Shown here: piece by piece, positions 1-64,000 of the stretch
How the letters are laid out: each line of letters starts with the position of its first letter
Numbering within the stretch: position 1 is the stretch's first letter
Origin: Acinetobacter sp. ANC 4204
GTDB lineage: Bacteria > Pseudomonadota > Gammaproteobacteria > Pseudomonadales > Moraxellaceae
DNA length: 64,000 bases
Reading direction: 5' to 3'
Assembly: GCF_002135205.1 (NCBI RefSeq)
Contig: NZ_NEFZ01000007.1
Span: forward strand, 124,001 to 188,000
The notes under the pieces: model-generated
The model's input: the letters and a program-made list of their open reading frames with translations, nothing else
Told to the model about the DNA's origin: nothing
The model's database searches: none
Position numbers and translations under genes: made by a program

Positions 1-75
1 ACGCTTACAACGATCCGAAGTACAATTACGTACAATATGGGCATTTTCAAACTTAAATAACTTACGAATTAACAT
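1..75 (-). CDS. queD: 6-carboxytetrahydropterin synthase QueD, 5' part only
   Basis: The first 25 codons of a minus-strand gene that runs off the left edge. The peptide starts MLIRKLFKFENAH and reaches the Cys-rich stretch NCTSDRCKR. I recognise this as the start of the Acinetobacter-type 6-pyruvoyl-tetrahydropterin synthase/QueD family, in which a zinc-binding HGH motif would come next, outside the window. QueD makes 6-carboxy-tetrahydropterin for queuosine biosynthesis. A TATAAT-like hexamer lies upstream on the minus strand (complement of 115-120). The identification rests on a short N-terminus. Confidence 0.75.
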   Translation of the reverse strand, partial: MLIRKLFKFENAHIVRNCTSDRCKR

Positions 76-197
76 ATGTCGTAATGCAATCAAACTTTCT
101 GAGGATTAACTTTAATTATAAAGCAAAAGTTAATAGATGCTCATTTATTTTATTGTTGAAGTCGATTGACAAATCATATCAACCTGCCCAACGACGT

Positions 198-1145
198 TTA
201 AAACGGTGCCATACTTCGATATGCCACATAAACTGTTTGTTCTTTTCGCACCAAATCACTACTAAATTGACGTTTACGCTCATTGAGCATCACGTCTATT
301 CTTACTTTAAAATAATTGGATTGAACACCCAGAAAATCATTAACCGTAGCCCGCTGCTCTTCTTCAATCTGATTAAACGGATCAATTTCCCACAACTCAC
401 TGACATTAGAAAAATGTTTAAGACTGGCCTGTTGTTGTTTTTGCATGTTTTGAATAGCTGATATATCTAGTTTCGGGTCAATACTTGCCAATACCAACGC
501 AGGTGCTGTATTTATATTCACCTTTAAGGCATTGCTCGATAATGCACTGACATAAGGTGCGATGAGTTGATAATTACGACCTTCAAAACCACGAACCAAC
601 TTCAACTGCTCGATATTATAAAAAGGTCGATTTGCTGGTAAATAACCTTGAGCTAAACTTTGATAATAAGTCGATTCTGCGCCCATCGACCCACTGACTT
701 CGTCATTTTCATCTTGCCAGTCAATAACTGCTTCTGAAAGTTGTGCAGGCAATCCAACACGCTCTAACAATTTTTCAAACCAGAGTTTTGCAGCTTCATT
801 GACTGTTCCGTCTGATTTAAGCAGCCCATTTAAATTAAATTTACCCGACTGATCTTCCAGACGCCCTGAAACAAAACCGTCCTCTACTGGAAAAGCAGGC
901 ATAGGCTTTGCCCACGTTTCTTGTAGATGATCAACATCCGCAGCATTCTGCGCATCATCCACCAACAATTCAGCAAAAAAAGCTTCAGCACTTTTTGCAT
1001 ATAACAAGGCTTGGTTTTGTCTCATTAGATAAGCAGTACTTTCAGCCGTATTGCGCTGATGTTTCGCAATAGTCGCTGCGAGGATAGTTGCTAAAGCCAC
1101 CATCACCAAAATCGTAATCAGTGCAATACCACGCTGAAACCGCAT
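198..1145 (-). CDS. gspK: Type II secretion minor pseudopilin GspK
   Basis: General secretion pathway protein K, the large minor pseudopilin that caps the T2SS pseudopilus tip with GspI and GspJ. The N-terminus MRFQRGIALITILVMVALA has the short basic leader, the Gly before the prepilin-peptidase cleavage site and the hydrophobic helix. As in other GspK proteins, Glu5 of the mature protein is replaced (IALIT instead of FTLVE). The rest is the large periplasmic domain. About 315 residues is normal for the family. An in-frame TTG lies one codon upstream; the ATG at 1145 is preferred because GGGG lies at suitable spacing. It is the last gene of a gspH-I-J-K run. No clear terminator follows. Confidence 0.9.
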   Translation of the reverse strand: MRFQRGIALITILVMVALATILAATIAKHQRNTAESTAYLMRQNQALLYAKSAEAFFAELLVDDAQNAADVDHLQETWAKPMPAFPVEDGFVSGRLEDQSGKFNLNGLLKSDGTVNEAAKLWFEKLLERVGLPAQLSEAVIDWQDENDEVSGSMGAESTYYQSLAQGYLPANRPFYNIEQLKLVRGFEGRNYQLIAPYVSALSSNALKVNINTAPALVLASIDPKLDISAIQNMQKQQQASLKHFSNVSELWEIDPFNQIEEEQRATVNDFLGVQSNYFKVRIDVMLNERKRQFSSDLVRKEQTVYVAYRSMAPF

Positions 1146-1226
1146 CAAAAGGTGCCCCTATTCGCAACGAATATACTTAAAAACAAATGGTTTGGTATAA
1201 AGCCCGTATGTTTCATATCCTACAAC

Positions 1227-1847
1227 TTAATCTTTTTGTTTTAAAAAGTCGGTATTTAACAAACTAAACACCCATTCATAACGCTCATCATTGACTGTGA
1301 GGTTTATTTTTAAACCGCGAGGCAACAGCTTGGCCTGTGCTAGATCATGATCATTTAATGCTGCTTCAGGCCACTGTGCTAATTCATTTGGATTGAGCAC
1401 CATCACTTGAAATTGATCGACCGACTCCATTAAGACACTGGTTTCAGGTTGGTCATGACCTATTTGATTTAAGTTTTTATATTTATAACGATACAGTTTT
1501 TTTTCATCTGCTTTGTAAACATATTCAACCCATTCTTCAGGTGGTATACCTTGCATTAAAGGATCTGTCACACCCGTTTTACTAAAACTAAGCTGCCCAT
1601 CTTGCAGTACCAAAGCAGGCTGAATTTGATCAGCCACATTGGCTGTAATTGGAACAATTTGTACCGAGTCACGTAGCAATTGCTGATAAGCTTCTTGTAA
1701 CTGCCCTAAACGTTGCTCATGTTGCGTATTTCGATCTTTGATCTTGATTAGATAATCAAACACTTTCCAGCCCAAAGCGGACAATACAGCAAAAATTGCT
1801 ATCGCCACTAATAACTCAACCAAAGTGAAGCCTGAGCGTTGTTTCAT
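1227..1847 (-). CDS. gspJ: Type II secretion minor pseudopilin GspJ
   Basis: A 206-residue pseudopilin. The N-terminal MKQRSGFTLVELLVAIAIF has a classic type III (prepilin) signal with cleavage between Gly6 and Phe7 and Glu5 of the mature protein present, then a transmembrane helix of about 20 residues and a beta-rich globular domain. GspJ forms the GspI-J-K tip complex that primes pseudopilus assembly in the inner membrane. The start codon overlaps the end of gspI by 4 bp, so the two are translationally coupled. The gap to gspK is about 80 bp. Confidence 0.92.
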   Translation of the reverse strand: MKQRSGFTLVELLVAIAIFAVLSALGWKVFDYLIKIKDRNTQHEQRLGQLQEAYQQLLRDSVQIVPITANVADQIQPALVLQDGQLSFSKTGVTDPLMQGIPPEEWVEYVYKADEKKLYRYKYKNLNQIGHDQPETSVLMESVDQFQVMVLNPNELAQWPEAALNDHDLAQAKLLPRGLKINLTVNDERYEWVFSLLNTDFLKQKD

Positions 1848-2365
1848 GGCTGGCTTCCATCACGATGGTTAAAAAAGACCAAGCTCGTAACACCTGAATC
1901 CACTTTTCCAGTTTCAATATTCACCAAGCTCACTTGAACATTGACGCGTTGGACATTGGCACTAATCGTTGCCTGAGCCGATTTATCAATTTGCCAAGTT
2001 TCTCCTTGCTGAGTGATTTGTTTAGAGGCTGTACCTTGTAACCAATCACGATTGATTTCCATCATGGAAATTTCATTCAAAGCAACAAATTGAGCTTTGG
2101 TTCGTAAAATTGCATGTGCTGTAGACTGGGTATATTGCATACCTACTTTGGTTAAAGCGACCGCTGCGGTAGCAAAAATAGCCAGAGCAACCATCACCTC
2201 CAACAATGTAAATCCTGAGAAGTGGTTAATTCGAGCAAGATTCGATCTAAGGGGCACTGCCTCGCAAGAAAGACTCAAAGCTATGTTTGAGGGACGAGGA
2301 GTCATGAAATACTGTTTCATCCGAGCACAAGAATGCAGGCAATGTTGTAAACTTTTAGCTCGCAT
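1844..2365 (-). CDS. gspI: Type II secretion minor pseudopilin GspI, unusually long leader
   Basis: The pseudopilin core SGFTLLEVMVALAIFA, with a prepilin cleavage site and Glu5, starts only at residue 50 of the longest reading frame; the rest is a normal GspI domain ending close to GspJ. Usual GspI leaders are about 6-10 residues. Possible starts are ATG at 2365 (inside the 3' end of gspH), ATG at 2320, ATG at 2305, or GTG at 2257. None gives a leader shorter than about 15 residues. The extra segment (complement of about 2226-2368) is rich in palindromes and has imperfect terminal inverted repeats, so an inserted small repeat may have displaced the original start. Function is likely kept if a long leader is still processed; I am unsure of the start. 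Confidence 0.8.
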   Translation of the reverse strand: MRAKSLQHCLHSCARMKQYFMTPRPSNIALSLSCEAVPLRSNLARINHFSGFTLLEVMVALAIFATAAVALTKVGMQYTQSTAHAILRTKAQFVALNEISMMEINRDWLQGTASKQITQQGETWQIDKSAQATISANVQRVNVQVSLVNIETGKVDSGVTSLVFFNHRDGSQP

Positions 2366-2368
2366 TAA
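2226..2368. repeat. Possible MITE-like palindromic insertion at the gspH/gspI junction
   Basis: The ends are near-matching inverted repeats: TTAATTCGAGC at 2226-2236 and GCTCGCATTAA at 2358-2368 (10 of 11 positions pair). Inside are a nested hairpin (CCTCG 2260-2264 with CGAGG 2295-2299, enclosing CTCAAA 2274-2279 with TTTGAG 2286-2291) and a second hairpin (ATGAAA 2304-2309 with TTTCAT 2315-2320). It coincides with the abnormal leader of GspI. No target duplication is obvious. The element status is inferred; chance similarity of the ends is possible. Confidence 0.35.
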
Positions 2369-2924
2369 TCTTACCTAAATGATCAATTTCAATTTCCGCC
2401 CCCACTGGTTCATTCGCATAATAAAATTGAACGCGTACAGGCTTAGCCTCCCCATTTCCCAGCCAAATCAATTTAGGGGCATTTTCTTGGATTAAATCAT
2501 TATTTCCCGCTTTCGAAGCGTCATAATCTAAAGATTGCACTGCGAAAGAAACATTCTTGGCTAAAACTTGCTGAGGAAACTCTGTATATGCTTGCCACTT
2601 TTGCTGATTTTGCATCGTATTATTTTGTTGTGGTGTAAAAGCTGTTAGTTGTGGATTTTTATATTCAATCACATTATATGAAAAATCGGCGACATCAGTT
2701 GCAGGATGAATTTCTAATGCCAACACACGTGCCTGATCATTGGCTTCGCGTGCAATTTTCTGCACATCCATTATGAAAAAATCACGGGCTTGCGCCGCTT
2801 TACGTTGATCAACCCCATTGATATTCAACATCACCAATGATGCCATAATGGCCATAATCACAATCACCACCATCAATTCAACCAGTGTAAATCCTTGAAT
2901 CCTTGAAGGTGGTTTCTGTTTCAT
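2355..2924 (-). CDS. gspH: Type II secretion minor pseudopilin GspH
   Basis: A 189-residue pseudopilin. The leader MKQKPPSRIQG is followed by FTLVELMVVIVIMAIMASL, which gives the G/F cleavage site, Glu5 and the hydrophobic helix. The downstream domain carries a GspH/FimT-like beta-rich region. In T2SS this minor pseudopilin sits below the GspI-J-K tip. It is the first gene of the gspH-I-J-K run and starts 13 bp after the TetR gene, so it may be co-transcribed with the upstream minus-strand genes. Confidence 0.88.
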   Translation of the reverse strand: MKQKPPSRIQGFTLVELMVVIVIMAIMASLVMLNINGVDQRKAAQARDFFIMDVQKIAREANDQARVLALEIHPATDVADFSYNVIEYKNPQLTAFTPQQNNTMQNQQKWQAYTEFPQQVLAKNVSFAVQSLDYDASKAGNNDLIQENAPKLIWLGNGEAKPVRVQFYYANEPVGAEIEIDHLGKINAS

Positions 2925-2936
2925 AGATCTAATCCG

Positions 2937-3551
2937 CTAAGCAAGATATCCCGCGGCACCCATTTGTTTAGGCATCGCCAAAGCTTGGTCAATATAAGCA
3001 ACACGCAAGGTATCACGCGAACCCAAATAACGTTGATAAAAACTAGAGTTTAAAATGGCTGCAGCACCATGCGTTAAAGACCAAATAGAAGCCAAATAAT
3101 CGCGTACCGTCATTTGGCTGTCGATCGACTCTAAATACCGCTCCGTCATACGAATAATCAAACGCAAACGTTGCTTACGCACTTGATAAAGCTCGGTAAA
3201 TAAATGATAGATCCCAACACCAGTCGTCGATAATCGCTCTTCGATTTGGTGAAATAACACCGTCCGTTCAGGATGATGCAAATGATGAAGCATAAAAAAA
3301 GCTAAATGTTCAGGGAACTGCTTATCCGTGTCCTGAATCATTTCAAGCAACATGCGCTCATTACGAATAATAAGCAACATATACAGTTCATCTTTACTTT
3401 GAAAATGCTTATAAAGCGTACCTTTTGCCAGATCCAATTCTGCTGCCAATGCATCAAGGGTCATTCCTGCTTCGCCATTTTCTAAAAGCAACTGCTCAGC
3501 CACTTGAAAAATTAACGCTTCTCTCGCTCGAAACTGAGCCTGACGATCCAT
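2937..3551 (-). CDS. TetR-family transcriptional regulator
   Basis: About 204 residues. The N-terminal helix-turn-helix (about residues 10-55) includes MTLDALAAELDLAKGTLYKH, typical of TetR, followed by FQSKDELY. The C-terminal ligand-binding region is not assignable to a known subfamily. A GTG two codons upstream is possible, but the ATG at 3551 has AGGG at 5-nt spacing. It lies between tatD and gspH on the same strand with small gaps (46 and 12 bp), so it may be a passenger of the long minus-strand transcription unit and is not necessarily a local repressor. The target is unknown. Confidence 0.85.
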   Translation of the reverse strand: MDRQAQFRAREALIFQVAEQLLLENGEAGMTLDALAAELDLAKGTLYKHFQSKDELYMLLIIRNERMLLEMIQDTDKQFPEHLAFFMLHHLHHPERTVLFHQIEERLSTTGVGIYHLFTELYQVRKQRLRLIIRMTERYLESIDSQMTVRDYLASIWSLTHGAAAILNSSFYQRYLGSRDTLRVAYIDQALAMPKQMGAAGYLA

Positions 3552-3597
3552 CTTCACCCTATCACTCTCTTATACGCTTTTATCGTTTCAATTTTAT

Positions 3598-4371
3598 TTA
3601 CTTCATCTTGAGAAGGTTTTCAAAATTCTGCGTTGTGATGAAAGCCATCTCTTCCAAGGACTTATCATATACGTCTGCCAAGGCTTTTGCTACATAAGGA
3701 ACGTACTTTGGTTCATTAGACTTTCCTCTATACGGCATAGGCGCTAAATAGGGGCTATCCGTTTCAATCAAGAGGCGATCTAAAGGAACTTGTTTTGCAA
3801 CATCACGCAGGTCTTGCGCATTTTTGAAAGAAACAATACCTGAAAATGACACATAATAACCACAATCTAAAACTGCCTTGGCTGTTTCCCAATCTTCAGT
3901 AAAACAATGCAAAATACCATGCGTTGATTTTTCAGTACGAATAATATCCACAGTATCTTGTTTCGCCGAACGGGTGTGCACAACAACTGGTTTTTTTACG
4001 GCTTGTGAAGCATGAATATGTCGTGCAAAACAATCTTTTTGTTCTGCAATAAAATCTGTGCTATGAAAGTAATCAAGCCCAGTCTCACCAATCGCCCATA
4101 CCTTTTCAGGTTGTGCAAGTTCAATTAAATAATCTGTACTTGCACGCGCCATAGTTTCAGGATCTTCACAAGGATGCACACCAACGCTATAACCTACATC
4201 GTTATGACGAGCCGCTATTTTTGCCAATTCAATATGGTCATCAATATCAACCGAGATGCTCATAAAGCGATGAACGCCAGCTTTACGTGCCTGCGCTAAT
4301 GCTAAATCTAAACTCCCATCATAAGGCGTTAAATCCAACATGGTTAAATGGCAATGCGTATCTACAAACAC
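3598..4371 (-). CDS. tatD: TatD-family metal-dependent hydrolase (DNase)
   Basis: A 257-residue TIM-barrel hydrolase of the TatD/YcfH family, cytoplasmic, with 3'-5' exonuclease activity in characterised members. The metal-binding signature is complete: VDTHCHL at the N-terminus, GETGLDYFHS (about residues 94-103), VVHTRSA, ILHCFT and the C-terminal ETDSPYLAPMPYRG. Translation most likely starts at a GTG (VFVDTHCH), with AGGA about 8 nt upstream. The neighbour order holB-pilZ-tatD is common in gamma-proteobacteria. Confidence 0.93.
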   Translation of the reverse strand: MFVDTHCHLTMLDLTPYDGSLDLALAQARKAGVHRFMSISVDIDDHIELAKIAARHNDVGYSVGVHPCEDPETMARASTDYLIELAQPEKVWAIGETGLDYFHSTDFIAEQKDCFARHIHASQAVKKPVVVHTRSAKQDTVDIIRTEKSTHGILHCFTEDWETAKAVLDCGYYVSFSGIVSFKNAQDLRDVAKQVPLDRLLIETDSPYLAPMPYRGKSNEPKYVPYVAKALADVYDKSLEEMAFITTQNFENLLKMK

Positions 4372-4397
4372 AGGCGTTTCCTACTTCACTTACATAA

Positions 4398-4739
4398 TCA
4401 CATAGTGTAACTAGTTCGACCTTCAGACTTAAGACCTGCAAGCAATTTTTCCGCCTCAGATTTGTAATAAACCCCTTTCTCTCCAGAAAGCTGAATCCCA
4501 AATCCTTGAAGTTTGATTCCATTTTGTTTTTGAGAAACCCAAATAACTTTGCCCGTCAGTGGAATTTTTTGCGACTGTTCTGGCAATGTTGCCAAAACAA
4601 AGACTTCCTCGCCCAATTTCACAGGCTGCTTAGATGGAATAAACAAACCACCACCTACAACAAAAGGCATATAACTGGCATATAACGTTGCTTTATCTGG
4701 AATATTGGCTTGAATAATTCCGCCCATACGTGGTTGCAT
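4398..4739 (-). CDS. pilZ: PilZ-domain protein, type IV pilus assembly
   Basis: A 113-residue single-domain PilZ protein starting MQPRMGGIIQANIPD (ATG at 4739). The region LGEEVFVLATLPEQSQKIPL, then GKVIW and GIQLSG, matches the PilZ beta-barrel. The canonical c-di-GMP motif RxxxR is not evident, as expected for the Pseudomonas-type PilZ that works through PilB/FimX rather than as a strong c-di-GMP sensor. It sits between holB and tatD with 14- and 26-bp gaps, the usual pilZ position. A longer frame to 4778 would overlap holB and has no better ribosome site. Confidence 0.88.
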   Translation of the reverse strand: MQPRMGGIIQANIPDKATLYASYMPFVVGGGLFIPSKQPVKLGEEVFVLATLPEQSQKIPLTGKVIWVSQKQNGIKLQGFGIQLSGEKGVYYKSEAEKLLAGLKSEGRTSYTM

Positions 4740-4753
4740 AAAATTCCCCTGTT

Positions 4754-5737
4754 TTAAACATCCATCAACCGAATACACAATTGGTCGAGCACTAAATTAG
4801 TTTGTACATTTTGTTCAATATATTGTTTTGACTGTTGCAGCTCAGCATAAATTGAAAACAACGTTTCAAGTGAATACTGTTCTGCTAGCACACTGAAATC
4901 CAAATCAGTGTTTTTCAACTGTTGATTTAGCTTGACACAAATCAAATCTGACAACAAGTACTCAAACATTTGAATAAAATCACTGAATGCGAGCACTTTA
5001 TTCCACTTGGTCGCAATTGCCATTGGCATATTTTTATCCACCACCAACTTTTGCCAATCTTTTAAAAATTCAGCCCGTTGAGCCAACCATTCACTCTCAG
5101 ATAATACAATAGTCTGCAAAGGCATGTGGTTAGATAAATTCATCAGCAAATGTAGCTGTGCTAAGTCACTATTGGGCAAATGTTGATTTAAAAATTGCTC
5201 TGCTTGTTGCGGTTGAATCCGATCCAAAGCAAAGTGTTGTAAACGACTACGAATCGTTGCAGGCAGTTTTAAATAGTGGTCTGCCAATAAGATGATAACA
5301 ACACGATCACCCGGTTCTTCAAGCGTTTTTAGTAGCGCGTTGGCTGATGCAATATTCAATGCTTCGGCCGGCTCAATCATGACAACACGCCAACCATCCA
5401 CGGTTTGTTGTACAAAAGGCAAAAGATCACGGATTTTTTCAATTTTGATTTTGGCATTTTGCTTTTTATTGTCTTCATCTGTGGTGATGTGAACATAGTT
5501 AGGGTGTGTATCCGCCTTTAACCACTGACAACTTCCACACTCACCACAGGCTAATTGCTTAGCTTGTCGATTAGCACACAACACCCAAGCCAAAAACTGC
5601 TCAGCAAAAGTCTCTTTACCACAACCTTTTCTGCCATAAAACAATAAGCCATGACCAATATTGGGAAATCGTGTCGTCAACGTTTCCCAAACACTTTGAT
5701 GCCACGGATAAATCTGCTCAGGCAGGGTTTGTTTCAT
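4754..5737 (-). CDS. holB: DNA polymerase III delta' subunit
   Basis: A 327-residue clamp-loader subunit. The P-loop region is GRKGCGKETF, a modified Walker A as expected for the non-ATP-hydrolysing delta' subunit. A four-Cys zinc module follows (C-x8-C-x2-C-x2-C around ACGECGSCQW). NALLKTLEEPGDRVV is the sensor region shared with DnaX/HolB. It works in the gamma/tau complex that loads the beta clamp. It starts 19 bp after kdsB on the same strand and lies just upstream of pilZ. Confidence 0.93.
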   Translation of the reverse strand: MKQTLPEQIYPWHQSVWETLTTRFPNIGHGLLFYGRKGCGKETFAEQFLAWVLCANRQAKQLACGECGSCQWLKADTHPNYVHITTDEDNKKQNAKIKIEKIRDLLPFVQQTVDGWRVVMIEPAEALNIASANALLKTLEEPGDRVVIILLADHYLKLPATIRSRLQHFALDRIQPQQAEQFLNQHLPNSDLAQLHLLMNLSNHMPLQTIVLSESEWLAQRAEFLKDWQKLVVDKNMPMAIATKWNKVLAFSDFIQMFEYLLSDLICVKLNQQLKNTDLDFSVLAEQYSLETLFSIYAELQQSKQYIEQNVQTNLVLDQLCIRLMDV

Positions 5738-5756
5738 GTCTAAAACCTAAGTCCAA

Positions 5757-6518
5757 TTATGCAAAATGAGCCACATCCATGGCATTGAGTCGGTCTAAAT
5801 CTTCCTGAGTATCGACACCTGGCGGTAAATTCGCTTCTGCAACATCTATCGCAATACGATGACCGTTTTCTAAAACACGTAGTTGCTCTAAGCTTTCAAG
5901 TTTTTCAAGTGACCCCATGTCCCATGTCACATACTCTTGAAGCAATTTCACACGATAAGCATACAGCCCCAAATGGCGATAGGCTTGATGATGTAAGCTT
6001 GGTTCTGCTTGTTTTGCTGCATCACGGTCATAAGGAATAGTGGCACGACTGAAATATAGTGCTTGCTTGTATTTCGACATCACAACCTTAACAATACTGT
6101 CACGTTTAAACTCATCTAGATGCTGAATGGGCTCACACAAAGTCGACATTGAACAATCAACTTGAGACTCTAAAAGCTGTGCAACTTGCTTAACTAAACT
6201 TGCAGGCAATAGCGGTTCATCACCTTGAACATTCACAATGATATCTTCGCTGGCCCAGCCCTTAATTTTTGCCACTTCACTTAGGCGGTCTGTACCAGAT
6301 GGATGATCTGTCGAAGTTAACACCACATCCACCCCTTCAGCTTTACAGAGATCATAAATTCGCTGATCATCTGTTGCGACGCACAAATCATCAAAACCCT
6401 CTACCTTTTTAGCCTGATCAACCACTCGTAAAATCATTTCACGACCATGAATTTTAAGCAAAGGTTTACCAGACAAACGTGTGCTCGCAAAGCGCGCAGG
6501 GATAACAATGTGTTTCAT
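5757..6518 (-). CDS. kdsB: 3-deoxy-manno-octulosonate cytidylyltransferase (CMP-Kdo synthetase)
   Basis: A 253-residue cytosolic enzyme that activates Kdo with CTP to CMP-Kdo for the inner core of LPS/LOS. Seen: the N-terminal nucleotide-binding [24 protein letters not shown] (about residues 96-105), and [13 protein letters not shown] near the C-terminus. The length is typical. It starts 8 bp downstream of lpxK and is part of the exbB-exbD-msbA-lpxK-kdsB envelope cluster, all on the minus strand. Confidence 0.96.
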
Positions 6519-6526
6519 AAAAAACC

Positions 6527-7531
6527 TTAAGAAATTTTAATACCAACAGAGGCAAGTTGTTGATGCAAAGTGTCATAACATGTGGCTGACAAAACAGCAT
6601 CGACAGGAACAACCCAAATATCACGAGAATAACTTGGGTTTTGTTTCAGCAAAGCTAAAATTTTAACAGCATCTTTTTCAGTAGTAATGATCGGATTGGC
6701 ATCATCAAAGACCAAATCTTCTAATTCATATTCATGATGATCAGCAAATTCATGACACTGGAACTGCTGCACGCCCATCCCTTCTAAAGTGCGATAAAAG
6801 CGCTGAGGAAATCCAATCCCCACCACAGCATAAAAGTCATCTTGCCGATTAAATACTTTGGCTTCAGTGCTGTTCAACAAATAAGGCTCTGCGACCTCTA
6901 AATGCATATGCATCCTATATGTAGGATGATCGGCATGCTCAATTACTGTTCCTTCATTGAGCCTTGACTTTGGTTCGCGCAAATAACCTTCAGGCAATAA
7001 TTTCGCATTACCTAAACCACGATTATTATCCAACACAATCCATTCAATTTGACGGTTCAATGCCCAGTGTTGCAGACCATCATCACTAATAATTAGATCA
7101 ATAGGAGAATGCGATAACAGGAGCTCTATGCTTTCTTGTCGGTTTGGTCCCACAGCCATAGGTACATCTGTTGACTGCACAATCAAAGTAGGCTCATCAC
7201 CGACATATTCGGGCACCGAGTTTAAGTCTACCAGTGCTGGAAAAGGCCCTTTTGCACCATAACCACGACTAATGACTCCGACTCGAATATTTTTACTTTG
7301 CAAATAACTGACGAGATGAATCAACAGCGGTGTTTTACCACTCCCGCCTACGGTGATATTGCCAATCACCATCACAGGAACAGGAGCGGTATAGGCTTTT
7401 TTAATATTACACCGATACAGTTTTCGGTTCAGAAGAAAACCACCTCGATATAACCAAGACAAGGGTCGAAGCACAATTAACCACTTTGCCTGTGAGTTCC
7501 AAGCATCCTGAATAAACTGCGCACCTGACAT
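6527..7531 (-). CDS. lpxK: Tetraacyldisaccharide 4'-kinase
   Basis: A 334-residue membrane-associated kinase that phosphorylates the 4' position of the lipid A precursor to give lipid IVA. The Walker A motif is [16 protein letters not shown] (about residues 57-72), followed by [12 protein letters not shown] and [11 protein letters not shown], which are family signatures. An N-terminal hydrophobic stretch fits its peripheral membrane position. It begins 3 bp after the msbA stop, indicating coupled expression with the lipid A flippase. Confidence 0.96.
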
Positions 7532-7534
7532 GGT

Positions 7535-9262
7535 TTAGTTTTCCTCAAAATTACGCTGATGGAGCTGATAGTAGGCACCTTGTTTTGCAATAAGCTCGGC
7601 ATGGCTACCTTGTTCTACTATACGCCCTTTATCCATCACCACAATACGGTCTGCATTTTCAATCGTCGATAAACGATGGGCAATCACAATCGTTGTACGG
7701 TCACGCATGGCTGCATCAAAAGCACGTTGAATAAAATACTCAGACTCATTATCAAGTGCACTGGTTGCCTCATCTAGAATTAATACAGGCGCGTTTTTCA
7801 AAATTGCACGAGCAATCGCAATACGTTGACGTTGTCCACCTGATAGATTAAGACCTTGTGCACCCAACTTAGTGTTATAACCTTGCGGTAATGCCATAAT
7901 AAAATCATGTGCATACGCAGCTTTTGCTGCCTCAACAACCTCTTCATCAGAGGCATTTTCAAGCTGACCATAGGCAATGTTGTCACGCACAGTACGATTA
8001 AATAAAACCACTTGTTGATTAACCATTGCAACTTGATTACGCAGACTATTGATTTCAATGTCGTATATATCTATACCATCAAATAGAATCTGGCCTGATG
8101 TCGTATCTTGGAAGCGAACCAACAAATTTACCAAAGACGTTTTACCAGCACCTGAGCGCCCCACCAGCGCAACAGTTTCACCCTCTTTTACACTGAGGTT
8201 AAAATCATGTAGAGCATGATGACCATCGGTATACACCAGATTAACATCTTTAAAGTCAATATTACCTCTTAGCGCAGGCGTTAAAGTGCCCGTATTTCTC
8301 TCTTCTGGTAAGTCTAAAATTTCAAAAACAGAATGCGCCGCAGCCATACCACGTTGAATCTTCTCATTCACATCTGTCAGTGCTTTAATCGGTTTGCTCA
8401 ACATACCTGCTGCTGTAATGTAAGCCACAAATTGGCCCGCACTGGTGTCTTGCATGATTTCTGGACGCAACGCAATCCACATCACTACACTTAGCGAAAT
8501 GGACATAATAAGCTGTACAATCGGACTATTTAATTGTTGTACAACCACCATTTTTAAGCCACGTCGCAAATTTTCCATAGACGTATCTTTAAAACGCTGT
8601 TGCTCATAAGTCTGACCACCAAAACCTTTGACCACCAAGTGACCATTGACTGTTTCTTGTACAACATGGTTCACATCACCCATGGTATTTTGTACTTGAA
8701 TAGATAACTTACGCATACGCTTCGCAGCTTTACGAATAAGCAGACCTATCAGCGGGGCAAAAATCAAAATACATAAAGTCAAACGCCAATTGCTATAAAT
8801 GAGATAGCCAAGTAAAGCAATGGTAATCAGGCCTTGTTGAACAATGGTTTTTAAGGACTCTGAAGATGCAGCCGTTAACTGCTCAACATTAAACATGATT
8901 TTTGCAGTGATATGACCACTGTTATTATCGAGATAATACTGTGAGGGCAAGCGTAATAATTTAGCAAAGACGACTTGGCGAATGTTAAAAACCAAGTTTC
9001 TTGAGATCACGGCTGTAAAATAGCCACCCATAAACAAACCTAGCCCACGAAAAAACATCACCAGTACAACCAATAATGGAAATAGCGAAGTGAAACTTTG
9101 ATCACGATGCTGAATTGCCTCAATAATTTTTTCAAGCAATTTAGCGACAGAAACCTCTGTCGCTGCATTTATAGCAAAACCAATAAATACAAGAATCGCT
9201 ACGCCCCAATACGGTTTTAAATAGCTCAGTAGACGTAGATAAACTTTAAAATCGTGTTTCAC
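7535..9262 (-). CDS. msbA: Lipid A/phospholipid export ATPase MsbA
   Basis: A 575-residue half-transporter (type IV ABC exporter). Residues up to about 310 hold six transmembrane helices. The nucleotide-binding domain follows with Walker A VGRSGAGKTSLV, signature LSGGQRQRIAIARA, Walker B LILDEATSALD and H-loop IVIAHRLST. It flips core-lipid A across the inner membrane. The start codon is GTG, and its first base overlaps the last base of the exbD stop (TAGTG). Position beside lpxK and kdsB supports lipid A export rather than drug efflux. Confidence 0.96.
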   Translation of the reverse strand: MKHDFKVYLRLLSYLKPYWGVAILVFIGFAINAATEVSVAKLLEKIIEAIQHRDQSFTSLFPLLVVLVMFFRGLGLFMGGYFTAVISRNLVFNIRQVVFAKLLRLPSQYYLDNNSGHITAKIMFNVEQLTAASSESLKTIVQQGLITIALLGYLIYSNWRLTLCILIFAPLIGLLIRKAAKRMRKLSIQVQNTMGDVNHVVQETVNGHLVVKGFGGQTYEQQRFKDTSMENLRRGLKMVVVQQLNSPIVQLIMSISLSVVMWIALRPEIMQDTSAGQFVAYITAAGMLSKPIKALTDVNEKIQRGMAAAHSVFEILDLPEERNTGTLTPALRGNIDFKDVNLVYTDGHHALHDFNLSVKEGETVALVGRSGAGKTSLVNLLVRFQDTTSGQILFDGIDIYDIEINSLRNQVAMVNQQVVLFNRTVRDNIAYGQLENASDEEVVEAAKAAYAHDFIMALPQGYNTKLGAQGLNLSGGQRQRIAIARAILKNAPVLILDEATSALDNESEYFIQRAFDAAMRDRTTIVIAHRLSTIENADRIVVMDKGRIVEQGSHAELIAKQGAYYQLHQRNFEEN

Positions 9263-9684
9263 TAATAACCTCGGGAAGGCACTTTCGTACTAATATTGAC
9301 ATTTACAAATCCAAGCTGACCAGCCACATCCATTACACGAATAACATCTTGATGAGTTGCTTTAGCATCAGCAGCAATCACAAACATTAGATCACGACGG
9401 TCATTAGAAATCTGTTTAATTGCGGTATTTAATTCTGATGTATCTTTCGATGCAATCGACTGACCATTGATTGAATAGTGTCCTGTGGAATCAACAACAA
9501 CTTCAATTTTATGATCAAATGTCTTGGGCGGAACTCCCTGCGCATCGGGCAAGGTTAAATTCATACGGCTAAATTGATTAAATGTTGTGGTCAGCAATAA
9601 AAACACCAAAATAAACAATAAGCAATCAATCATTGGTGTGAGGTTGATATGAATATCTTCAACTTGTGTGCGCTTGAATTTCAT
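9262..9684 (-). CDS. exbD: Biopolymer transport protein ExbD/TolR family
   Basis: A 140-residue inner-membrane protein with one N-terminal transmembrane helix (about residues 15-40) carrying the conserved Asp of the proton channel in NLTPMIDCLLFILVFLLL, then a periplasmic ExbD domain. With ExbB it forms a PMF-driven motor. The location next to msbA-lpxK is the conserved gamma-proteobacterial context and does not specify a TonB partner; there is no tonB gene in the window. It starts 8 bp after exbB. Confidence 0.92.
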   Translation of the reverse strand: MKFKRTQVEDIHINLTPMIDCLLFILVFLLLTTTFNQFSRMNLTLPDAQGVPPKTFDHKIEVVVDSTGHYSINGQSIASKDTSELNTAIKQISNDRRDLMFVIAADAKATHQDVIRVMDVAGQLGFVNVNISTKVPSRGY

Positions 9685-9692
9685 CGTTCACC

Positions 9693-10343
9693 TTAGCTCG
9701 CTTGTTTAACCACAACATCATCATGATTTTCAAGCAACGTTTCTGATTGCTTATAAAATAAAGCGGCATGAAACAAGGTCGATTGCTGTTCCAGTTCAGC
9801 AATATATTCTTGTACTAAACGCTGAAAATAGCGGTAAGCAAACAGTGCTGGAATCGCAATGAACATCCCTGCCGCTGTCGTAATCAAAGCTTTTGAAATC
9901 CCTGGAATCATCAAAGTTGGATTACTACTGTTACCAATATCAATCATTAAGAACGACTCGATAATACCAAGTACTGTTCCTAATAAGCCTAACAACGGAG
10001 CAACAGCACTGAGTGTACCTAGAAAATTAATATTTTTTTCAAGATAGCCAATTTCCTGAGACGCTGTTGCTTCCATCTGTGCACGTGCAAACTGTTCACC
10101 TTGAGTTTTACTTTGGTAACCCACTTCCAAAATTCGCCCTAATGTTGTCGTCTGTAAATCAGACTGTTTAAGTTTAGGCAAAATGCTTTGTATGCTTTGT
10201 GATGGAGTCAAAAGTAAATCTTTAGGTAGAATCGTCGATCTTTTCAGGCGAATAAAACGCTCCAAGCTAATCGCAACAGTAAAGATTGAACAGAGTACAA
10301 GGGGGAGCATGAGCCACCCCCCTGCTTTTACCAATTCCCACAT
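9693..10343 (-). CDS. exbB: MotA/TolQ/ExbB proton channel family protein
   Basis: A 216-residue inner-membrane protein with an N-terminal TM helix (WLMLPLVLCSIFTVAISLE), a cytoplasmic loop, and two further TM helices around LGTLSAVAPLLGLLGTVLGI and LITTAAGMFIAIPALFAY. The last two segments are the conserved MotA/TolQ/ExbB channel signature. It is the first gene of the exbB-exbD-msbA-lpxK-kdsB-holB run. The 36 bp between its start and parB leave little promoter space, so it may be read from upstream. Confidence 0.92.
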   Translation of the reverse strand: MWELVKAGGWLMLPLVLCSIFTVAISLERFIRLKRSTILPKDLLLTPSQSIQSILPKLKQSDLQTTTLGRILEVGYQSKTQGEQFARAQMEATASQEIGYLEKNINFLGTLSAVAPLLGLLGTVLGIIESFLMIDIGNSSNPTLMIPGISKALITTAAGMFIAIPALFAYRYFQRLVQEYIAELEQQSTLFHAALFYKQSETLLENHDDVVVKQAS

Positions 10344-10379
10344 AACACTTCCCCAAGTATTTATAAATTGAAAATAAAA

Positions 10380-11267
10380 TTATTCAGCCAAACAAATATT
10401 CAAAATACCATCCAACTCATCGAGTGAATGATAATGAATCGTGAGCTTACCTTTGCCTTGTTTATTATGATCAATTTTGACATTTGCGCTAAAACGATCC
10501 GTCAAACGTTGCGTCAACTGTTGAATATCAGGCGCAATTTCCGTTTTTTCTTTTTCTTGCTTAGGTGCATTAAAATCACGAACATATTGTTCAGTCTGAC
10601 GTACAGACAAACTCTTCTCAATTACTAACTCTGCAACTTTGAGCTGATCTTTTGCCTTCAATGTTAAAATGGCACGCGCATGCCCCATATCGAGTAAACC
10701 CTGTTGCATAAAATCTTTCACAGGTTCAGCAAGACTCAATAAACGAAGTAAATTACTTACTGTGGTACGCGCCTTACCCACCGTGTCAGCGATTTCCTGA
10801 TGGCTCAAGCCAAATTCATCATGAAAACGTTGTAATGCCATCGCCTGATCGACAGGGTTTAAATCTTGGCGCTGAATGTTTTCGATTAAAGCCAGTGCAA
10901 TGGCAACTTGATCGCTCAAGTCCCTCACAATAGCAGGAACTTCTGTTAAGCCTGCAAGTTGCGCCGCACGCCAACGACGTTCACCCGCAATAATTTCATA
11001 AGGATGTTGTTCATTGTCAATTGGACGAATCACAATCGGTTGCATCACCCCATGTTTTTCAATAGATGCAGCTAGCTCTTGTAAGTCTTGCTCATTGATA
11101 AAACGACGTGGTTGATATGCACCGCGTTGTAATAAATGAACATCAATCTGCTTGAGTTGACCATGATCAAGCGCTTGTGCTTCAAGTTGTAATTTCTCTT
11201 TTTGGATTGAGCCAAGTAAGGCATCTAAACCACGACCTTTTGCTAGTCCACGTTTCTTAACGGTCAT
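10380..11267 (-). CDS. parB: Chromosome partitioning protein ParB
   Basis: A 295-residue centromere-binding CTPase/DNA-binding protein. The N-terminal ParA-interacting basic segment (KKRGLAKGRGLDALLG) is followed by the ParB/Srx CTP-binding domain with AGERRWRAAQLAGL, the helix-turn-helix LSHQEIADTVGKARTTVSNL, and a C-terminal dimerisation domain. Its start codon overlaps the parA stop (ATGA), so the two are coupled. I saw no parS consensus in the window. Confidence 0.95.
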   Translation of the reverse strand: MTVKKRGLAKGRGLDALLGSIQKEKLQLEAQALDHGQLKQIDVHLLQRGAYQPRRFINEQDLQELAASIEKHGVMQPIVIRPIDNEQHPYEIIAGERRWRAAQLAGLTEVPAIVRDLSDQVAIALALIENIQRQDLNPVDQAMALQRFHDEFGLSHQEIADTVGKARTTVSNLLRLLSLAEPVKDFMQQGLLDMGHARAILTLKAKDQLKVAELVIEKSLSVRQTEQYVRDFNAPKQEKEKTEIAPDIQQLTQRLTDRFSANVKIDHNKQGKGKLTIHYHSLDELDGILNICLAE

Positions 11268-12046
11268 GCGTTACTTCCTTTTTTCACTTTGCTTTTCTTA
11301 ATCATTTCAGCAGCCAAATGTAAATAAGCCACTGCGCCCTTTGAGCTTTTTTCAAAATAAATCACAGGTAAACCATGTGCTGGCGCCTCAGCCAATCGCA
11401 CATTACGCGGAATGACCGTGTCATAGAGTTTCTTACCGAAGTATTGTTCTAATTCTTCAGATACATCCCGTGTCAGAGCATTACGTGCATCATACATAGT
11501 ACGTAATACACCAATAATTTTTAACTCTGGGTTCAATGCTTGTTGAATACGATCAATCGTTTGTGTTAAATCAGCCAAACCTTCTAAAGCGTAGTATTCA
11601 CATTGCATTGGAATCATCACACCATCCACTGCGGCCAAAGCATTGACCGTAATCAGACTTAAACTTGGTGCACAGTCTACAATGATGTAGTCAAATGCTT
11701 GTTCGACCTCTTTCAATGCCTCGCGAAGGATAAACTCGCGACCTTCTTGCTCAGCAATCGCCAACTCTACGCCAGCCAAATCACGGTTTGCACCCAAAAC
11801 TTTATAGCCAACCTCAGCTTTGGTAATTGCAGTTTCAATCGGCACTTCGCCCAGCAACACATCGGTCACTGAATATAGTAAGTCATTTTTTTGAATGCCT
11901 GAACCCATGGTCGCATTGCCTTGCGAGTCCATATCAACCAATAACACCCGCTTTTTCAGTACTGCTAAAGATGCAGCCAAATTTACTGCGGTTGTGGTTT
12001 TACCAACACCACCTTTTTGGTTCGCAATCGCAATAATTTGTGCCAT
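11264..12046 (-). CDS. parA: Chromosome partitioning ATPase ParA
   Basis: A 260-residue Walker-type cytoskeletal ATPase that positions ParB-parS complexes on the nucleoid. The deviant Walker A IANQKGGVGKTTTAVNLAA is at the N-terminus, with VDMDSQGNAT (A') and IIVDCAPSLSLITVNAL (Walker B). It has no N-terminal HTH, so it is the chromosomal (Soj) type. It lies 24 bp after rsmG, matching the conserved rsmG-parA-parB order near replication origins in many bacteria. Confidence 0.95.
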   Translation of the reverse strand: MAQIIAIANQKGGVGKTTTAVNLAASLAVLKKRVLLVDMDSQGNATMGSGIQKNDLLYSVTDVLLGEVPIETAITKAEVGYKVLGANRDLAGVELAIAEQEGREFILREALKEVEQAFDYIIVDCAPSLSLITVNALAAVDGVMIPMQCEYYALEGLADLTQTIDRIQQALNPELKIIGVLRTMYDARNALTRDVSEELEQYFGKKLYDTVIPRNVRLAEAPAHGLPVIYFEKSSKGAVAYLHLAAEMIKKSKVKKGSNA

Positions 12047-12070
12047 GACCCGCCCAATCCTTTGAATTTT

Positions 12071-12703
12071 TTAGATACGTTTTAATAAAAGTAAGTGGCG
12101 TTGTTCGTCCAAACGTGGAACCTTTAACGCAATAATTTCACAGCTAAATTCATCTTTAAATGCTTCGACTTCATCCTGTGGGATCAAACCTTTCATCGAC
12201 GCAATAATGCTGTCTTGATGCATATATGGTTTAGATGCACTGATGAAATCCGTTAAAGATGCAAATGCGCGACTGGTAATAACATCAAACTGCCCAAGCT
12301 CGTTAATGCTCTCTTCATTCTCAACACGCGTTTGAACCGCAATTACATTGGTCAATTTTAAGTCTGCAATAAACTGCTTTAAAAAACGAATTTTTTTACC
12401 ATTTGAATCAAGCAGAACACATTGACGCTCAGGTTGGCAAAGAGCAATAATCATGCCTGGCATGCCACCACCTGTCCCAATATCCAGTAAACGGCCCTGC
12501 GGTAAATCTCTTAAAATACTTAAACTATCTAATAAATGCTTTACCAGCATTTCTTTAGGATCACGAATCGCTGTTAAATTGTAAGCTTTGTTCCACAGCA
12601 CAAGGGCATCTTGATACTTCAGCAATAGATTTAATGCTTCTTCACTCAAATCTAAGCCAAGCTTTTGACTACCTTGCTTTAAGTCTTGAAAAAATGGATG
12701 CAT
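12071..12703 (-). CDS. rsmG: 16S rRNA (guanine-527-N7)-methyltransferase RsmG
   Basis: A 210-residue SAM-dependent methyltransferase (GidB) that makes m7G527 in the decoding region of 16S rRNA; loss gives low-level streptomycin resistance in other bacteria. The SAM-binding motif LLDIGTGGGMPGMIIALCQP is at about residues 68-87, followed by VLLDSNGKKIRFL and the later ITSRAFASL. Length is typical. It is the first gene of the rsmG-parA-parB operon. The roughly 80-bp gap to murU probably holds its promoter. Confidence 0.95.
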   Translation of the reverse strand: MHPFFQDLKQGSQKLGLDLSEEALNLLLKYQDALVLWNKAYNLTAIRDPKEMLVKHLLDSLSILRDLPQGRLLDIGTGGGMPGMIIALCQPERQCVLLDSNGKKIRFLKQFIADLKLTNVIAVQTRVENEESINELGQFDVITSRAFASLTDFISASKPYMHQDSIIASMKGLIPQDEVEAFKDEFSCEIIALKVPRLDEQRHLLLLKRI

Positions 12704-12787
12704 AAAGAAGACATCTCAATAAAATTAAACTGAAGTATACCGATTTCTAAGCCGTGGAACAGTAGTTAACGCTTAGTGATTATGCAC

Positions 12788-13477
12788 TTAAACATACTTA
12801 CCTTGACGAATCTGTAGATCTAGATCACTTAATCGCTCAGGTGTGCCAACATCTACCCATGTTGCCTGCATTTTTTCAGCAGAAATTTTACCAGCCGACA
12901 TCGCTTCTTTTAACAAAGGTGCCAATGGTCGCTTACCTGCGTCTAGTCCATCAAACATACGTGGATGAAGCACAGCAACACCACTATAAGTTAGCGCCTC
13001 ACCCGACTGCTCTTGTTCAAAGGTATAAGCCCGTCCTTGATTTAAAATAAAATCTCCTTTGAGATGCTGCACTGGATTGGCAACAAAAACCAAATGAGCT
13101 AAATCCTCTCCCAAATCAACATTAAGTAATGATGCAAAGTCAAAAGTCGTCCAGACATCACCATTGATTAAGATAAAAGGTTGCGTACCCAAAAGTGGCA
13201 AAGCATTAATGATGCCACCTGCCGTTTCCAACCCTTCTTCCTCACGAGTCCAGCGAATATCGACCCCAAACTGTGAACCATCACCCAAAGCACCAATCAA
13301 TATATTCGCCAGCCAAGCTGAATTGATTACAATTTCTGTGACCCCAATTTGTTTGAGCTTCTCAATATGCCAAACAATTAAGGGCTTGCCACCGACCTCG
13401 AGCAAGGGTTTAGGTTTATACAGTGTGAGGGGGCGCATACGGTTGCCTAGCCCCGCTGCCAAAATCATCGCCTTCAT
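12788..13477 (-). CDS. murU: N-acetylmuramate alpha-1-phosphate uridylyltransferase MurU
   Basis: A 229-residue sugar nucleotidyltransferase that converts MurNAc-1-P to UDP-MurNAc in the recycling route that bypasses de novo MurA/MurB synthesis (intrinsic fosfomycin tolerance in Pseudomonas). The signature MKAMILAAGLGNRMRPLT is at the N-terminus; KPKPLLEVGGKPLI and LINGDVW follow. Its start overlaps the amgK stop by 4 bp (ATGA), so kinase and uridylyltransferase are translationally coupled, as known for this pathway. Confidence 0.92.
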   Translation of the reverse strand: MKAMILAAGLGNRMRPLTLYKPKPLLEVGGKPLIVWHIEKLKQIGVTEIVINSAWLANILIGALGDGSQFGVDIRWTREEEGLETAGGIINALPLLGTQPFILINGDVWTTFDFASLLNVDLGEDLAHLVFVANPVQHLKGDFILNQGRAYTFEQEQSGEALTYSGVAVLHPRMFDGLDAGKRPLAPLLKEAMSAGKISAEKMQATWVDVGTPERLSDLDLQIRQGKYV

Positions 13478-14487
13478 GCAACAACCTCATATTTGCCATA
13501 TTTTGCTTCAAACTTCTGCATCACTTTATCGCACATAAACTGCATAAAAGGTTGTAGTTCTGCATAAGGTTTACTTTCTTCAAGTAAATACCACATCACC
13601 CGTGGTAAATCTTTGAGATAACCTGATTTGCCATCACGCTCAAATAAACGTACAAAAATGCCCAAAATTTTAATATGTCTTTGAATCGCCATTAAATCAG
13701 CATCTTGCTTAAACTGCTCAAAGTCACGCCCTTCTTTTGCTGTAGCAGGCAACAAGCCATAAAACACTTTAAACCACTGATAAACCCGCTCAGGATTCCA
13801 CTGTACATATGCATCGCGTGTAATTGAAATCAGATCGTAAGTATCCGCACCAATCACCGCATCCTGAAAGTCAATCACACCTTGCTCTTGCTCATCGGCC
13901 AAAAGCATCAAATTTCGACTGTGGAAATCACGGTGCACAATCACTTGTGGCTGTGCTAAAGCAGCATTGGCTAAAATCGCAAAGGTACGTTTAATCAGCG
14001 CAGATTCAGCATCGGAGGGTTTAATCTGTAAACTAGGCAGTAACCAGTCCGTCAGCAGGCTCATTTCCGTCATTAATTTTTCATAAGAATATGCAGGAAA
14101 ATGCCCTTCACCATCAATGGATTGCAATTGAATCAACTGCTTAAAGCTCTGCTCATAATGAGCATCGACCGTATTATCATCCAACTGTGTAGACAGCAAA
14201 ACATCTCCAAAATCTTCAAGCAACAAGAAGCCTTGATTTAAATCTTTCGCAACAATATGCGGTACCCGAACACCATTAGCATCGAAAAATTCATCAATCG
14301 TCACAAAAGGCACACAATCTTCTTTTTCTGGTGGTGCATCCATGAGCATAAATGTTTTATTATTCAATTTGATTCTTGCATAACGACGGAAGCTTGCATC
14401 GCCTGCTAAAAAGTTAATTTCAAATTGATCTGAACCAAGTACAGATGAAATCCAAGTTTGTATCAATTGTTCACGTTGTGTATTCAT
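13474..14487 (-). CDS. amgK: N-acetylmuramate/N-acetylglucosamine anomeric kinase AmgK
   Basis: A 337-residue aminoglycoside-phosphotransferase-fold kinase that phosphorylates MurNAc (and GlcNAc) at C1 using ATP. The phosphotransferase motif QVIVHRDFHSRNLMLL (catalytic Asp in HRDFHSRN) and GVIDFQDAVIGADTYDLISI (metal-binding Asp) are both intact. The N-terminal lobe carries LAGDASFRRYARI. It is coupled to murU. The divergent gene across a 111-bp gap is lptD, a conserved arrangement. Confidence 0.92.
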   Translation of the reverse strand: MNTQREQLIQTWISSVLGSDQFEINFLAGDASFRRYARIKLNNKTFMLMDAPPEKEDCVPFVTIDEFFDANGVRVPHIVAKDLNQGFLLLEDFGDVLLSTQLDDNTVDAHYEQSFKQLIQLQSIDGEGHFPAYSYEKLMTEMSLLTDWLLPSLQIKPSDAESALIKRTFAILANAALAQPQVIVHRDFHSRNLMLLADEQEQGVIDFQDAVIGADTYDLISITRDAYVQWNPERVYQWFKVFYGLLPATAKEGRDFEQFKQDADLMAIQRHIKILGIFVRLFERDGKSGYLKDLPRVMWYLLEESKPYAELQPFMQFMCDKVMQKFEAKYGKYEVVA

Positions 14488-14598
14488 TTGCGATAAATTC
14501 TAATACAGGCTGAGTTTTTAAAGTGCTAAGTGTAGCCACTTATCAACTTTTTCTCTATGATGCGACAATAATTAATTGCGATTAAGCATACTTGGTAA

Positions 14599-17067
14599 AT
14601 GAGACACATGAAGCATCAGTTTAAATTTAATCCTTTAGCGACTGCGATATTTACCCTTCTTTGTGGTAGCTCAATCACAAGCTATGCTGCAACATCGTCT
14701 ACTTCTATTTCAGACGAACAACAATCACTGAAACAAGCTTTACAAGAAAGCTATCCAGGGCAAAAGTTCTACGAGCAATACTATGTTGATAAATCGTCTC
14801 CTGAAGCCCAGCAGCGACAAGGCAAGTATTTAAGCTCAGCCTATTGTCAAGGAACATGGTTGACGCCTGTAAGCCCTGAAACCAAAGCTGTTGATGCTAC
14901 CAATGCAACCTCTACAATCACTGCGGATTATGGTCATTACAATCCACAAGGCAACTCTGTTCTTGAAGGCAATGTGCTTATTGACCAAGAAGGGCGTCAA
15001 ATTCGTGCCGATAAAATCACCATTGATCAGACACAGACTTTTGCCAATGCAGAAGGTCGTGTGCAAATGGCGCAAAGTGGATTATTGGCTCAAAGTGATC
15101 AAATCAATTACAACCTCAAAACCCAGCAAGGTGACTTAAAAAATAGTTTTTATATTGCTGAAGAACAACATGCGCATGGACGTGCAGAACAAATTTTACG
15201 TCAGTCGCAAACAACCACTACCTTAAAAAATGCAACTTATAGTACATGTCCGCCAGAAAAAGCACCGACTTGGAAAATTCAAGCAGATGAAATAAAACTC
15301 AATCAAGAAACAGGCCGTGGTGAAACGCGTGGTACCAAACTTTATATTAAAGATGTGCCTGTACTCGCAGTTCCTTATTTCAACTTCCCTATTGATGACC
15401 GACGCACTACAGGTATCTTGACACCAAGTTTCGGCTTCACCAATGATGGAGGCATCGAACTTGCAGTCCCTGTTTATTTAAATTTAGCACCAAACTACGA
15501 TGCAACCATTACGCCTCGTTACATCAGTGACCGCGGACCTATGATTGAAGGTGAGTTTAGATATCTCACTGAAAATTTCGGTTCTGGCCAAATTTGGGGT
15601 GGTTTCCTTTCATCTGATCGCAAGTATGATGATCAAGACCGTAAAGACTTACACTTTTTACATAACTGGCAAATTAACGAACAATTTTCGACAAACCTCG
15701 AATATAACTACGCATCAGATAAAGACTATTTTACGGACTTAAGTAATAATCCAAATACAAAAACAGATCTAAATCTTCGTCGTGCATGGGAACTCAACTA
15801 TAAAAATGGGATCCCAGGCTTAAAAGCTCAGCTTAAAATTGAAGACTTCCAAACACTGGATGAAACAACACCCTACGTTGACCGTCCTTATGCCCGCTTA
15901 CCTCAGTTTTTACTCAACTATAAAACTGGTAATGCTTTAGGCTTAGAATACGAATTTAATAATGATACAGCCTACTTTAAAAAGGATTTTGGTACGATTG
16001 ATGGCGATACCAACGACAGTTTCGAACCAAGTGGTACACGTGTCTACAATGACTTTTCTGTACGTTACAACTATCGTACACCTTGGGCATTTGCGATCCC
16101 ACAGATCTCTATTCGTAATGTAAATACATTCTATGACCAAGACACGATAAATGAATTTGATAGCACGAATCGTTCATCAAAAGACAAATCATATACTGTT
16201 CCACAAATTACCTTTGATGCTGGCTTAACCTTTGAAAAAGAAGGCACATTCTTACAAACCCTCAGTCCGCGCATGTTCTATGCGTATGCTCCATATAAAA
16301 ATCAAGATGGTGCACCAAACTTTGACTCTGTAGCCGCATCCATTAACTATGATCAACTATTTAGCCCTAATCGTTTCTACGGTCATGACCGCTTAGAAGA
16401 CAATAACTTCTTGTCGTTAGGGCTCAGTTATAGCTTATTTGATACTGTCGGTCTGGAACGCTTAAAAGCAAGTGTTGGTCAAAGCTATTATTTTGAAGAC
16501 CGTCGTGTGACTCTTGATCAAACCACAGATTTGTTTGATAACGAAAAACATACTGGTCCAATTGTTAGCGTATCAAGCCAACTCTCACAAAACTTTACCC
16601 TTGGTGCTAATTCGGCTTGGATGTCAAATGGCGACAATGCTCAACGAGATTTACAGCTGTATTACACAGGGGATAAAGGCAATTTATACAATGTGGGCTA
16701 TTACTACCGCAAAGAAATCGCGAACCGCCAAGAGCACTACGATCAAGTGGTTGCATCTTTTGTACAACCTGTACATAACAACTGGCGTATTATGGGCCAT
16801 GCTCAGTATGACCTTGACAATAATGTCGCGCGCGAATACTTACTAGGCGTCAATTATGAAGCATGTTGCTGGGGTATCTCGGTGTATGGGCGCGAGTATT
16901 ACAACGACTTAGATGACGTTAGCGATTCAAGTGTAAAACCAAACCGTGCAATTATGGCTGAAGTCACCCTAAAAGGCTTAGGAGGACTAAACAGCAAACT
17001 TTCATCATTACTAGAAAATCGTATTCTAGGCTTTAACAATATTAATCAGACTTGGACAGACCGTTAA
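14599..17067 (+). CDS. lptD: LPS-assembly protein LptD (outer membrane beta-barrel)
   Basis: An 822-residue outer-membrane protein that, with LptE, inserts LPS/LOS into the outer leaflet. The signal peptide runs to about residue 30 (SSITSYA), then a periplasmic OstA/LptA-like jellyroll domain (with DYGHYNPQGNSVLEGNVLI), then a C-terminal 26-strand barrel from about residue 250. Cys residues are at 83, in STCPPEKAPTW and in the CC pair of YEACCWGISVYG, matching the family's disulfide set. A second in-frame ATG lies three codons in (14608). It overlaps surA by one base. Confidence 0.95.
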   Translation: MRHMKHQFKFNPLATAIFTLLCGSSITSYAATSSTSISDEQQSLKQALQESYPGQKFYEQYYVDKSSPEAQQRQGKYLSSAYCQGTWLTPVSPETKAVDATNATSTITADYGHYNPQGNSVLEGNVLIDQEGRQIRADKITIDQTQTFANAEGRVQMAQSGLLAQSDQINYNLKTQQGDLKNSFYIAEEQHAHGRAEQILRQSQTTTTLKNATYSTCPPEKAPTWKIQADEIKLNQETGRGETRGTKLYIKDVPVLAVPYFNFPIDDRRTTGILTPSFGFTNDGGIELAVPVYLNLAPNYDATITPRYISDRGPMIEGEFRYLTENFGSGQIWGGFLSSDRKYDDQDRKDLHFLHNWQINEQFSTNLEYNYASDKDYFTDLSNNPNTKTDLNLRRAWELNYKNGIPGLKAQLKIEDFQTLDETTPYVDRPYARLPQFLLNYKTGNALGLEYEFNNDTAYFKKDFGTIDGDTNDSFEPSGTRVYNDFSVRYNYRTPWAFAIPQISIRNVNTFYDQDTINEFDSTNRSSKDKSYTVPQITFDAGLTFEKEGTFLQTLSPRMFYAYAPYKNQDGAPNFDSVAASINYDQLFSPNRFYGHDRLEDNNFLSLGLSYSLFDTVGLERLKASVGQSYYFEDRRVTLDQTTDLFDNEKHTGPIVSVSSQLSQNFTLGANSAWMSNGDNAQRDLQLYYTGDKGNLYNVGYYYRKEIANRQEHYDQVVASFVQPVHNNWRIMGHAQYDLDNNVAREYLLGVNYEACCWGISVYGREYYNDLDDVSDSSVKPNRAIMAEVTLKGLGGLNSKLSSLLENRILGFNNINQTWTDR

Positions 17068-18371
17068 TGAAGACAAAACAGTTCAAACAATTTTTTAAAG
17101 CGAGTGCTTTAGCTTTAGCTCTCGCAACCGCTATTCCAACTTTTGTACACGCGTCGGATGAAGTTGTTGCTGTTGTCGATAACAGTGTTATTTTAAAAAG
17201 TGACTTAGAAGCAAGCATGGCTGAAGTTAAGCACCAACTTGAAAGTCAGAAAAAACAAGTTCCACCTGAGCAGTATTTAGCACAGCAAGCTTTAGAACAA
17301 CTGATTATTCGTCAAACCCAGCTTGAACAGGTTAAACGCTACAACATTCAACCTGATGAAAAAAGCTTGAATGATGCTGTTTTAAATGTCGCAAAACAAT
17401 CTGGAACAACAAGCCTAGAAGCATTTCAACAAAAGTTGGACAAAATGGCACCAGGAACCTATGCCTCTTTGCGTAGTCGTATTGCTGAAGATTTAGCGAT
17501 TAGCCGTTTACGCCAACAAATCGTCACCTCTCGTATTCAAATCTCAGATCAAGACGTTAAGAACTTCTTAAATACCCCACAAGGTCAAGCCGCATTAGGC
17601 AATCAAGTACATGTCTTACATGTGCGTGTTTCTGGTGACAATGCTGACGCTGTGGCGAAACAAGTCAAAAACGTTCTCGCAAGCGACAATGATGTAGCTG
17701 CAATTTCTAAAAAATTCAGCACAGCCAACACCAAAGTTGAAGGTGCAGATATGGGCTTTAGAGCACTTTCTGATATTCCAAGTGAACTTGCTGCACGTGT
17801 GAGTCCACTCCAAGTTGGACAAACCACTGACCTTATTACAGTCCGTGACGGCGTACATATTTTAAAGTTAGTTGAACGTAAAGGTGCAGAGCAAAAAGCC
17901 ATTGTACCCCAATATAAAGTACGTCACATTCTTATTCAGCCATCAGAAGTAGTTAGCCCTGAAAACGCAAAACAAATGATCGACAACTTGTATAATCGTG
18001 TAGAAAAGGGGGAAGATTTTGCAATTTTAGCTTCGACCTATTCAAACGATACAGGTTCAGCACGTGATGGTGGTAGTCTTGGTTGGGTTAGCCCTGGCGT
18101 CATGGTGCCTCAGTTTGAAGAAACCATGAAGAATACCCCTGTTGGACAAATTAGCAAACCATTCCAGACTCAGTTTGGTTGGCATATCCTACAAGTGACA
18201 GAAACACGTCAGCAAGATATGACGACTGAATACCAAGAGCGCATGGCACGTCAAGTTTTAGGTGAACGTCAATTTGATGCTGAACTAGATAGTTGGTTAC
18301 GTGAAATTCGAAACAAAGCTTATGTTGAGATCAAAGATCCAAATTTAGACCGTAAAAATAACAAGTCTTAA
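17067..18371 (+). CDS. surA: Periplasmic chaperone and peptidyl-prolyl isomerase SurA
   Basis: About 434 residues from the ATG that overlaps the lptD stop (TAATG). An N-terminal signal peptide (MKTKQFKQFFKASALALALA, ending near FVHA) is followed by the SurA N-domain, two parvulin domains (about residues 175-275 and 285-385; the second contains VRHILIQPSE and FGWHILQVTE) and a C-terminal helix. SurA escorts outer-membrane proteins including LptD to the Bam complex. The lptD-surA pairing is conserved. A strong terminator hairpin follows. Confidence 0.95.
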   Translation: MKTKQFKQFFKASALALALATAIPTFVHASDEVVAVVDNSVILKSDLEASMAEVKHQLESQKKQVPPEQYLAQQALEQLIIRQTQLEQVKRYNIQPDEKSLNDAVLNVAKQSGTTSLEAFQQKLDKMAPGTYASLRSRIAEDLAISRLRQQIVTSRIQISDQDVKNFLNTPQGQAALGNQVHVLHVRVSGDNADAVAKQVKNVLASDNDVAAISKKFSTANTKVEGADMGFRALSDIPSELAARVSPLQVGQTTDLITVRDGVHILKLVERKGAEQKAIVPQYKVRHILIQPSEVVSPENAKQMIDNLYNRVEKGEDFAILASTYSNDTGSARDGGSLGWVSPGVMVPQFEETMKNTPVGQISKPFQTQFGWHILQVTETRQQDMTTEYQERMARQVLGERQFDAELDSWLREIRNKAYVEIKDPNLDRKNNKS

Positions 18372-18382
18372 AATGTGGCACA

Positions 18383-18410
18383 AAAAAACCAGCATTCATG
18401 CTGGTTTTTT
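18383..18410 (+). terminator. Rho-independent terminator after surA
   Basis: CCAGCAT and ATGCTGG form a perfect 7-bp stem with a 2-nt TC loop, flanked by A6 on the left and T6 on the right. It lies just after the surA stop. Confidence 0.9.
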
Positions 18411-18440
18411 ATGACAAAGTCATTTAAAAAATTTTAAATA

Positions 18441-18472
18441 AAAAAAAGCCTCTCAGCAGAGAGGCTTTTTTT
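18441..18472 (-). terminator. Rho-independent terminator of hfq (bidirectional form)
   Basis: GCCTCTC pairs with GAGAGGC around an AGCA loop, with A7 and T7 flanks. It sits 6 bp beyond the hfq stop and would also back up the surA terminator from the other direction. Confidence 0.88.
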
Positions 18473-18477
18473 ATCAA

Positions 18478-18990
18478 TTAACGATTGTTTTCGTCGTCTT
18501 GAGAGTCTTCAAATTTTGATTCGCCATCAAAACCTGCAGATTGACCACCGAAGCCACCTTGACCACCAAAGCCGCCTTGACCACCGAAGCCACCTTGTTG
18601 ACCGCCGAAGCCGCCTTGACCGCCGAAGCCACCTTGACCGCCGAAGCCACCTTGACCACCGAAGCCACCTTGACCACCGAAGCCACCTTGTTGACCACCA
18701 AAGCCACCTTGTTGACCACCAAAGCCGCCTTGTTGACCACCAAAGCCGCCTTGTTGACCAGCACCAGCAGGCGCACCAGCAGGACGTGGATTACGTGCAG
18801 GAACAACAGTAGAAATTGCATGTTTGTAAACCATTTGGCTTACCGTATTTTTTAATAAAACAACATATTGGTCGAAAGATTCAATATGACCTTGTAATTT
18901 AATACCATTCACAAGGAAGATAGATACAGGAATACGTTCTTTACGGAGAGAATTTAAGAACGGATCTTGCAAAGTTTGACCTTTAGACAT
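18478..18990 (-). CDS. hfq: RNA chaperone Hfq with long glycine-rich tail
   Basis: A 170-residue Hfq. Residues 1 to about 65 are the Sm core ([20 protein letters not shown], then [20 protein letters not shown] and [11 protein letters not shown]), which forms the hexamer that pairs sRNAs with mRNAs. The remaining roughly 100 residues are a low-complexity tail with 11 GGFGGQ-type units followed by an acidic end (EDSQDDENN). Most gamma-proteobacterial Hfq proteins are about 80-105 residues; the long Gly tail is characteristic of Moraxellaceae. It is downstream of miaA as usual, with a 93-bp gap. Confidence 0.97.
18541..18770 (-). repeat. Coding minisatellite in hfq (GGFGGQ units)
   Basis: Near-identical 18- and 21-bp DNA units encode GGFGGQ and QGGFGGQ; I count 11 units in the protein. 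Unit length alternates because some copies carry an additional Gln codon. The repeat is prone to slippage in multiples of three, so copy number may vary between strains without breaking the frame. Confidence 0.85.
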
Positions 18991-19083
18991 GTTATAACTC
19001 CAAAAAAAATTAAAAATCAGCGCAAAAAACTATCTTTATTTTTCAATTAAAAATTATAAAAAAGACAGTAGCTAAATTTTGCT

Positions 19084-20028
19084 TTATCCGTAGCAGTTTC
19101 GCAAGTCTTCTTGTGCCTGCGTGATCGTTGAATAGGTTGTAAATTTATGTACTTCTTGCAAAGATCTTAACCAAGTGTATTGACGTTTGGCAAGTTGTCG
19201 TGTCGCAAAAAGTGCTTTATGCTCCATTTCTTGTTGTTTTTCGACAGTTTTATCTCCTTTTTGTAAAAATTCGAGTGCTTGTCGATACCCAACTGAGCGC
19301 ATAGAAGGTAAATTTTCCTTTAAATCGTATTTTTTCATAAGAGCTTCCACTTCATTTAAAAATCCGATATCCCACATAATTTTCAAGCGCTGTGCAATTC
19401 TTTGGTGCAATTCAGCTCGATCTGGCACTAAGGCATAATTATGAAAACTATAACGATAAGGTACATTTTTAGGCTGTTCTGCCTGAAGCTTAGTAATGGG
19501 CTGCCCAGTCAACTTATAAACTTCTAAAGCACGAATAATCCGTTGTTTATCACTCACTTTAAATTTATCGCCCGCCAAAGGGTCCACACTGCATAATTCT
19601 GCATAAACTGCGTTCCAACCCTCACTTTCAGCTTTAGACTCAATCTCGGCACGAACAGCATAATCAGCACTAGGTAAATTACTCGAAAGCCCCTCTAATA
19701 GTGCTTTAAAATAGAGCATGGTTCCACCGACTAAAATCGGAGTTTTGCCACGTAAATGCATATCGTCAATCAGGCGACAAGCATCCTCAACAAAATTTGC
19801 AGCGGAATACACTTCTAAAGGTGTAATAATATCAATCAAATGATGTGGATATTGCAGCAACTCCTCTTTGGTCGGCTTAGCTGTACCAATATCCATATCC
19901 TTAAAGACCAGTGCTGAGTCTACAGAAATGAGTTCAAAATTCCCTTGCTCATAGAGCTGACATGCCAAAGCAGTTTTACCACTTGCAGTTGGCCCCATTA
20001 AATTGATGACCGGCAATTGAGTTGACAT
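19084..20028 (-). CDS. miaA: tRNA dimethylallyltransferase MiaA
   Basis: A 314-residue enzyme that adds the dimethylallyl group to A37 of tRNAs reading UNN codons. Seen: P-loop [41 protein letters not shown] and [12 protein letters not shown] near the C-terminus. ATG at 20028 is preferred to a TTG two codons upstream. It starts 7 bp after mutL, the classic mutL-miaA-hfq arrangement. Confidence 0.96.
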
Positions 20029-20034
20029 GTACAA

Positions 20035-21975
20035 CTACTCTCCTCGAGCAAAAAGCTTATCTAGTTGAGCCAATGGAAACGCACGCCAAGTTGGGCGACC
20101 ATGGTTACATTGGCTGGCAAATTCAGTTTGTTCCATTTGACGAAGCAAAGCATTCATTTCAGCAAGACCTAAAATGCGATGCGCGCGGACAGCACCATGA
20201 CAGGCCATACCCGCTAAAATTTGATCACGCTTTTGCAGTAAGCCCTGCGCTTCATCATTTGGATCCAAATCATTAAGTAATTCAGGTACCAGCGCCTCAA
20301 AATTGGCTTTATGTAAAATCGCAGGCACACCACGAACAATCACCTGCTCATCACCATATTGATCAATTTCAAGACCTAAACGCGCCAATTGATCTTTGAG
20401 CTCTTCCACTCTTGTCGCTTGCATCCGTGTGATATTAATCACTTTGGGAATGAGTAACTGCTGAGAAGTCCAGAACTCTGGTTTATCCCATGCGGACTTC
20501 ATTTGCTGTAGCAGAATACGTTCATGGGCTGCATGCATATCAACAATAATCAGTCCTTCTGTATTTTGAGCCAACACATAAATACCGTGCAATTGTGCAA
20601 TGGCTATTCCCAACGGATGTTCATCGACTTTAGGGCTTTGCACTGTAAAATCAGCCAAAGGCTGAGCTTGATCAACACTAGATGACGTATCACGCAAAGG
20701 CGCTAAATAACTTTGCAAGGCATTATTAAGCTGTTGTGAACCCTGATAACGCGAGGTTTGCGCAGAATAATGAACACCTTGCGGTTGATTTGAACTAAAG
20801 TCAGTGAGCACATCCGATGGGGCTTGCTCACCAGTTTGTTCAGGCTCAACATGACGATGCAACTGCAAAGGCTCTTGATAGCGAGGCTGCACAGACATCA
20901 AAACTTGATCCTCTGCAATCTTCATTGCATCAGATAAATCTGCGGTTGCCGTTTGAAACTGCGATAAAGTCTCTTTGGCATAGTGCCGGACAAACTCATG
21001 CACTTCACGCTGATTTAAAAAACGAATTTCATGTTTGGTTGGATGTACATTGACATCAATATTTTCAGGGTCGACTTCTAAAAACAACAAATAACCTGCG
21101 TGCTGATGACCATGTAAAATACCGTCATAAGCCATACGTAGCGCATGAGAGATAGTTTTATCTTTAACAATTCGACCATTCACATAAACATACTGCAAGT
21201 CAGCCTGAGCCCGCGCATCGGAGGGATGTCCCAACCAACCTGTTAAACGCATGTTGATACTATCCGCATCCATCCAATACGCATTTTCAGTAAATGCACG
21301 ACCGAGTAACTGTTGTACGCGCTGAAAACGTAACTCACCACTATCAGCAATCGGTAAGTTCAACTTGATGCTTTGATTATGTTCAAGCACAAAACGAATA
21401 TCGAAATGAGTCAATGCTAAACGTCGAACGATTTCTTCAATATGACCAAACTCTGTGCCAGGTTTTTTGAGAAATTTGCGACGTGCAGGCACATTAAAAA
21501 ATAAATCTTGTACCCGAATATGTGTACCTTTCGGTGCAGCTACAGCCTGAATCTCTTGATGGTCAAATGCAGTTCCATTAACTTCGACTTGATAGCCAAT
21601 CCCATCATCCGCTTGACTACTGGTCAAGGTTAAACGCGAAACTGCGGCAATAGACGCCAAAGCCTCTCCACGAAAACCCAAGCTGACAATTGCATGTAAA
21701 TCTTCTACAGTTTGGATTTTACTGGTCGCATGGCGCATCACCGCCAAAGGGAGATCTTCAGCGTGAATCCCTCGACCATTGTCCATGATTTCAATTAAAG
21801 TACTGCCGCCTTGCTCTACCCGAATAATCAACTCTGTCGCACCTGCATCAATCGAGTTTTCGAGTAACTCTTTGACCACAGACGCAGGGCGTTCAATGAC
21901 TTCACCTGCTGCAATTTGGTTGGCTAAAGCAGGATTTAGAGTATGAATACGACGTATCTTTAAATCATCACGCAT
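20035..21975 (-). CDS. mutL: DNA mismatch repair protein MutL
   Basis: A 646-residue GHKL ATPase that links MutS mismatch recognition to downstream repair. The N-terminal ATPase has VKELLENSIDAGA, MDNGRGI and LGFRGEALASI. The C-terminal dimerisation domain keeps MACHGAVRAHR and CNHGRPTWRAF, motifs shared with endonuclease-type MutL, but the DQHA(x2)E(x4)E metal motif reads DMHAAHERILLQ at residues 479-490, so the expected Gln2 and final Glu are changed. Its start overlaps the end of tsaE by 8 bp. Confidence 0.95.
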   Translation of the reverse strand: MRDDLKIRRIHTLNPALANQIAAGEVIERPASVVKELLENSIDAGATELIIRVEQGGSTLIEIMDNGRGIHAEDLPLAVMRHATSKIQTVEDLHAIVSLGFRGEALASIAAVSRLTLTSSQADDGIGYQVEVNGTAFDHQEIQAVAAPKGTHIRVQDLFFNVPARRKFLKKPGTEFGHIEEIVRRLALTHFDIRFVLEHNQSIKLNLPIADSGELRFQRVQQLLGRAFTENAYWMDADSINMRLTGWLGHPSDARAQADLQYVYVNGRIVKDKTISHALRMAYDGILHGHQHAGYLLFLEVDPENIDVNVHPTKHEIRFLNQREVHEFVRHYAKETLSQFQTATADLSDAMKIAEDQVLMSVQPRYQEPLQLHRHVEPEQTGEQAPSDVLTDFSSNQPQGVHYSAQTSRYQGSQQLNNALQSYLAPLRDTSSSVDQAQPLADFTVQSPKVDEHPLGIAIAQLHGIYVLAQNTEGLIIVDMHAAHERILLQQMKSAWDKPEFWTSQQLLIPKVINITRMQATRVEELKDQLARLGLEIDQYGDEQVIVRGVPAILHKANFEALVPELLNDLDPNDEAQGLLQKRDQILAGMACHGAVRAHRILGLAEMNALLRQMEQTEFASQCNHGRPTWRAFPLAQLDKLFARGE

Positions 21976-22444
21976 TGTTTAATTGGCTCTCTAAAGCTTG
22001 TAATAATGCTACTGACTGAAAACTCAATGTGGCATGTCGTGTCAGCTCATCTTCAGATTTTTGAATATCAATAATTAAGTCCGCCGCAGGGATTTCATCT
22101 CCCCCTTTAGATGGCCATTCAAATAAAAACAGTGCATTGGGTGTTTCTAAATAGTCACGAATGCCCATTAACTCCAACTCATACGGATCGTTTAAACGAT
22201 ACAAGTCAAAATGGAAAATATCATGCCCTTGCACTTGGTAAGGTTCAACCAAGGTATAGGTTGGGCTTTTCACTGAACCTTGATGCCCTAAATGCTGTAA
22301 ATAGTGGCGTGTTAGCGTAGTTTTACCCGCACCCAAATCCCCAATCAAATACACCACACCCGTCGTAAAATGCTGTGCCAAAATTTTCGCTAAATTTTGG
22401 GTATCTTGTTCATTATTGAGTGTTAAGTTGAATGAATACTGCAT
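21968..22444 (-). CDS. tsaE: tRNA threonylcarbamoyladenosine biosynthesis protein TsaE
   Basis: A 158-residue P-loop ATPase needed with TsaB/TsaD to make t6A37. Walker A is LIGDLGAGKTTLTRHYLQHL; SPTYTLVEPY and HFDLYRL are family signatures. An in-frame TTG seven codons upstream exists, but MQYSFNLTL at 22444 gives the normal N-terminus. First gene of the tsaE-mutL-miaA-hfq block. The upstream neighbour is the divergent RluA-family gene, 123 bp away. Confidence 0.94.
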   Translation of the reverse strand: MQYSFNLTLNNEQDTQNLAKILAQHFTTGVVYLIGDLGAGKTTLTRHYLQHLGHQGSVKSPTYTLVEPYQVQGHDIFHFDLYRLNDPYELELMGIRDYLETPNALFLFEWPSKGGDEIPAADLIIDIQKSEDELTRHATLSFQSVALLQALESQLNNA

Positions 22445-22567
22445 AATACTCACGACAAGTGGCAAAAGAGTAATTATGATAGCATCGCACCCATAAAATG
22501 CCCAAGTCGCAAGTTTGAAAACTCGTATTTTCCTGTATCAACCGCCTAGATATTACCTACAAAAAAC

Positions 22568-23482
22568 ATGTCCAACCACCAAACTTCTGAATTTTGTCCA
22601 CCTATGCTCAATGGCGTCAGTGCCAGTAAGGTGTACTTACCTAAACTTCAACCTATGCCTAAAAGCATATTTGCTTATTTATGTGCGCAATTTCAGCACA
22701 TTGAAGCTGCGGAATGGCGACAGCGTTTTCATGATGGCTTGGTCTATGACGCTGTAGGTAATGTGCTCAGCACAGATTCGGCATATCTTGAAAATCAACA
22801 TGTGTTTTATTACCGCTTTTTAGCGCGTGAAATTGAAGTACCATTTCAGCATGAGATTTTATTTGAAAATGATCATTTCTTAGTGGTAGATAAGCCACAT
22901 TTTCTAACTATCAGTCCAACGGGACAATATGTTCAACAAACTCTTTTAGTTCGCCTAAAACAACAGACAGGTATTGAGCATTTAACCCCTATCCATCGCT
23001 TAGACCGTGAAACTGCAGGCTTAGTACTTTTCTCCAAGCGCATTGAAACGCGTGGGGCTTATCAACAAATGTTTGCGGAACGGCGGGTGCAAAAGACCTA
23101 CCATGCAATTGCACCTTTTAACCCAGAACTTAATTTCCCACGAACTGTAAGGGTACACATGCAAAAAGGTGAACCGTTCTACACTATGCGGGTATTAGAC
23201 AAAGCACCCAATAGTGAAACAGATATTTCGCTGTTGGAATATGACTCAACATGGGCAAAATACGAGCTTAAACCACATACAGGAAAACAGCATCAACTGC
23301 GTGTACACCTTAATTCTTTAAGCTGCCCGATTAAAAATGACCCGTTCTATCCTAAAGTTGTACACAAAACCGACGATGATTTCAGCCAACCATTACAGCT
23401 TTTAGCCAAGAAATTATCATTTAAAGACCCAATAACTCAACAACTTATGCTGTTCAACTCTCACTTTGAATTGACACTGTAA
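22568..23482 (+). CDS. RluA-family pseudouridine synthase
   Basis: A 304-residue enzyme. The catalytic motif is PIHRLDRETAGLVLFSK (catalytic Asp in RLDRETAG, about residue 144), with VVDKPHFLTISP before it and LKPHTGKQHQLRVHL after it, all RluA-family features. No S4 RNA-binding domain is visible; residues 1 to about 80 are a different N-terminal extension. The rRNA or tRNA substrate cannot be told from the sequence. It is a single gene divergent from tsaE. Confidence 0.88.
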   Translation: MSNHQTSEFCPPMLNGVSASKVYLPKLQPMPKSIFAYLCAQFQHIEAAEWRQRFHDGLVYDAVGNVLSTDSAYLENQHVFYYRFLAREIEVPFQHEILFENDHFLVVDKPHFLTISPTGQYVQQTLLVRLKQQTGIEHLTPIHRLDRETAGLVLFSKRIETRGAYQQMFAERRVQKTYHAIAPFNPELNFPRTVRVHMQKGEPFYTMRVLDKAPNSETDISLLEYDSTWAKYELKPHTGKQHQLRVHLNSLSCPIKNDPFYPKVVHKTDDDFSQPLQLLAKKLSFKDPITQQLMLFNSHFELTL

Positions 23483-23510
23483 TATAATTGTCATTACAAA
23501 ACAATTTAAA

Positions 23511-23545
23511 ATTCCATTGTATGAATATTGAAATTACAATGAAAT
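23511..23545. promoter_or_regulatory. Inverted repeat, candidate autoregulatory operator of the RHH gene
   Basis: ATTCCATTGTA (23511-23521) and TACAATGAAAT (23535-23545) pair at 10 of 11 positions, with 13 bp between. A second small dyad (TGTAAT at 23478-23483, ATTACA at 23493-23498) lies just upstream. Ribbon-helix-helix antitoxins usually repress their own promoter through such sites; binding here is inferred. Confidence 0.45.
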
Positions 23546-23595
23546 TGATTAAAATAACTTCTACCCTTTAAGTGATTCAAATTATTTAATAAATC

Positions 23596-23931
23596 ATGAG
23601 AAAAACAGAAGTCTATCAAATTCGACTCGATTCCCAAGAAAAGAAACAAGCATTTGCCGTGTTTAAACAATTGGGGATTACACCTGCACAAGCCGTTCGT
23701 TTGTTCTTCAAACAAGTGGTTTTAACCAAATCTATCCCATTTTCAATTGAAAATCAGAACATCAACTTAGAGCAACTCATTAAATTACGTAAGTTAAAGC
23801 AAGAACAAAAAGCAGTCGAACAAATCACAAGCCCCGACTCTACAGCCACTAATGATTTATTTGCCGATGATGAACACATTGATCTATTTGAAGAATTAGC
23901 TGCAATTTTGGGTGAAAGTGACAAAACTTAA
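23596..23931 (+). CDS. RelB/DinJ-type ribbon-helix-helix antitoxin-like protein, no partner toxin
   Basis: A 111-residue protein. The N-terminal MRKTEVYQIRLDSQEKKQA begins with the RHH beta-strand, followed by AFAVFKQLGITPAQAVRLFF, which matches the RelB/DinJ helix pair. The C-terminal half is acidic (ATNDLFADDEHIDLFEELAA) and would be the toxin-wrapping part. No RelE/YafQ-like toxin follows: the next gene, 94 bp on, is a normal GNAT enzyme. It could be an orphan antitoxin, a trans-acting antitoxin or a simple regulator. Confidence 0.75.
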   Translation: MRKTEVYQIRLDSQEKKQAFAVFKQLGITPAQAVRLFFKQVVLTKSIPFSIENQNINLEQLIKLRKLKQEQKAVEQITSPDSTATNDLFADDEHIDLFEELAAILGESDKT

Positions 23932-24025
23932 CAGTGTTGCATTTCTAAACAAATTTTAGAAATATCCTGTTCAAAACTTCGGTATGCTTCATGTAAACAT
24001 TATAAAAAACAGCATGGAGTAATAC

Positions 24026-24466
24026 ATGATCGTAAGACGTGCCACCTTAGAAGACTTAGAAAAACTTGCTGTATTATTCGATGAATATCGCCAATTCTAT
24101 GGCGCATCTTCCAACTTAAGCCTTTCCCAAAAGTTCCTCAAACTTCGTCTTGAAAATGAACAAAGCGTGATTTTTATTCATGTCAAAGACGATGTGATTA
24201 CTGGTTTTGTCTTATTATACTTAGGCTTTTCTTCCGTGGCTTGTGCAACGTATTATATTTTAGATGATGTCTATGTCTCACCGCCACATCGTCGTCATGG
24301 CTCTGCAAAACAACTCATTGATACCGCAATTTTGTTTGCTCGTCATGAAAAAGCGATTCGCATAACACTTGAAACGCAAAAAAATAACTACCAGTCCCAC
24401 AGCCTATATGAGGCTATGGGTTTTGTAGCGGATAGCGAATTTAAAACCTATCATTGCTTCTTATAG
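24026..24466 (+). CDS. GNAT-family N-acetyltransferase
   Basis: A 146-residue GCN5-related acetyltransferase. The acetyl-CoA-binding motif A is YYILDDVYVSPPHRRHGSAK (about residues 75-94; the RRHGSA loop fits Q/RxxGxG/A). The C-terminal SHSLYEAMGFVADSEF is motif B. The acceptor substrate is unknown. It has its own ribosome site (GGAG upstream of 24026). Confidence 0.88.
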   Translation: MIVRRATLEDLEKLAVLFDEYRQFYGASSNLSLSQKFLKLRLENEQSVIFIHVKDDVITGFVLLYLGFSSVACATYYILDDVYVSPPHRRHGSAKQLIDTAILFARHEKAIRITLETQKNNYQSHSLYEAMGFVADSEFKTYHCFL

Positions 24467-24474
24467 CTACTGAT

Positions 24475-25212
24475 TTATATGCCGTTTTCATGAGGGCCGC
24501 TATGACGAGTCTTGGCTAAAGCGACTTGTTCCTCATTTAAATACACCCATCTTCCCTCGACTAAATCAGACAATGTGATTAAGTCGAGTTCTCCAATTTG
24601 CTGACGATGCAAACATTCCACCTTATTGCCGACAGCTGCAAGCATACGCTTTACTTGATGATACACTCCCTGATGCACCGTCATTTGCAGTTCACATTCA
24701 GCTAATCGTTTTACCCCTGTTGCTGCAAATATCCCTTTTTCATTACGTAACTCAACGCCTTGTTCTAACTGCTGGATTTGTTCATCTGTAATAGGATCAG
24801 CCGTTTGCATGCGATACACTTTGGCCACATGCTTTTTAGGATGTGTCAATGCCTGTAAGAATTGACCATCATCAGTAAGCAACAACATGCCAGTCGTGTC
24901 TTGATCCAGACGTCCAACACACTGAATACCACGATTCAAGAGCACATCATCAAACAAATCGAAAACACTAAAGTGGTGTGTTGCCTGATGTGAACATTCA
25001 TAACCCTGAGGTTTATTTAAGGCAATATAGACTTTTTCACGATATTCAAAACTCTCATCATGTACTTTAAAGTGCAAACCATCTAATTTGAGTTTATGTT
25101 TAGGGTCTGTAATGATCTGCCCATCAATTTCGATGGTTGCATTTTTAATCAACTGTTGGCAATGCTTCCGCGAACCGAATCCTTGCGACTGCAACATTTT
25201 TTCCAACAGCAT
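24475..25212 (-). CDS. RsuA-family pseudouridine synthase
   Basis: About 245 residues. An N-terminal S4 RNA-binding domain (MLQSQGFGSRKHCQQLI) is followed by the catalytic GRLDQDTTGMLLLTDDG (catalytic Asp). Later VYHQVKRMLAAVGN is the RsuA/RluB/E/F signature. It resembles RsuA (16S pseudouridine 516) more than RluB by length. The ATG at 25212 is preferred to a GTG two codons upstream. The product ends with a short non-conserved tail. It converges with the GNAT gene. Confidence 0.88.
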   Translation of the reverse strand: MLLEKMLQSQGFGSRKHCQQLIKNATIEIDGQIITDPKHKLKLDGLHFKVHDESFEYREKVYIALNKPQGYECSHQATHHFSVFDLFDDVLLNRGIQCVGRLDQDTTGMLLLTDDGQFLQALTHPKKHVAKVYRMQTADPITDEQIQQLEQGVELRNEKGIFAATGVKRLAECELQMTVHQGVYHQVKRMLAAVGNKVECLHRQQIGELDLITLSDLVEGRWVYLNEEQVALAKTRHSGPHENGI

Positions 25213-25348
25213 CAGCACACCACTTTTTCAAATAAAGGCTCATTTTATACTGAAATACAGGAACATCAATCAAAGGACTCGGATCATTCGGCAGACTGGC
25301 TAAAAAAACGTTACAATGCACATGTTTTTTTGACCAGTCTCCCCCCCT

Positions 25349-25807
25349 ATGCCGAACTTAGATTTGAACCTGATCGTCCTCCTCATCCTGCTGGCTTGCG
25401 GTATTTTCAGTCACAATTCTGCGGTAACCATTGCTGCGGCTGTACTCATTATTTTACGCATGACGCCACTGAGCGAATACTTCCCACTAATCCAACAACA
25501 TGGATTAAATATCGGCATTATTATTTTAACGATTGCCGTTTTAGTTCCTATTGCCAGTGGTAAAATTAGCGGTGAAAGTATTTTTAAATCTTTCTTAAGC
25601 CTTAAATCATTATTAGCGATTGCGATTGGCGTTTTAGTTGCATGGTTAGGTGGACGCGGTGTGAAACTCATGTCGAATCAACCAGATGTAGTTGCAGGTC
25701 TGTTGGTTGGAACTGTAGCAGGGGTTGCATTACTGCGTGGTGTACCTGTGGGCCCATTAATTGCCGCAGGTCTACTGACCTTATTAATTGGGACGGGACA
25801 ATCTTAA
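25349..25807 (+). CDS. DUF441-family membrane protein
   Basis: A 152-residue protein with four predicted membrane segments: [17 protein letters not shown], the [15 protein letters not shown] region, [17 protein letters not shown] and [20 protein letters not shown] followed by [11 protein letters not shown]. The glycine-rich [11 protein letters not shown] end is the family hallmark (YeaL type). The function is unknown. It is monocistronic, with about 130 bp between it and the divergent pseudouridine synthase gene. Confidence 0.85.
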
Positions 25808-26055
25808 ATACATGTATCGTAGCTGAAGTCACATTTCAAATATTCACTGAGTTGGCGCTATTTTTGCTTTATCTAAATTAGGCATGACTTTATGGAATAA
25901 TCAATTAAATGTAGACAAACCAATAGATACTGTATTTAAGAATACTCAGGCATCGCATAGATTTTAGTGTTATTGAATTAACTTATAATATTTTTGAACA
26001 ACCTAATTTTTATGTGATAAAGAACGTATAATATTTTTCATTTCACTCTCTATTT

Positions 26056-27276
26056 ATGTCCATTCAAAAAAATAGCAGCCCATCAACAGGTCACTTATCT
26101 GTCATTATTTTAGCCTTGGCACTCGGTGGTTTTTGTATTGGTACGACTGAATTCGTTGCGATGGGACTCATCCAAGAGATATCGCAGAGTTTCAAGCTTA
26201 GTATTCCTATCACAGGACATTTCATTAGTGCCTACGCTTTAGGCGTGACCATTGGTGCACCTGTCATTGCCATTTTGGCTGCAAAAGTTCCGCGTAAAAC
26301 ACTCTTAATTGGACTCATGTTGTTTTATGGTATTGCCAATGCCAGTACAGCACTCGCAAACAGCTATGAGTCTATGCTGATCTCACGTTTTATTGCAGGC
26401 TTTCCACACGGCGCATACTTTGGTATTGCCGCTTTGGTGGTAGCAGAGTTTGCAGGAAAACAAAAGCGTGCTTTTGCTGTTGCAATGCTGATGATGGGCC
26501 TAAATGTCGCGACCGTGATTGGCGTACCTCTTGCAACTTGGCTCGGACAACTCTATGGTTGGCGGGCAGGTTTTGAGTTTTCGGCATCTATCGCATTTTT
26601 AACTGTTGTCGCGATTTGTTTTGGTCTACCCCAAATGCAACGTGATCACACTGCAAGCATTCAAAATGAGCTCCGCGGACTTAAAAATACACAAATGTGG
26701 ATGACTCTTGCTGTAGGGGCAATTGGTTTTGGTGGACTCTTTTCGGTTTATAGTTATGTATCACCCATTTTGACTGAATATACCCATGCCAGCATTCAAG
26801 TTGTTCCTTTTGCACTGGCATGTATCGGGCTAGGTTTAGTGATTGGAGGTGCTGTTGCAGGACACTTTGCCGATAAAAACCTAAACAAAGCCATCATTTG
26901 GGTATTGATATCCAATGCCTGTTCTTATGTGCTTTGTGCATTATCAATGGATCATCTTGCGACGGCTCTTATTGCGCTATTTTTAGTGAGTTTCAGTATT
27001 GCTGGTCTAGGACCTTTACTGCAAACCCGCTTAATGGATGTTGCTGGTCATGCCCAAGGTCTAGCTGCTTCACTCAATCACTCTGCCTTTAATATTGCCA
27101 ATGCTTTTGGTGCTTTTATTGGTGGCTGGCTCATTAGCCAAAATCTGGGCTGGTTAGCACCGATTTGGGTAGGTACCTTATTAAGTCTAGGCGGTCTAAT
27201 CATCTTGCTACTCGCCTTTCAGCATGAAAAAAAGTCAATGTCTATATCTAAAGATGATGTAAATCAAACCTGTTAG
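26056..27276 (+). CDS. MFS transporter, DHA1 family (AraJ/YdhP-like)
   Basis: A 406-residue protein with 12 TM segments. The N-terminal ALGGFCIGTTEFVAMGLIQE is a strong signature of the drug/arabinose efflux (DHA1) branch; GVTIGAPVIAILAAKVPRKT holds the loop 2-3 motif in degenerate form. A central cytoplasmic loop separates the two six-helix halves. The substrate cannot be predicted. The 250 bp upstream contain no gene and probably hold its promoter. A long hairpin follows the gene. Confidence 0.88.
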   Translation: MSIQKNSSPSTGHLSVIILALALGGFCIGTTEFVAMGLIQEISQSFKLSIPITGHFISAYALGVTIGAPVIAILAAKVPRKTLLIGLMLFYGIANASTALANSYESMLISRFIAGFPHGAYFGIAALVVAEFAGKQKRAFAVAMLMMGLNVATVIGVPLATWLGQLYGWRAGFEFSASIAFLTVVAICFGLPQMQRDHTASIQNELRGLKNTQMWMTLAVGAIGFGGLFSVYSYVSPILTEYTHASIQVVPFALACIGLGLVIGGAVAGHFADKNLNKAIIWVLISNACSYVLCALSMDHLATALIALFLVSFSIAGLGPLLQTRLMDVAGHAQGLAASLNHSAFNIANAFGAFIGGWLISQNLGWLAPIWVGTLLSLGGLIILLLAFQHEKKSMSISKDDVNQTC

Positions 27277-27307
27277 ACCAATCTAGATTTCTATTCAGAT
27301 AAAGTAA

Positions 27308-27350
27308 GGCATGTGTATCAACATTCGATTTGAACGTTGATACACATGCC
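27308..27350. terminator. Bidirectional hairpin between convergent genes
   Basis: GGCATGTGTATCAAC (27308-27322) and GTTGATACACATGCC (27336-27350) form a perfect 15-bp stem. It lies between the convergent MFS and ion-channel genes and can end transcription from both sides, although the T-tracts are weak. Confidence 0.75.
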
Positions 27351-27363
27351 TCTTTACACCGAT

Positions 27364-28347
27364 TTATTCAGGTAGCTTCTTCCCACAATGTGGACAATAC
27401 GCATACTGATCACGCTCTTGTTTTAATGACTCTTCTTTTTGCTCACGTATAAGCTGCAAAATAATATCTTGTGTTTGTTCTTTGGTCAGTCCAACCTCTT
27501 TACGAACTTCCTCAATTTTCTCTGTTTCTAGGACAAAGTCAATGTCGCTATTCTGGATTAACTCTCGAAATCTGAGTTCTAGTTGTTCTTTGCGCTGCTC
27601 TAGTTCATTGGCCAAACCATTTGCCAAGATACCTGCGGGTAATGCTGCTAAACCTACACCTAAAATAGTAATGATCGCACCCAAGAAACGTCCTAGCGGT
27701 GTAATAGGTGTCACATCGCCATATCCTACGGTGGTCAGTGTAACCACAGCCCACCACATGGAAGCTGGAATAGAGCTGAAAACCTCAGGTTGTGCCTGAC
27801 TTTCAATCAAATACACCCCCGCAGCTGCCATAATGATCATAATCATTAAAATGAAAATAACCGCTTGAAATGAGCCTTTTTCGCGCTCAATGACCCTCAA
27901 TAGAATTTGTAGAGAGACAAAGTAGCGGGTTAACTTGAGAAGTCGAAGCAAACGAACGATTCTTAAAAAACGTAAATCGAACTGAACAAAGAAGTTTAAA
28001 TATGCAGGTAAAATCGCCAAGAGGTCGATAATTGCCCCACCACTTTTGACCCAATTTAGGCGGTTTTTCCAATCCGACTCAAAACTATTAGCTTCAGCAA
28101 TTGACCAAAAACGTAAGAGATATTCAATCGTAAAAACGATGATCGAGAAGATTTCAAAATAATAAAAAAAGTCCTGATACAACACATAGTACTTCTGTAC
28201 CGACTCCAACAGCACAGCAGCAGCATTACTCATAATCAGTACAATGAGGAAATAGTTCAGCCCTCGGCTTAAGGGTGTCTCATAGTCTTCATTATGCAAA
28301 TTGTTATAAACAAATTTGCGTAACATGTACCAAGCTGTCAATTTCAT
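27364..28347 (-). CDS. Voltage-gated-type potassium channel (ion transporter)
   Basis: A 327-residue six-TM channel. S4 is FLRIVRLLRLLKLTRYF, with Arg at every third position; the selectivity filter is TLTTVGYGDVTP between the last two TM helices. A cytoplasmic coiled-coil-like C-terminus follows (ANELEQRKEQLELRFREL) and the extreme end carries a single CPHCGK. A lone CxxC would give half a zinc site, so metal binding may occur between subunits. It probably conducts K+ across the inner membrane. Confidence 0.9.
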   Translation of the reverse strand: MKLTAWYMLRKFVYNNLHNEDYETPLSRGLNYFLIVLIMSNAAAVLLESVQKYYVLYQDFFYYFEIFSIIVFTIEYLLRFWSIAEANSFESDWKNRLNWVKSGGAIIDLLAILPAYLNFFVQFDLRFLRIVRLLRLLKLTRYFVSLQILLRVIEREKGSFQAVIFILMIMIIMAAAGVYLIESQAQPEVFSSIPASMWWAVVTLTTVGYGDVTPITPLGRFLGAIITILGVGLAALPAGILANGLANELEQRKEQLELRFRELIQNSDIDFVLETEKIEEVRKEVGLTKEQTQDIILQLIREQKEESLKQERDQYAYCPHCGKKLPE

Positions 28348-28448
28348 TACGATTTTACGTTATTCTTATCCCTTAAAATTCAGTTTAACCGAACTTAACA
28401 GCAAAGTAAGTAAGAAATTTCGGTATGAATCGTACAACTGCGGCAGCA

Positions 28449-30164
28449 TTATTCAATATAGAGTAAGGCCAAGCGCACTTGGTCATAGCCCATACGCGGA
28501 TTGGTTAACTCTACAATCGGACGTAGTTTAATTGCGCCATCTTCACTAAAGTGTTCAGCTTGCTGACGTTTCATGAGACGTTTATAAATCTTTCGCACTT
28601 GCTCTACCACTTCTTCGCCTGGATGAGCTACAGAAATGTCTAAGCCCTGTTCTTTATGTAGCTTCGCCAAATGGTTGATAATCGTTGCAGCCGTCAACCC
28701 TCGCTCTTGGGCGATATCGGCAATTTCATAACCACCTTCAAAAAGTTCACGTGTTTCATCGAGTGTTGCAGAAGCATAGTTGGCTTTACCTGCATTACGG
28801 GCAATTTTCTTTTCATTACGCTCAATCTCAACTTCATTGAGCGTTCCGCCACAGTGACGAATAAAGGCCTTGTGTTGTGGCTCTAGATCAATGACCTCAA
28901 AGTGTGTTTCGGCTTCATCGGAAAGTTCTTGGAAACGTCGATCTGCTTTAATGGCAAGACTGTCTAGCTCTAAGGCTTGTTCATTAAAACCCAGTAGTCT
29001 TAAACCATCCAAAGTCTTTAACCGTGACAAAGCCACATAGCCCTGTCCTTTTTCAAAAGTATGGCTCAGGTTAATTTCTGCTGCTGCTAAAGTCATGCCT
29101 TGAGATTTGTGAATGGTGATGGCCCACGCTAAGCGCAATGGAATCTGCTGAAAACTGGCAATGGTTTTACCTGCATCATTGTCCACCGACCATGTTTCAG
29201 GCTCAACCACCAGTACTGTACCATCAGTCAGTTTTACTTTTGGTAAGACTCCGAAATCATCATCTTCTTCAAAGCCAACCACCTCACCCAAACTACCGTT
29301 AATATACCCCACGTCAAAGTTGTTCTTTACAAACATCACTTTGGCATTTTTCTTGAGAGTGAGGTTTTCAGGTGCGCGCACAGACGACTTTAACGTTTCA
29401 ATAAGCTTGTCATTGCCATCACACACCGCCTCAAACTGACGACCTTCATTTTCAATTTCATTCAAATGTTTGAAGTTGATGGTGTCCACGTCCATATTAT
29501 GGGTGTATAAACGTGTGAATGTTTCACCAATATCCTGCTGACGTGTGGCTTGTAAAGCTTGCAAATGCTCGGAGCGGATCGTTTGGCTACGGATAGCATT
29601 TAAAATATCGTTGAGGTAGTCATTGCCCTGACGGTGCTGCTCGGTCAAATAGCACACACGAAACTTGGCTTCCACCCAAGCATCAGACATAAAACAGAAC
29701 TTATCGCGATTACGTTCTTCATTTTTCCCCACGGGCGGTAACTGGAAAAAATCCCCTGCAACAATGACCTGAATTCCACCAAATGGTTCTTCACTTTCTT
29801 TAAAGAATTTTAAAACTTTATTGACCAAATTGAGCTGTTTCGCATGTAGCATCGAAATTTCATCAATAATTAACACTTGGGCATTTTCTAAATGCTCTTT
29901 TAAATATTTACGTTCTTTCATGCGTTTGAGTTCATCTTCCCCTAACGCATCTTTAATACCTATACCAGCCCAAGTATGAATCGTCATACCATTCATATGT
30001 GTTGCAGCTATACCTGTAGAGGCTGTGATCGCCACAGGCACTTTACGGGCTTTTAAGTAATTAATGTATTGGTTCAATGTATAGGTTTTTCCTGCACCAG
30101 CGGAACCAGTTAAAAAGACATTTTCGCCCGCTTTTAGAAGTTTGAGTGCAGTTTCTTGCTTCAT
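28449..30164 (-). CDS. PIF1/RecD-like AAA helicase with C-terminal HTH
   Basis: A 571-residue superfamily 1B helicase. Walker A VFLTGSAGAGKTYTLNQYI is at about residues 16-34, Walker B VLIIDEISMLH, then FGGIQVIVAGDFFQLPPVG and the C-terminal motif TIHKSQGMTLAAAEI followed by GQGYVALSRLKTLDGL. The last roughly 130 residues hold a helix-turn-helix (ATLDETRELFEGGYEIADIA, then RGLTAATIINHLAKL) as in helicase-associated HTH domains. A likely role is 5'-3' DNA unwinding at repair or stalled forks. The gene for the PcfJ-like protein lies 116 bp upstream on the same strand. Confidence 0.88.
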   Translation of the reverse strand: MKQETALKLLKAGENVFLTGSAGAGKTYTLNQYINYLKARKVPVAITASTGIAATHMNGMTIHTWAGIGIKDALGEDELKRMKERKYLKEHLENAQVLIIDEISMLHAKQLNLVNKVLKFFKESEEPFGGIQVIVAGDFFQLPPVGKNEERNRDKFCFMSDAWVEAKFRVCYLTEQHRQGNDYLNDILNAIRSQTIRSEHLQALQATRQQDIGETFTRLYTHNMDVDTINFKHLNEIENEGRQFEAVCDGNDKLIETLKSSVRAPENLTLKKNAKVMFVKNNFDVGYINGSLGEVVGFEEDDDFGVLPKVKLTDGTVLVVEPETWSVDNDAGKTIASFQQIPLRLAWAITIHKSQGMTLAAAEINLSHTFEKGQGYVALSRLKTLDGLRLLGFNEQALELDSLAIKADRRFQELSDEAETHFEVIDLEPQHKAFIRHCGGTLNEVEIERNEKKIARNAGKANYASATLDETRELFEGGYEIADIAQERGLTAATIINHLAKLHKEQGLDISVAHPGEEVVEQVRKIYKRLMKRQQAEHFSEDGAIKLRPIVELTNPRMGYDQVRLALLYIE

Positions 30165-30280
30165 AAGACCTATACCATTGATGAACGGCTATAGCCTACC
30201 GAGTTTTTGCTAAAAAGTTAAGCAGATCTCGTCATATAGAAGTTCTTGTGCGACAAATTAAGTCGAGTGTTGTTGAAATT

Positions 30281-32254
30281 TTAACAGCCCTTTTGTCGTT
30301 CTTGGTTGAGCATCGCAATAAACTGCTCTGCCACTAACACATCGTCAGGAAGTGCCTTTTGGTTGTTTGGATATTCCAACTGATCAAATAACAACTGTCC
30401 CGCGATATAATAGCAGCCAAGTGTTAAGTGGCGCTGTGCATCAGTATGACTCATATGAAAGGCCACGTATTCATTGACAATAATTCGTTCAGCAAAGCTT
30501 GCCGCTAAACAATGTCTAAACCGACGAGACTCTGCGATGATGCGATCAATATCTTTAAGCTCCTCAAATACCCAACTTTCAATAAAATAATAAGCTTCAT
30601 GACTGATCGGTTGCCATGACACATGGCCGACTTTCCGTTTCAGTTCAGCAAGTAACTCTTGGCTATGTAATTGATCATGCCATTGCACAGCCTGATGAAA
30701 TAGGCCATTCCATGTGACATTTTTTAAAACATCCTTTTGCGTCTCGAAATGTTCAGGTAAATAATCTCGGACATAAGCATCAAACACCGCAACCCGCAAT
30801 GGCGGATGATTCAGATAAAAAAGTTGTCTAAAGCTTTCGATAGGCAGTTTGTACTGCTGCAATTGGCGATAAAAATCACGATGTTGTTGGTTTTCTTCAC
30901 TGAAATAAATCACTAATTCAGCAGGTAGTTTTTGTGCAATTTTATCTAAATGCTGAATGTAAGCCTGCATGACTCGACTCAATTTTGTATAAACTTTTTT
31001 ACCCCATTCGGGTTGCTGCTGTACTACACGGTGCAGTAGTTCTAACCATTCATCCAAATACAAAATCGACGGGCTGATTGCTATACGCTGATCATCCATA
31101 TCTTGGCGTCTATTTTTTAAGACGACATGCTGGTTGGCTTCCAACTCAAACCATTGCTGTTCTATAGCATGTTCATAACAGCTTTGGATAAACAAACGTG
31201 CTGCAACATGCTGAAAGTACCTTAAAGCTACTAAAATAATTTCAGGATGATAAGACTGTGTATCCAAATAACTCAAAGCAGTCACAGCAACACGTACACT
31301 ACTATGTTGAATGTTGTGGCTAACCCAGTCTGTCACGACAGCTTTTTGTTTGAATAACCAATTCACTGTACGTTTTTCATCGAAAATAGGGAGTTTAGCA
31401 ACTTTTTTTTGCCAAACTTTAGTCTGCACCTCTAAAAAATGTTGCTTTGCCAGCAAATCAGGCAATGACCAAAGATCACGATTCATTAAACGTGCAAAAC
31501 CCAACAGTTCAGGCTGCTCTTTCGCATGCGGATACAACAAATAAATATCATGCCCATGATCTATCAGCTCTTGTAAACAAAAACGTTCAGGAAATGCTGT
31601 TTCTACGATGCGATAAACATGTGGTTCTAGAAATTGCTTGGCACTAAAACACAGCTCATCATAACTATGCATCAAGGACTGAATAGGCAGAATATCCTCT
31701 GCTTGATCTGCATCTAAGTAACATAACTGCTCAAGTAAAGTCAGCAAATTGTTATCCGTTGCTGAAAGTTCTATTCTGCCCATATATTTACACAGTTGCT
31801 GAAAGAGCTCTGCATGGCTGTGCTCTATTTCAGTCAAAATCGTTTGGATCCGGCTTAGCCCCCCAACCACAACAAAAACCTGTTGCAATAACAACTGGCG
31901 TAACTGTTTTACTTTATTACGTAAATACAAAGAATGCTGTGGAGTCTGCTCACCCACCCAGAAGACAATGTCATGTAAACAAAACTCTTCAAGTGATTCA
32001 GCGTAGTGCCCCTTATACATAAACTGTGGGACACAAATCGTTTTGTTTTCGGTCGGTGGATAGAACTGAATATGAAAGCAATGGTTTAAAATTTGAATCT
32101 GGCGTTGCTTTGCATCAATCCCCAAAACATTGTGCACACTGAGCGTGGAGAGAAACATAGACTGCTCATGATAAAGCTGCTGAACACTCGGAACAACTTG
32201 CCTTAACACGACGGCAAAGTTTTGATATTGCTTAATCCTATCGTTTCTGTCCAC
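30281..32254 (-). CDS. Large uncharacterised protein with PcfJ-like C-terminus
   Basis: A 657-residue protein, GTG start with GAGG 7 nt upstream. Most of it (residues 1-550) is helical, rich in His, Gln and Leu, with no membrane segment or known motif that I recognise. Near the C-terminus (about residues 570-640) is SRRFRHCLAASFAERIIVNE, then YVAFHMSH, LTLGCYYIAGQ and LEYPNNQKALPDD. This resembles the PcfJ-like pattern: HC-x-x-x-Y/F, a gap, G/N-E-Y, a beta pair, then a TLE-like strand and a final N. PcfJ is known from conjugative plasmids; here it sits on the chromosome behind a PIF1-like helicase gene. The function is unknown and the domain match is by eye. Confidence 0.5.
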   Translation of the reverse strand: MDRNDRIKQYQNFAVVLRQVVPSVQQLYHEQSMFLSTLSVHNVLGIDAKQRQIQILNHCFHIQFYPPTENKTICVPQFMYKGHYAESLEEFCLHDIVFWVGEQTPQHSLYLRNKVKQLRQLLLQQVFVVVGGLSRIQTILTEIEHSHAELFQQLCKYMGRIELSATDNNLLTLLEQLCYLDADQAEDILPIQSLMHSYDELCFSAKQFLEPHVYRIVETAFPERFCLQELIDHGHDIYLLYPHAKEQPELLGFARLMNRDLWSLPDLLAKQHFLEVQTKVWQKKVAKLPIFDEKRTVNWLFKQKAVVTDWVSHNIQHSSVRVAVTALSYLDTQSYHPEIILVALRYFQHVAARLFIQSCYEHAIEQQWFELEANQHVVLKNRRQDMDDQRIAISPSILYLDEWLELLHRVVQQQPEWGKKVYTKLSRVMQAYIQHLDKIAQKLPAELVIYFSEENQQHRDFYRQLQQYKLPIESFRQLFYLNHPPLRVAVFDAYVRDYLPEHFETQKDVLKNVTWNGLFHQAVQWHDQLHSQELLAELKRKVGHVSWQPISHEAYYFIESWVFEELKDIDRIIAESRRFRHCLAASFAERIIVNEYVAFHMSHTDAQRHLTLGCYYIAGQLLFDQLEYPNNQKALPDDVLVAEQFIAMLNQERQKGC

Positions 32255-32390
32255 AGTGAATCCTCATCGAATTTGGCGACGTTCATCCCGCTTCAAAACC
32301 AATATAAACAATTCCACACATGCAGGCTATGCCTTTTCATCATAGCTATTTTTTCGATTTAGAATCAGTATTTTCCATTTCCTTACGCAT

Positions 32391-32409
32391 GGTAGGTATT
32401 TGGTAGGTA
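32391..32409. promoter_or_regulatory. Direct repeats upstream of the alcohol dehydrogenase gene
   Basis: GGTAGGTA occurs at 32391-32398 and again at 32402-32409, 11 bp apart (one helical turn), about 85 bp before the start codon. The spacing on one DNA face suggests an activator site. The binding protein is not known. Confidence 0.4.
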
Positions 32410-32492
32410 CACAAGTTTTTTGAATCATTCGATACTCTAAAAACGGTAATGAGCACCGATAACAACATAAATATGGTAGAAGGAATCGCACC

Positions 32493-33704
32493 ATGGCTTT
32501 TAAAAATATTGCAGATCAAACGAACGGTTTTTATATCCCTTGTGTTTCACTGTTTGGCCCAGGCTGTGCCAAAGAAATTGGTGGTAAAGCACAAAACCTC
32601 GGTGCGAAGAAAGCACTGATCGTAACCGATGCTGGCTTATTCAAATTTGGCGTAGCAGACACCATCGCAGGATATCTCAAAGATGCTGGTGTTGATAGTC
32701 ATATCTTCCCAGGTGCGGAACCAAACCCAACTGACATTAACGTACATAACGGTGTAACTGCTTATAATGAGCAAGGTTGTGACTTTATCGTGTCTTTAGG
32801 CGGTGGTTCGTCTCATGACTGCGCAAAAGGTATTGGGCTTGTCACTGCTGGTGGTGGTCATATTCGTGACTACGAAGGGATTGATAAAAGCACCGTTCCA
32901 ATGACTCCTCTGATTGCAATCAACACAACAGCAGGTACAGCTTCAGAAATGACGCGTTTCTGTATTATTACCAATACAGATACTCATGTAAAAATGGCGA
33001 TTGTAGACTGGCGCTGTACTCCTCTTATTGCAATTGATGATCCTAAACTGATGATTGCAAAACCTGCAAGCTTAACAGCAGCAACAGGTATGGATGCATT
33101 AACACATGCGGTAGAGGCTTATGTATCAACAGCTGCTAACCCAATTACCGATGCTTGTGCCGAGAAAGCCATTTCGATGATCAGTGAGTGGTTAAGCCCA
33201 GCCGTTGCAAACGGTGAGAACCTTGAAGCACGTGATGCCATGAGTTATGCACAATACTTAGCAGGTATGGCATTTAACAATGCATCTCTAGGTTATGTTC
33301 ATGCAATGGCACACCAACTTGGTGGTTTCTATAACCTACCACACGGTGTATGTAACGCAGTTTTACTGCCACATGTATGTGAGTTCAACTTAATTGCCTG
33401 CCCTGATCGTTATGCACGTATTGCAGAACTGATGGGAGTCAACACCGCAGGTTTAACTGTGACAGAAGCTGGCTATGCTGCCATTGATGCGATTCGTGAA
33501 TTATCTGCATCTATTGGTATTCCATCAAGCTTGTCTGAACTGGGTGTAAAAGAACAAGATTTGGGCATTATGTCTGAAAACGCGCAAAAAGATGCCTGCA
33601 TGCTGACTAACCCTCGTAAAGCAACCCATGCTCAAGTGGTTGACATCTTTAAAGCGGCGCTCAAATCAAGTGCTTCAGTAGTAGATTTTAAAGCGGCTGT
33701 CTAA
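32493..33704 (+). CDS. Iron-containing (group III) alcohol dehydrogenase
   Basis: A 403-residue NAD-dependent Fe-ADH, likely ethanol/acetaldehyde-active. Seen: the nucleotide-binding SLGGGSSHDCAKGIGLV, NTTAGTASEMTRFCII, and metal ligands in GMDALTHAVEAYVS and HAMAHQLGGFYNLPHGVCNA (three His). The length matches YiaY/AdhB-type enzymes. It is monocistronic, preceded by direct repeats and followed by a branched terminator-like hairpin. Nearby aldehyde dehydrogenase and ethanolamine genes suggest a role in C2 metabolism; direction and substrate are inferred. Confidence 0.92.
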   Translation: MAFKNIADQTNGFYIPCVSLFGPGCAKEIGGKAQNLGAKKALIVTDAGLFKFGVADTIAGYLKDAGVDSHIFPGAEPNPTDINVHNGVTAYNEQGCDFIVSLGGGSSHDCAKGIGLVTAGGGHIRDYEGIDKSTVPMTPLIAINTTAGTASEMTRFCIITNTDTHVKMAIVDWRCTPLIAIDDPKLMIAKPASLTAATGMDALTHAVEAYVSTAANPITDACAEKAISMISEWLSPAVANGENLEARDAMSYAQYLAGMAFNNASLGYVHAMAHQLGGFYNLPHGVCNAVLLPHVCEFNLIACPDRYARIAELMGVNTAGLTVTEAGYAAIDAIRELSASIGIPSSLSELGVKEQDLGIMSENAQKDACMLTNPRKATHAQVVDIFKAALKSSASVVDFKAAV

Positions 33705-33732
33705 GTTCTCTCCTTAACACTTTGTTTGCTTT

Positions 33733-33827
33733 GACAATTTAAGTGGAATGAAACAGACGTCCATACTGTTTCATTCGGGTAAGCCTAATCCTTGCTTACC
33801 TTTGCACTTAAATTGTCTTTTTTTATT
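33733..33827 (+). terminator. Three-helix-junction hairpin followed by a T-tract
   Basis: A closing stem of 13 perfect bp (GACAATTTAAGTG 33733-33745 with CACTTAAATTGTC 33805-33817) encloses two side stems: GAATGAAACAG 33746-33756 with CTGTTTCATTC 33766-33776 (11 bp), and GGTAAGC 33778-33784 with GCTTACC 33794-33800 (7 bp). A run of seven T follows. It likely terminates the alcohol dehydrogenase transcript, but its branched form is not typical of a terminator. Confidence 0.65.
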
Positions 33828-33896
33828 TGTGGTTGACAAAAATTCTGACTTCATCAAGGATAAGGGAACTCATGACAATAACAACCAGAGTGAACT

Positions 33897-34868
33897 ATGT
33901 CAGCACTACAAAACCCGCTTGCGTATCAACCAGATGTCCTTGGTGAAGACTACGAACAACTCAAACTCAGTTTTGCTAATGACTACGAAGGTGAAGTTTG
34001 CGCAACTCTCATTCGTAAAAAAGCCACGCAAACCACAACCAAAGCAGTGCTGTATATTCATGGATTTATTGACTACTTCTTCCAAACAGAAATGGCTGAA
34101 CAGTTCAATCAGCATGGTTACGACTTTTACGCACTTGATTTAAGAAAATATGGTCGCTCCCGTTTAAGCCACCAAAACTACTACAATGTCCGTGATCTGC
34201 GCGAATATGACGATGAAATTACTCAAGCTCTTGAGATTATTGGTGCTGAAGGTCATCTTTCTGTTGTACTGGCAGGACACTCGACTGGCGGTTTGATTAC
34301 CACACTATATGCAGCGCACCATCCACAACACCCTCTAATCAAAGCGCTATGGGCCAACAGTCCTTTTTATGATTTTAATATGCATCCAATTAAACGCAAA
34401 CTTGGCGTGCCACAACTCAGCCGACTTGCAAAGCATTTCCCAGACTTAAAATTTCCAAGTGAACTGAATAAATGGTATGTACCAAGCCTACATCAGAGTG
34501 AACACGGCGAGTGGAACTTTGATTTGCAGTGGAAACAACCAAGTTATTCTATGGTTCGCATCAGTTTTGTCCGTGCCATCCATGAAGCGCAAAAAGAAAT
34601 TCATTGTGGCGGTTTAAAGCTTTCTGTTCCTGCACTGATTATGCATTCACATCAAACACTCAACCCAAAAAAATGGGGCGTAGCTGCACAAACCAGTGAT
34701 GTAATTTTAGATGTCAAAGACATTGAAAAACAGGCGAAAAATCTACAAGGTGACATCTGTGTCGAGACCATTCAAAATGGTTTACACGACTTAGTCTTAT
34801 CTGCACCAGATGTTCGTGCCGAAGTCTATACCAAGTTATTTCAGTGGCTAGAACAAAAGAAGATTTAA
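33897..34868 (+). CDS. Alpha/beta hydrolase (serine hydrolase/lysophospholipase-like)
   Basis: A 323-residue cytoplasmic alpha/beta-hydrolase. The nucleophile elbow is VVLAGHSTGGLIT (GHSTG), the oxyanion region is VLYIHGFIDYFFQ, and a late HD pair occurs in GLHDLVLS (catalytic His). The form resembles the lysophospholipase/monoglyceride lipase branch. No signal peptide is visible. It lies between the alcohol dehydrogenase and the GAF regulator with its own upstream region. The substrate is unknown; a link to C2 metabolism is by position only. Confidence 0.85.
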   Translation: MSALQNPLAYQPDVLGEDYEQLKLSFANDYEGEVCATLIRKKATQTTTKAVLYIHGFIDYFFQTEMAEQFNQHGYDFYALDLRKYGRSRLSHQNYYNVRDLREYDDEITQALEIIGAEGHLSVVLAGHSTGGLITTLYAAHHPQHPLIKALWANSPFYDFNMHPIKRKLGVPQLSRLAKHFPDLKFPSELNKWYVPSLHQSEHGEWNFDLQWKQPSYSMVRISFVRAIHEAQKEIHCGGLKLSVPALIMHSHQTLNPKKWGVAAQTSDVILDVKDIEKQAKNLQGDICVETIQNGLHDLVLSAPDVRAEVYTKLFQWLEQKKI

Positions 34869-34913
34869 TCGCAAAATTTTTATTAACCTATTCCATAACT
34901 CAAATCAAAACTA

Positions 34914-36089
34914 TTAAATTTTGTATTTCTCAAGTAGCTGATGCGCCGGGTGTCCACTCGGTGTCAGCTCAATAAGTCGTTCAACAGCATCAATTGCTTC
35001 TGGGTAGCGTGCTACATGCTTAAAGAGCATATCAGTTTCATTGGCTTTAAAAATCGCGCTACTTAAACGTGACTCCAAACAGTCGCGCCATGCGCAAAGA
35101 AACGGACTTTCTGTTTTAGGCAATAACACACCTGAGCAAAGCTTTAAAGCCGTCTCGATATATGCAGCATCTAATGCCTGCTCTGCTTGTAGGAAATCTG
35201 CTTCTATATGCGCCAAAATTCGGTAAGGACGAGATCCCAACATTCCCCCCAACAAATCCCTTAATTGCGACATTTCTGCTTTAAGTGTGCCTATACTCAC
35301 TTTTCGCTCACCATATAAAGCCTGATGTAAGGTATCTAAAGTCATACCTTGTGGACATAGCGCTAAAATAGTCAGAATTTCAATTTGACGTGGTGTGAGC
35401 ACCATCACTTTGCCATTAAAAAGCACTTGTGGCACACCAAAAGCACGAATATACAGTTGTTGACGCTGGTATTCCAATAATGCTGTTTGAATGATAGATG
35501 CACAGCGCTCTGCTGCCAGTAAACCAAGGCTATTATGATTTTTCCATGTGGTCGATAAATCAATTACCCCCAAAACATGTTTTGAATAGGGGTCGATGAT
35601 TGGTGCTGCATAGCAAACCCAATCATGGATGGAACTCATATAATGTTCATTAGAAAACACACAACTCGATTGTTGGGTTTTAAGTGACAATGCCAATGCA
35701 TTAGTCCCCACCAACTCCTCTCTCCACTGCCCGCCTTCTACAAAATGTACACTTTCCGCAGCATTACGCATTTGCTTACTTGAAGCACTCCAAATAATCG
35801 TACTACCAATATCACCCACAGCAACGACCATTGAGGACTGCTGTGCAATATGCTTGAGCTCATCCGCGCAGTAACTTAAAGCATGTTGTAATGCTGAACC
35901 TTGTGACATCGAACCTTCAGAAATGGGCGCTGCAAAACGATCCTTAGGAATCTCTGCCGAATTAGAACGCTGCCACGAACTTGCAATGCTTTTTCCGAGC
36001 TGTTCAGCTTGTACCGTCGAAATACTGCTGCTGGTTCTAAGCTTTTCTATTTCTTGTCTTTTCTGTATTAAATGTTGCATTGCCATCAT
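34914..36089 (-). CDS. GAF-domain transcriptional regulator (AcoR-like sensor, no AAA+ domain)
   Basis: A 391-residue regulator. The N-terminus SIASSWQRSNSAEIPKDRF and the GAF domain (about residues 90-200, with EELVGTNALALSL and DWVCYAAPIIDP) are typical of AcoR-like alcohol/aldehyde-responsive sensors. Instead of a sigma-54 AAA+ domain it carries a winged-helix-like region (LTPRQIEILTILALCPQGMT to LKAEMSQLRDLLGG), then a helical tail. It is divergent from the aldehyde dehydrogenase gene across 198 bp, as regulators of ExaC/AldB-type dehydrogenases often are. It probably activates that gene. Confidence 0.82.
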   Translation of the reverse strand: MMAMQHLIQKRQEIEKLRTSSSISTVQAEQLGKSIASSWQRSNSAEIPKDRFAAPISEGSMSQGSALQHALSYCADELKHIAQQSSMVVAVGDIGSTIIWSASSKQMRNAAESVHFVEGGQWREELVGTNALALSLKTQQSSCVFSNEHYMSSIHDWVCYAAPIIDPYSKHVLGVIDLSTTWKNHNSLGLLAAERCASIIQTALLEYQRQQLYIRAFGVPQVLFNGKVMVLTPRQIEILTILALCPQGMTLDTLHQALYGERKVSIGTLKAEMSQLRDLLGGMLGSRPYRILAHIEADFLQAEQALDAAYIETALKLCSGVLLPKTESPFLCAWRDCLESRLSSAIFKANETDMLFKHVARYPEAIDAVERLIELTPSGHPAHQLLEKYKI

Positions 36090-36137
36090 TCCTTATTCTC
36101 AAAACAATTCCTGATACACATCCACTGTATTGCATGG

Positions 36138-36166
36138 TTGTAAACATTTGTCGGAAGCTTGTAAAC
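36138..36166. promoter_or_regulatory. TTGTAAAC direct repeats in the divergent regulator/ALDH gap
   Basis: TTGTAAAC is at 36138-36145 and 36159-36166, exactly 21 bp apart (two helical turns), in the middle of the 198-bp divergent intergenic region. It is a candidate operator for the adjacent GAF regulator; this is inferred from position and spacing. Confidence 0.4.
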
Positions 36167-36177
36167 CTGCATCCTTC

Positions 36178-36195
36178 CAACCTTTTTCCAACCTT
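36178..36195. promoter_or_regulatory. Two CAACCTT words upstream of the ALDH gene
   Basis: CAACCTT at 36178-36184 and 36189-36195 (11 bp apart) matches, in rotated form, the 7-bp unit repeated 15 times upstream of the ethanolamine permease gene. It could be a shared regulatory word, or a chance match of two short sequences. Confidence 0.25.
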
Positions 36196-36287
36196 ATATT
36201 AGGTATGCTACTTAAATATTGTACTGATGTACCTTATACCAAAGCTGTAGATGCTTTTAAAAAATCAATAAGCAAAGGAACTTCAAT

Positions 36288-37799
36288 ATGCGCTACGTAG
36301 ACCCTAACCAACCTGGTTCAAAAGTAGAATTTAAAGCACAGTATGAAAACTTTATTGGTGGCGAGTGGGTTGCTCCAATAAAAGGTGAATACTTTGAAAA
36401 TATCTCTCCTGTCGACGGTAAAGCCTTTACTAAAATCCCACGTTCATCTGCTGAAGATATTGAGCTTGCTCTCGATGCTGCACACAAAGCTAAAGCACAA
36501 TGGAATAAATCTTCTCCAACTACACGTTCTAATTTACTCCTTAAAATTGCTGATCGTCTAGAGGAAAATCTAGAGAAATTGGCTGTAGCTGAAACTTGGG
36601 ATAACGGTAAACCAGTACGTGAAACCTTAGCTGCAGATATTCCACTTGCAATTGATCATTTCCGATATTTTGCAAGTTGTATTCGTGCACAAGAAGGTGG
36701 TATTTCTGAAATTGATGAAGACACTATTGCCTATCACTTCCACGAGCCATTAGGTGTTGTGGGACAAATTATTCCATGGAACTTCCCAATTTTAATGGCA
36801 ACATGGAAAATTGCTCCAGCCCTTGCAGCAGGTAACTGTATTGTTCTTAAACCAGCTGAGCAAACGCCTGTAAGTATTTTAGTCTTGGTTGAACTGATTC
36901 AAGACTTACTCCCACCAGGTATTTTAAACATTGTAAATGGTTATGGAGTTGAAGTAGGCCGTCCACTTGCAACTAACCCACGTATTGCAAAAATTGCATT
37001 CACAGGCTCAACCGCTGTTGGGCAAATGATTATGCAGTATGCAACTGAAAATATTATTCCAGTAACTTTAGAGCTTGGTGGTAAATCTCCTAACATCTTC
37101 TTTGAAGATATTATGGATCAAGACGATGATTATCTTGACAAAGCGCTTGAAGGCTTTGCTATGTTTGCGTTGAACCAAGGTGAGATTTGTACTTGCCCTT
37201 CACGTGCATTAGTTCAAGAAAGCATAGCCGATAAATTCTTGGAAAAAGCAATTGAACGTGTCAAACGCATCAAAACAGGTCACCCACTAGACACTGAAAC
37301 GATGATTGGTGCACAAGCTTCTTTAGAACAACAAGAGAAAATTTTAGGCTGTATCGCAACAGGACGTAATGAAGGTGCTCAATTACTGACGGGTGGTAGT
37401 GAACGTAATGAAGTGGGTACAGGTTTCTATATCGAACCAACCATTTTCAAAGGCACAAACGACATGAAAATTTTCCAAGAGGAAATTTTTGGACCAGTGC
37501 TTTCGGTTACAACGTTCAAAGACTTTGATGATGCGATTAAAATTGCAAATGACACCATTTACGGTCTAGGTGCAGGAGTATGGTCACGTTCTGCTCATAC
37601 GTCTTATCGCGCGGGTCGTGCAATTGAAGCGGGTCGTGTTTGGACCAACTGTTATCATATCTACCCTGCGCATGCGGCATTTGGTGGTTACAAAAAATCT
37701 GGCATTGGTCGTGAAAACCACAAAATGATGCTTGATCATTACCAACAAACTAAAAACTTGCTTGTAAGCTATGCCACTAAGCCAATGGGCTTCTTCTAA
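36288..37799 (+). CDS. Aldehyde dehydrogenase (AldB/ExaC-like)
   Basis: A 503-residue NAD(P)-dependent aldehyde dehydrogenase. Seen: [20 protein letters not shown] (cofactor region), [18 protein letters not shown] (catalytic Glu region) and [15 protein letters not shown] (catalytic Cys). The C-terminal [20 protein letters not shown] is the family end signature. This subfamily oxidises acetaldehyde and similar aldehydes. It stands between the GAF regulator and the ethanolamine genes, so it would use the acetaldehyde made by EutBC. It is followed by a terminator-like hairpin. Confidence 0.93.
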
Positions 37800-37822
37800 G
37801 CATAAATATATTTGTGCATGAT

Positions 37823-37852
37823 GTGTTTAGGGTGATTCGTTACCCTAAACAC
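37823..37852 (+). terminator. Hairpin after the aldehyde dehydrogenase gene
   Basis: GTGTTTAGGGT (37823-37833) and ACCCTAAACAC (37842-37852) form a perfect 11-bp stem with an 8-nt loop. No T-tract follows; the 7-bp repeat array begins at its last base. It could be a Rho-independent-like terminator or an RNA-stabilising hairpin. Confidence 0.55.
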
Positions 37853-37956
37853 CTTCAACCTTCAACCTTCAACCTTCAACCTTCAACCTTCAACCTTCAA
37901 CCTTCAACCTTCAACCTTCAACCTTCAACCTTCAACCTTCAACCTTCAACCTTCAA
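37852..37956 (+). repeat. Heptanucleotide tandem array, 15 perfect copies of CCTTCAA
   Basis: 105 bp = 15 x 7 with no interruption or mismatch. It lies between the ALDH hairpin and the sigma-54-type promoter of the ethanolamine permease gene, about 55 bp upstream of the -24 element. A perfect array of this length is expected to slip during replication, changing promoter spacing by 7-bp steps. There is no coding function in a + strand frame connected to a start. Confidence 0.97.
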
Positions 37957-38010
37957 AAATAATAATTTATCTCTGCGTTACACACAAAATTAGACAGGAT
38001 GTCTGATTGC

Positions 38011-38028
38011 TTGGTACTGAAATTGCTT
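38011..38028 (+). promoter_or_regulatory. Sigma-54 (-24/-12) promoter upstream of the ethanolamine permease gene
   Basis: TTGGTACTGAAATTGCTT fits the consensus TGGCAC-N5-TTGC, with one mismatch in the -24 block (T for C). The invariant GG (38013-38014) and GC (38025-38026) are exactly 12 bp apart. It lies 53 bp before the likely start at 38081. Nitrogen-regulated (NtrC) ethanolamine use would explain sigma-54 control; no NtrC site was clearly seen. Confidence 0.65.
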
Positions 38029-38080
38029 AAACATTGTATGAACCAAGCCATCTATAAAAACTTAAGATATGGAGCTTCCT

Positions 38081-39523
38081 ATGACAGACTCTCCGCTTAA
38101 AGATTCAATATCTTTATCAACACAAACAGTGCAAACTTCTGACGATTATTTTGAAAAAAGACAACTTAAACAAGGTGCTGTCGGCTGGCTACTTTTAGTC
38201 GGTTTAGGCGTGGCTTATGTCATTTCTGGTGACTTTGCAGGCTGGAACTTCGGTTTAGCTCAAGGTGGCTGGGGCGGTATGTTCATTGCAACAGTCGTAG
38301 TTGCCATTATGTATCTATGTATGTGCCTTGCCATGTCTGAAATGGCGACCATGCTTCCCACAGCTGGTGGAGGTTATAGTTTCGCCCGCACAGCTTTCGG
38401 CCCCTTAGGCGGTTATCTCACAGGTACTGCAATTTTAATCGAGTACGCCATCGCACCTGCTGCTATTGCCTGCTTTATTGGTGCTTACTGTGAATCATTA
38501 TTTGGTATCGGTGGATGGATCATCTATTTGATCTGCTATCTGATTTTTATGGGCATTCATCTCAAAGGTGCGGGTGAGGCACTGAAAATCATCTTTGTGA
38601 TTACCGCAGTTGCTGCTGTGGCCTTATTTGTATTTTTCGTCGCAATGGCACCCCATTTCAACAGTGCCAATCTGTTTAATATTGCTCAAACTGAAAATAT
38701 TGGGGCAAGCAATTTCTTACCTATGGGCTATATTGGGATATGGGCTGCCGTGCCTTATGCAATTTGGTTCTTCTTAGCCGTTGAGGGTGTACCACTTGCA
38801 GCAGAAGAAGCTAAAGATCCATCTAAATCACTCCCGCGTGGTTTAATCGGTTCCATGCTTATCCTTGCTGCATTTGCCATGCTCATTTTGTTTCTTGGTG
38901 TTGGAGCAGCTGGTGCAGATCAATTAAAAGAATCAGGTGCCCCATTGGTCGATGCACTTGTTGCAGTCTATGGACCAAATACGTGGCTTGCTAGTTTTGT
39001 CAATTTTGTGGGTTTGGCTGGCTTAATTGCAAGTTTCTTCTCTATTATCTACGCCTATTCACGCCAAATTTTTGCATTATCTCGTGCAGGTTATTTACCG
39101 ACATCCCTGTCACTCACAAATAAAAATAAAGCACCTTATTTAGCCATTATCATCCCTGGCATCATTGGCTTTTTACTGTCGCTAACTGGTGAAGGTGATC
39201 TACTTATTTTAATGGCCGTGTTTGGTGCGACTATTTCCTATGTTTTAATGATGCTGTCCCACATCAAACTCCGCATCAGTCGCCCTGAACTACCACGCCC
39301 ATACAAAACACCAGGTGGCATTGCGACTTCATCTATTGCCTTAATTTTAGCCAGTATCGCAGTAATTGCAGGCTTTGTGGTCGACCCTAAAGTTTGGTTT
39401 ATGGCGGCTGGTATCTATGTGGTATTTATTGCTTACTTCATCTTTTATAGTCGGCATAAACTGGTGCAAGGAACACCTGAAGAAGAGTTTGAAAATATTC
39501 GCAAGGCTGAGCAAGAATTATAA
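38081..39523 (+). CDS. eat: Ethanolamine permease, APC family
   Basis: About 480 residues with 12 predicted TM segments. The N-terminal VGWLLLVGLGVAYVISGDFA and the later GGGYSFARTAFGPLGGYL are typical of ethanolamine (EutP/Eat) permeases of the APC superfamily. ATG at 38081 is preferred because GGAG precedes it by 6 nt; an in-frame ATG at 38069 gives four extra residues. It directly precedes eutB (14-bp gap) and eutC, so the substrate assignment is well supported. It is the first gene of the operon and carries the sigma-54 promoter. Confidence 0.92.
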   Translation: MTDSPLKDSISLSTQTVQTSDDYFEKRQLKQGAVGWLLLVGLGVAYVISGDFAGWNFGLAQGGWGGMFIATVVVAIMYLCMCLAMSEMATMLPTAGGGYSFARTAFGPLGGYLTGTAILIEYAIAPAAIACFIGAYCESLFGIGGWIIYLICYLIFMGIHLKGAGEALKIIFVITAVAAVALFVFFVAMAPHFNSANLFNIAQTENIGASNFLPMGYIGIWAAVPYAIWFFLAVEGVPLAAEEAKDPSKSLPRGLIGSMLILAAFAMLILFLGVGAAGADQLKESGAPLVDALVAVYGPNTWLASFVNFVGLAGLIASFFSIIYAYSRQIFALSRAGYLPTSLSLTNKNKAPYLAIIIPGIIGFLLSLTGEGDLLILMAVFGATISYVLMMLSHIKLRISRPELPRPYKTPGGIATSSIALILASIAVIAGFVVDPKVWFMAAGIYVVFIAYFIFYSRHKLVQGTPEEEFENIRKAEQEL

Positions 39524-39537
39524 GAGGACCTTTCAAA

Positions 39538-40923
39538 ATGGCTTATAAAACTTTGATTGGACATCAACATTATGTTTTTAATGACTTAAAAACGCTTATG
39601 GCAAAGGCAACACCATTGCGATCGGGAGATCAATTGGCAGGTGTTGCAGCTGAACATGCAACGGAACGTGTTGCTGCACAAATGGCTTTGGCAGAGGTTC
39701 CACTCAAACAATTTTTAACTGAAGCATTAATTGACTATGAACAAGATGAAATCACACGCTTAATCATTGATGAGCACCGTAGTGATTTATTTGCCCCTAT
39801 TTCACATTTCACTGTAGGTGACTTTCGCAACTGGTTGCTCAGTGCAGATGCAAGCACAGAAAAGTTACAGCAACTTGCCTTAGGTTTAACACCTGAAATG
39901 GTAGCCGCTGTCAGTAAAATTATGCGTAATCAAGACTTGATTTTGGTGGCCAGCAAATGTGAAGTCATCACCCAATTTCGCAACACCATCGGTTTAAAAG
40001 GGCATCTTTCCACTCGTTTGCAACCCAATCACCCTACAGATGATCTCTTGGGGATATCGGCCAGTATTTTGGACGGACTGATGTATGGCAATGGTGATGC
40101 AGTCATAGGGATTAACCCCGCAACGGATAACCTCCAAAATTTATCAGAGCTCTTAAAACTCCTCGATCATATTATTCAAGAGCATCAAATTCCAACCCAA
40201 TCCTGTGTGCTAACCCATATCAGTTCAGGCATTCAACTGGCTGAAAAAAATGTGCCGATTGACCTGATGTTTCAATCTATTGCAGGAACTCAACTTGCCA
40301 ACGACGGCTTCGGGATTAATCTTGAGTTACTCCGTGAAGGTTATGAAGCGACACTCGCTTTGAAACGCGGCACTGTGGGACAAAACGTGATGTACTTTGA
40401 AACGGGTCAAGGCAGTGCTTTATCCAGCAATGCCCATCACGGCGTTGATCAACAAACCATAGAAGTTCGCGCTTATGCAGTCGCACGTAAATTTAACCCT
40501 CTGTTGGTCAATACCGTGGTTGGATTTATTGGTCCAGAATATTTATACAATGGCAAACAAATTATCCGAGCAGGTTTAGAAGATCATTTTTGTGGCAAGC
40601 TTCTCGGCTTACCAATGGGATGTGACATTTGCTATACCAACCATGCCGATGCTGACCAAAATGACATGGATGTATTACTCACCCTCTTTGGTGCAGCAGG
40701 GTTGAACTTTATTATGGGCATTCCAGGTTCAGACGATGTCATGCTGAACTATCAAACCACATCGTTTCATGATGCCTTGTATTTAAGACAGCTTCTGGGT
40801 CTAAAAGCCGCACCTGAATTTGATACGTGGCTCGCCGAACAAGGGATTTTTAAACAACAGCAACAATACATTCAGTGGCCTGAACACATGCCACCTCAGT
40901 TTGAAAAACTTTTACATATATAA
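39538..40923 (+). CDS. eutB: Ethanolamine ammonia-lyase large subunit
   Basis: A 461-residue TIM-barrel subunit that holds the active site for adenosylcobalamin-dependent conversion of ethanolamine to acetaldehyde and ammonia. Seen: MRNQDLILVASKCEVITQFR, GLKGHLSTRLQPNHPTDD, YFETGQGSALSSNAHHGVDQ and LGLPMGCDICYTNHADADQN. The length matches the family (about 453-465). Cytoplasmic; no microcompartment genes are nearby. The gap to eutC is 10 bp. Confidence 0.97.
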   Translation: MAYKTLIGHQHYVFNDLKTLMAKATPLRSGDQLAGVAAEHATERVAAQMALAEVPLKQFLTEALIDYEQDEITRLIIDEHRSDLFAPISHFTVGDFRNWLLSADASTEKLQQLALGLTPEMVAAVSKIMRNQDLILVASKCEVITQFRNTIGLKGHLSTRLQPNHPTDDLLGISASILDGLMYGNGDAVIGINPATDNLQNLSELLKLLDHIIQEHQIPTQSCVLTHISSGIQLAEKNVPIDLMFQSIAGTQLANDGFGINLELLREGYEATLALKRGTVGQNVMYFETGQGSALSSNAHHGVDQQTIEVRAYAVARKFNPLLVNTVVGFIGPEYLYNGKQIIRAGLEDHFCGKLLGLPMGCDICYTNHADADQNDMDVLLTLFGAAGLNFIMGIPGSDDVMLNYQTTSFHDALYLRQLLGLKAAPEFDTWLAEQGIFKQQQQYIQWPEHMPPQFEKLLHI

Positions 40924-40933
40924 GGAGCAACCT

Positions 40934-41749
40934 ATGTCACTTGTTCCTCTCGAAAACTATCAATCCGAACAGCATCAGGATGTTTGGGAAAATCTTAAAA
41001 AATTTACCGATGCACGAATTGCAATCGGACGTGCAGGTTGTAGTATTCCTACGCATGAAATGCTGAAATTCCAACTGGCCCATGCTGAAGCACAGGATGC
41101 AGTACATCAAGCTTTAGATGTCGATCTATTGGTCTCTAGTTTTAAAAACCAAAGTTTGGATAGTTTAACCGTACATAGCCAAGCCGAAGACAAGCAGGAA
41201 TATCTAAAACGTCCAGATCTAGGGCGTTTGCTTAATAGTGAATCCTATCGTGGCTTACAAACATTTAAAGCAAGTAACCCACAAGCTTATGATGTTTGTA
41301 TTGTGATTGGGGATGGTCTTTCTGCACGTGCAATTGAAGAAAATGCCGTACCGTTTATTCAGCACCTCATCCCACATTTGCAAGCTGAGCATTGGTCTAT
41401 TGCTCCTATCGTTATTGCAACAGGCAGCCGAGTTGCTTTGGGTGACCAAGTTGCCGAATGCCTACACGCTACAATGTTGGTCATGCTGATTGGAGAACGC
41501 CCTGGTCTCAGCTCACCAGACAGCATGGGGATTTATTACACATGGAAAGCTAGTACTGGTACCCTAGACGCAAAAAGAAACTGTATTTCTAATGTTCGTC
41601 CTGCGGGTTTAAGTATTCTAATTGCAACACAACGGCTAATGTCACTCATGCGTGGTTCAAAAAAACTTGGCTATTCTGGGGTTGAGCTAAAAGACGAACA
41701 CGAAATGGTGAGTCTGGACACTGCGCATACCCCTAAACGTTTATTTTAA
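40934..41749 (+). CDS. eutC: Ethanolamine ammonia-lyase small subunit
   Basis: 271 residues from ATG 40934 (AAGGAGC upstream). It binds adenosylcobalamin with EutB. Family features are FTDARIAIGRAGCSIPTHEM near the N-terminus, DVCIVIGDGLSARAIEENA and GERPGLSSPDSMGIYYTW. Longer frames upstream lack a ribosome site. It ends the eat-eutB-eutC operon; a long hairpin follows. There is no eutA reactivase gene in the window. Confidence 0.96.
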   Translation: MSLVPLENYQSEQHQDVWENLKKFTDARIAIGRAGCSIPTHEMLKFQLAHAEAQDAVHQALDVDLLVSSFKNQSLDSLTVHSQAEDKQEYLKRPDLGRLLNSESYRGLQTFKASNPQAYDVCIVIGDGLSARAIEENAVPFIQHLIPHLQAEHWSIAPIVIATGSRVALGDQVAECLHATMLVMLIGERPGLSSPDSMGIYYTWKASTGTLDAKRNCISNVRPAGLSILIATQRLMSLMRGSKKLGYSGVELKDEHEMVSLDTAHTPKRLF

Positions 41750-41755
41750 TTCTGA

Positions 41756-41787
41756 AGCAGATTAGCCATTACTTTGGCTAATCTGCT
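41756..41787. terminator. Hairpin between convergent eutC and isomerase genes
   Basis: AGCAGATTAGCCA (41756-41768) and TGGCTAATCTGCT (41775-41787) pair as a perfect 13-bp stem with a 6-nt loop. Its position between convergent genes supports a bidirectional terminator, though T-tracts are short. Confidence 0.65.
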
Positions 41788-41798
41788 CTCTATCTAAC

Positions 41799-42389
41799 TT
41801 ACTTTTGCAGTGCTTGCTCAACAAAATGTAAGCGATCTTGTCCCCAGTACATCTCATCCCGCACAAAGAATGTCGGTGCACCGAAAATGCCCCGTTGAAT
41901 GGCCAGTTCCGTTTCAGTGATCAGTTTTTGCTTCACCACATCCGACTGAACCATACTCATGATGTCATCTACAGAAAAGCCACTTGGTTTTAACACCTCT
42001 GCTAAGACAGCAGGTTCATTAAGGTTTTTGGGTGTACCAAACATCGCATCGAATAAAAGTTTTAAAACTTGCTCAAACTTTTCTAAATGCAACAATTGAA
42101 CGCCTGTCAAAATACGCATCAAGGTTAAAGTATTCATGGGAAAATGTGGGTTCATTTGCATGGGAATGCCGTAATAATCCGCCCAACGCTGCATATCTAA
42201 CATGGAATAAATACCTTTACTCGGGATCTCTATCGGACTTCTATTCCCTGTCTCCTTAAATACGCCACCCAATAAAATAGGTTTATATATGATTTGAAAA
42301 CTTTGTTGCTCGGCCATTTGCCGTAACCGATAGTAGGCCAAATAACTATACGGGCTGCCCAAGTCAAAATAAAATTCTACGGTTTTCAT
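41799..42389 (-). CDS. 2-hydroxychromene-2-carboxylate isomerase/DsbA-family protein
   Basis: 196 residues from ATG 42389 (GGACAAAGC upstream). The N-terminal TVEFYFDLGSPYSYLAYYRL has the SPYSYL signature of the kappa-GST/HCCA isomerase branch of the thioredoxin fold, in which Ser replaces Cys. GIFGAPTFFVRDEMYWGQDR near the C-terminus is the matching conserved segment. In naphthalene pathways the enzyme isomerises 2-hydroxychromene-2-carboxylate using glutathione; no such pathway is present here, so the substrate is open. It is downstream of the SDR gene (11-bp gap). Confidence 0.85.
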   Translation of the reverse strand: MKTVEFYFDLGSPYSYLAYYRLRQMAEQQSFQIIYKPILLGGVFKETGNRSPIEIPSKGIYSMLDMQRWADYYGIPMQMNPHFPMNTLTLMRILTGVQLLHLEKFEQVLKLLFDAMFGTPKNLNEPAVLAEVLKPSGFSVDDIMSMVQSDVVKQKLITETELAIQRGIFGAPTFFVRDEMYWGQDRLHFVEQALQK

Positions 42390-42400
42390 GCTTTGTCCTT

Positions 42401-43168
42401 TTACCACGTTTCCATCCAAGGTCTTAAATCCAACTCATGCGTCCATGCATCACGCGGTTGCTGCGACAAATGCCAATAATTTTCTGCAATATGTACAGGG
42501 TTTAAAATGCCATCCTGCTCTTTACGTGCATACAACTCCGGGAAAGTGTCTTTGATGAAGTCTGTATCAATTGCACCATCAACCACCACATGGGCTACAT
42601 GAATATTTTTAGGTCCCAATTCACGCGCCATACTTTGGGCTAAAGCACGTAATGCATGCTTTGCACCTGCAAAAGCGGCAAAGTTTGCTGCACCTCTTAT
42701 TCCTGCGGTTGCCCCTGTGAAGATAATGCTCCCTCGCTCCCGCAGTACCATTCGCTTCGCTACTTCACGCCCTGTCAAAAATGCACCGAAGCATGCCATC
42801 TCCCAAATTTTAAAATACTTACGTGCAGTTTCTTCTAAAATACTACACGGCACATTCGCCCCAATGTTAAACACCAAAACATCAATTTCACCAATATTGG
42901 CTTCAATTTCTTCCACCAAAGCAATGACTTGATCTTCTTTACGTGCATCGGAAGCGAAACCATACGCAATCCCCCCTTCAGCTTCTATTTCTGCAATTAA
43001 GGGCTGGAGCTTTTCGGCATTTCTTCGCGTCATACAGCTAATATAACCGCCACGGGCAAAACGTTTTGCAATTTCCCCCCCTGTTGCATCGCCTGCACCA
43101 ATCACCAATGCCACTTTCTTTTTAGCTTCGGTCAATTGCGACTGTTGTTCTTGCTGTGTTCTATCCAT
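42401..43168 (-). CDS. Atypical short-chain dehydrogenase/reductase, catalytic Tyr replaced by Phe
   Basis: A 255-residue Rossmann protein. The cofactor motif VALVIGAGDATGGEIAKRF and NIGAN are SDR features. The usual YxxxK is AFAGAKHAL, so Phe166 stands where Tyr is expected and Lys170 is kept; the Ser region reads GATAGIRG. It may have lost hydride-transfer chemistry or use another proton donor. It is transcribed with the isomerase gene and is divergent from a TetR gene with paired operators between them. Confidence 0.85.
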   Translation of the reverse strand: MDRTQQEQQSQLTEAKKKVALVIGAGDATGGEIAKRFARGGYISCMTRRNAEKLQPLIAEIEAEGGIAYGFASDARKEDQVIALVEEIEANIGEIDVLVFNIGANVPCSILEETARKYFKIWEMACFGAFLTGREVAKRMVLRERGSIIFTGATAGIRGAANFAAFAGAKHALRALAQSMARELGPKNIHVAHVVVDGAIDTDFIKDTFPELYARKEQDGILNPVHIAENYWHLSQQPRDAWTHELDLRPWMETW

Positions 43169-43187
43169 AAATATTTCCCTTTTATAA

Positions 43188-43222
43188 AATAACGATCGTT
43201 ATTATAACGATCACTATGTTAT
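43188..43222. promoter_or_regulatory. Tandem TetR operators between SDR and tetR genes
   Basis: A perfect 16-bp palindrome, AATAACGATCGTTATT (43188-43203), is followed directly by a second, partial dyad, ATAAC-N9-GTTAT (43204-43222), which repeats the half-site ATAACGATC. Both lie in the 94-bp divergent gap and would control both genes through the adjacent TetR protein. Confidence 0.75.
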
Positions 43223-43262
43223 AGTTTTCAAAATCAGTCAATAATATTTTGATGAAATCACT

Positions 43263-43835
43263 ATGCGCTACAAAACAGGCTATAAAGAAGAAAAACGTAA
43301 AGAGTTACTTAAAATCAGTGGCCAACTGGCCAAAAAACAAGGTTTTGCCAGTACTGGTGTCGATAGCTTTATGCAAGCCGCTCAAATGACCAGCGGCGCT
43401 TTTTATTCACATTTTTCGTCAAAACACGAATTATTTGAAGCACTCATTGAGTCAGAGCTACAACACAGTTTTCAGGCATGGCAAGCCAATCCTCATGAAA
43501 AACTATCTGACTGGATTGATTTTGAACTAGATCGCTATTTAGCTTTCTCTCATGTCCTGCGCCCAGATCATGGTTGTGTCATTCCCGCCTTGGCAACAGA
43601 AGTTGCACGTAGTAGCGAAAGCACAAAACAATGCTTTCAACAGGAAATGCTTCGTGGTCATGCTTTATTTACACAGCATCTGGGCAGTGAAACACAAGCT
43701 TGGGCTGTACTGTGCCAACTGGTCGGAGCTATTGTCATGGCACGCAGCATGGCTGATGAACATTTACAACATGAGATCTTAAACTCAAGTAAATGGATGA
43801 TTAAAAATATGTTGCAACTTAAACAAAGTGAATGA
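43263..43835 (+). CDS. TetR-family repressor, divergent from the SDR operon
   Basis: A 190-residue TetR protein. The N-terminal DNA-binding domain (MRYKTGYKEEKRKELLKISG, then STGVDSFMQAAQMTSGAFYS HFSSK) is typical. The C-terminal domain (from about residue 70) would bind the effector, which is unknown. It is the likely repressor of the SDR-isomerase operon and of itself, through the palindromes in front of it. Confidence 0.88.
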   Translation: MRYKTGYKEEKRKELLKISGQLAKKQGFASTGVDSFMQAAQMTSGAFYSHFSSKHELFEALIESELQHSFQAWQANPHEKLSDWIDFELDRYLAFSHVLRPDHGCVIPALATEVARSSESTKQCFQQEMLRGHALFTQHLGSETQAWAVLCQLVGAIVMARSMADEHLQHEILNSSKWMIKNMLQLKQSE

Positions 43836-43941
43836 TTCCATTTGTCGTGTTTTTCTACATATTTTCTTCGTTCTTGACTTCAACTTCGGCTCATTTCCCT
43901 GTACATTTTTAGGCTCCTTAGTACCAATAAACGAGCCTGTC

Positions 43942-44661
43942 ATGACTGTATTACCTGATACTATTTACGCCATTCAGCATCTTGCGTTTGAAGATCTAGG
44001 CGCATGGGAAGATGTGTTATATCAATTGGGTTATCGGGTACGATATTTTGAAGCAGGTAAAGATGACTTAGCTAAAGCATTAAGTTATGACGGTTTAACC
44101 GTCATCTTAGGTGGCCCTATCGGGGTGTATGAAACCGAAGACTACCCATTTCTACAACAAGAAATAGACCTACTGAAAGTGCGTTTAGAAAAAAATTTAC
44201 CCACTTTAGGCATTTGCCTCGGTGCACAGTTAATCGCACATGCTTTGGGTGCAAAAGTGTATGCAGGTCATAGTAAAGAAATTGGCTGGAGTCAGTTACA
44301 GCTCCATACTCTTGAGCATAATCCATTACAAGCACTTGAAGGAACTGAAGTCCTGCATTGGCATGGAGATACGTTTGAACTCCCTGCGCAGGCTGAACTT
44401 TTAGCCAGCTCAGAGGTTTATCCTAACCAAGCGTTTCGTGTAGGCAAAAACATTCTCGGTTTACAGTTCCACCCTGAAGTCGCCACCGATGGTTTAGAAA
44501 AATGGTTGATCGGGCATACCGCAGAGCTGCGCCAAGCACGGATTAATATTCCAGCCCTACGTGCAGACAATCTACGTTTTGCAGCACCCTTAGAGCAAGT
44601 CTCAGGTCAGGTTATAGCAACGTACATGCAACAGCTGGTTGAAGTGAAAACTGCTTCTTAA
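43942..44661 (+). CDS. Class I glutamine amidotransferase-like protein
   Basis: 239 residues from ATG 43942 (MTVLPDTIYAIQHL). The nucleophile elbow is TLGICLGAQLIAHALG (Cys in GICLGAQ), with LILGGPI-like VILGGPIGVY before it and GLQFHPEVATDG as the catalytic His/Glu. Such standalone amidotransferase domains in Acinetobacter are usually annotated as GMP-synthase-like; the acceptor is unknown. An upstream frame to 43828 has no credible ribosome site and overlaps the TetR gene end. Confidence 0.85.
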   Translation: MTVLPDTIYAIQHLAFEDLGAWEDVLYQLGYRVRYFEAGKDDLAKALSYDGLTVILGGPIGVYETEDYPFLQQEIDLLKVRLEKNLPTLGICLGAQLIAHALGAKVYAGHSKEIGWSQLQLHTLEHNPLQALEGTEVLHWHGDTFELPAQAELLASSEVYPNQAFRVGKNILGLQFHPEVATDGLEKWLIGHTAELRQARINIPALRADNLRFAAPLEQVSGQVIATYMQQLVEVKTAS

Positions 44662-44743
44662 TACAAATGAAAACGAGTTCAAACTTTATAGAGTATAGTG
44701 ATACCTTACCCATTCTTTTAGTATTGCTTATCTGACATGCTAT

Positions 44744-44783
44744 AAAAAAGCACCTCTGAACTCTTTCTAGTAGGTGCTTTTTT
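44744..44783. terminator. Bidirectional terminator after the amidotransferase gene
   Basis: AAAAAAGCACCT (44744-44755) and AGGTGCTTTTTT (44772-44783) pair over 12 bp with a 16-nt loop and A/T flanks for both strands. Confidence 0.8.
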
Positions 44784-44882
44784 AAAATATATCACTTATT
44801 TTTTAACCCTATTGGGCTACGGTGTGAGCTCAATATTCAAAGCACATATTTTCATCTTTCTCAAAATAAAAAGAGTAACTAA

Positions 44883-44989
44883 GTTAGTTATAAATATACA
44901 GCTCCAGAAAAATATAGTGATATTTCAGATAAGAATAAAATCAAAGCATCGAATGGCAAGAATATGTAGAAAATCTTACAAATAAATAA
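44883..44989 (+). pseudogene. Short decayed coding remnant with frameshift
   Basis: One frame from 44883 reads VSYKYTAPEKYSDISDKNKI; a shifted frame then reads NQSIEWQEYVENLTNK and a stop (44987-44989). The two halves join into one plausible protein C-terminus if a frameshift near 44940 is assumed. Stops block the frame upstream. The parent family is not recognised and this is low-confidence inference. Confidence 0.35.
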
Positions 44990-45209
44990 AGTATTATTTA
45001 TAAAGTCCAATGATTTTCAACTAGGGGCATATAAAGAAGTTCTTATTAGCAGGCGCTCTTTCAATTCAAACACAGAACTCTAGACTTTATATTTTAATAT
45101 TCAACGACAATTAATAATTTAACAAATGAGAATAATTCTCTTTCATTTTATGGGTTATTTCTTTATATTTATCCCGTTTTTCCAACTATATAAATATTTA
45201 GGGGTACTA

Positions 45210-45878
45210 GTGAAACACTCTTTCATAATTCTTACTTTGGGGCTGTTAATAACTACACTTTCTGGTTGTGCAACATCTCGTGGACTGATTCAAGTCCCTA
45301 CACCTCATAATCCTACATCTTATCAAGAAGTAGCAAATTCTAAAAAAGTAGTGATTGCACTCGTTGAAGATGACCGAACTTTCGAAGATAAACCTGCAAC
45401 TGCCGACATCCCATCTTTAAAAGATGGCTTGGCTAAGGCAACTGAAGCAGATAAAGCAAAAGCTGTTGCTCGTAAAAGAAATGGATATGGAAAAGCTTTA
45501 GGCGATATTTTGTTAGAAAAAGAAACTGTCTCAGAATTATTACAAAAACGTACTACCCTCGCTCTCGAACGATCTGGGTATGTAGTTCTTGAAAATAATG
45601 AAACTAACCGAGCAAATGCCGACTTTGTTCTCAACATTAAAATCAATAAGTTTTGGTCATGGTTCCAACCAGGATTTGCATCCATCAAAATCCATTCTGA
45701 AATTGACACAGATATTAGCAATACAAAAAATTTAGCTGCTGAACCTGTTCATGTTTACAGTAAAGTAGTTAAATCTGCACAAGTTGCCAATGGCACCAAA
45801 TGGATTGAAAATATTGACAATGTCCTAAATGACTACGAAACCAAATTAATATCATCCTTAACAAAAGTAACGCCATAA
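45210..45878 (+). CDS. Putative lipoprotein, unknown function
   Basis: About 222 residues from GTG 45210 (AGGGG 7 nt upstream). The signal peptide KHSFIILTLGLLITTLSGC ends in the lipobox LSGC, so the product should be a lipid-anchored envelope protein. The mature part has ERSGYVVLENNE-like repeats of beta/alpha character and NADFVLNIKINKFWSWFQP, similar in style to YajG/CsgG-like periplasmic lipoproteins, but I cannot name a family. A frame from 45126 adds a hydrophobic extension with no better ribosome site. A hairpin follows. Confidence 0.75.
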   Translation: MKHSFIILTLGLLITTLSGCATSRGLIQVPTPHNPTSYQEVANSKKVVIALVEDDRTFEDKPATADIPSLKDGLAKATEADKAKAVARKRNGYGKALGDILLEKETVSELLQKRTTLALERSGYVVLENNETNRANADFVLNIKINKFWSWFQPGFASIKIHSEIDTDISNTKNLAAEPVHVYSKVVKSAQVANGTKWIENIDNVLNDYETKLISSLTKVTP

Positions 45879-45909
45879 CAGCTTAATTCATATATCCAAG
45901 TATAATTTA

Positions 45910-45943
45910 GATGAATAAAGCCCTAAAAAAGGCTTTATTCATC
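45910..45943 (+). terminator. Hairpin after the lipoprotein gene
   Basis: GATGAATAAAGCC (45910-45922) pairs with GGCTTTATTCATC (45931-45943), a perfect 13-bp stem with an A-rich loop. There is no T-tract after it on the + strand, so termination strength is uncertain. Confidence 0.6.
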
Positions 45944-46281
45944 CACATATTTGGTTTTAAGATAACCCCAAAAGAATCAAACATTGCAAGCCGTAAAGAT
46001 TAATCAATAAATCAGCTACTCACTTTTATTTTTCTATCATAATGGGTGGGTGTGTCAGATTAATCTAGCCATTTTTTATTAAATTCCCCCTCTATATAGA
46101 TGAAAAATTTATGATTCCCCATCAAATAAGTATTTTAATTAAAAAAGGATCTTTCTAATATTCAGCTTAAAATAAATATTTGCAGTAAATACATAGTTAT
46201 TCTATTCAACATACATGCTTTTCTAAGGGAGGAAATCATTAGTGTGAAATTCACCAATTGATTTTATGACTTTTCCACTAA

Positions 46282-46343
46282 CTATTAAGTTCAAGAAGCT
46301 TTTGGACTGCTGTCTGCGCATTTTTTTGCTGAATTTCTAATAA
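46282..46343 (-). pseudogene. C-terminal remnant of an unknown protein
   Basis: On the minus strand the frame reads LLEIQQKNAQTAVQKLLELN then S and a stop. An in-frame TAA (46344-46346) precedes it; CAA to TAA would explain it. The helical peptide looks like a real protein end, but nothing longer is open upstream. Family not recognised. Confidence 0.3.
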
Positions 46344-46504
46344 TTAAATAGCATTACTTCTAAAAAATCATAGTAATGCACAAGTTTAAACCACGTTAAA
46401 TAAATTCCGATACTCGCATTTTGGGTAAAATTTCTATAAACCTATTAGTTTTATTATTATTTTGAGCAGAACGATCACATTTTTTGTAAGGATGTTAGAA
46501 ACAA

Positions 46505-46544
46505 AAAAGCTTACCAAGGCTCTCTCCTTCCTTGATAAGCTTTT
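46505..46544 (-). terminator. Terminator of yceI
   Basis: AAAAGCTTA plus CAAGG on the left pair with CCTTG plus TAAGCTTTT on the right, with one mismatch in the stem. On the minus strand it is followed by a T-run. It lies 12 bp after the yceI stop. Confidence 0.75.
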
Positions 46545-46556
46545 GTATTACAAAAA

Positions 46557-47135
46557 TTATTTTGCAACCGATGCTTCAGTCGTGATATTCACTGTGATCT
46601 TATCACCTACATTCGGCACATAAGCTCCTACACCAAATGCAGAACGGTCAAATGAAGTTGTCGCATTGAAACCAATAGATTGAGCTTTCGTCATTGGATG
46701 CTCACCTTGCTTATTCAATACAGCATCCAATACAACAGGCTTAGTCACGTTTTTAACAGTTAAGTCACCTGTGATTTTGTATTTGTTTGCACCAACCGCT
46801 TGTACTTTAGTACTTTTAAAAGTGATGTTTGGATATTTTGCTGCATCAAAGAAATCTGCACCCTGTAAGTGCTCATCCAAAGCTTTTACATTGGTATTCA
46901 AGCTAGATAATGGAATCGTTACATTCACATACGAATTTGCAGGTTTTGCATTATCAACATTAATGACACCCTGAATGTCGCTAAAGTTTGCAGATGGTGT
47001 TGAAAAACCGAAGTGGTTCCATGAAAACACTGTTGCAGTATGTGTAGGGTCAATTTGATATGCTACAGGTTTCGCCATAGCAAATGTCGTTGCAGTTGCA
47101 ACAGCCAAACCGATTGTTAAAGCTTTAAAGTTCAT
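46557..47135 (-). CDS. yceI: YceI-family periplasmic lipocalin-like protein
   Basis: A 192-residue protein. A signal peptide (MNFKALTIGLAVATATTFAM, ending near AMA) is followed by the YceI domain: YQIDPTHTATVFSWNHFGFS, FKSTKVQAVG, YKITGDLTVKNVTKPVVLDA and TSFDRSAFGVGAYVP. Family members bind polyisoprenoids such as ubiquinone-8 in the periplasm. It is monocistronic, with a terminator after it. Confidence 0.92.
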   Translation of the reverse strand: MNFKALTIGLAVATATTFAMAKPVAYQIDPTHTATVFSWNHFGFSTPSANFSDIQGVINVDNAKPANSYVNVTIPLSSLNTNVKALDEHLQGADFFDAAKYPNITFKSTKVQAVGANKYKITGDLTVKNVTKPVVLDAVLNKQGEHPMTKAQSIGFNATTSFDRSAFGVGAYVPNVGDKITVNITTEASVAK

Positions 47136-47240
47136 GTTTTTATCTCACACTGGAATACTGTTTAGTTTATAGAGTTTTACAGCGAATACACCCATAAAGA
47201 TAAAACGATATGTTGCAAGTTTAGAACGATAAATTTGTTC

Positions 47241-47268
47241 TAAAATGTAGTCTTAGCACTACATTTTA
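47241..47268 (-). terminator. AT-rich hairpin at the end of the GNAT remnant
   Basis: TAAAATGTAGT (47241-47251) and ACTACATTTTA (47258-47268) form a perfect 11-bp stem. It overlaps the remnant's stop codon (47259-47261). Confidence 0.5.
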
Positions 47269-47597
47269 TATTGAATAAAACCTGTTTTCTTCGCGACTTT
47301 ATTATAGAGTTGCTGAGCGACTAAATTATTCTGATGGGTAAGCCAATAGACTCGATCACATGCTCGCTTTTCGGTATGCATTTTGACATGTTCGATTAAA
47401 GCTCTTGCAACCCCTAGCCCACGATACTCCTCATGCGTAAATAGATCTTGTAGATATGCATAAGGCTTTAACGTCCAACAACTATCATGTTCGATCACAT
47501 GCACAATGCCTACAATTTGCTCATCGAGTTTCGTGGAAAAACCATACATATGTACAAGCTTAGGATCGGTAAGTTTATTCCATGTATGTTCAAAGAT
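47259..47597 (-). pseudogene. 5'-truncated GNAT acetyltransferase
   Basis: The longest ATG frame gives 96 residues (MYGFSTKLDEQIVG onward) with intact motif A, LQDLFTHEEYRGLGVARALI, and motif B, HQNNLVAQQLYNKV. The same frame stays open further upstream and reads IFEHTWNKLTDPKLVH before a TAA at 47598-47600, which is typical GNAT sequence without a start. Family members are about 145-155 residues, so roughly the first 35-40 are missing. It could still make a short protein from the internal ATG, but I judge it a pseudogene. Confidence 0.65.
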
Positions 47598-47779
47598 TTA
47601 CTGATCCAGATCAGCCAGATAAAACGTTGATAGGCCTGCTACAACACCAGCCAATAGGACTGATTTATTTCGTCCAGTCGCACAATTTGAATATTTTTCT
47701 ACATCTTATTTTGATCCGATCTTTCGTAACATTTCGTTTTTCTATTGTTCATATTTAAACCGAAATCTACCCAAAGAAA

Positions 47780-47809
47780 AAGCCTTATTGAATCACTTCA
47801 ATAAGGCTT
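47780..47809 (-). terminator. Terminator after the 71-residue gene
   Basis: AAGCCTTATTGAA (47780-47792) and TTCAATAAGGCTT (47797-47809) make a perfect 13-bp stem with a TCAC loop, followed on the minus strand by a T-rich run. Confidence 0.85.
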
Positions 47810-47828
47810 CTTTTAGACGTGAAAACCA

Positions 47829-48044
47829 TCATAATTTTTCAATCAAAATCCGATCAATCAGCTTCATACCCGTCTGTTTTTCATGGTTTTTACGGCGAAT
47901 CTTAATTTGCTTATCCTCTGCCAAGTCTTGCAATAGTAGTTCAACCGCCACCATCGCTTCCAAAGGTAGATCTGGTCCAATCCACTTCTGTTCGCCCGCA
48001 TCCATTAACACGACTTCGTCATGAATTTGATCATATAAGCTCAT
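47829..48044 (-). CDS. Small conserved hypothetical protein
   Basis: A 71-residue soluble protein, MSLYDQIHDEVVLMDAGEQK onward, with an acidic N-half (LEAMVAVELLLQDLAED) and a basic C-half (KIRRKNHEKQTGMKLIDRIL). No known motif. A ribosome site (AGGTG) precedes the ATG and a strong terminator follows, which supports a real gene. The function is unknown. Confidence 0.7.
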   Translation of the reverse strand: MSLYDQIHDEVVLMDAGEQKWIGPDLPLEAMVAVELLLQDLAEDKQIKIRRKNHEKQTGMKLIDRILIEKL

Positions 48045-48111
48045 ATCTTCACCTAAAATTTATGCAACTACTGGCATCAGTATTTTGCATGTTGTATATG
48101 TCATTCAAAAT

Positions 48112-48142
48112 AAAAGACGCCCCTAAACTGGGGCGTCTTTTT
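48112..48142 (-). terminator. Terminator of tkt
   Basis: AAAAGACGCCCC pairs with GGGGCGTCTTTT around a 6-nt loop; GC-rich stem with A/T flanks, 20 bp past the tkt stop. Confidence 0.9.
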
Positions 48143-48161
48143 AACAGTCAACCGAGGGGGA

Positions 48162-50150
48162 TTAAGCTGTCAATTCTTTTACTGCAGCAACGACCGCTTC
48201 AGTGGTAATACCGAAGTATTGGTATAAGTCTTTCGCTGGTGCAGATTCACCATAAGTCGTCATACCAATTACACGACCATCAAGACCTACAAACTTCCAC
48301 CAGTAGTCTACGTGCGCTGCTTCAACAGCAACACGTGCACGAATATTTGATGGAAGAACCGCTTCACGGTACGCTACATCTTGCTTCACAAATTCTTCTG
48401 CGCATGGCATAGATACGACACGCACACCTTCAAGCTGTGCATGTGCTTCCATTGCTAAAGATACTTCAGAGCCTGTCGCGATAATAATCGCTTTTAATTC
48501 GCCCTTTTCTTCAGCCAATACATAACCACCTTTCGCTACATTTGCAATTTGTGCATCTGTACGTGCTTGGAATGGTAGGTTTTGACGAGAGAAGATCAAC
48601 GCAGTTGGGCCTTCTGAACGTACAAGTGCAGATTTCCAAGACACAGCGGCTTCAACGGTGTCACATGGACGCCAAGTATTTAAGTTTGGTGTACCGCGTA
48701 AAGATGCAATTTGCTCTACAGGTTGATGCGTTGGACCATCTTCACCCAAACCAATTGAGTCATGTGTATATACATGGATTACACGTTGTTTCATCAACGC
48801 AGACATACGTACTGCATTACGCGCATATTCCATAAACATAAGGAATGTTGCAACGTAAGGAATGAAACCACCGTGAAGCGCAACACCGTTTGCAATTGCA
48901 GTCATACCAAACTCACGTACGCCATAGTGTACGTAGTTACCCGCTGGATTGTCTTGAACACCTTGGCAACCTTTCCAAAGTGTTAAGTTAGAACCAGCCA
49001 AGTCCGCAGAACCGCCTAATAATTCAGGCAATAATGGACCGAATGCTTGCAATGTGTTTTGGCTTGCTTTACGTGTAGCAATGGTTTCGGCTTTTGCATT
49101 AGTTTCAGCAATAAACGCATCGGCTTGAGCCAGAAATTCAGCTGGCAATTCACCTGAAAGGCGACGTTTCAATTCAACTGCTTCAGTTGGATATTTTGCT
49201 GCATATTGCGCAAATAACTCATCCCAAGCCGCTTCAGAAGCTGTGCCTTTTGCTTTTGCATCCCATGCTGCATAAACGTCAACAGGAATTTCAAATGGAC
49301 CTTCTGCCCAACCTAATGCTTCACGTGTTAATGCGATTTCGTCATTACCAAGTGGCGCACCGTGACAGTCTTCTTTACCTTGTTTGTTTGGTGAACCTAG
49401 GCCAATAATCGTTTTGCAGATAATGATCGTTGGTTTTTTCGTTTCAGCTTTTGCTTGCAAAGTTGCAGCACGTAATGCATCTGCATCATGACCATCAGCT
49501 TTAAGAACTTGCCAACCGTAAGCCAAGAAACGTTGCTCTGTATCGTCAGAGAACCAACCTTCTACTTCACCATCAATCGAAATACCGTTGTCGTCATAGT
49601 AAGCAATCAGTTTACCCAGACCTAAAGTACCTGCAAGTGAACATGCTTCATGAGAAACACCTTCCATTAAACAGCCATCACCTAAGAAGCAATAAGTGAA
49701 ATGGTCAACAACACTTAAGCCATCTTTATTGAACTGCGCTGCTAAAGTTTTTTCAGCTAAAGCAAAACCAACTGCGTTTGCAATCCCCTGACCAAGCGGA
49801 CCAGTCGTAGTTTCAATACCTGGCGCATAACCTAATTCTGGGTGACCCGGCGTTTTAGAGTGCAGTTGACGGAATGCTTTTAAATCTTCAATTGATAAAT
49901 CATAGCCCGTAAGGTGCAATAACGCATATTGCAGCATAGAGCCATGACCATTTGATAGTACAAAACGGTCACGGTTCGCCCATTGTGGGTTAGTCGGGTT
50001 ATGGTTGAAAAACTCACGCCATACCACATCAGCGATATCAGCCATCCCCATTGGCGCACCTGGATGTCCAGAGTTTGCTTTTTGCACAGCATCCATTGCC
50101 AATACACGAATTGCGTTTGCAATACGACGTTCGTTAAGCGGGGTTGTCAT
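48162..50150 (-). CDS. tkt: Transketolase
   Basis: A 662-residue thiamine-diphosphate enzyme of the pentose phosphate pathway, transferring two-carbon units between ketoses and aldoses. Seen: [20 protein letters not shown] at the N-terminus, the ThDP motif [13 protein letters not shown] to [25 protein letters not shown] in the Pyr domain, and [10 protein letters not shown]-like [10 protein letters not shown] in the C-terminal domain. The length is standard. The 720 bp upstream to metK carry divergent promoters. Confidence 0.97.
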
Positions 50151-50870
50151 AGGTCAGAGTCCAAACAAATGATTTAAAGAGTAAGATGAATAGAATTCAA
50201 AGATAGGTGTATTGTCTTAAAAAAAGAGGAATGGGTAAAGCCTAATGGACAATATTTCGCTATTTATTCATCATCAATGTCTAATAAATGCGGGCATTGC
50301 CTAAAATCACAACAATTTCACTCAGAAATGCCTCACTAGCTTTTCTCTGGTTCAAATCCCATACGATAGAATCTTCAACTTTTAAAAACAAAGCTCAATC
50401 ATCCTATTCACTAATCAGAACAAACCGTTATCTTTGAGTATCAAACACATCACAGCATACATTTGTATTTTTTACATACAATTAAACACGCATGGTGAAT
50501 TTTATTCATTTTTTTAGATTTTTCATGAATTAGGACAAATTATAGATTCTTTTCTGATACATATTTTGAGCATTTTTTATTTAATGCTAAAACAAGAAAA
50601 CCAATAAAAAACAAGTCAAGTTTTTGTTTTATATTAAAATATAAACAGCGCATAACACTCCAAAATACATGCCTCTATATTTTGAAGAAAAACCCGTTAA
50701 TTTGCCATTTCGAACTAAAAATAAACGCTATATCAATTTTTTAGATGCCTATATCAGATAAAAAGTCGTTGAATTGAAATAAATTCAGTCATTTTGGTCG
50801 TGTAGAACTGGCTCAAACGGCTAAGTCGATGTACCATATTGCGTCTTTTAAATTAACTGTGATAGGACTT
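50151..50870. other. Divergent tkt/metK intergenic region, 720 bp
   Basis: AT-rich DNA with no gene I can support. It must hold promoters for tkt and metK and a long metK leader. I found no SAM-riboswitch-like structure by eye. Confidence 0.6.
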
Positions 50871-52037
50871 ATGCGCGAGTACGCTGTATTTACCTCGGAA
50901 TCTGTAAGCGAAGGCCATCCAGATAAAATGGCTGACCAAATCAGTGATGCTATCTTGGATGCGATCTTAAAAGAAGACCCATATGCGCGGGTTGCTTGTG
51001 AAACGCTTGTAAAAACGGGTGCGGTAGTACTTGCCGGTGAAATCACAACAACTGCAAATGTTGACTTTGAAGCAGTAGTACGCCAAACCGTAAATGGCAT
51101 TGGCTATCACCATTCTGACCTAGGTTTTGATGGTTCAACCTGTGCTGTGATCAACATGATTGGTAAACAGTCACCAGAGATTGCTCAAGGTGTAGACCGC
51201 CAAAAGCCTGAAGATCAAGGCGCAGGTGACCAAGGTTTAATGTTTGGTTATGCAAGCCGTGAAACTGACGTGCTTATGCCTGCTCCAATTTCATACGCAC
51301 ACCGTTTAATGGAAAAGCAAGCTGAACTACGTCGCAGTGGTGCTTTACCATGGTTACGTCCAGATGCAAAAAGCCAAGTGACTTTTGCTTATGAAAATGG
51401 CATGCCTGTTCGTTTAGACGCAGTGGTTCTGTCTACCCAGCACGATCCTGAAATTTCTCAAAGCAACTTAAAAGAAGCTGTGATTGAAGAAATCGTGAAA
51501 AAAGTAATTCCTGCTGAGATGTTCCATGCAGACACCAAATTCCACATCAACCCAACAGGAATGTTTGTGATTGGTGGCCCAGTGGGCGACTGTGGTTTAA
51601 CAGGCCGTAAAATCATCGTAGACACCTACGGTGGTATGGCACGTCACGGTGGTGGTGCTTTCTCTGGTAAAGATCCATCTAAAGTTGACCGTTCTGCTGC
51701 TTACGCAGGTCGTTATGTTGCGAAAAACATTGTAGCTGCGGGTCTTGCAGACAAATGTGAAATCCAAGTGTCGTATGCCATTGGTGTGGCTGAGCCAACG
51801 TCTATTTCAATCAATACCTTCAATACAGCAAAAGTATCTGAAGAGCTGATCATTGCATTAGTCCGTGAACACTTCGACTTACGTCCATACGGTATCACTC
51901 GTATGCTTGACCTCATTCAACCGATGTATAAGCAAACTGCTGCTTATGGTCACTTCGGTCGCGAAGGTTCAGATACTGCATTTACATGGGAAAAAACTGA
52001 CAAAGTGGAAGCGCTTAAAGCTGCAGCTGGTCTATAA
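50871..52037 (+). CDS. metK: S-adenosylmethionine synthetase
   Basis: 388 residues from ATG 50871 ([20 protein letters not shown]). It makes SAM from methionine and ATP. Signatures: [36 protein letters not shown] and [21 protein letters not shown] longer frame from 50829 has no ribosome site and adds residues absent from the family. It is monocistronic, with a strong terminator. Confidence 0.97.
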
Positions 52038-52052
52038 GTTTGATTCCAAAAG

Positions 52053-52077
52053 AAACCCGCTTAATGCGGGTTTTTTT
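52053..52077 (+). terminator. Terminator of metK
   Basis: AAACCCGC pairs with GCGGGTTT around TTAAT, followed by a run of seven T in total. Confidence 0.92.
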
Positions 52078-52133
52078 ATTTTCACTGATGGAAAATAGCC
52101 CATCAGTTCAATCGTGAAGTCATTGAACATCAC

Positions 52134-52379
52134 TTACTTTGGTTTATTTTCATGATTAAGCACATCAAAAAGTGAAGTCACAGCGGTAGGTTCACTATTT
52201 CGATCCGTCAAATAAACTTGTACAGATTTAACAATAATGGCCGCTGCTAAACATGCAACAATACAGAAAATCCAAAATCCAAAAGGGCTTCTAATATTGT
52301 GTGATCCACAGTTTGGGCAGTCTTTGTCTGTTGATGCGACAACTGTTTCGCAACAAGCGCAGTGATATTGATAGAGCAT
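52134..52379 (-). CDS. Small membrane protein with a zinc ribbon
   Basis: 81 residues from ATG 52379 (GGGGGAAAG upstream). The N-terminal YHCACCETVVASTDKDCPNC has two CxxC pairs, a zinc ribbon; GFWIFCIVACLAAAIIVKSV is a TM helix. The C-terminal tail is polar. A longer in-frame ATG at 52427 adds 16 basic residues and is less likely. The function is unknown; it resembles single-pass zinc-ribbon proteins found widely in bacteria. Confidence 0.7.
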   Translation of the reverse strand: MLYQYHCACCETVVASTDKDCPNCGSHNIRSPFGFWIFCIVACLAAAIIVKSVQVYLTDRNSEPTAVTSLFDVLNHENKPK

Positions 52380-52693
52380 AACTTTCCCCCTTTGTTTTCT
52401 TACTTTCTTGTTTTTATTGTCCATCACCCTGCCTCACAGAATGTTAGATTAATTTATCTTATGTGAGTATTTGTTGAGGCACAAGTACCATTAACCTGAA
52501 ATGCTGTCAGCAAAAACTTACACCGTAAAACTAATCAACTGAATTAAAAACAATTCCTTGTTATAACACCCAATCATGACAATTTCATTTTGTAACATAA
52601 TAGTTTTTGACGTATTCCATCATATTTGCTTAAAACCCTTTAGTTTTCTAGCGATTGTTTATTAAAATACGATGCAACGATGAGGAAGAAAGA

Positions 52694-52906
52694 ATGGTTC
52701 AGTTGATCAAAAAAGGCGGTTTACGCGAACGTGCCAACCGTAGTCGTAGCTATAAGGGCTCAGAAAATACCGAAGCGACATTGCAGCCTAACCGTTATAC
52801 ACAGAGTAAAAAAGACGAGGCCTCCACCTTGGAACAGATCCCATCATCTAAAGAACTTAAAGAGAACTTAGATGTAGATTGCAAGAGCATCATACCAAAG
52901 CCATAA
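52694..52906 (+). CDS. Small basic hypothetical protein
   Basis: 70 residues from ATG 52694 (GAGGAAGAAAG just upstream). It is basic at the N-terminus (MVQLIKKGGLRERANRSRSY) and hydrophilic throughout; no motif recognised. Its 3' end overlaps the end of the convergent LysE-family gene by 39 bp. The clear ribosome site supports it, but it could be a chance frame. Confidence 0.5.
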   Translation: MVQLIKKGGLRERANRSRSYKGSENTEATLQPNRYTQSKKDEASTLEQIPSSKELKENLDVDCKSIIPKP

Positions 52907-53509
52907 AGCAAAAATCAGGAACAACCCACCAGAAAAAATGTCGATATAACTTCCTGAACGCTGATAAGCCGCCTTAATTTTAGGTAATGACAAAAGCATC
53001 ATCAACAATGCAAAAGTCATAAAAGTTTGAATTGGAATAATCACCGCAAGCTGCATTTTTAAGTAAGGACTTGCGCTAGAACTCAAGGCTAGTGAAAACA
53101 CACTACTAAAATAAATCAGCGTTTTCGGGTTGGACAAGTTCGTCAGCAACCCTGACATGAAATAATGGTTGGCCTTCGGTGTAGCCAGTTTTTGACCATC
53201 ATCCAGCATTGCGTCTTGCTGTATTGTGTTGATGCCTGTTTTCAACATGAACCAGCCCATACGTGCGAGAAACACCCCACCAACCAACATCAATAGCTGT
53301 TGAATCCATGGCATTTTGTCGATGAGTACAGTAAAACCTAACAAGGTTAAAACCACCCAAACCACGATGCCAACGGAAATACCTAAGATAGTTTTTAACG
53401 TATTTTTTTGTGTGGTCGAAGCTGAACTTTTGGCAATCAGTAAAACATCAGGACCGGGACTAAGCTGTGCAACAAAATGCAAAGCACAAATCGTGAAAAG
53501 CAATGACAT
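52868..53509 (-). CDS. LysE/RhtB-family amino acid exporter
   Basis: A 213-residue inner-membrane protein with about six TM helices. The N-terminal FVAQLSPGPDVLLIAKSSAS is the LysE/RhtB signature (PGPD), and GLLTNLSNPKTLIYFSSVFS is the second family motif. The substrate (homoserine, threonine, lysine or other) cannot be told. Its stop overlaps the end of the convergent small gene. Confidence 0.88.
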   Translation of the reverse strand: MSLLFTICALHFVAQLSPGPDVLLIAKSSASTTQKNTLKTILGISVGIVVWVVLTLLGFTVLIDKMPWIQQLLMLVGGVFLARMGWFMLKTGINTIQQDAMLDDGQKLATPKANHYFMSGLLTNLSNPKTLIYFSSVFSLALSSSASPYLKMQLAVIIPIQTFMTFALLMMLLSLPKIKAAYQRSGSYIDIFSGGLFLIFALWLWYDALAIYI

Positions 53510-53594
53510 AAAAAGAAGTATAATTTTAAAAAATAATTATATCGTTTGTTATATTTATTTTAAATCATCAACACCTCAACATTTTTAAAGCAAT

Positions 53595-53622
53595 AAAAAA
53601 AGCCGAGTTTGAACTCGGCTTT
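53595..53622 (-). terminator. Terminator of fxsA
   Basis: AAAGCCGAGTT pairs with AACTCGGCTTT around a 2-nt TG loop, with an A-run on the left that gives a T-run on the minus strand. It lies 16 bp beyond the fxsA stop. Confidence 0.85.
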
Positions 53623-53638
53623 AAAATTAGGCATGAAA

Positions 53639-54220
53639 TTATTTATTCACATCTTTCATTTCAATTTTTTTCGCATCGGGCGTTACTTCTCGTGCTTCGC
53701 CATCAATAATACTCGAGTCACGGTAGCCTGAACCACCCTGCTGTTGCTGCATTTCCTGCATCTGACGCATGATGTCTGCAAATGGGTTTTGACCTTGAGC
53801 CCCACCGCCCATGCCATTCATATCGCCCATCATGCCACCCATCATTTTTTCCATCATCGTTTGTTGACGCTTCATCATCACTTTCATCAATGCGCCTGTC
53901 ATGGCTTTTTGCACCGCAGGGATAAGTAAAAGCACAGCTAGCACGTCCGTTAGCAAACCAGGAATCAATAAAAGAAAACCTGCAATAATTTTAGGTAGAT
54001 TACTGGTTAATGCAGGATCACCGCTCATCTGCCCTGTTTGCATTTGCTGCATTTGCGGCATTAAACCTGCTGAGTACTTGCGAATCAGGCTCATACCAAT
54101 AAAGAAAGCAGCAATAAACCAGAAGAATACGTACCACATACTACCAACGAGGTCGCCCACGCCAATCCATACGAAAACTTCGAGAATGACACCAGCCAAT
54201 ATAAAAAGAAATAATTTCAT
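53639..54220 (-). CDS. fxsA: FxsA-family membrane protein
   Basis: 193 residues from ATG 54220 (MKLFLFILAGVILEVFVWIG). It is FxsA-like, with three or more TM segments in the first 110 residues (GVILEVFVWIGVGDLVG; FLLLIPGLLTDVLAVLLLIP is the family's second hallmark) and a cytoplasmic tail rich in Met and Gln (MMKRQQTMMEKMMGGMMGDM). FxsA reduces T7 exclusion by F plasmid when overproduced in E. coli; its normal role is unclear. The Met/Gln tail is longer than usual. Confidence 0.88.
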   Translation of the reverse strand: MKLFLFILAGVILEVFVWIGVGDLVGSMWYVFFWFIAAFFIGMSLIRKYSAGLMPQMQQMQTGQMSGDPALTSNLPKIIAGFLLLIPGLLTDVLAVLLLIPAVQKAMTGALMKVMMKRQQTMMEKMMGGMMGDMNGMGGGAQGQNPFADIMRQMQEMQQQQGGSGYRDSSIIDGEAREVTPDAKKIEMKDVNK

Positions 54221-54342
54221 GAAAATTAATCTAATCTCAACAAAATGAATAAGGTGCAATGATCAACTGCTCAATCTACATCAAGCTTTTTTCATCCGCT
54301 TATGTAACAATATGGGCATATTATTTTTTTTAAAGGGCTTGC

Positions 54343-54888
54343 ATGTCATTAATTATTGGTATTGACCCCGGTTCTCGCCTCACAGGCTACGGTATTATTC
54401 AAAAAGAAGGTCAAAAACTAATTTTTGTCGATGCTGGCACCATTCGTACTGAAACAGCTGAAATGCCTGAGCGTCTAAAGCGTATTTTTGCAGGGATTGA
54501 TCGTATTGTAAAATTTCATGGTCCAACTGAAGCTGCTGTTGAACAAGTCTTTATGGCACAAAACCCTGACTCTGCACTGAAGCTCGGGCAAGCACGTGGT
54601 GCCGCAATTGCTGCACTAGTAAACCTAGACTTACAAGTTGCCGAATACACAGCCCGTCAAATTAAACAGTCTGTGGTCGGTTACGGTGCTGCAGATAAAG
54701 AACAAGTACAAATGATGGTGATGAAACTTTTAAACCTAAGCATCAAACCACAGCAAGATGCCGCCGATGCGCTTGCTGCTGCCATCTGTCATGCGCATGC
54801 TTCGGGCAGTATGACCAAACTTGCTGTACTCAATGCTTTAGGCGGCATGGCACGTGGACGCAGCCGTAGTAGCTCTCGTCGACGCTAA
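54343..54888 (+). CDS. ruvC: Holliday junction resolvase RuvC
   Basis: A 181-residue endodeoxyribonuclease that cuts Holliday junctions with RuvAB. The catalytic acidic residues are in [13 protein letters not shown] (Asp7), [20 protein letters not shown] and [16 protein letters not shown] (Asp residues). The C-terminus is basic ([13 protein letters not shown]), slightly longer than usual. ruvA and ruvB are not in the window. Confidence 0.95.
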
Positions 54889-54892
54889 TGAA

Positions 54893-55219
54893 TTAAGTGA
54901 CATAGCCTTTAAAATCTTTACGCATTTCACGTACCGAAGGTGCTTTGGGATAAGTAGCGATCAGCATTCTTCCCGAAGTGCGCAAATTTTTCTTTTGAGC
55001 AGGGTCAATACGGATAAAGACCAACTCTTCTGGTTCATTGCGATGGTTGATCTCACAAATCATAATGGTGTAATTTTTTTCAATCACTTTATAACGACTA
55101 AATGCCTGTTGCACAATTTGCTTAAAGTTTTTTTGCCCACCTGTTGGTGCAAGTTGAGTGTAAATCACCAAAAGTATACATGCACCAACCACCAAGGCGA
55201 CCAGTAAGTATTTATCCAC
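54893..55219 (-). CDS. Hypothetical single-pass membrane protein
   Basis: A 108-residue protein with a GTG start (GGGGGAAGA immediately upstream). An N-terminal TM helix (YLLVALVVGACILLVIY) is followed by a soluble domain with no recognised motif (IDPAQKKNLRTSGRMLIATY). It converges with ruvC (stops 4 bp apart). The good ribosome site suggests it is real. The function is unknown. Confidence 0.65.
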   Translation of the reverse strand: MDKYLLVALVVGACILLVIYTQLAPTGGQKNFKQIVQQAFSRYKVIEKNYTIMICEINHRNEPEELVFIRIDPAQKKNLRTSGRMLIATYPKAPSVREMRKDFKGYVT

Positions 55220-55349
55220 TCTTCCCCCATTTTTATTTTTGAATTCAATAGTTTCTATTCAAACGCTAGAAACATCATAAGATTGACCAATAAAATATGC
55301 AAAAAAGATCACCAAAAGTTTCATACGAGAATAAGATTAAATCAATCAT

Positions 55350-56210
55350 TTACGTCCTATTCAGGAGGCACTTTTCTAAAGCTTGAATATTTGCAGAAAT
55401 TAATTCTTTTCTCCAAATTAATTCAATCTGGATGCGTCCTAATGCTGAATCTATATAATGTACGGACAATAAATCTTGATTTGGAAAAGTATCTAACATC
55501 GTTTTAGGAATAATCGCAATCCCCATGCCCGCGGCTACACCACCTAGAATTGCGTGATAGGATGCAACCTCAGCTATCCTTTTTGGTGTGATATTAAAGG
55601 ACTGATACCAGTTTAAAAGTCGATCCCGATAAGAACAACCCTCTTTAAATGCAAGAATAGTTGCACTTTCAGCATCTGACGGCATTAAAATTTTAGGATG
55701 CTCCTTAGGCGCAATAATTATAAGTTCTTCATCATAAATGAGCGAACGATTCAACAGTGGATTTTGAGGAGCATCTCCAATTAGAACCACATCTAACTCG
55801 CCATCCAGTAAAGATTGATATAAACCATCGCGTATACCTGTAACCAGTTCCAATTTAATTGCAGGATAAATCGAATATAACTGAGCCAGTGGTGCGGGTA
55901 ATCTTGTTGCCGCCATACTTTCCAATGCACCCACTCGTAAAGGCCCACTAGGCTGATCAGCTTTGATTGTATTTTCAGCTTCATACGCCAGTGCTACGAT
56001 TTGCTTTGCATATTGATATAGTAATAATGCTTTGGGTGTCGCAACTAAACTTTTTTTCTCTCGAATAAAAAGTGACACTCCCAAATACTCCTCAAGCTGT
56101 TGTAAGCGAATAGTAATTGCGGAAGGTACTCGGTTTAACTTTTTGGCTGCACCAGTAATACTTCCAGTTTCAATAAGCACAATAAGTGTTTTAAGTTGGC
56201 TAATTTCCAT
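55350..56210 (-). CDS. LysR-family regulator divergent from racemase operon
   Basis: 286 residues. The N-terminal winged HTH is ISQLKTLIVLIETGSITGAA and KKLNRVPSAITIRLQQLEEY, followed by a periplasmic-binding-like effector domain (LRVGALESMAATRLPAPLAQ). It belongs to the LysR family; the ligand is unknown, but the neighbours suggest aspartate or glutamate metabolism. It is divergent from the tautomerase-racemase pair across a 104-bp gap that holds a perfect 15-bp dyad starting 3 bp from its start codon, suggesting autoregulation. Confidence 0.88.
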   Translation of the reverse strand: MEISQLKTLIVLIETGSITGAAKKLNRVPSAITIRLQQLEEYLGVSLFIREKKSLVATPKALLLYQYAKQIVALAYEAENTIKADQPSGPLRVGALESMAATRLPAPLAQLYSIYPAIKLELVTGIRDGLYQSLLDGELDVVLIGDAPQNPLLNRSLIYDEELIIIAPKEHPKILMPSDAESATILAFKEGCSYRDRLLNWYQSFNITPKRIAEVASYHAILGGVAAGMGIAIIPKTMLDTFPNQDLLSVHYIDSALGRIQIELIWRKELISANIQALEKCLLNRT

Positions 56211-56212
56211 GA

Positions 56213-56259
56213 TTCAATAAAATTAAACGATTTACTCAATATTATTTAATTTTATTGAA
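56213..56259. promoter_or_regulatory. Long inverted repeat between LysR gene and tautomerase gene
   Basis: TTCAATAAAATTAAA (56213-56227) and TTTAATTTTATTGAA (56245-56259) are perfect 15-bp inverted repeats with 17 bp between. It lies in the divergent promoter region and almost touches the LysR start codon. A LysR dimer-of-dimers site is the likely reading, as inferred from place and symmetry. Confidence 0.6.
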
Positions 56260-56314
56260 GAAAAATACCCTCTAACATTCGAGACCTTAATTTTATAATG
56301 TGTAGAGGATGTCG

Positions 56315-56527
56315 ATGCCTTTCGTAAATGTGAAAGTGACAGGTGGAAATGAAGCGCCTACGATTGAACAAAAGAAGCAAATTATTGACGGGATTACTCA
56401 GCTCTTAGTCACCGTTTTAAATAAAAATCCAGCAACAACGATGGTCATTATTGATGAAGTTGAAATGGACAATTGGGGTGTCGCGGGGAAAACCACAACA
56501 GAACGTCGACTAGAGGCTCAAAAATGA
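56315..56527 (+). CDS. 4-oxalocrotonate tautomerase-family protein
   Basis: 70 residues if ATG 56315 is used (AGAGG 6 nt upstream), giving MPFVNVKVTGGNEAPTIEQK. Removal of Met leaves Pro1, the catalytic base of the family; an upstream ATG at 56309 would bury it (MSMP). DNWGVAGKTTTERR near the end fits small YwhB/YrdN-like tautomerases. The stop overlaps the racemase start (ATGA), so the two are coupled. The substrate is unknown. Confidence 0.82.
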   Translation: MPFVNVKVTGGNEAPTIEQKKQIIDGITQLLVTVLNKNPATTMVIIDEVEMDNWGVAGKTTTERRLEAQK

Positions 56528-57216
56528 AAAAACTTGGATTAATTGGTGGTATTGGACCCGAATCTACCCTGCTTTATTATAAAAAACTGGTTTATTCCTT
56601 ACAGGAAAAAGTTGGACCAACATTCTTCCCCAACTTAGCAATCGAAAGCCTAAATGTATTTGAAGTTTTAGCGTTCTGTGAGCATGAAGATTTTGAAGGG
56701 CTGATTTCATACTTAATGAAAGGAATTAATAGCCTCATTGCTGGTGGTGCAGAAATTATTGCCTTAACAGGCAACACCCCTCATATTGTGTTTGATCAAC
56801 TTCAAGCCAATTCAACAGTACCCTTAATAAGTATTGTGGAGGCGACAAAAAAAGAAGCACAACGTCAAAATTATGCAAAAATTGGGCTATTCGGAACACA
56901 GTTTACAATGCAGGCAACGTTTTTTAAAAAGCCTTTTGTAGAAGCTGGAATAAATATTGTAATGCCTCACGCGGATGAGCAGTTATTTATTGCAGACAAA
57001 ATTTCTAGCGAATTAGAACATGGGATTGTTTCCGTTGAAACACAAAAACAGATGCTCCAAATTGTGCAACGAATGCATGAGGAAGATGATATTGATGCCA
57101 TTATATTAGGCTGTACGGAACTGCCTTTAATATTTAAAGATACTATTTTACCGCTCACTACTTTGGATACCTTAGATGTTCACATTCAAGAGTTAATCAA
57201 CGTAATTTGTAATTAA
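56524..57216 (+). CDS. Aspartate/glutamate racemase family protein, YgeA-like
   Basis: 230 residues from ATG 56524 (MKKLGLIGGIGPESTLLYYK). It has the racemase fold with two half-sites. The first reads ALTGNTPH, so Thr82 stands where Cys is usual; the second, ILGCTELPL, keeps Cys197. A Thr/Cys pair at these positions is, as I recall, known for E. coli YgeA, an L-Asp/L-Glu-specific racemase. The neighbouring AsdA-AspT genes use L-aspartate, which supports aspartate as substrate. It is coupled to the tautomerase gene. Confidence 0.82.
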   Translation: MKKLGLIGGIGPESTLLYYKKLVYSLQEKVGPTFFPNLAIESLNVFEVLAFCEHEDFEGLISYLMKGINSLIAGGAEIIALTGNTPHIVFDQLQANSTVPLISIVEATKKEAQRQNYAKIGLFGTQFTMQATFFKKPFVEAGINIVMPHADEQLFIADKISSELEHGIVSVETQKQMLQIVQRMHEEDDIDAIILGCTELPLIFKDTILPLTTLDTLDVHIQELINVICN

Positions 57217-57588
57217 TACCCCCCTAAAAGTGACTTCATCTAGATTCCCAGAAAGTTCCAATTGTGAAAATAGAGATTAATGGATTTTATATACTTACTC
57301 CTAAACCATCCATTTTATAGTGAAATAAGCATATTAAATATATCCAAGACATTGATTATCAAGTATTTCATGAAAATTATAGCCTTTCTGTTCTATCAGA
57401 TGCTTTATTTAAAAATTCAGTCAAGTAAAGAAATACTGAATTATATATTTTCTACTCTTCGCATATTGAAAAGCTTTCGTCCCTATCTACCTAACGTCTC
57501 TTTTTTATTCTGCATCTAAAATAATATAAAAAAGCCCATCAAATGAGATGGGCTTTTTTACAACTGGTTTAATCCACACCGTTCAAGC
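57217..57588. other. Convergent gap between racemase and asdA genes
   Basis: About 370 bp of AT-rich DNA. A 79-codon open frame at 57280-57519 is Ile/Leu/Phe-rich with no ribosome site, so I do not call it. The only clear signal is the terminator at 57528-57559. Confidence 0.65.
57528..57559. terminator. Bidirectional terminator between racemase and asdA genes
   Basis: AAAAAAGCCCATC (57528-57540) pairs with GATGGGCTTTTTT (57547-57559). The same AGCCCATC/GATGGGCT stem is used in the hemL terminator 4.3 kb away. Confidence 0.85.
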
Positions 57589-59199
<1,611 letters not shown>

Positions 59200-59242
59200 T
59201 TAATTATAGTGAAGCCAAAGATTTATTGTTAAACATCAATTT

Positions 59243-60928
59243 TTAAGCTAAACCCACAATCAGTGGACCCAGCAAGGTGAGGAAAACATTGGCCAATGCA
59301 TAGGTAATTGCAAAAGGAACTGTAGGAATTGAATTGCCTGCTTTATCAAGCACTCCACCAAATGCAGGGTTTGCACTGCGTGAACCAGTTAAGGCACCTG
59401 CCATGACTGCGACATTGTCATAACGCAGAACATAACGTGCAAAAAGCATCGAAAGAATGAGTGGCACAACGGTGACCACCACACCAATCATAAATAATGA
59501 CAAGCCACTGTCTTTAATGGTTTGAATGGCCTGTAAGCCTGACTGTAAACCAACAGCAGCCACAAATCCTGCAAGACCTAAATCTTTAAGTAACTGCGAA
59601 GCGGCTAGAGGCATATTGCCATGAACTTGATTTCGGCTACGTAACCAACCAAACAACAGACCTGATAAAAGTGCTCCACCGCCAGCACCAAGCGTCAGAG
59701 GAACATCACCGATACGCACGACGAATAAGCCAATTAATAGACCCACCACTAAACCCGCGCCATGGAAGATCCAGTCTGTTTTTAAGCTCTCTGGTAAGGC
59801 CTTACCTGCTTCTTTGACTAAACGCTCAAGATCACTTTTGGTTCCGTATACGGTCACCACATCGCCTTGACGCAACATGGTTTCATCATTTAAGAGTTGT
59901 GTTTCGTCTTGACGTTTAATGCCCAATACATAAATACCGTGTTTAAGATAATCAGGCGTCTTGGCTTTGACATCGCCTAGTGTTCGATTGATGTATTTAG
60001 AATTTCTTAAAATGACATCCGTCGTATCCATGACCATTTCCATGCCTTGGGACGATTGGAGTTCTGAACCAATATTCTCTGCAATAGAAACAACACTTGC
60101 TCTGCGACCGACAATGAGAACCACATCATCTGTTTGTAACGTAATTTCAGGAGATACATCAATAAACTGATCTTTACGTTTAAGCCGCTCAATGGTAATG
60201 CCTGATTTTTGGGCTTCTAATTCTGCAATTGTTTTTCCAGAGGCTTGTTGGACTTTATAAATCCGTCCTACAATTTCTGGCATCGCCAGTTCTTGACCTG
60301 GGGCAAGTTCAAAAGCACCTTTTAAACGCTCAGACTGCGCTTTAAGTGCATCATCATGAATTTCTCGCCCCATAAATTTCGGCAAGATGTTCACACAAAT
60401 AATAATCGCACCTAGAGAACCAAAAATATAAGTCACGGCATAGCCAATTGCGACATTGGCTTGCAGTCGTTGAATCTCTGCCATGGGCAAATCTAAGCGC
60501 GAGAGAGCATCGCCTGCTGTGCCAATAATGGCAGACTGTGTCATACCACCAGCGGCTAAGCCTGCAGCCAAACCTTTATCTAGATCAAAGATTTTTGCCA
60601 TAGCAAGCACGGTGATAAGTCCGCAAATGGCCATAAAGGCAGCCAGTAAAATTTCTTTAATCGACTGAGGTCCGAGAGATTTGAAGAATTGCGGCCCACT
60701 TTCAAACCCAACCGCATAAATAAATAGGGCAAACAGAATGGCTTTCACACCATTATCAACAGGGACACCAATCAAACTGAGAATCACTGCAACCAGCAAT
60801 GATCCTGCGACACCACCAAATTGAAACTTACCAAATTGAAATTGACCAATCCAAAAGCCTATTGCCAAAGACAAAAACAATAGAATTTCGGGACTATGTT
60901 TTAATTCACCTTGTAGCCACTCAATCAT
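59243..60928 (-). CDS. aspT: Aspartate:alanine antiporter AspT
   Basis: A 561-residue inner-membrane exchanger (AAEx family) that swaps external aspartate for internal alanine. N-terminal and C-terminal TM bundles flank two TrkA-C (RCK-C) domains, at about residues 205-285 and 295-375 (LKRKDQFIDVSPEITLQTDD; MLRQGDVVTVYGTKSDLERL). With cytoplasmic AsdA, the exchange consumes a proton inside and moves net charge, so the pair can generate proton-motive force. A CRP-like site lies upstream. Confidence 0.92.
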   Translation of the reverse strand: MIEWLQGELKHSPEILLFLSLAIGFWIGQFQFGKFQFGGVAGSLLVAVILSLIGVPVDNGVKAILFALFIYAVGFESGPQFFKSLGPQSIKEILLAAFMAICGLITVLAMAKIFDLDKGLAAGLAAGGMTQSAIIGTAGDALSRLDLPMAEIQRLQANVAIGYAVTYIFGSLGAIIICVNILPKFMGREIHDDALKAQSERLKGAFELAPGQELAMPEIVGRIYKVQQASGKTIAELEAQKSGITIERLKRKDQFIDVSPEITLQTDDVVLIVGRRASVVSIAENIGSELQSSQGMEMVMDTTDVILRNSKYINRTLGDVKAKTPDYLKHGIYVLGIKRQDETQLLNDETMLRQGDVVTVYGTKSDLERLVKEAGKALPESLKTDWIFHGAGLVVGLLIGLFVVRIGDVPLTLGAGGGALLSGLLFGWLRSRNQVHGNMPLAASQLLKDLGLAGFVAAVGLQSGLQAIQTIKDSGLSLFMIGVVVTVVPLILSMLFARYVLRYDNVAVMAGALTGSRSANPAFGGVLDKAGNSIPTVPFAITYALANVFLTLLGPLIVGLA

Positions 60929-61332
60929 ATTATGGACTCACTTTTATTATTAGGCTTATTGTTAAAACTAAGAATTATTTTCCAACTGTTAAAATACGCC
61001 TCAGAAAATATAAATGCAAATATATTGGTTGTATTTATAAAAATGAATATTATTTATTTCAAAATTATTTAATTTTTATATCACCAACCAAAATAGTCGA
61101 AATTAATGTTTTTTCGTGTAACAAAAACCCCATGTAATATTTAAAATAATTTTTATTATATGTATTTTGTTTTTACATATTAATATAAATATATGATTTA
61201 TTTATTTTTAAAAAAAATCTTGTTTTAATAATCCATTTTTTATATTGTGATTTAGTTCACAACTAGAATTTTAAAATTGCTCGCATCCTTGCGAATTTTA
61301 CTCAACCATATTTTGTAGCTGCTTTGAAGCCC
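60929..61332. other. AT-rich region upstream of aspT
   Basis: About 400 bp with a perfect CRP/Vfr-type site (61246-61261) and a weak imperfect hairpin near 61271-61299 (CGCA/TGCG), which may end the GlcG-like gene. No coding signal. Confidence 0.65.
61246..61261. promoter_or_regulatory. CRP/Vfr-type operator, perfect match
   Basis: TGTGATTTAGTTCACA fits the consensus TGTGA-N6-TCACA exactly; one more T/A pair extends the symmetry. It lies about 320 bp upstream of the aspT start and about 70 bp beyond the end of the GlcG-like gene. Catabolite control of the aspartate module is likely but inferred. Confidence 0.65.
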
Positions 61333-61758
61333 TCAAGTTTCGAAATTGAACTGTGCAAAAAATATAGAAAGTGCATGTTGCGCAATTTCAGCATCTTGAA
61401 AAGATTTTGCACCTGATACTCCGATTGCTCCAACCAATTGCCCTTCATACATAATCGGTTCGCCACCTTCGAGCATTCCCGAAAAGCTTTGCATGCTCAG
61501 AAAACCCATCTGCCCAGATCGAATCAAGTCTTCAAATAACTTTGATGGGCGACGACTCATTGCTGAACATTTGGCTTTTTCAATACATAAATTTGCTGTC
61601 ATAGGCGATGCTCCATCCATTCGCTTCATTGTCAGTAAAACTCCTGTTTCATCTACAACAGCAATACTTACATTAAGTTCATGCGTCTGAGCATAATCAA
61701 AAGCATGACTTAGTATAAATTCAGCATCTACCAACGTTAAACAATGTTTGATTTTCAT
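61333..61758 (-). CDS. GlcG/HbpS-family heme-binding-like protein
   Basis: A 141-residue protein of the DUF336 family. HAFDYAQTHELNVSIAVVDE followed by GVLLTMKRMDGASPMT is the family signature, and GGEPIMYEGQLVGAIGVSGA is the conserved C-terminal part. GlcG is linked to glycolate use and HbpS binds heme in Streptomyces. Neither context is present here; it lies between aspT and hemL on the same strand. The function is unknown. Confidence 0.85.
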   Translation of the reverse strand: MKIKHCLTLVDAEFILSHAFDYAQTHELNVSIAVVDETGVLLTMKRMDGASPMTANLCIEKAKCSAMSRRPSKLFEDLIRSGQMGFLSMQSFSGMLEGGEPIMYEGQLVGAIGVSGAKSFQDAEIAQHALSIFFAQFNFET

Positions 61759-61789
61759 TTTTCATTCCTCCAAATACCTAATACAAAAA

Positions 61790-61811
61790 AGCCCATCAAT
61801 TAAGATGGGCT
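61790..61811 (-). terminator. Terminator of hemL
   Basis: AGCCCATC (61790-61797) pairs with GATGGGCT (61804-61811) around a 6-nt loop; on the minus strand it is followed by six T. Confidence 0.85.
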
Positions 61812-61833
61812 GTATAATGATAGAACTGAAAAT

Positions 61834-63132
61834 TTACTTCATGCTGGCAAAAACATCTTTTGCGGCCTGAAGAGTAAATTCAATGTCTTCATCTGTATGT
61901 GCGGCAGAAATAAAACCTGCTTCAAATGCTGAAGGTGCAAGGTTCACGCCACGGTCTAACATGCCATGGAAGAATTTACGGAATGCGTCGATATCGCACT
62001 TGAGCATCGAGTCGAAGCTGGTAATGTCTTCTTGATCGGTAAAGTACAAACCAAACATACCACCTACTTGTTGTGTTTTAAAAGCAATACCTGCTTCATT
62101 GGCCGCTACTTGTAAACCAGCAAGAAGTTTTTCTAGCTGCGCTGTCAATTTTTCGTAGAATCCCTCTTGGCGCAGGTGCTTAAACATCTCAATCCCTGCA
62201 CGCATTGCAAGTGGATTCCCCGACAATGTTCCAGCTTGGTAAACTTTACCCAGTGGAGCAATACACTCCATCACTTCTCGTTTACCGCCAAATGCACCAA
62301 CAGGTAAGCCTGCACCAATAATTTTGCCCAAGGTGGTTAAATCTGGGGTCACGCCATAGTGAGCTTGCGCACCGCCTAGCCCAACACGGAAACCTGTCAT
62401 CACTTCATCAATGATAAAAACAGAACCATATTCATCACACACATCACGAATCGCTTGCAAGAATCCATCAATTGGTTTCACAAGGTTCATGTTCCCTGCT
62501 ACAGGTTCAACAATCACCCCTGCAATCTCGGAACCAAACTTAGCAAAGCACTCTTTTAAGGTCGCAATATCGTTATATGGAAGTGTGAGCGTATGTTTGG
62601 CAAAGTCAGCAGGAACGCCCGCTGAGGTGGCTTCCCCCTCACCATTGGTTAACAAGCCTGAACCCGCTTTAACCAATAACGAGTCTGAATGACCGTGGTA
62701 ACAGCCTTCAAATTTGACAATCTTGTCACGACCTGTGTAGCCTCGCGCAAGACGAATCGCAGTCATAGTTGCTTCAGTACCTGAATTGGTCATACGTACC
62801 AACTCAATTGACGGCATAATTTCGCAAATAATGTCGGCCAAAGTCGTTTCATGTACAGTAGGTGCACCAAAACTTAAACCATCTACCGCAGCACTTTGTA
62901 CAGCTTTAATAATTTCAGGATGAGCATGACCTAAAATCATTGGTCCCCATGAGCCTACGTAGTCCACATAGCGTTTACCATCCACATCATACAAATACGC
63001 ACCTTGCGCCTTTTCAATAAAGACAGGCGTTCCACCTACACTATTAAAGGCACGTACAGGTGAGTTCACACCACCTGGAATATGTTTGCTAGCTTGTTTA
63101 AACAATTGTTCTTGCTTTGGAGATAAGCTCAT
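61834..63132 (-). CDS. hemL: Glutamate-1-semialdehyde 2,1-aminomutase
   Basis: About 432 residues from ATG 63132 ([20 protein letters not shown]). It converts glutamate-1-semialdehyde to 5-aminolevulinate in the C5 heme pathway. Seen: [45 protein letters not shown], and the PLP-lysine region [22 protein letters not shown] four codons upstream is possible. It follows thiE (41-bp gap). Confidence 0.95.
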
Positions 63133-63173
63133 GAAATTACTCAACTCAAAAAATAAAAAGACATCTAAAACAC

Positions 63174-63794
63174 TTAAGCTTTAGATGCAAATAAATCAGC
63201 CCACTGTTCAATACGATCGGGAATCGCAGACATTGATCGACCTAATATATCACTAATCACTGCGCAAAGGTCGGCACCCGCATCAATCACTTCACTTGAA
63301 TTTTCAACTGTTAAACCGCCAATTGCACAAATGGGCACATTCAATCTGGCTTTGGCTTCTTTTAAAGTCTCCAAACCAATATGACCTGCTTCTGGCTTGG
63401 TATGAGTTGCATATATTGCACCAAAAGCCACATAAGTTGCCCCTTCAGCAATCGCTTTTTCAGCAAGTTCAATCGAGTTTAGACAAGTACGACCGATAAC
63501 CACGCCTTGAGGCAAACGGGCAACAGCTTCAGCAACTTCACCATCATCTTGTCCCAAATGCACCCCAACGCCGTACTTAACCGCCATTTCCAAGTCATCA
63601 TTAATCACAAAAGGAACTCGATATTCAGCACACATAGCTTTCATGTACTCAACTTCATAGTCTTGCTGTTCTTTGGGTACTTTCTTACGACGATATTGCA
63701 AAATCGCAATTTCACCAGTTGCCATCGCACCCTCCAACTTAGCCAAAAGTAGCTCTAATGGATCATCATTTGTAATTAGATATAAACCGCGCAT
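63174..63794 (-). CDS. thiE: Thiamine-phosphate synthase
   Basis: A 206-residue TIM-barrel enzyme that joins the pyrimidine and thiazole moieties into thiamine phosphate. Seen: [42 protein letters not shown] and [22 protein letters not shown] and [16 protein letters not shown]. No THI-box (TPP riboswitch) is visible upstream. It is first in a probable thiE-hemL transcription unit, an arrangement seen in several Acinetobacter. Confidence 0.93.
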
Positions 63795-63930
63795 TTAATT
63801 CTACCTTTGGGTTATGTTGTTCTATTATAAAGCTAAAAATCAATCTAACCTTAATGAATTGAGATTGAAAACATACTGCTTTGTACAAAAAAGTCGCGAC
63901 TAAACAAGTGCCGTCTAAAAATACCTATTA

Positions 63931-64000
63931 TCAGTGATAGCCACCCCAACGCTTTCGCAGTTTAATGGATACATAAGGTAACAAGAACAAAATTAAAATA
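63931..64000 (-). CDS. 3' end of a membrane-protein gene, cut by the window edge
   Basis: On the minus strand the frame entering from the right edge reads ILILFLLPYVSIKLRKRWGG then YH and a TGA (63931-63933). A hydrophobic helix followed by a basic cytoplasmic tail suggests the end of an inner-membrane protein. Too little is present to name it. Confidence 0.5.
   Translation of the reverse strand, partial: ILILFLLPYVSIKLRKRWGGYH

Follow-up and report, generated by a model that had tools for sequence, protein, structure and literature searches.

A perfect heptanucleotide array between ald and the ethanolamine genes of two Acinetobacter species, with a putative action through RNA

The window, a stretch of 64,000 nucleotides from Acinetobacter sp. 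ANC 4204, contains a locus for ethanolamine use in which the order is divergent regulator, ald, hairpin, heptamer array, sigma-54-type element, eat, eutB and eutC. The regulator (391 aa) is encoded on the minus strand at 34914-36089, and the remaining genes lie on the plus strand: ald, an acetaldehyde dehydrogenase of the ExaC type, at 36288-37799; eat, the ethanolamine permease, at 38081-39523; and eutB and eutC, the large and small subunits of ethanolamine ammonia-lyase, at 39538-40923 and 40940-41749. As the start of eat we picked the ATG at 38081 for the GGAG 6 nt ahead of it; the mechanical open reading frame begins at 38069.

Within the ald-eat spacer, a hairpin (GTGTTTAGGGT-GATTCGTT-ACCCTAAACAC; 37823-37852, plus strand) abuts an array of 15 perfect CCTTCAA copies at 37852-37956 on the same strand (TRF, 100% matches). 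The array is contained in a 135-nt G-free stretch of the ald-strand RNA (37840-37974, plus strand), a candidate rut (Rho entry) site. Between array and promoter there is a dyad, AATTAGACAGGATGTCTGATT, at 37988-38008, which is a possible operator and is found at the same place in the closest relative described below. It is followed by the sigma-54-type promoter element TTGGTACTGAAATTGCTT at 38011-38028 on the plus strand, with its GG at 38013-38014 and its GC at 38025-38026; the eat start site predicted from this element is estimated to lie near 38038. No Rfam family reaches its gathering score in 34800-39600.

When the preceding A is included, the perfect period-7 tract spans 37851-37956, that is 106 nt or 15.1 copies with 100% matches. 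A simulation of 200 first-order Markov sequences, each 64 kb long, gave a longest perfect period-7 tract of 20 nt (mean 15.3), and the array is not a product of chance. The preliminary description of this DNA had reported a perfect 15-copy array between the aldehyde dehydrogenase hairpin and a sigma-54-type promoter of eat-eutB-eutC, and both the repeat and the layout are borne out. As a tandem run of perfect short units beyond chance, the array classifies as a VNTR or simple sequence repeat. None of the three forward frames meets a stop codon within the repeats.

Among perfect tracts of at least 25 nt, this is the sole array of period 5-9 with at least five copies in the window, and contig C12 of this genome, of which 400 kb were scanned, yields no perfect array of period 5-9 and at least 25 nt. 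Together the two stretches cover 464 kb, about 12% of the 3.9 Mb genome, so genome-wide rarity of such arrays is an extrapolation. For the unit itself the whole genome was searched, and three tandem copies of CCTTCAA occur at no second site. A longer repeat is also seen in the window, an 18-bp array at 18541-18753 with 11.2 copies, and likewise 11.2 copies in the stretch from the closest relative; it is probably a glycine-rich coding repeat.

Of the 80 named EutB loci retained in a comparison, 53 belong to Acinetobacter, the closest one among them. EutB matches are found in 80 of 175 Acinetobacter genomes, one of them (G126, which is not among the fetched loci) merely a marginal fragment with an E-value of 5.8e-4. 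By EutB, the closest relative of the window genome is G115 (96%, the next being at 91%). In the corresponding position it carries 11 perfect CCATCAA copies, and the hairpin and promoter on either side are nearly identical to those of the window. Three tandem CCTTCAA units occur in 1 of the 175 genus genomes, the window's own, and three tandem CCATCAA units also in 1 of 175, which is G115; in the family, CCWTCAA repeated three times is present in 2 of 299 genomes, again the window genome and G115. With each unit in a single genome of the genus, the array as a genus-wide feature is ruled out. A reversed control pattern (AACTACC-type heptamers) gave 2 and 3 matches in the genomes G047 and G293, so other heptamer arrays do exist in the family.

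We also scanned the 500 bp upstream of eat in 79 loci for perfect tracts of at least 2.5 copies and at least 18 nt; for five of these loci (L130, L146, L164, L167 and L172) eat matched only in part, and its start was extrapolated. Tracts are found in three loci, those of the window, G115 and G142, and 77 of the 79 regions hold no comparable long array. The G142 tract (locus L150) lies in the eat leader, between the sigma-54-type element and the eat start, and consists of 24 nt or 3.4 copies of a unit like ATGAGAA; it is a second, unrelated 7-bp repeat at the eut operon.

Every copy in the window differs from every copy in G115 by one T/A change. To the right of the arrays, 21 of the 120 aligned flank bases are different (17.5%), and at this rate a static array would be expected to have gathered about 10.6 substitutions in the window and 7.8 in G115, while none are seen. 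The uniform one-base difference, in spite of the flank divergence, indicates that the copies have been replaced from single units since the split. The pair of species, with 15 CCTTCAA in one and 11 CCATCAA in the other, implies turnover of the array by slippage, in line with the slipping array near the eat-eutBC promoter that had been proposed, and the copy number should have changed during this turnover. The genome collections contain one genome per species, and 15 versus 11 copies is thus a comparison between species.

From about 33.5 to 37.80 kb (33501-37803), the window is 98-100% identical to G115 in segments of 500 bp, and ald has 1 difference in 1509 nt. The other aligned segments range from 73% to 99%, mostly 80-95%, with those adjoining 33501-37803 at about 82-89%; more near-identical segments are found at 48.5, 50-51 and 61-62 kb. 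The region 33501-37803 is likely to be a recent recombination tract between the two species. It breaks off immediately past the ald stop codon, with some 20 bp left to the hairpin. Because the array lies outside the tract, in diverged sequence, its presence in both species is older than the recombination. A recent transfer of the array itself between the window species and G115 is ruled out, as the tract ends at the ald stop and the right flank differs to the extent given above. The heptanucleotide VNTR would then have arisen in the ald-eat spacer before the two Acinetobacter species split, and would have turned over since.

Sigma-54 promoters have a consensus in which GG and GC stand ten bases apart (GG-N10-GC). 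Such an element is found upstream of eat in all 33 ald-eat intergenic regions examined, which are those of the window and of 32 of the 78 other fetched loci; the other 46 loci were left out, one of them (L185) for its spacer of 1.65 kb and the rest for want of a same-strand ald beside eat in the fetched stretch. The genome contains rpoN (505.9 bits), a rho gene and sigma-54 activators (five strong PF00158 matches). The divergent regulator at 34914-36089 gives no match to this AAA+ domain (PF00158), and neither does its counterpart in A. nosocomialis (L045:484-1701, minus strand); both resemble DhaR at the N-terminus and match Trans_reg_C only weakly. Two proteins encoded elsewhere with GAF, PAS, AAA+ and HTH_8 domains (L209 and L210) are candidates for the real activator.

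The gene order agrees with what PMC9426561 describes for A. baumannii, where ald, permease, eutB and eutC also follow each other beside a divergent regulator. The sigma-54-type motif before eat is a further likeness to a known sigma-54-controlled ethanolamine operon, the EatR/RpoN-controlled one of P. aeruginosa, which we cite from the title of a reference in PMC9426561. In contrast to the known ethanolamine operons, there is an array, in two species only, and the divergent regulator has no detected AAA+ domain here or in A. nosocomialis.

The hairpin after ald is likewise present in all 33 intergenic regions, with energies from -13.9 to -29.9 kcal/mol (without shuffle control) and with differing sequences. 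A hairpin that is kept while its sequence differs among species would be expected of a transcript end more than of a protein site. In the window just 2 U are found among the 8 nt that follow it. The idea that the array replaces a lost U-tract is not upheld: several array-free relatives also have at most 3 U in the 8 nt after the hairpin. These counts come from a scan for stems of even length; a scan of all lengths over-extended some stems.

Because the array is located in the untranslated ald tail, ahead of the predicted sigma-54 start, it is present only in transcripts that read on from ald. In such transcripts it would yield, after the ald stop codon and the hairpin, about 100 nt of G-free, C-rich and unstructured RNA, which would be ideal for Rho entry. 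Among the 78-nt stretches of the window, taken on either strand, the array ranks first by C-over-G excess (C 34, G 0). Its cytosines are spaced at 11-13 nt, as in RhoTermPredict, and over 78 nt it has the composition expected of a candidate Rho-dependent terminator. The folding energy of the array RNA is 0.0 kcal/mol, and the hairpin ahead of it stays intact.

The G115 array (C 35, G 0) is also the top 78-nt stretch of its 400 kb, in which G-free runs of 78 nt or more occur at two other places. The 400 kb of C12 contain a single such run, and the C-over-G excess there does not go above 27. In the other 31 ald-eat intergenic regions the excess is only 0-13, versus 34 and 35 in the species with the array. 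Within the window the array is the strongest candidate for Rho entry.

The reading that we favor, with a probability of roughly 0.4, is a VNTR maintained by slippage that acts on the ethanolamine genes via RNA and not via DNA geometry. Rho would stop ald transcription at the array and so shield eat-eutBC from read-through, and more copies would give better shielding. Slippage as the cause, the loading of Rho, termination and the dependence on copy number are all steps that we infer. Like the Rho-dependent terminators of PMC6407284, the array provides 78 nt of C-rich, G-poor, unstructured RNA with regularly placed C; unlike them, this putative terminator is built of slipping repeats. Within the literature searched, no paper came up on Rho-dependent termination tied to tandem repeats.

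A barrier between ald and eat makes sense in light of data from A. baumannii. There ald is induced 13.2-fold by ethanol (PMC2848557), and in cells without ethanolamine ald1 is high and eutBC RNA extremely low, yet RNA spanning ald1-eutH exists (PMC9426561). Such a barrier is not necessary, as 77 of 79 upstream regions are without a comparable array, and several relatives that have no array lack both a U-tract and a rut-like stretch. Moreover, PMC9426561 reports that in A. baumannii a promoter upstream of ald1 drives a single ald1-eutHBC transcript; this weighs against strict insulation, and also against eat having a promoter of its own in that species.

The composition of the RNA should also be read with care. 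About 7% of random heptamers are equally G-free and C-rich on a given strand, which counts against a role of Rho, and the arrays of the window and G115 count as one event because they share their origin. In addition, the authors of RhoTermPredict report that the C/G ratio does not correlate strongly with termination (PMC6407284). An extension of the Rho reading, in which the slipping heptamer is a length-adjustable Rho entry site, is in our view unlikely: lineages would differ heritably in how much ethanol-induced ald transcription leaks into the ethanolamine operon, and the array would serve as a graded contingency dial.

The array may instead be a passenger microsatellite, an ordinary VNTR with neutral slippage, in a spacer that tolerates changes in length, and without effect on eat-eutBC. 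This is a serious possibility, though one that we place below even odds, and we regard it and an effect through RNA as about equally likely. It agrees with the presence of a long array in just 2 of 79 eat upstream regions, with the same promoter motif in the array-free spacers, and with a spacer length that varies among species. A 7-bp VNTR of the same genus, Abaum_0845, has 2-44 copies among hospital isolates of A. baumannii and serves merely as a marker in typing schemes (PMC4352537, PMC3440325); here the two heptamer VNTRs are compared by description only, and in the cited passages no regulatory role is claimed for Abaum_0845. Against a passenger stand two observations: both species have a perfect array at this point although their flanks differ by 17.5%, and the RNA of the ald strand has an extreme composition. 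Selection is not required to explain either of these.

The preliminary description had seen the array as a switch of helical phase, where gain or loss of a copy would rotate whatever activator site lies upstream against the sigma-54 promoter. Spelled out, such a switch would move the site by two thirds of a turn per copy, and expression would cycle every three copies. The arithmetic is right, as a 7-bp unit falls short of a full turn and it takes three copies to complete two turns. The sigma-54-type motif is real and conserved, and activator sites of sigma-54 promoters usually lie where the array lies. Further, the distance from the hairpin to the GG, measured between like bases, is 161 bp in the window and 138 bp in G115, a difference of 23 bp or 2.19 turns, which leaves the hairpins of these two species (n=2) merely 0.19 turn out of phase; by chance alone the phases would agree this well with a probability of about 0.4, and the comparison of two species speaks neither for nor against rotation.

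The activator site on which the switch depends was not found. Between the ald stop and the array none is recognised, and the hairpin, the sole feature conserved there between the window and G115, does not keep its sequence in other species. The shared dyad at 37988-38008 (P 0.020 in the window and 0.045 in G115, uncorrected, with 33 loci tested) has arms of 7 without mismatch in G115, and as a shared element it is suggested as a modest lead only. It lies between array and promoter, and copy number can therefore not move it relative to the promoter. All in all, we consider a rotation switch very improbable. Finally, it is also very improbable that the heptamers form a row of sites for a DNA- or RNA-binding regulator with copy number setting the dose: the units are uniform within each species and stand beside the promoter, but a one-base difference separates every CCTTCAA copy from every CCATCAA copy, neither unit is palindromic, and none of the remaining 173 genus genomes has an array of either.

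Repeats in promoter regions are already known, and the array adds a member to them, with a mode of action that is putative. The best comparison is with the hmw1A and hmw2A promoters of Haemophilus influenzae, where 7-bp repeats are found in 9-28 copies in isolates (PMC2424069). The copy number varies within the species and more repeats generally correspond to less mRNA (PMC2424069, PMC2651432), by a mechanism that PMC2651432 states as undetermined. The likeness extends to perfect heptamers, a similar number of copies and a position about 100 bp upstream of the gene. The unit, on the other hand, is unrelated; the hmw genes encode adhesins while here it is a catabolic operon, and for hmw the variation within the species and the effect on mRNA are known, where we have the sequence of the array. 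Among literature titles on phase variation by simple repeats in Acinetobacter and on repeats with ethanolamine genes, none is on such an array, judged by title.

A change of expression at the eut operon can be selected: in A. baumannii a spontaneous ISAba1 insertion raised eutBC expression and led to rapid growth on ethanolamine as carbon source (PMC9426561). The orthologous arrays of the two species have different units and different lengths, which makes the effects of length, helical phase and sequence separable and allows a clean test. The repeat-tuned promoters described in PMC2424069 and PMC2651432 serve a surface adhesin, and a nutrient operon tuned in this way would bring the principle into metabolism.
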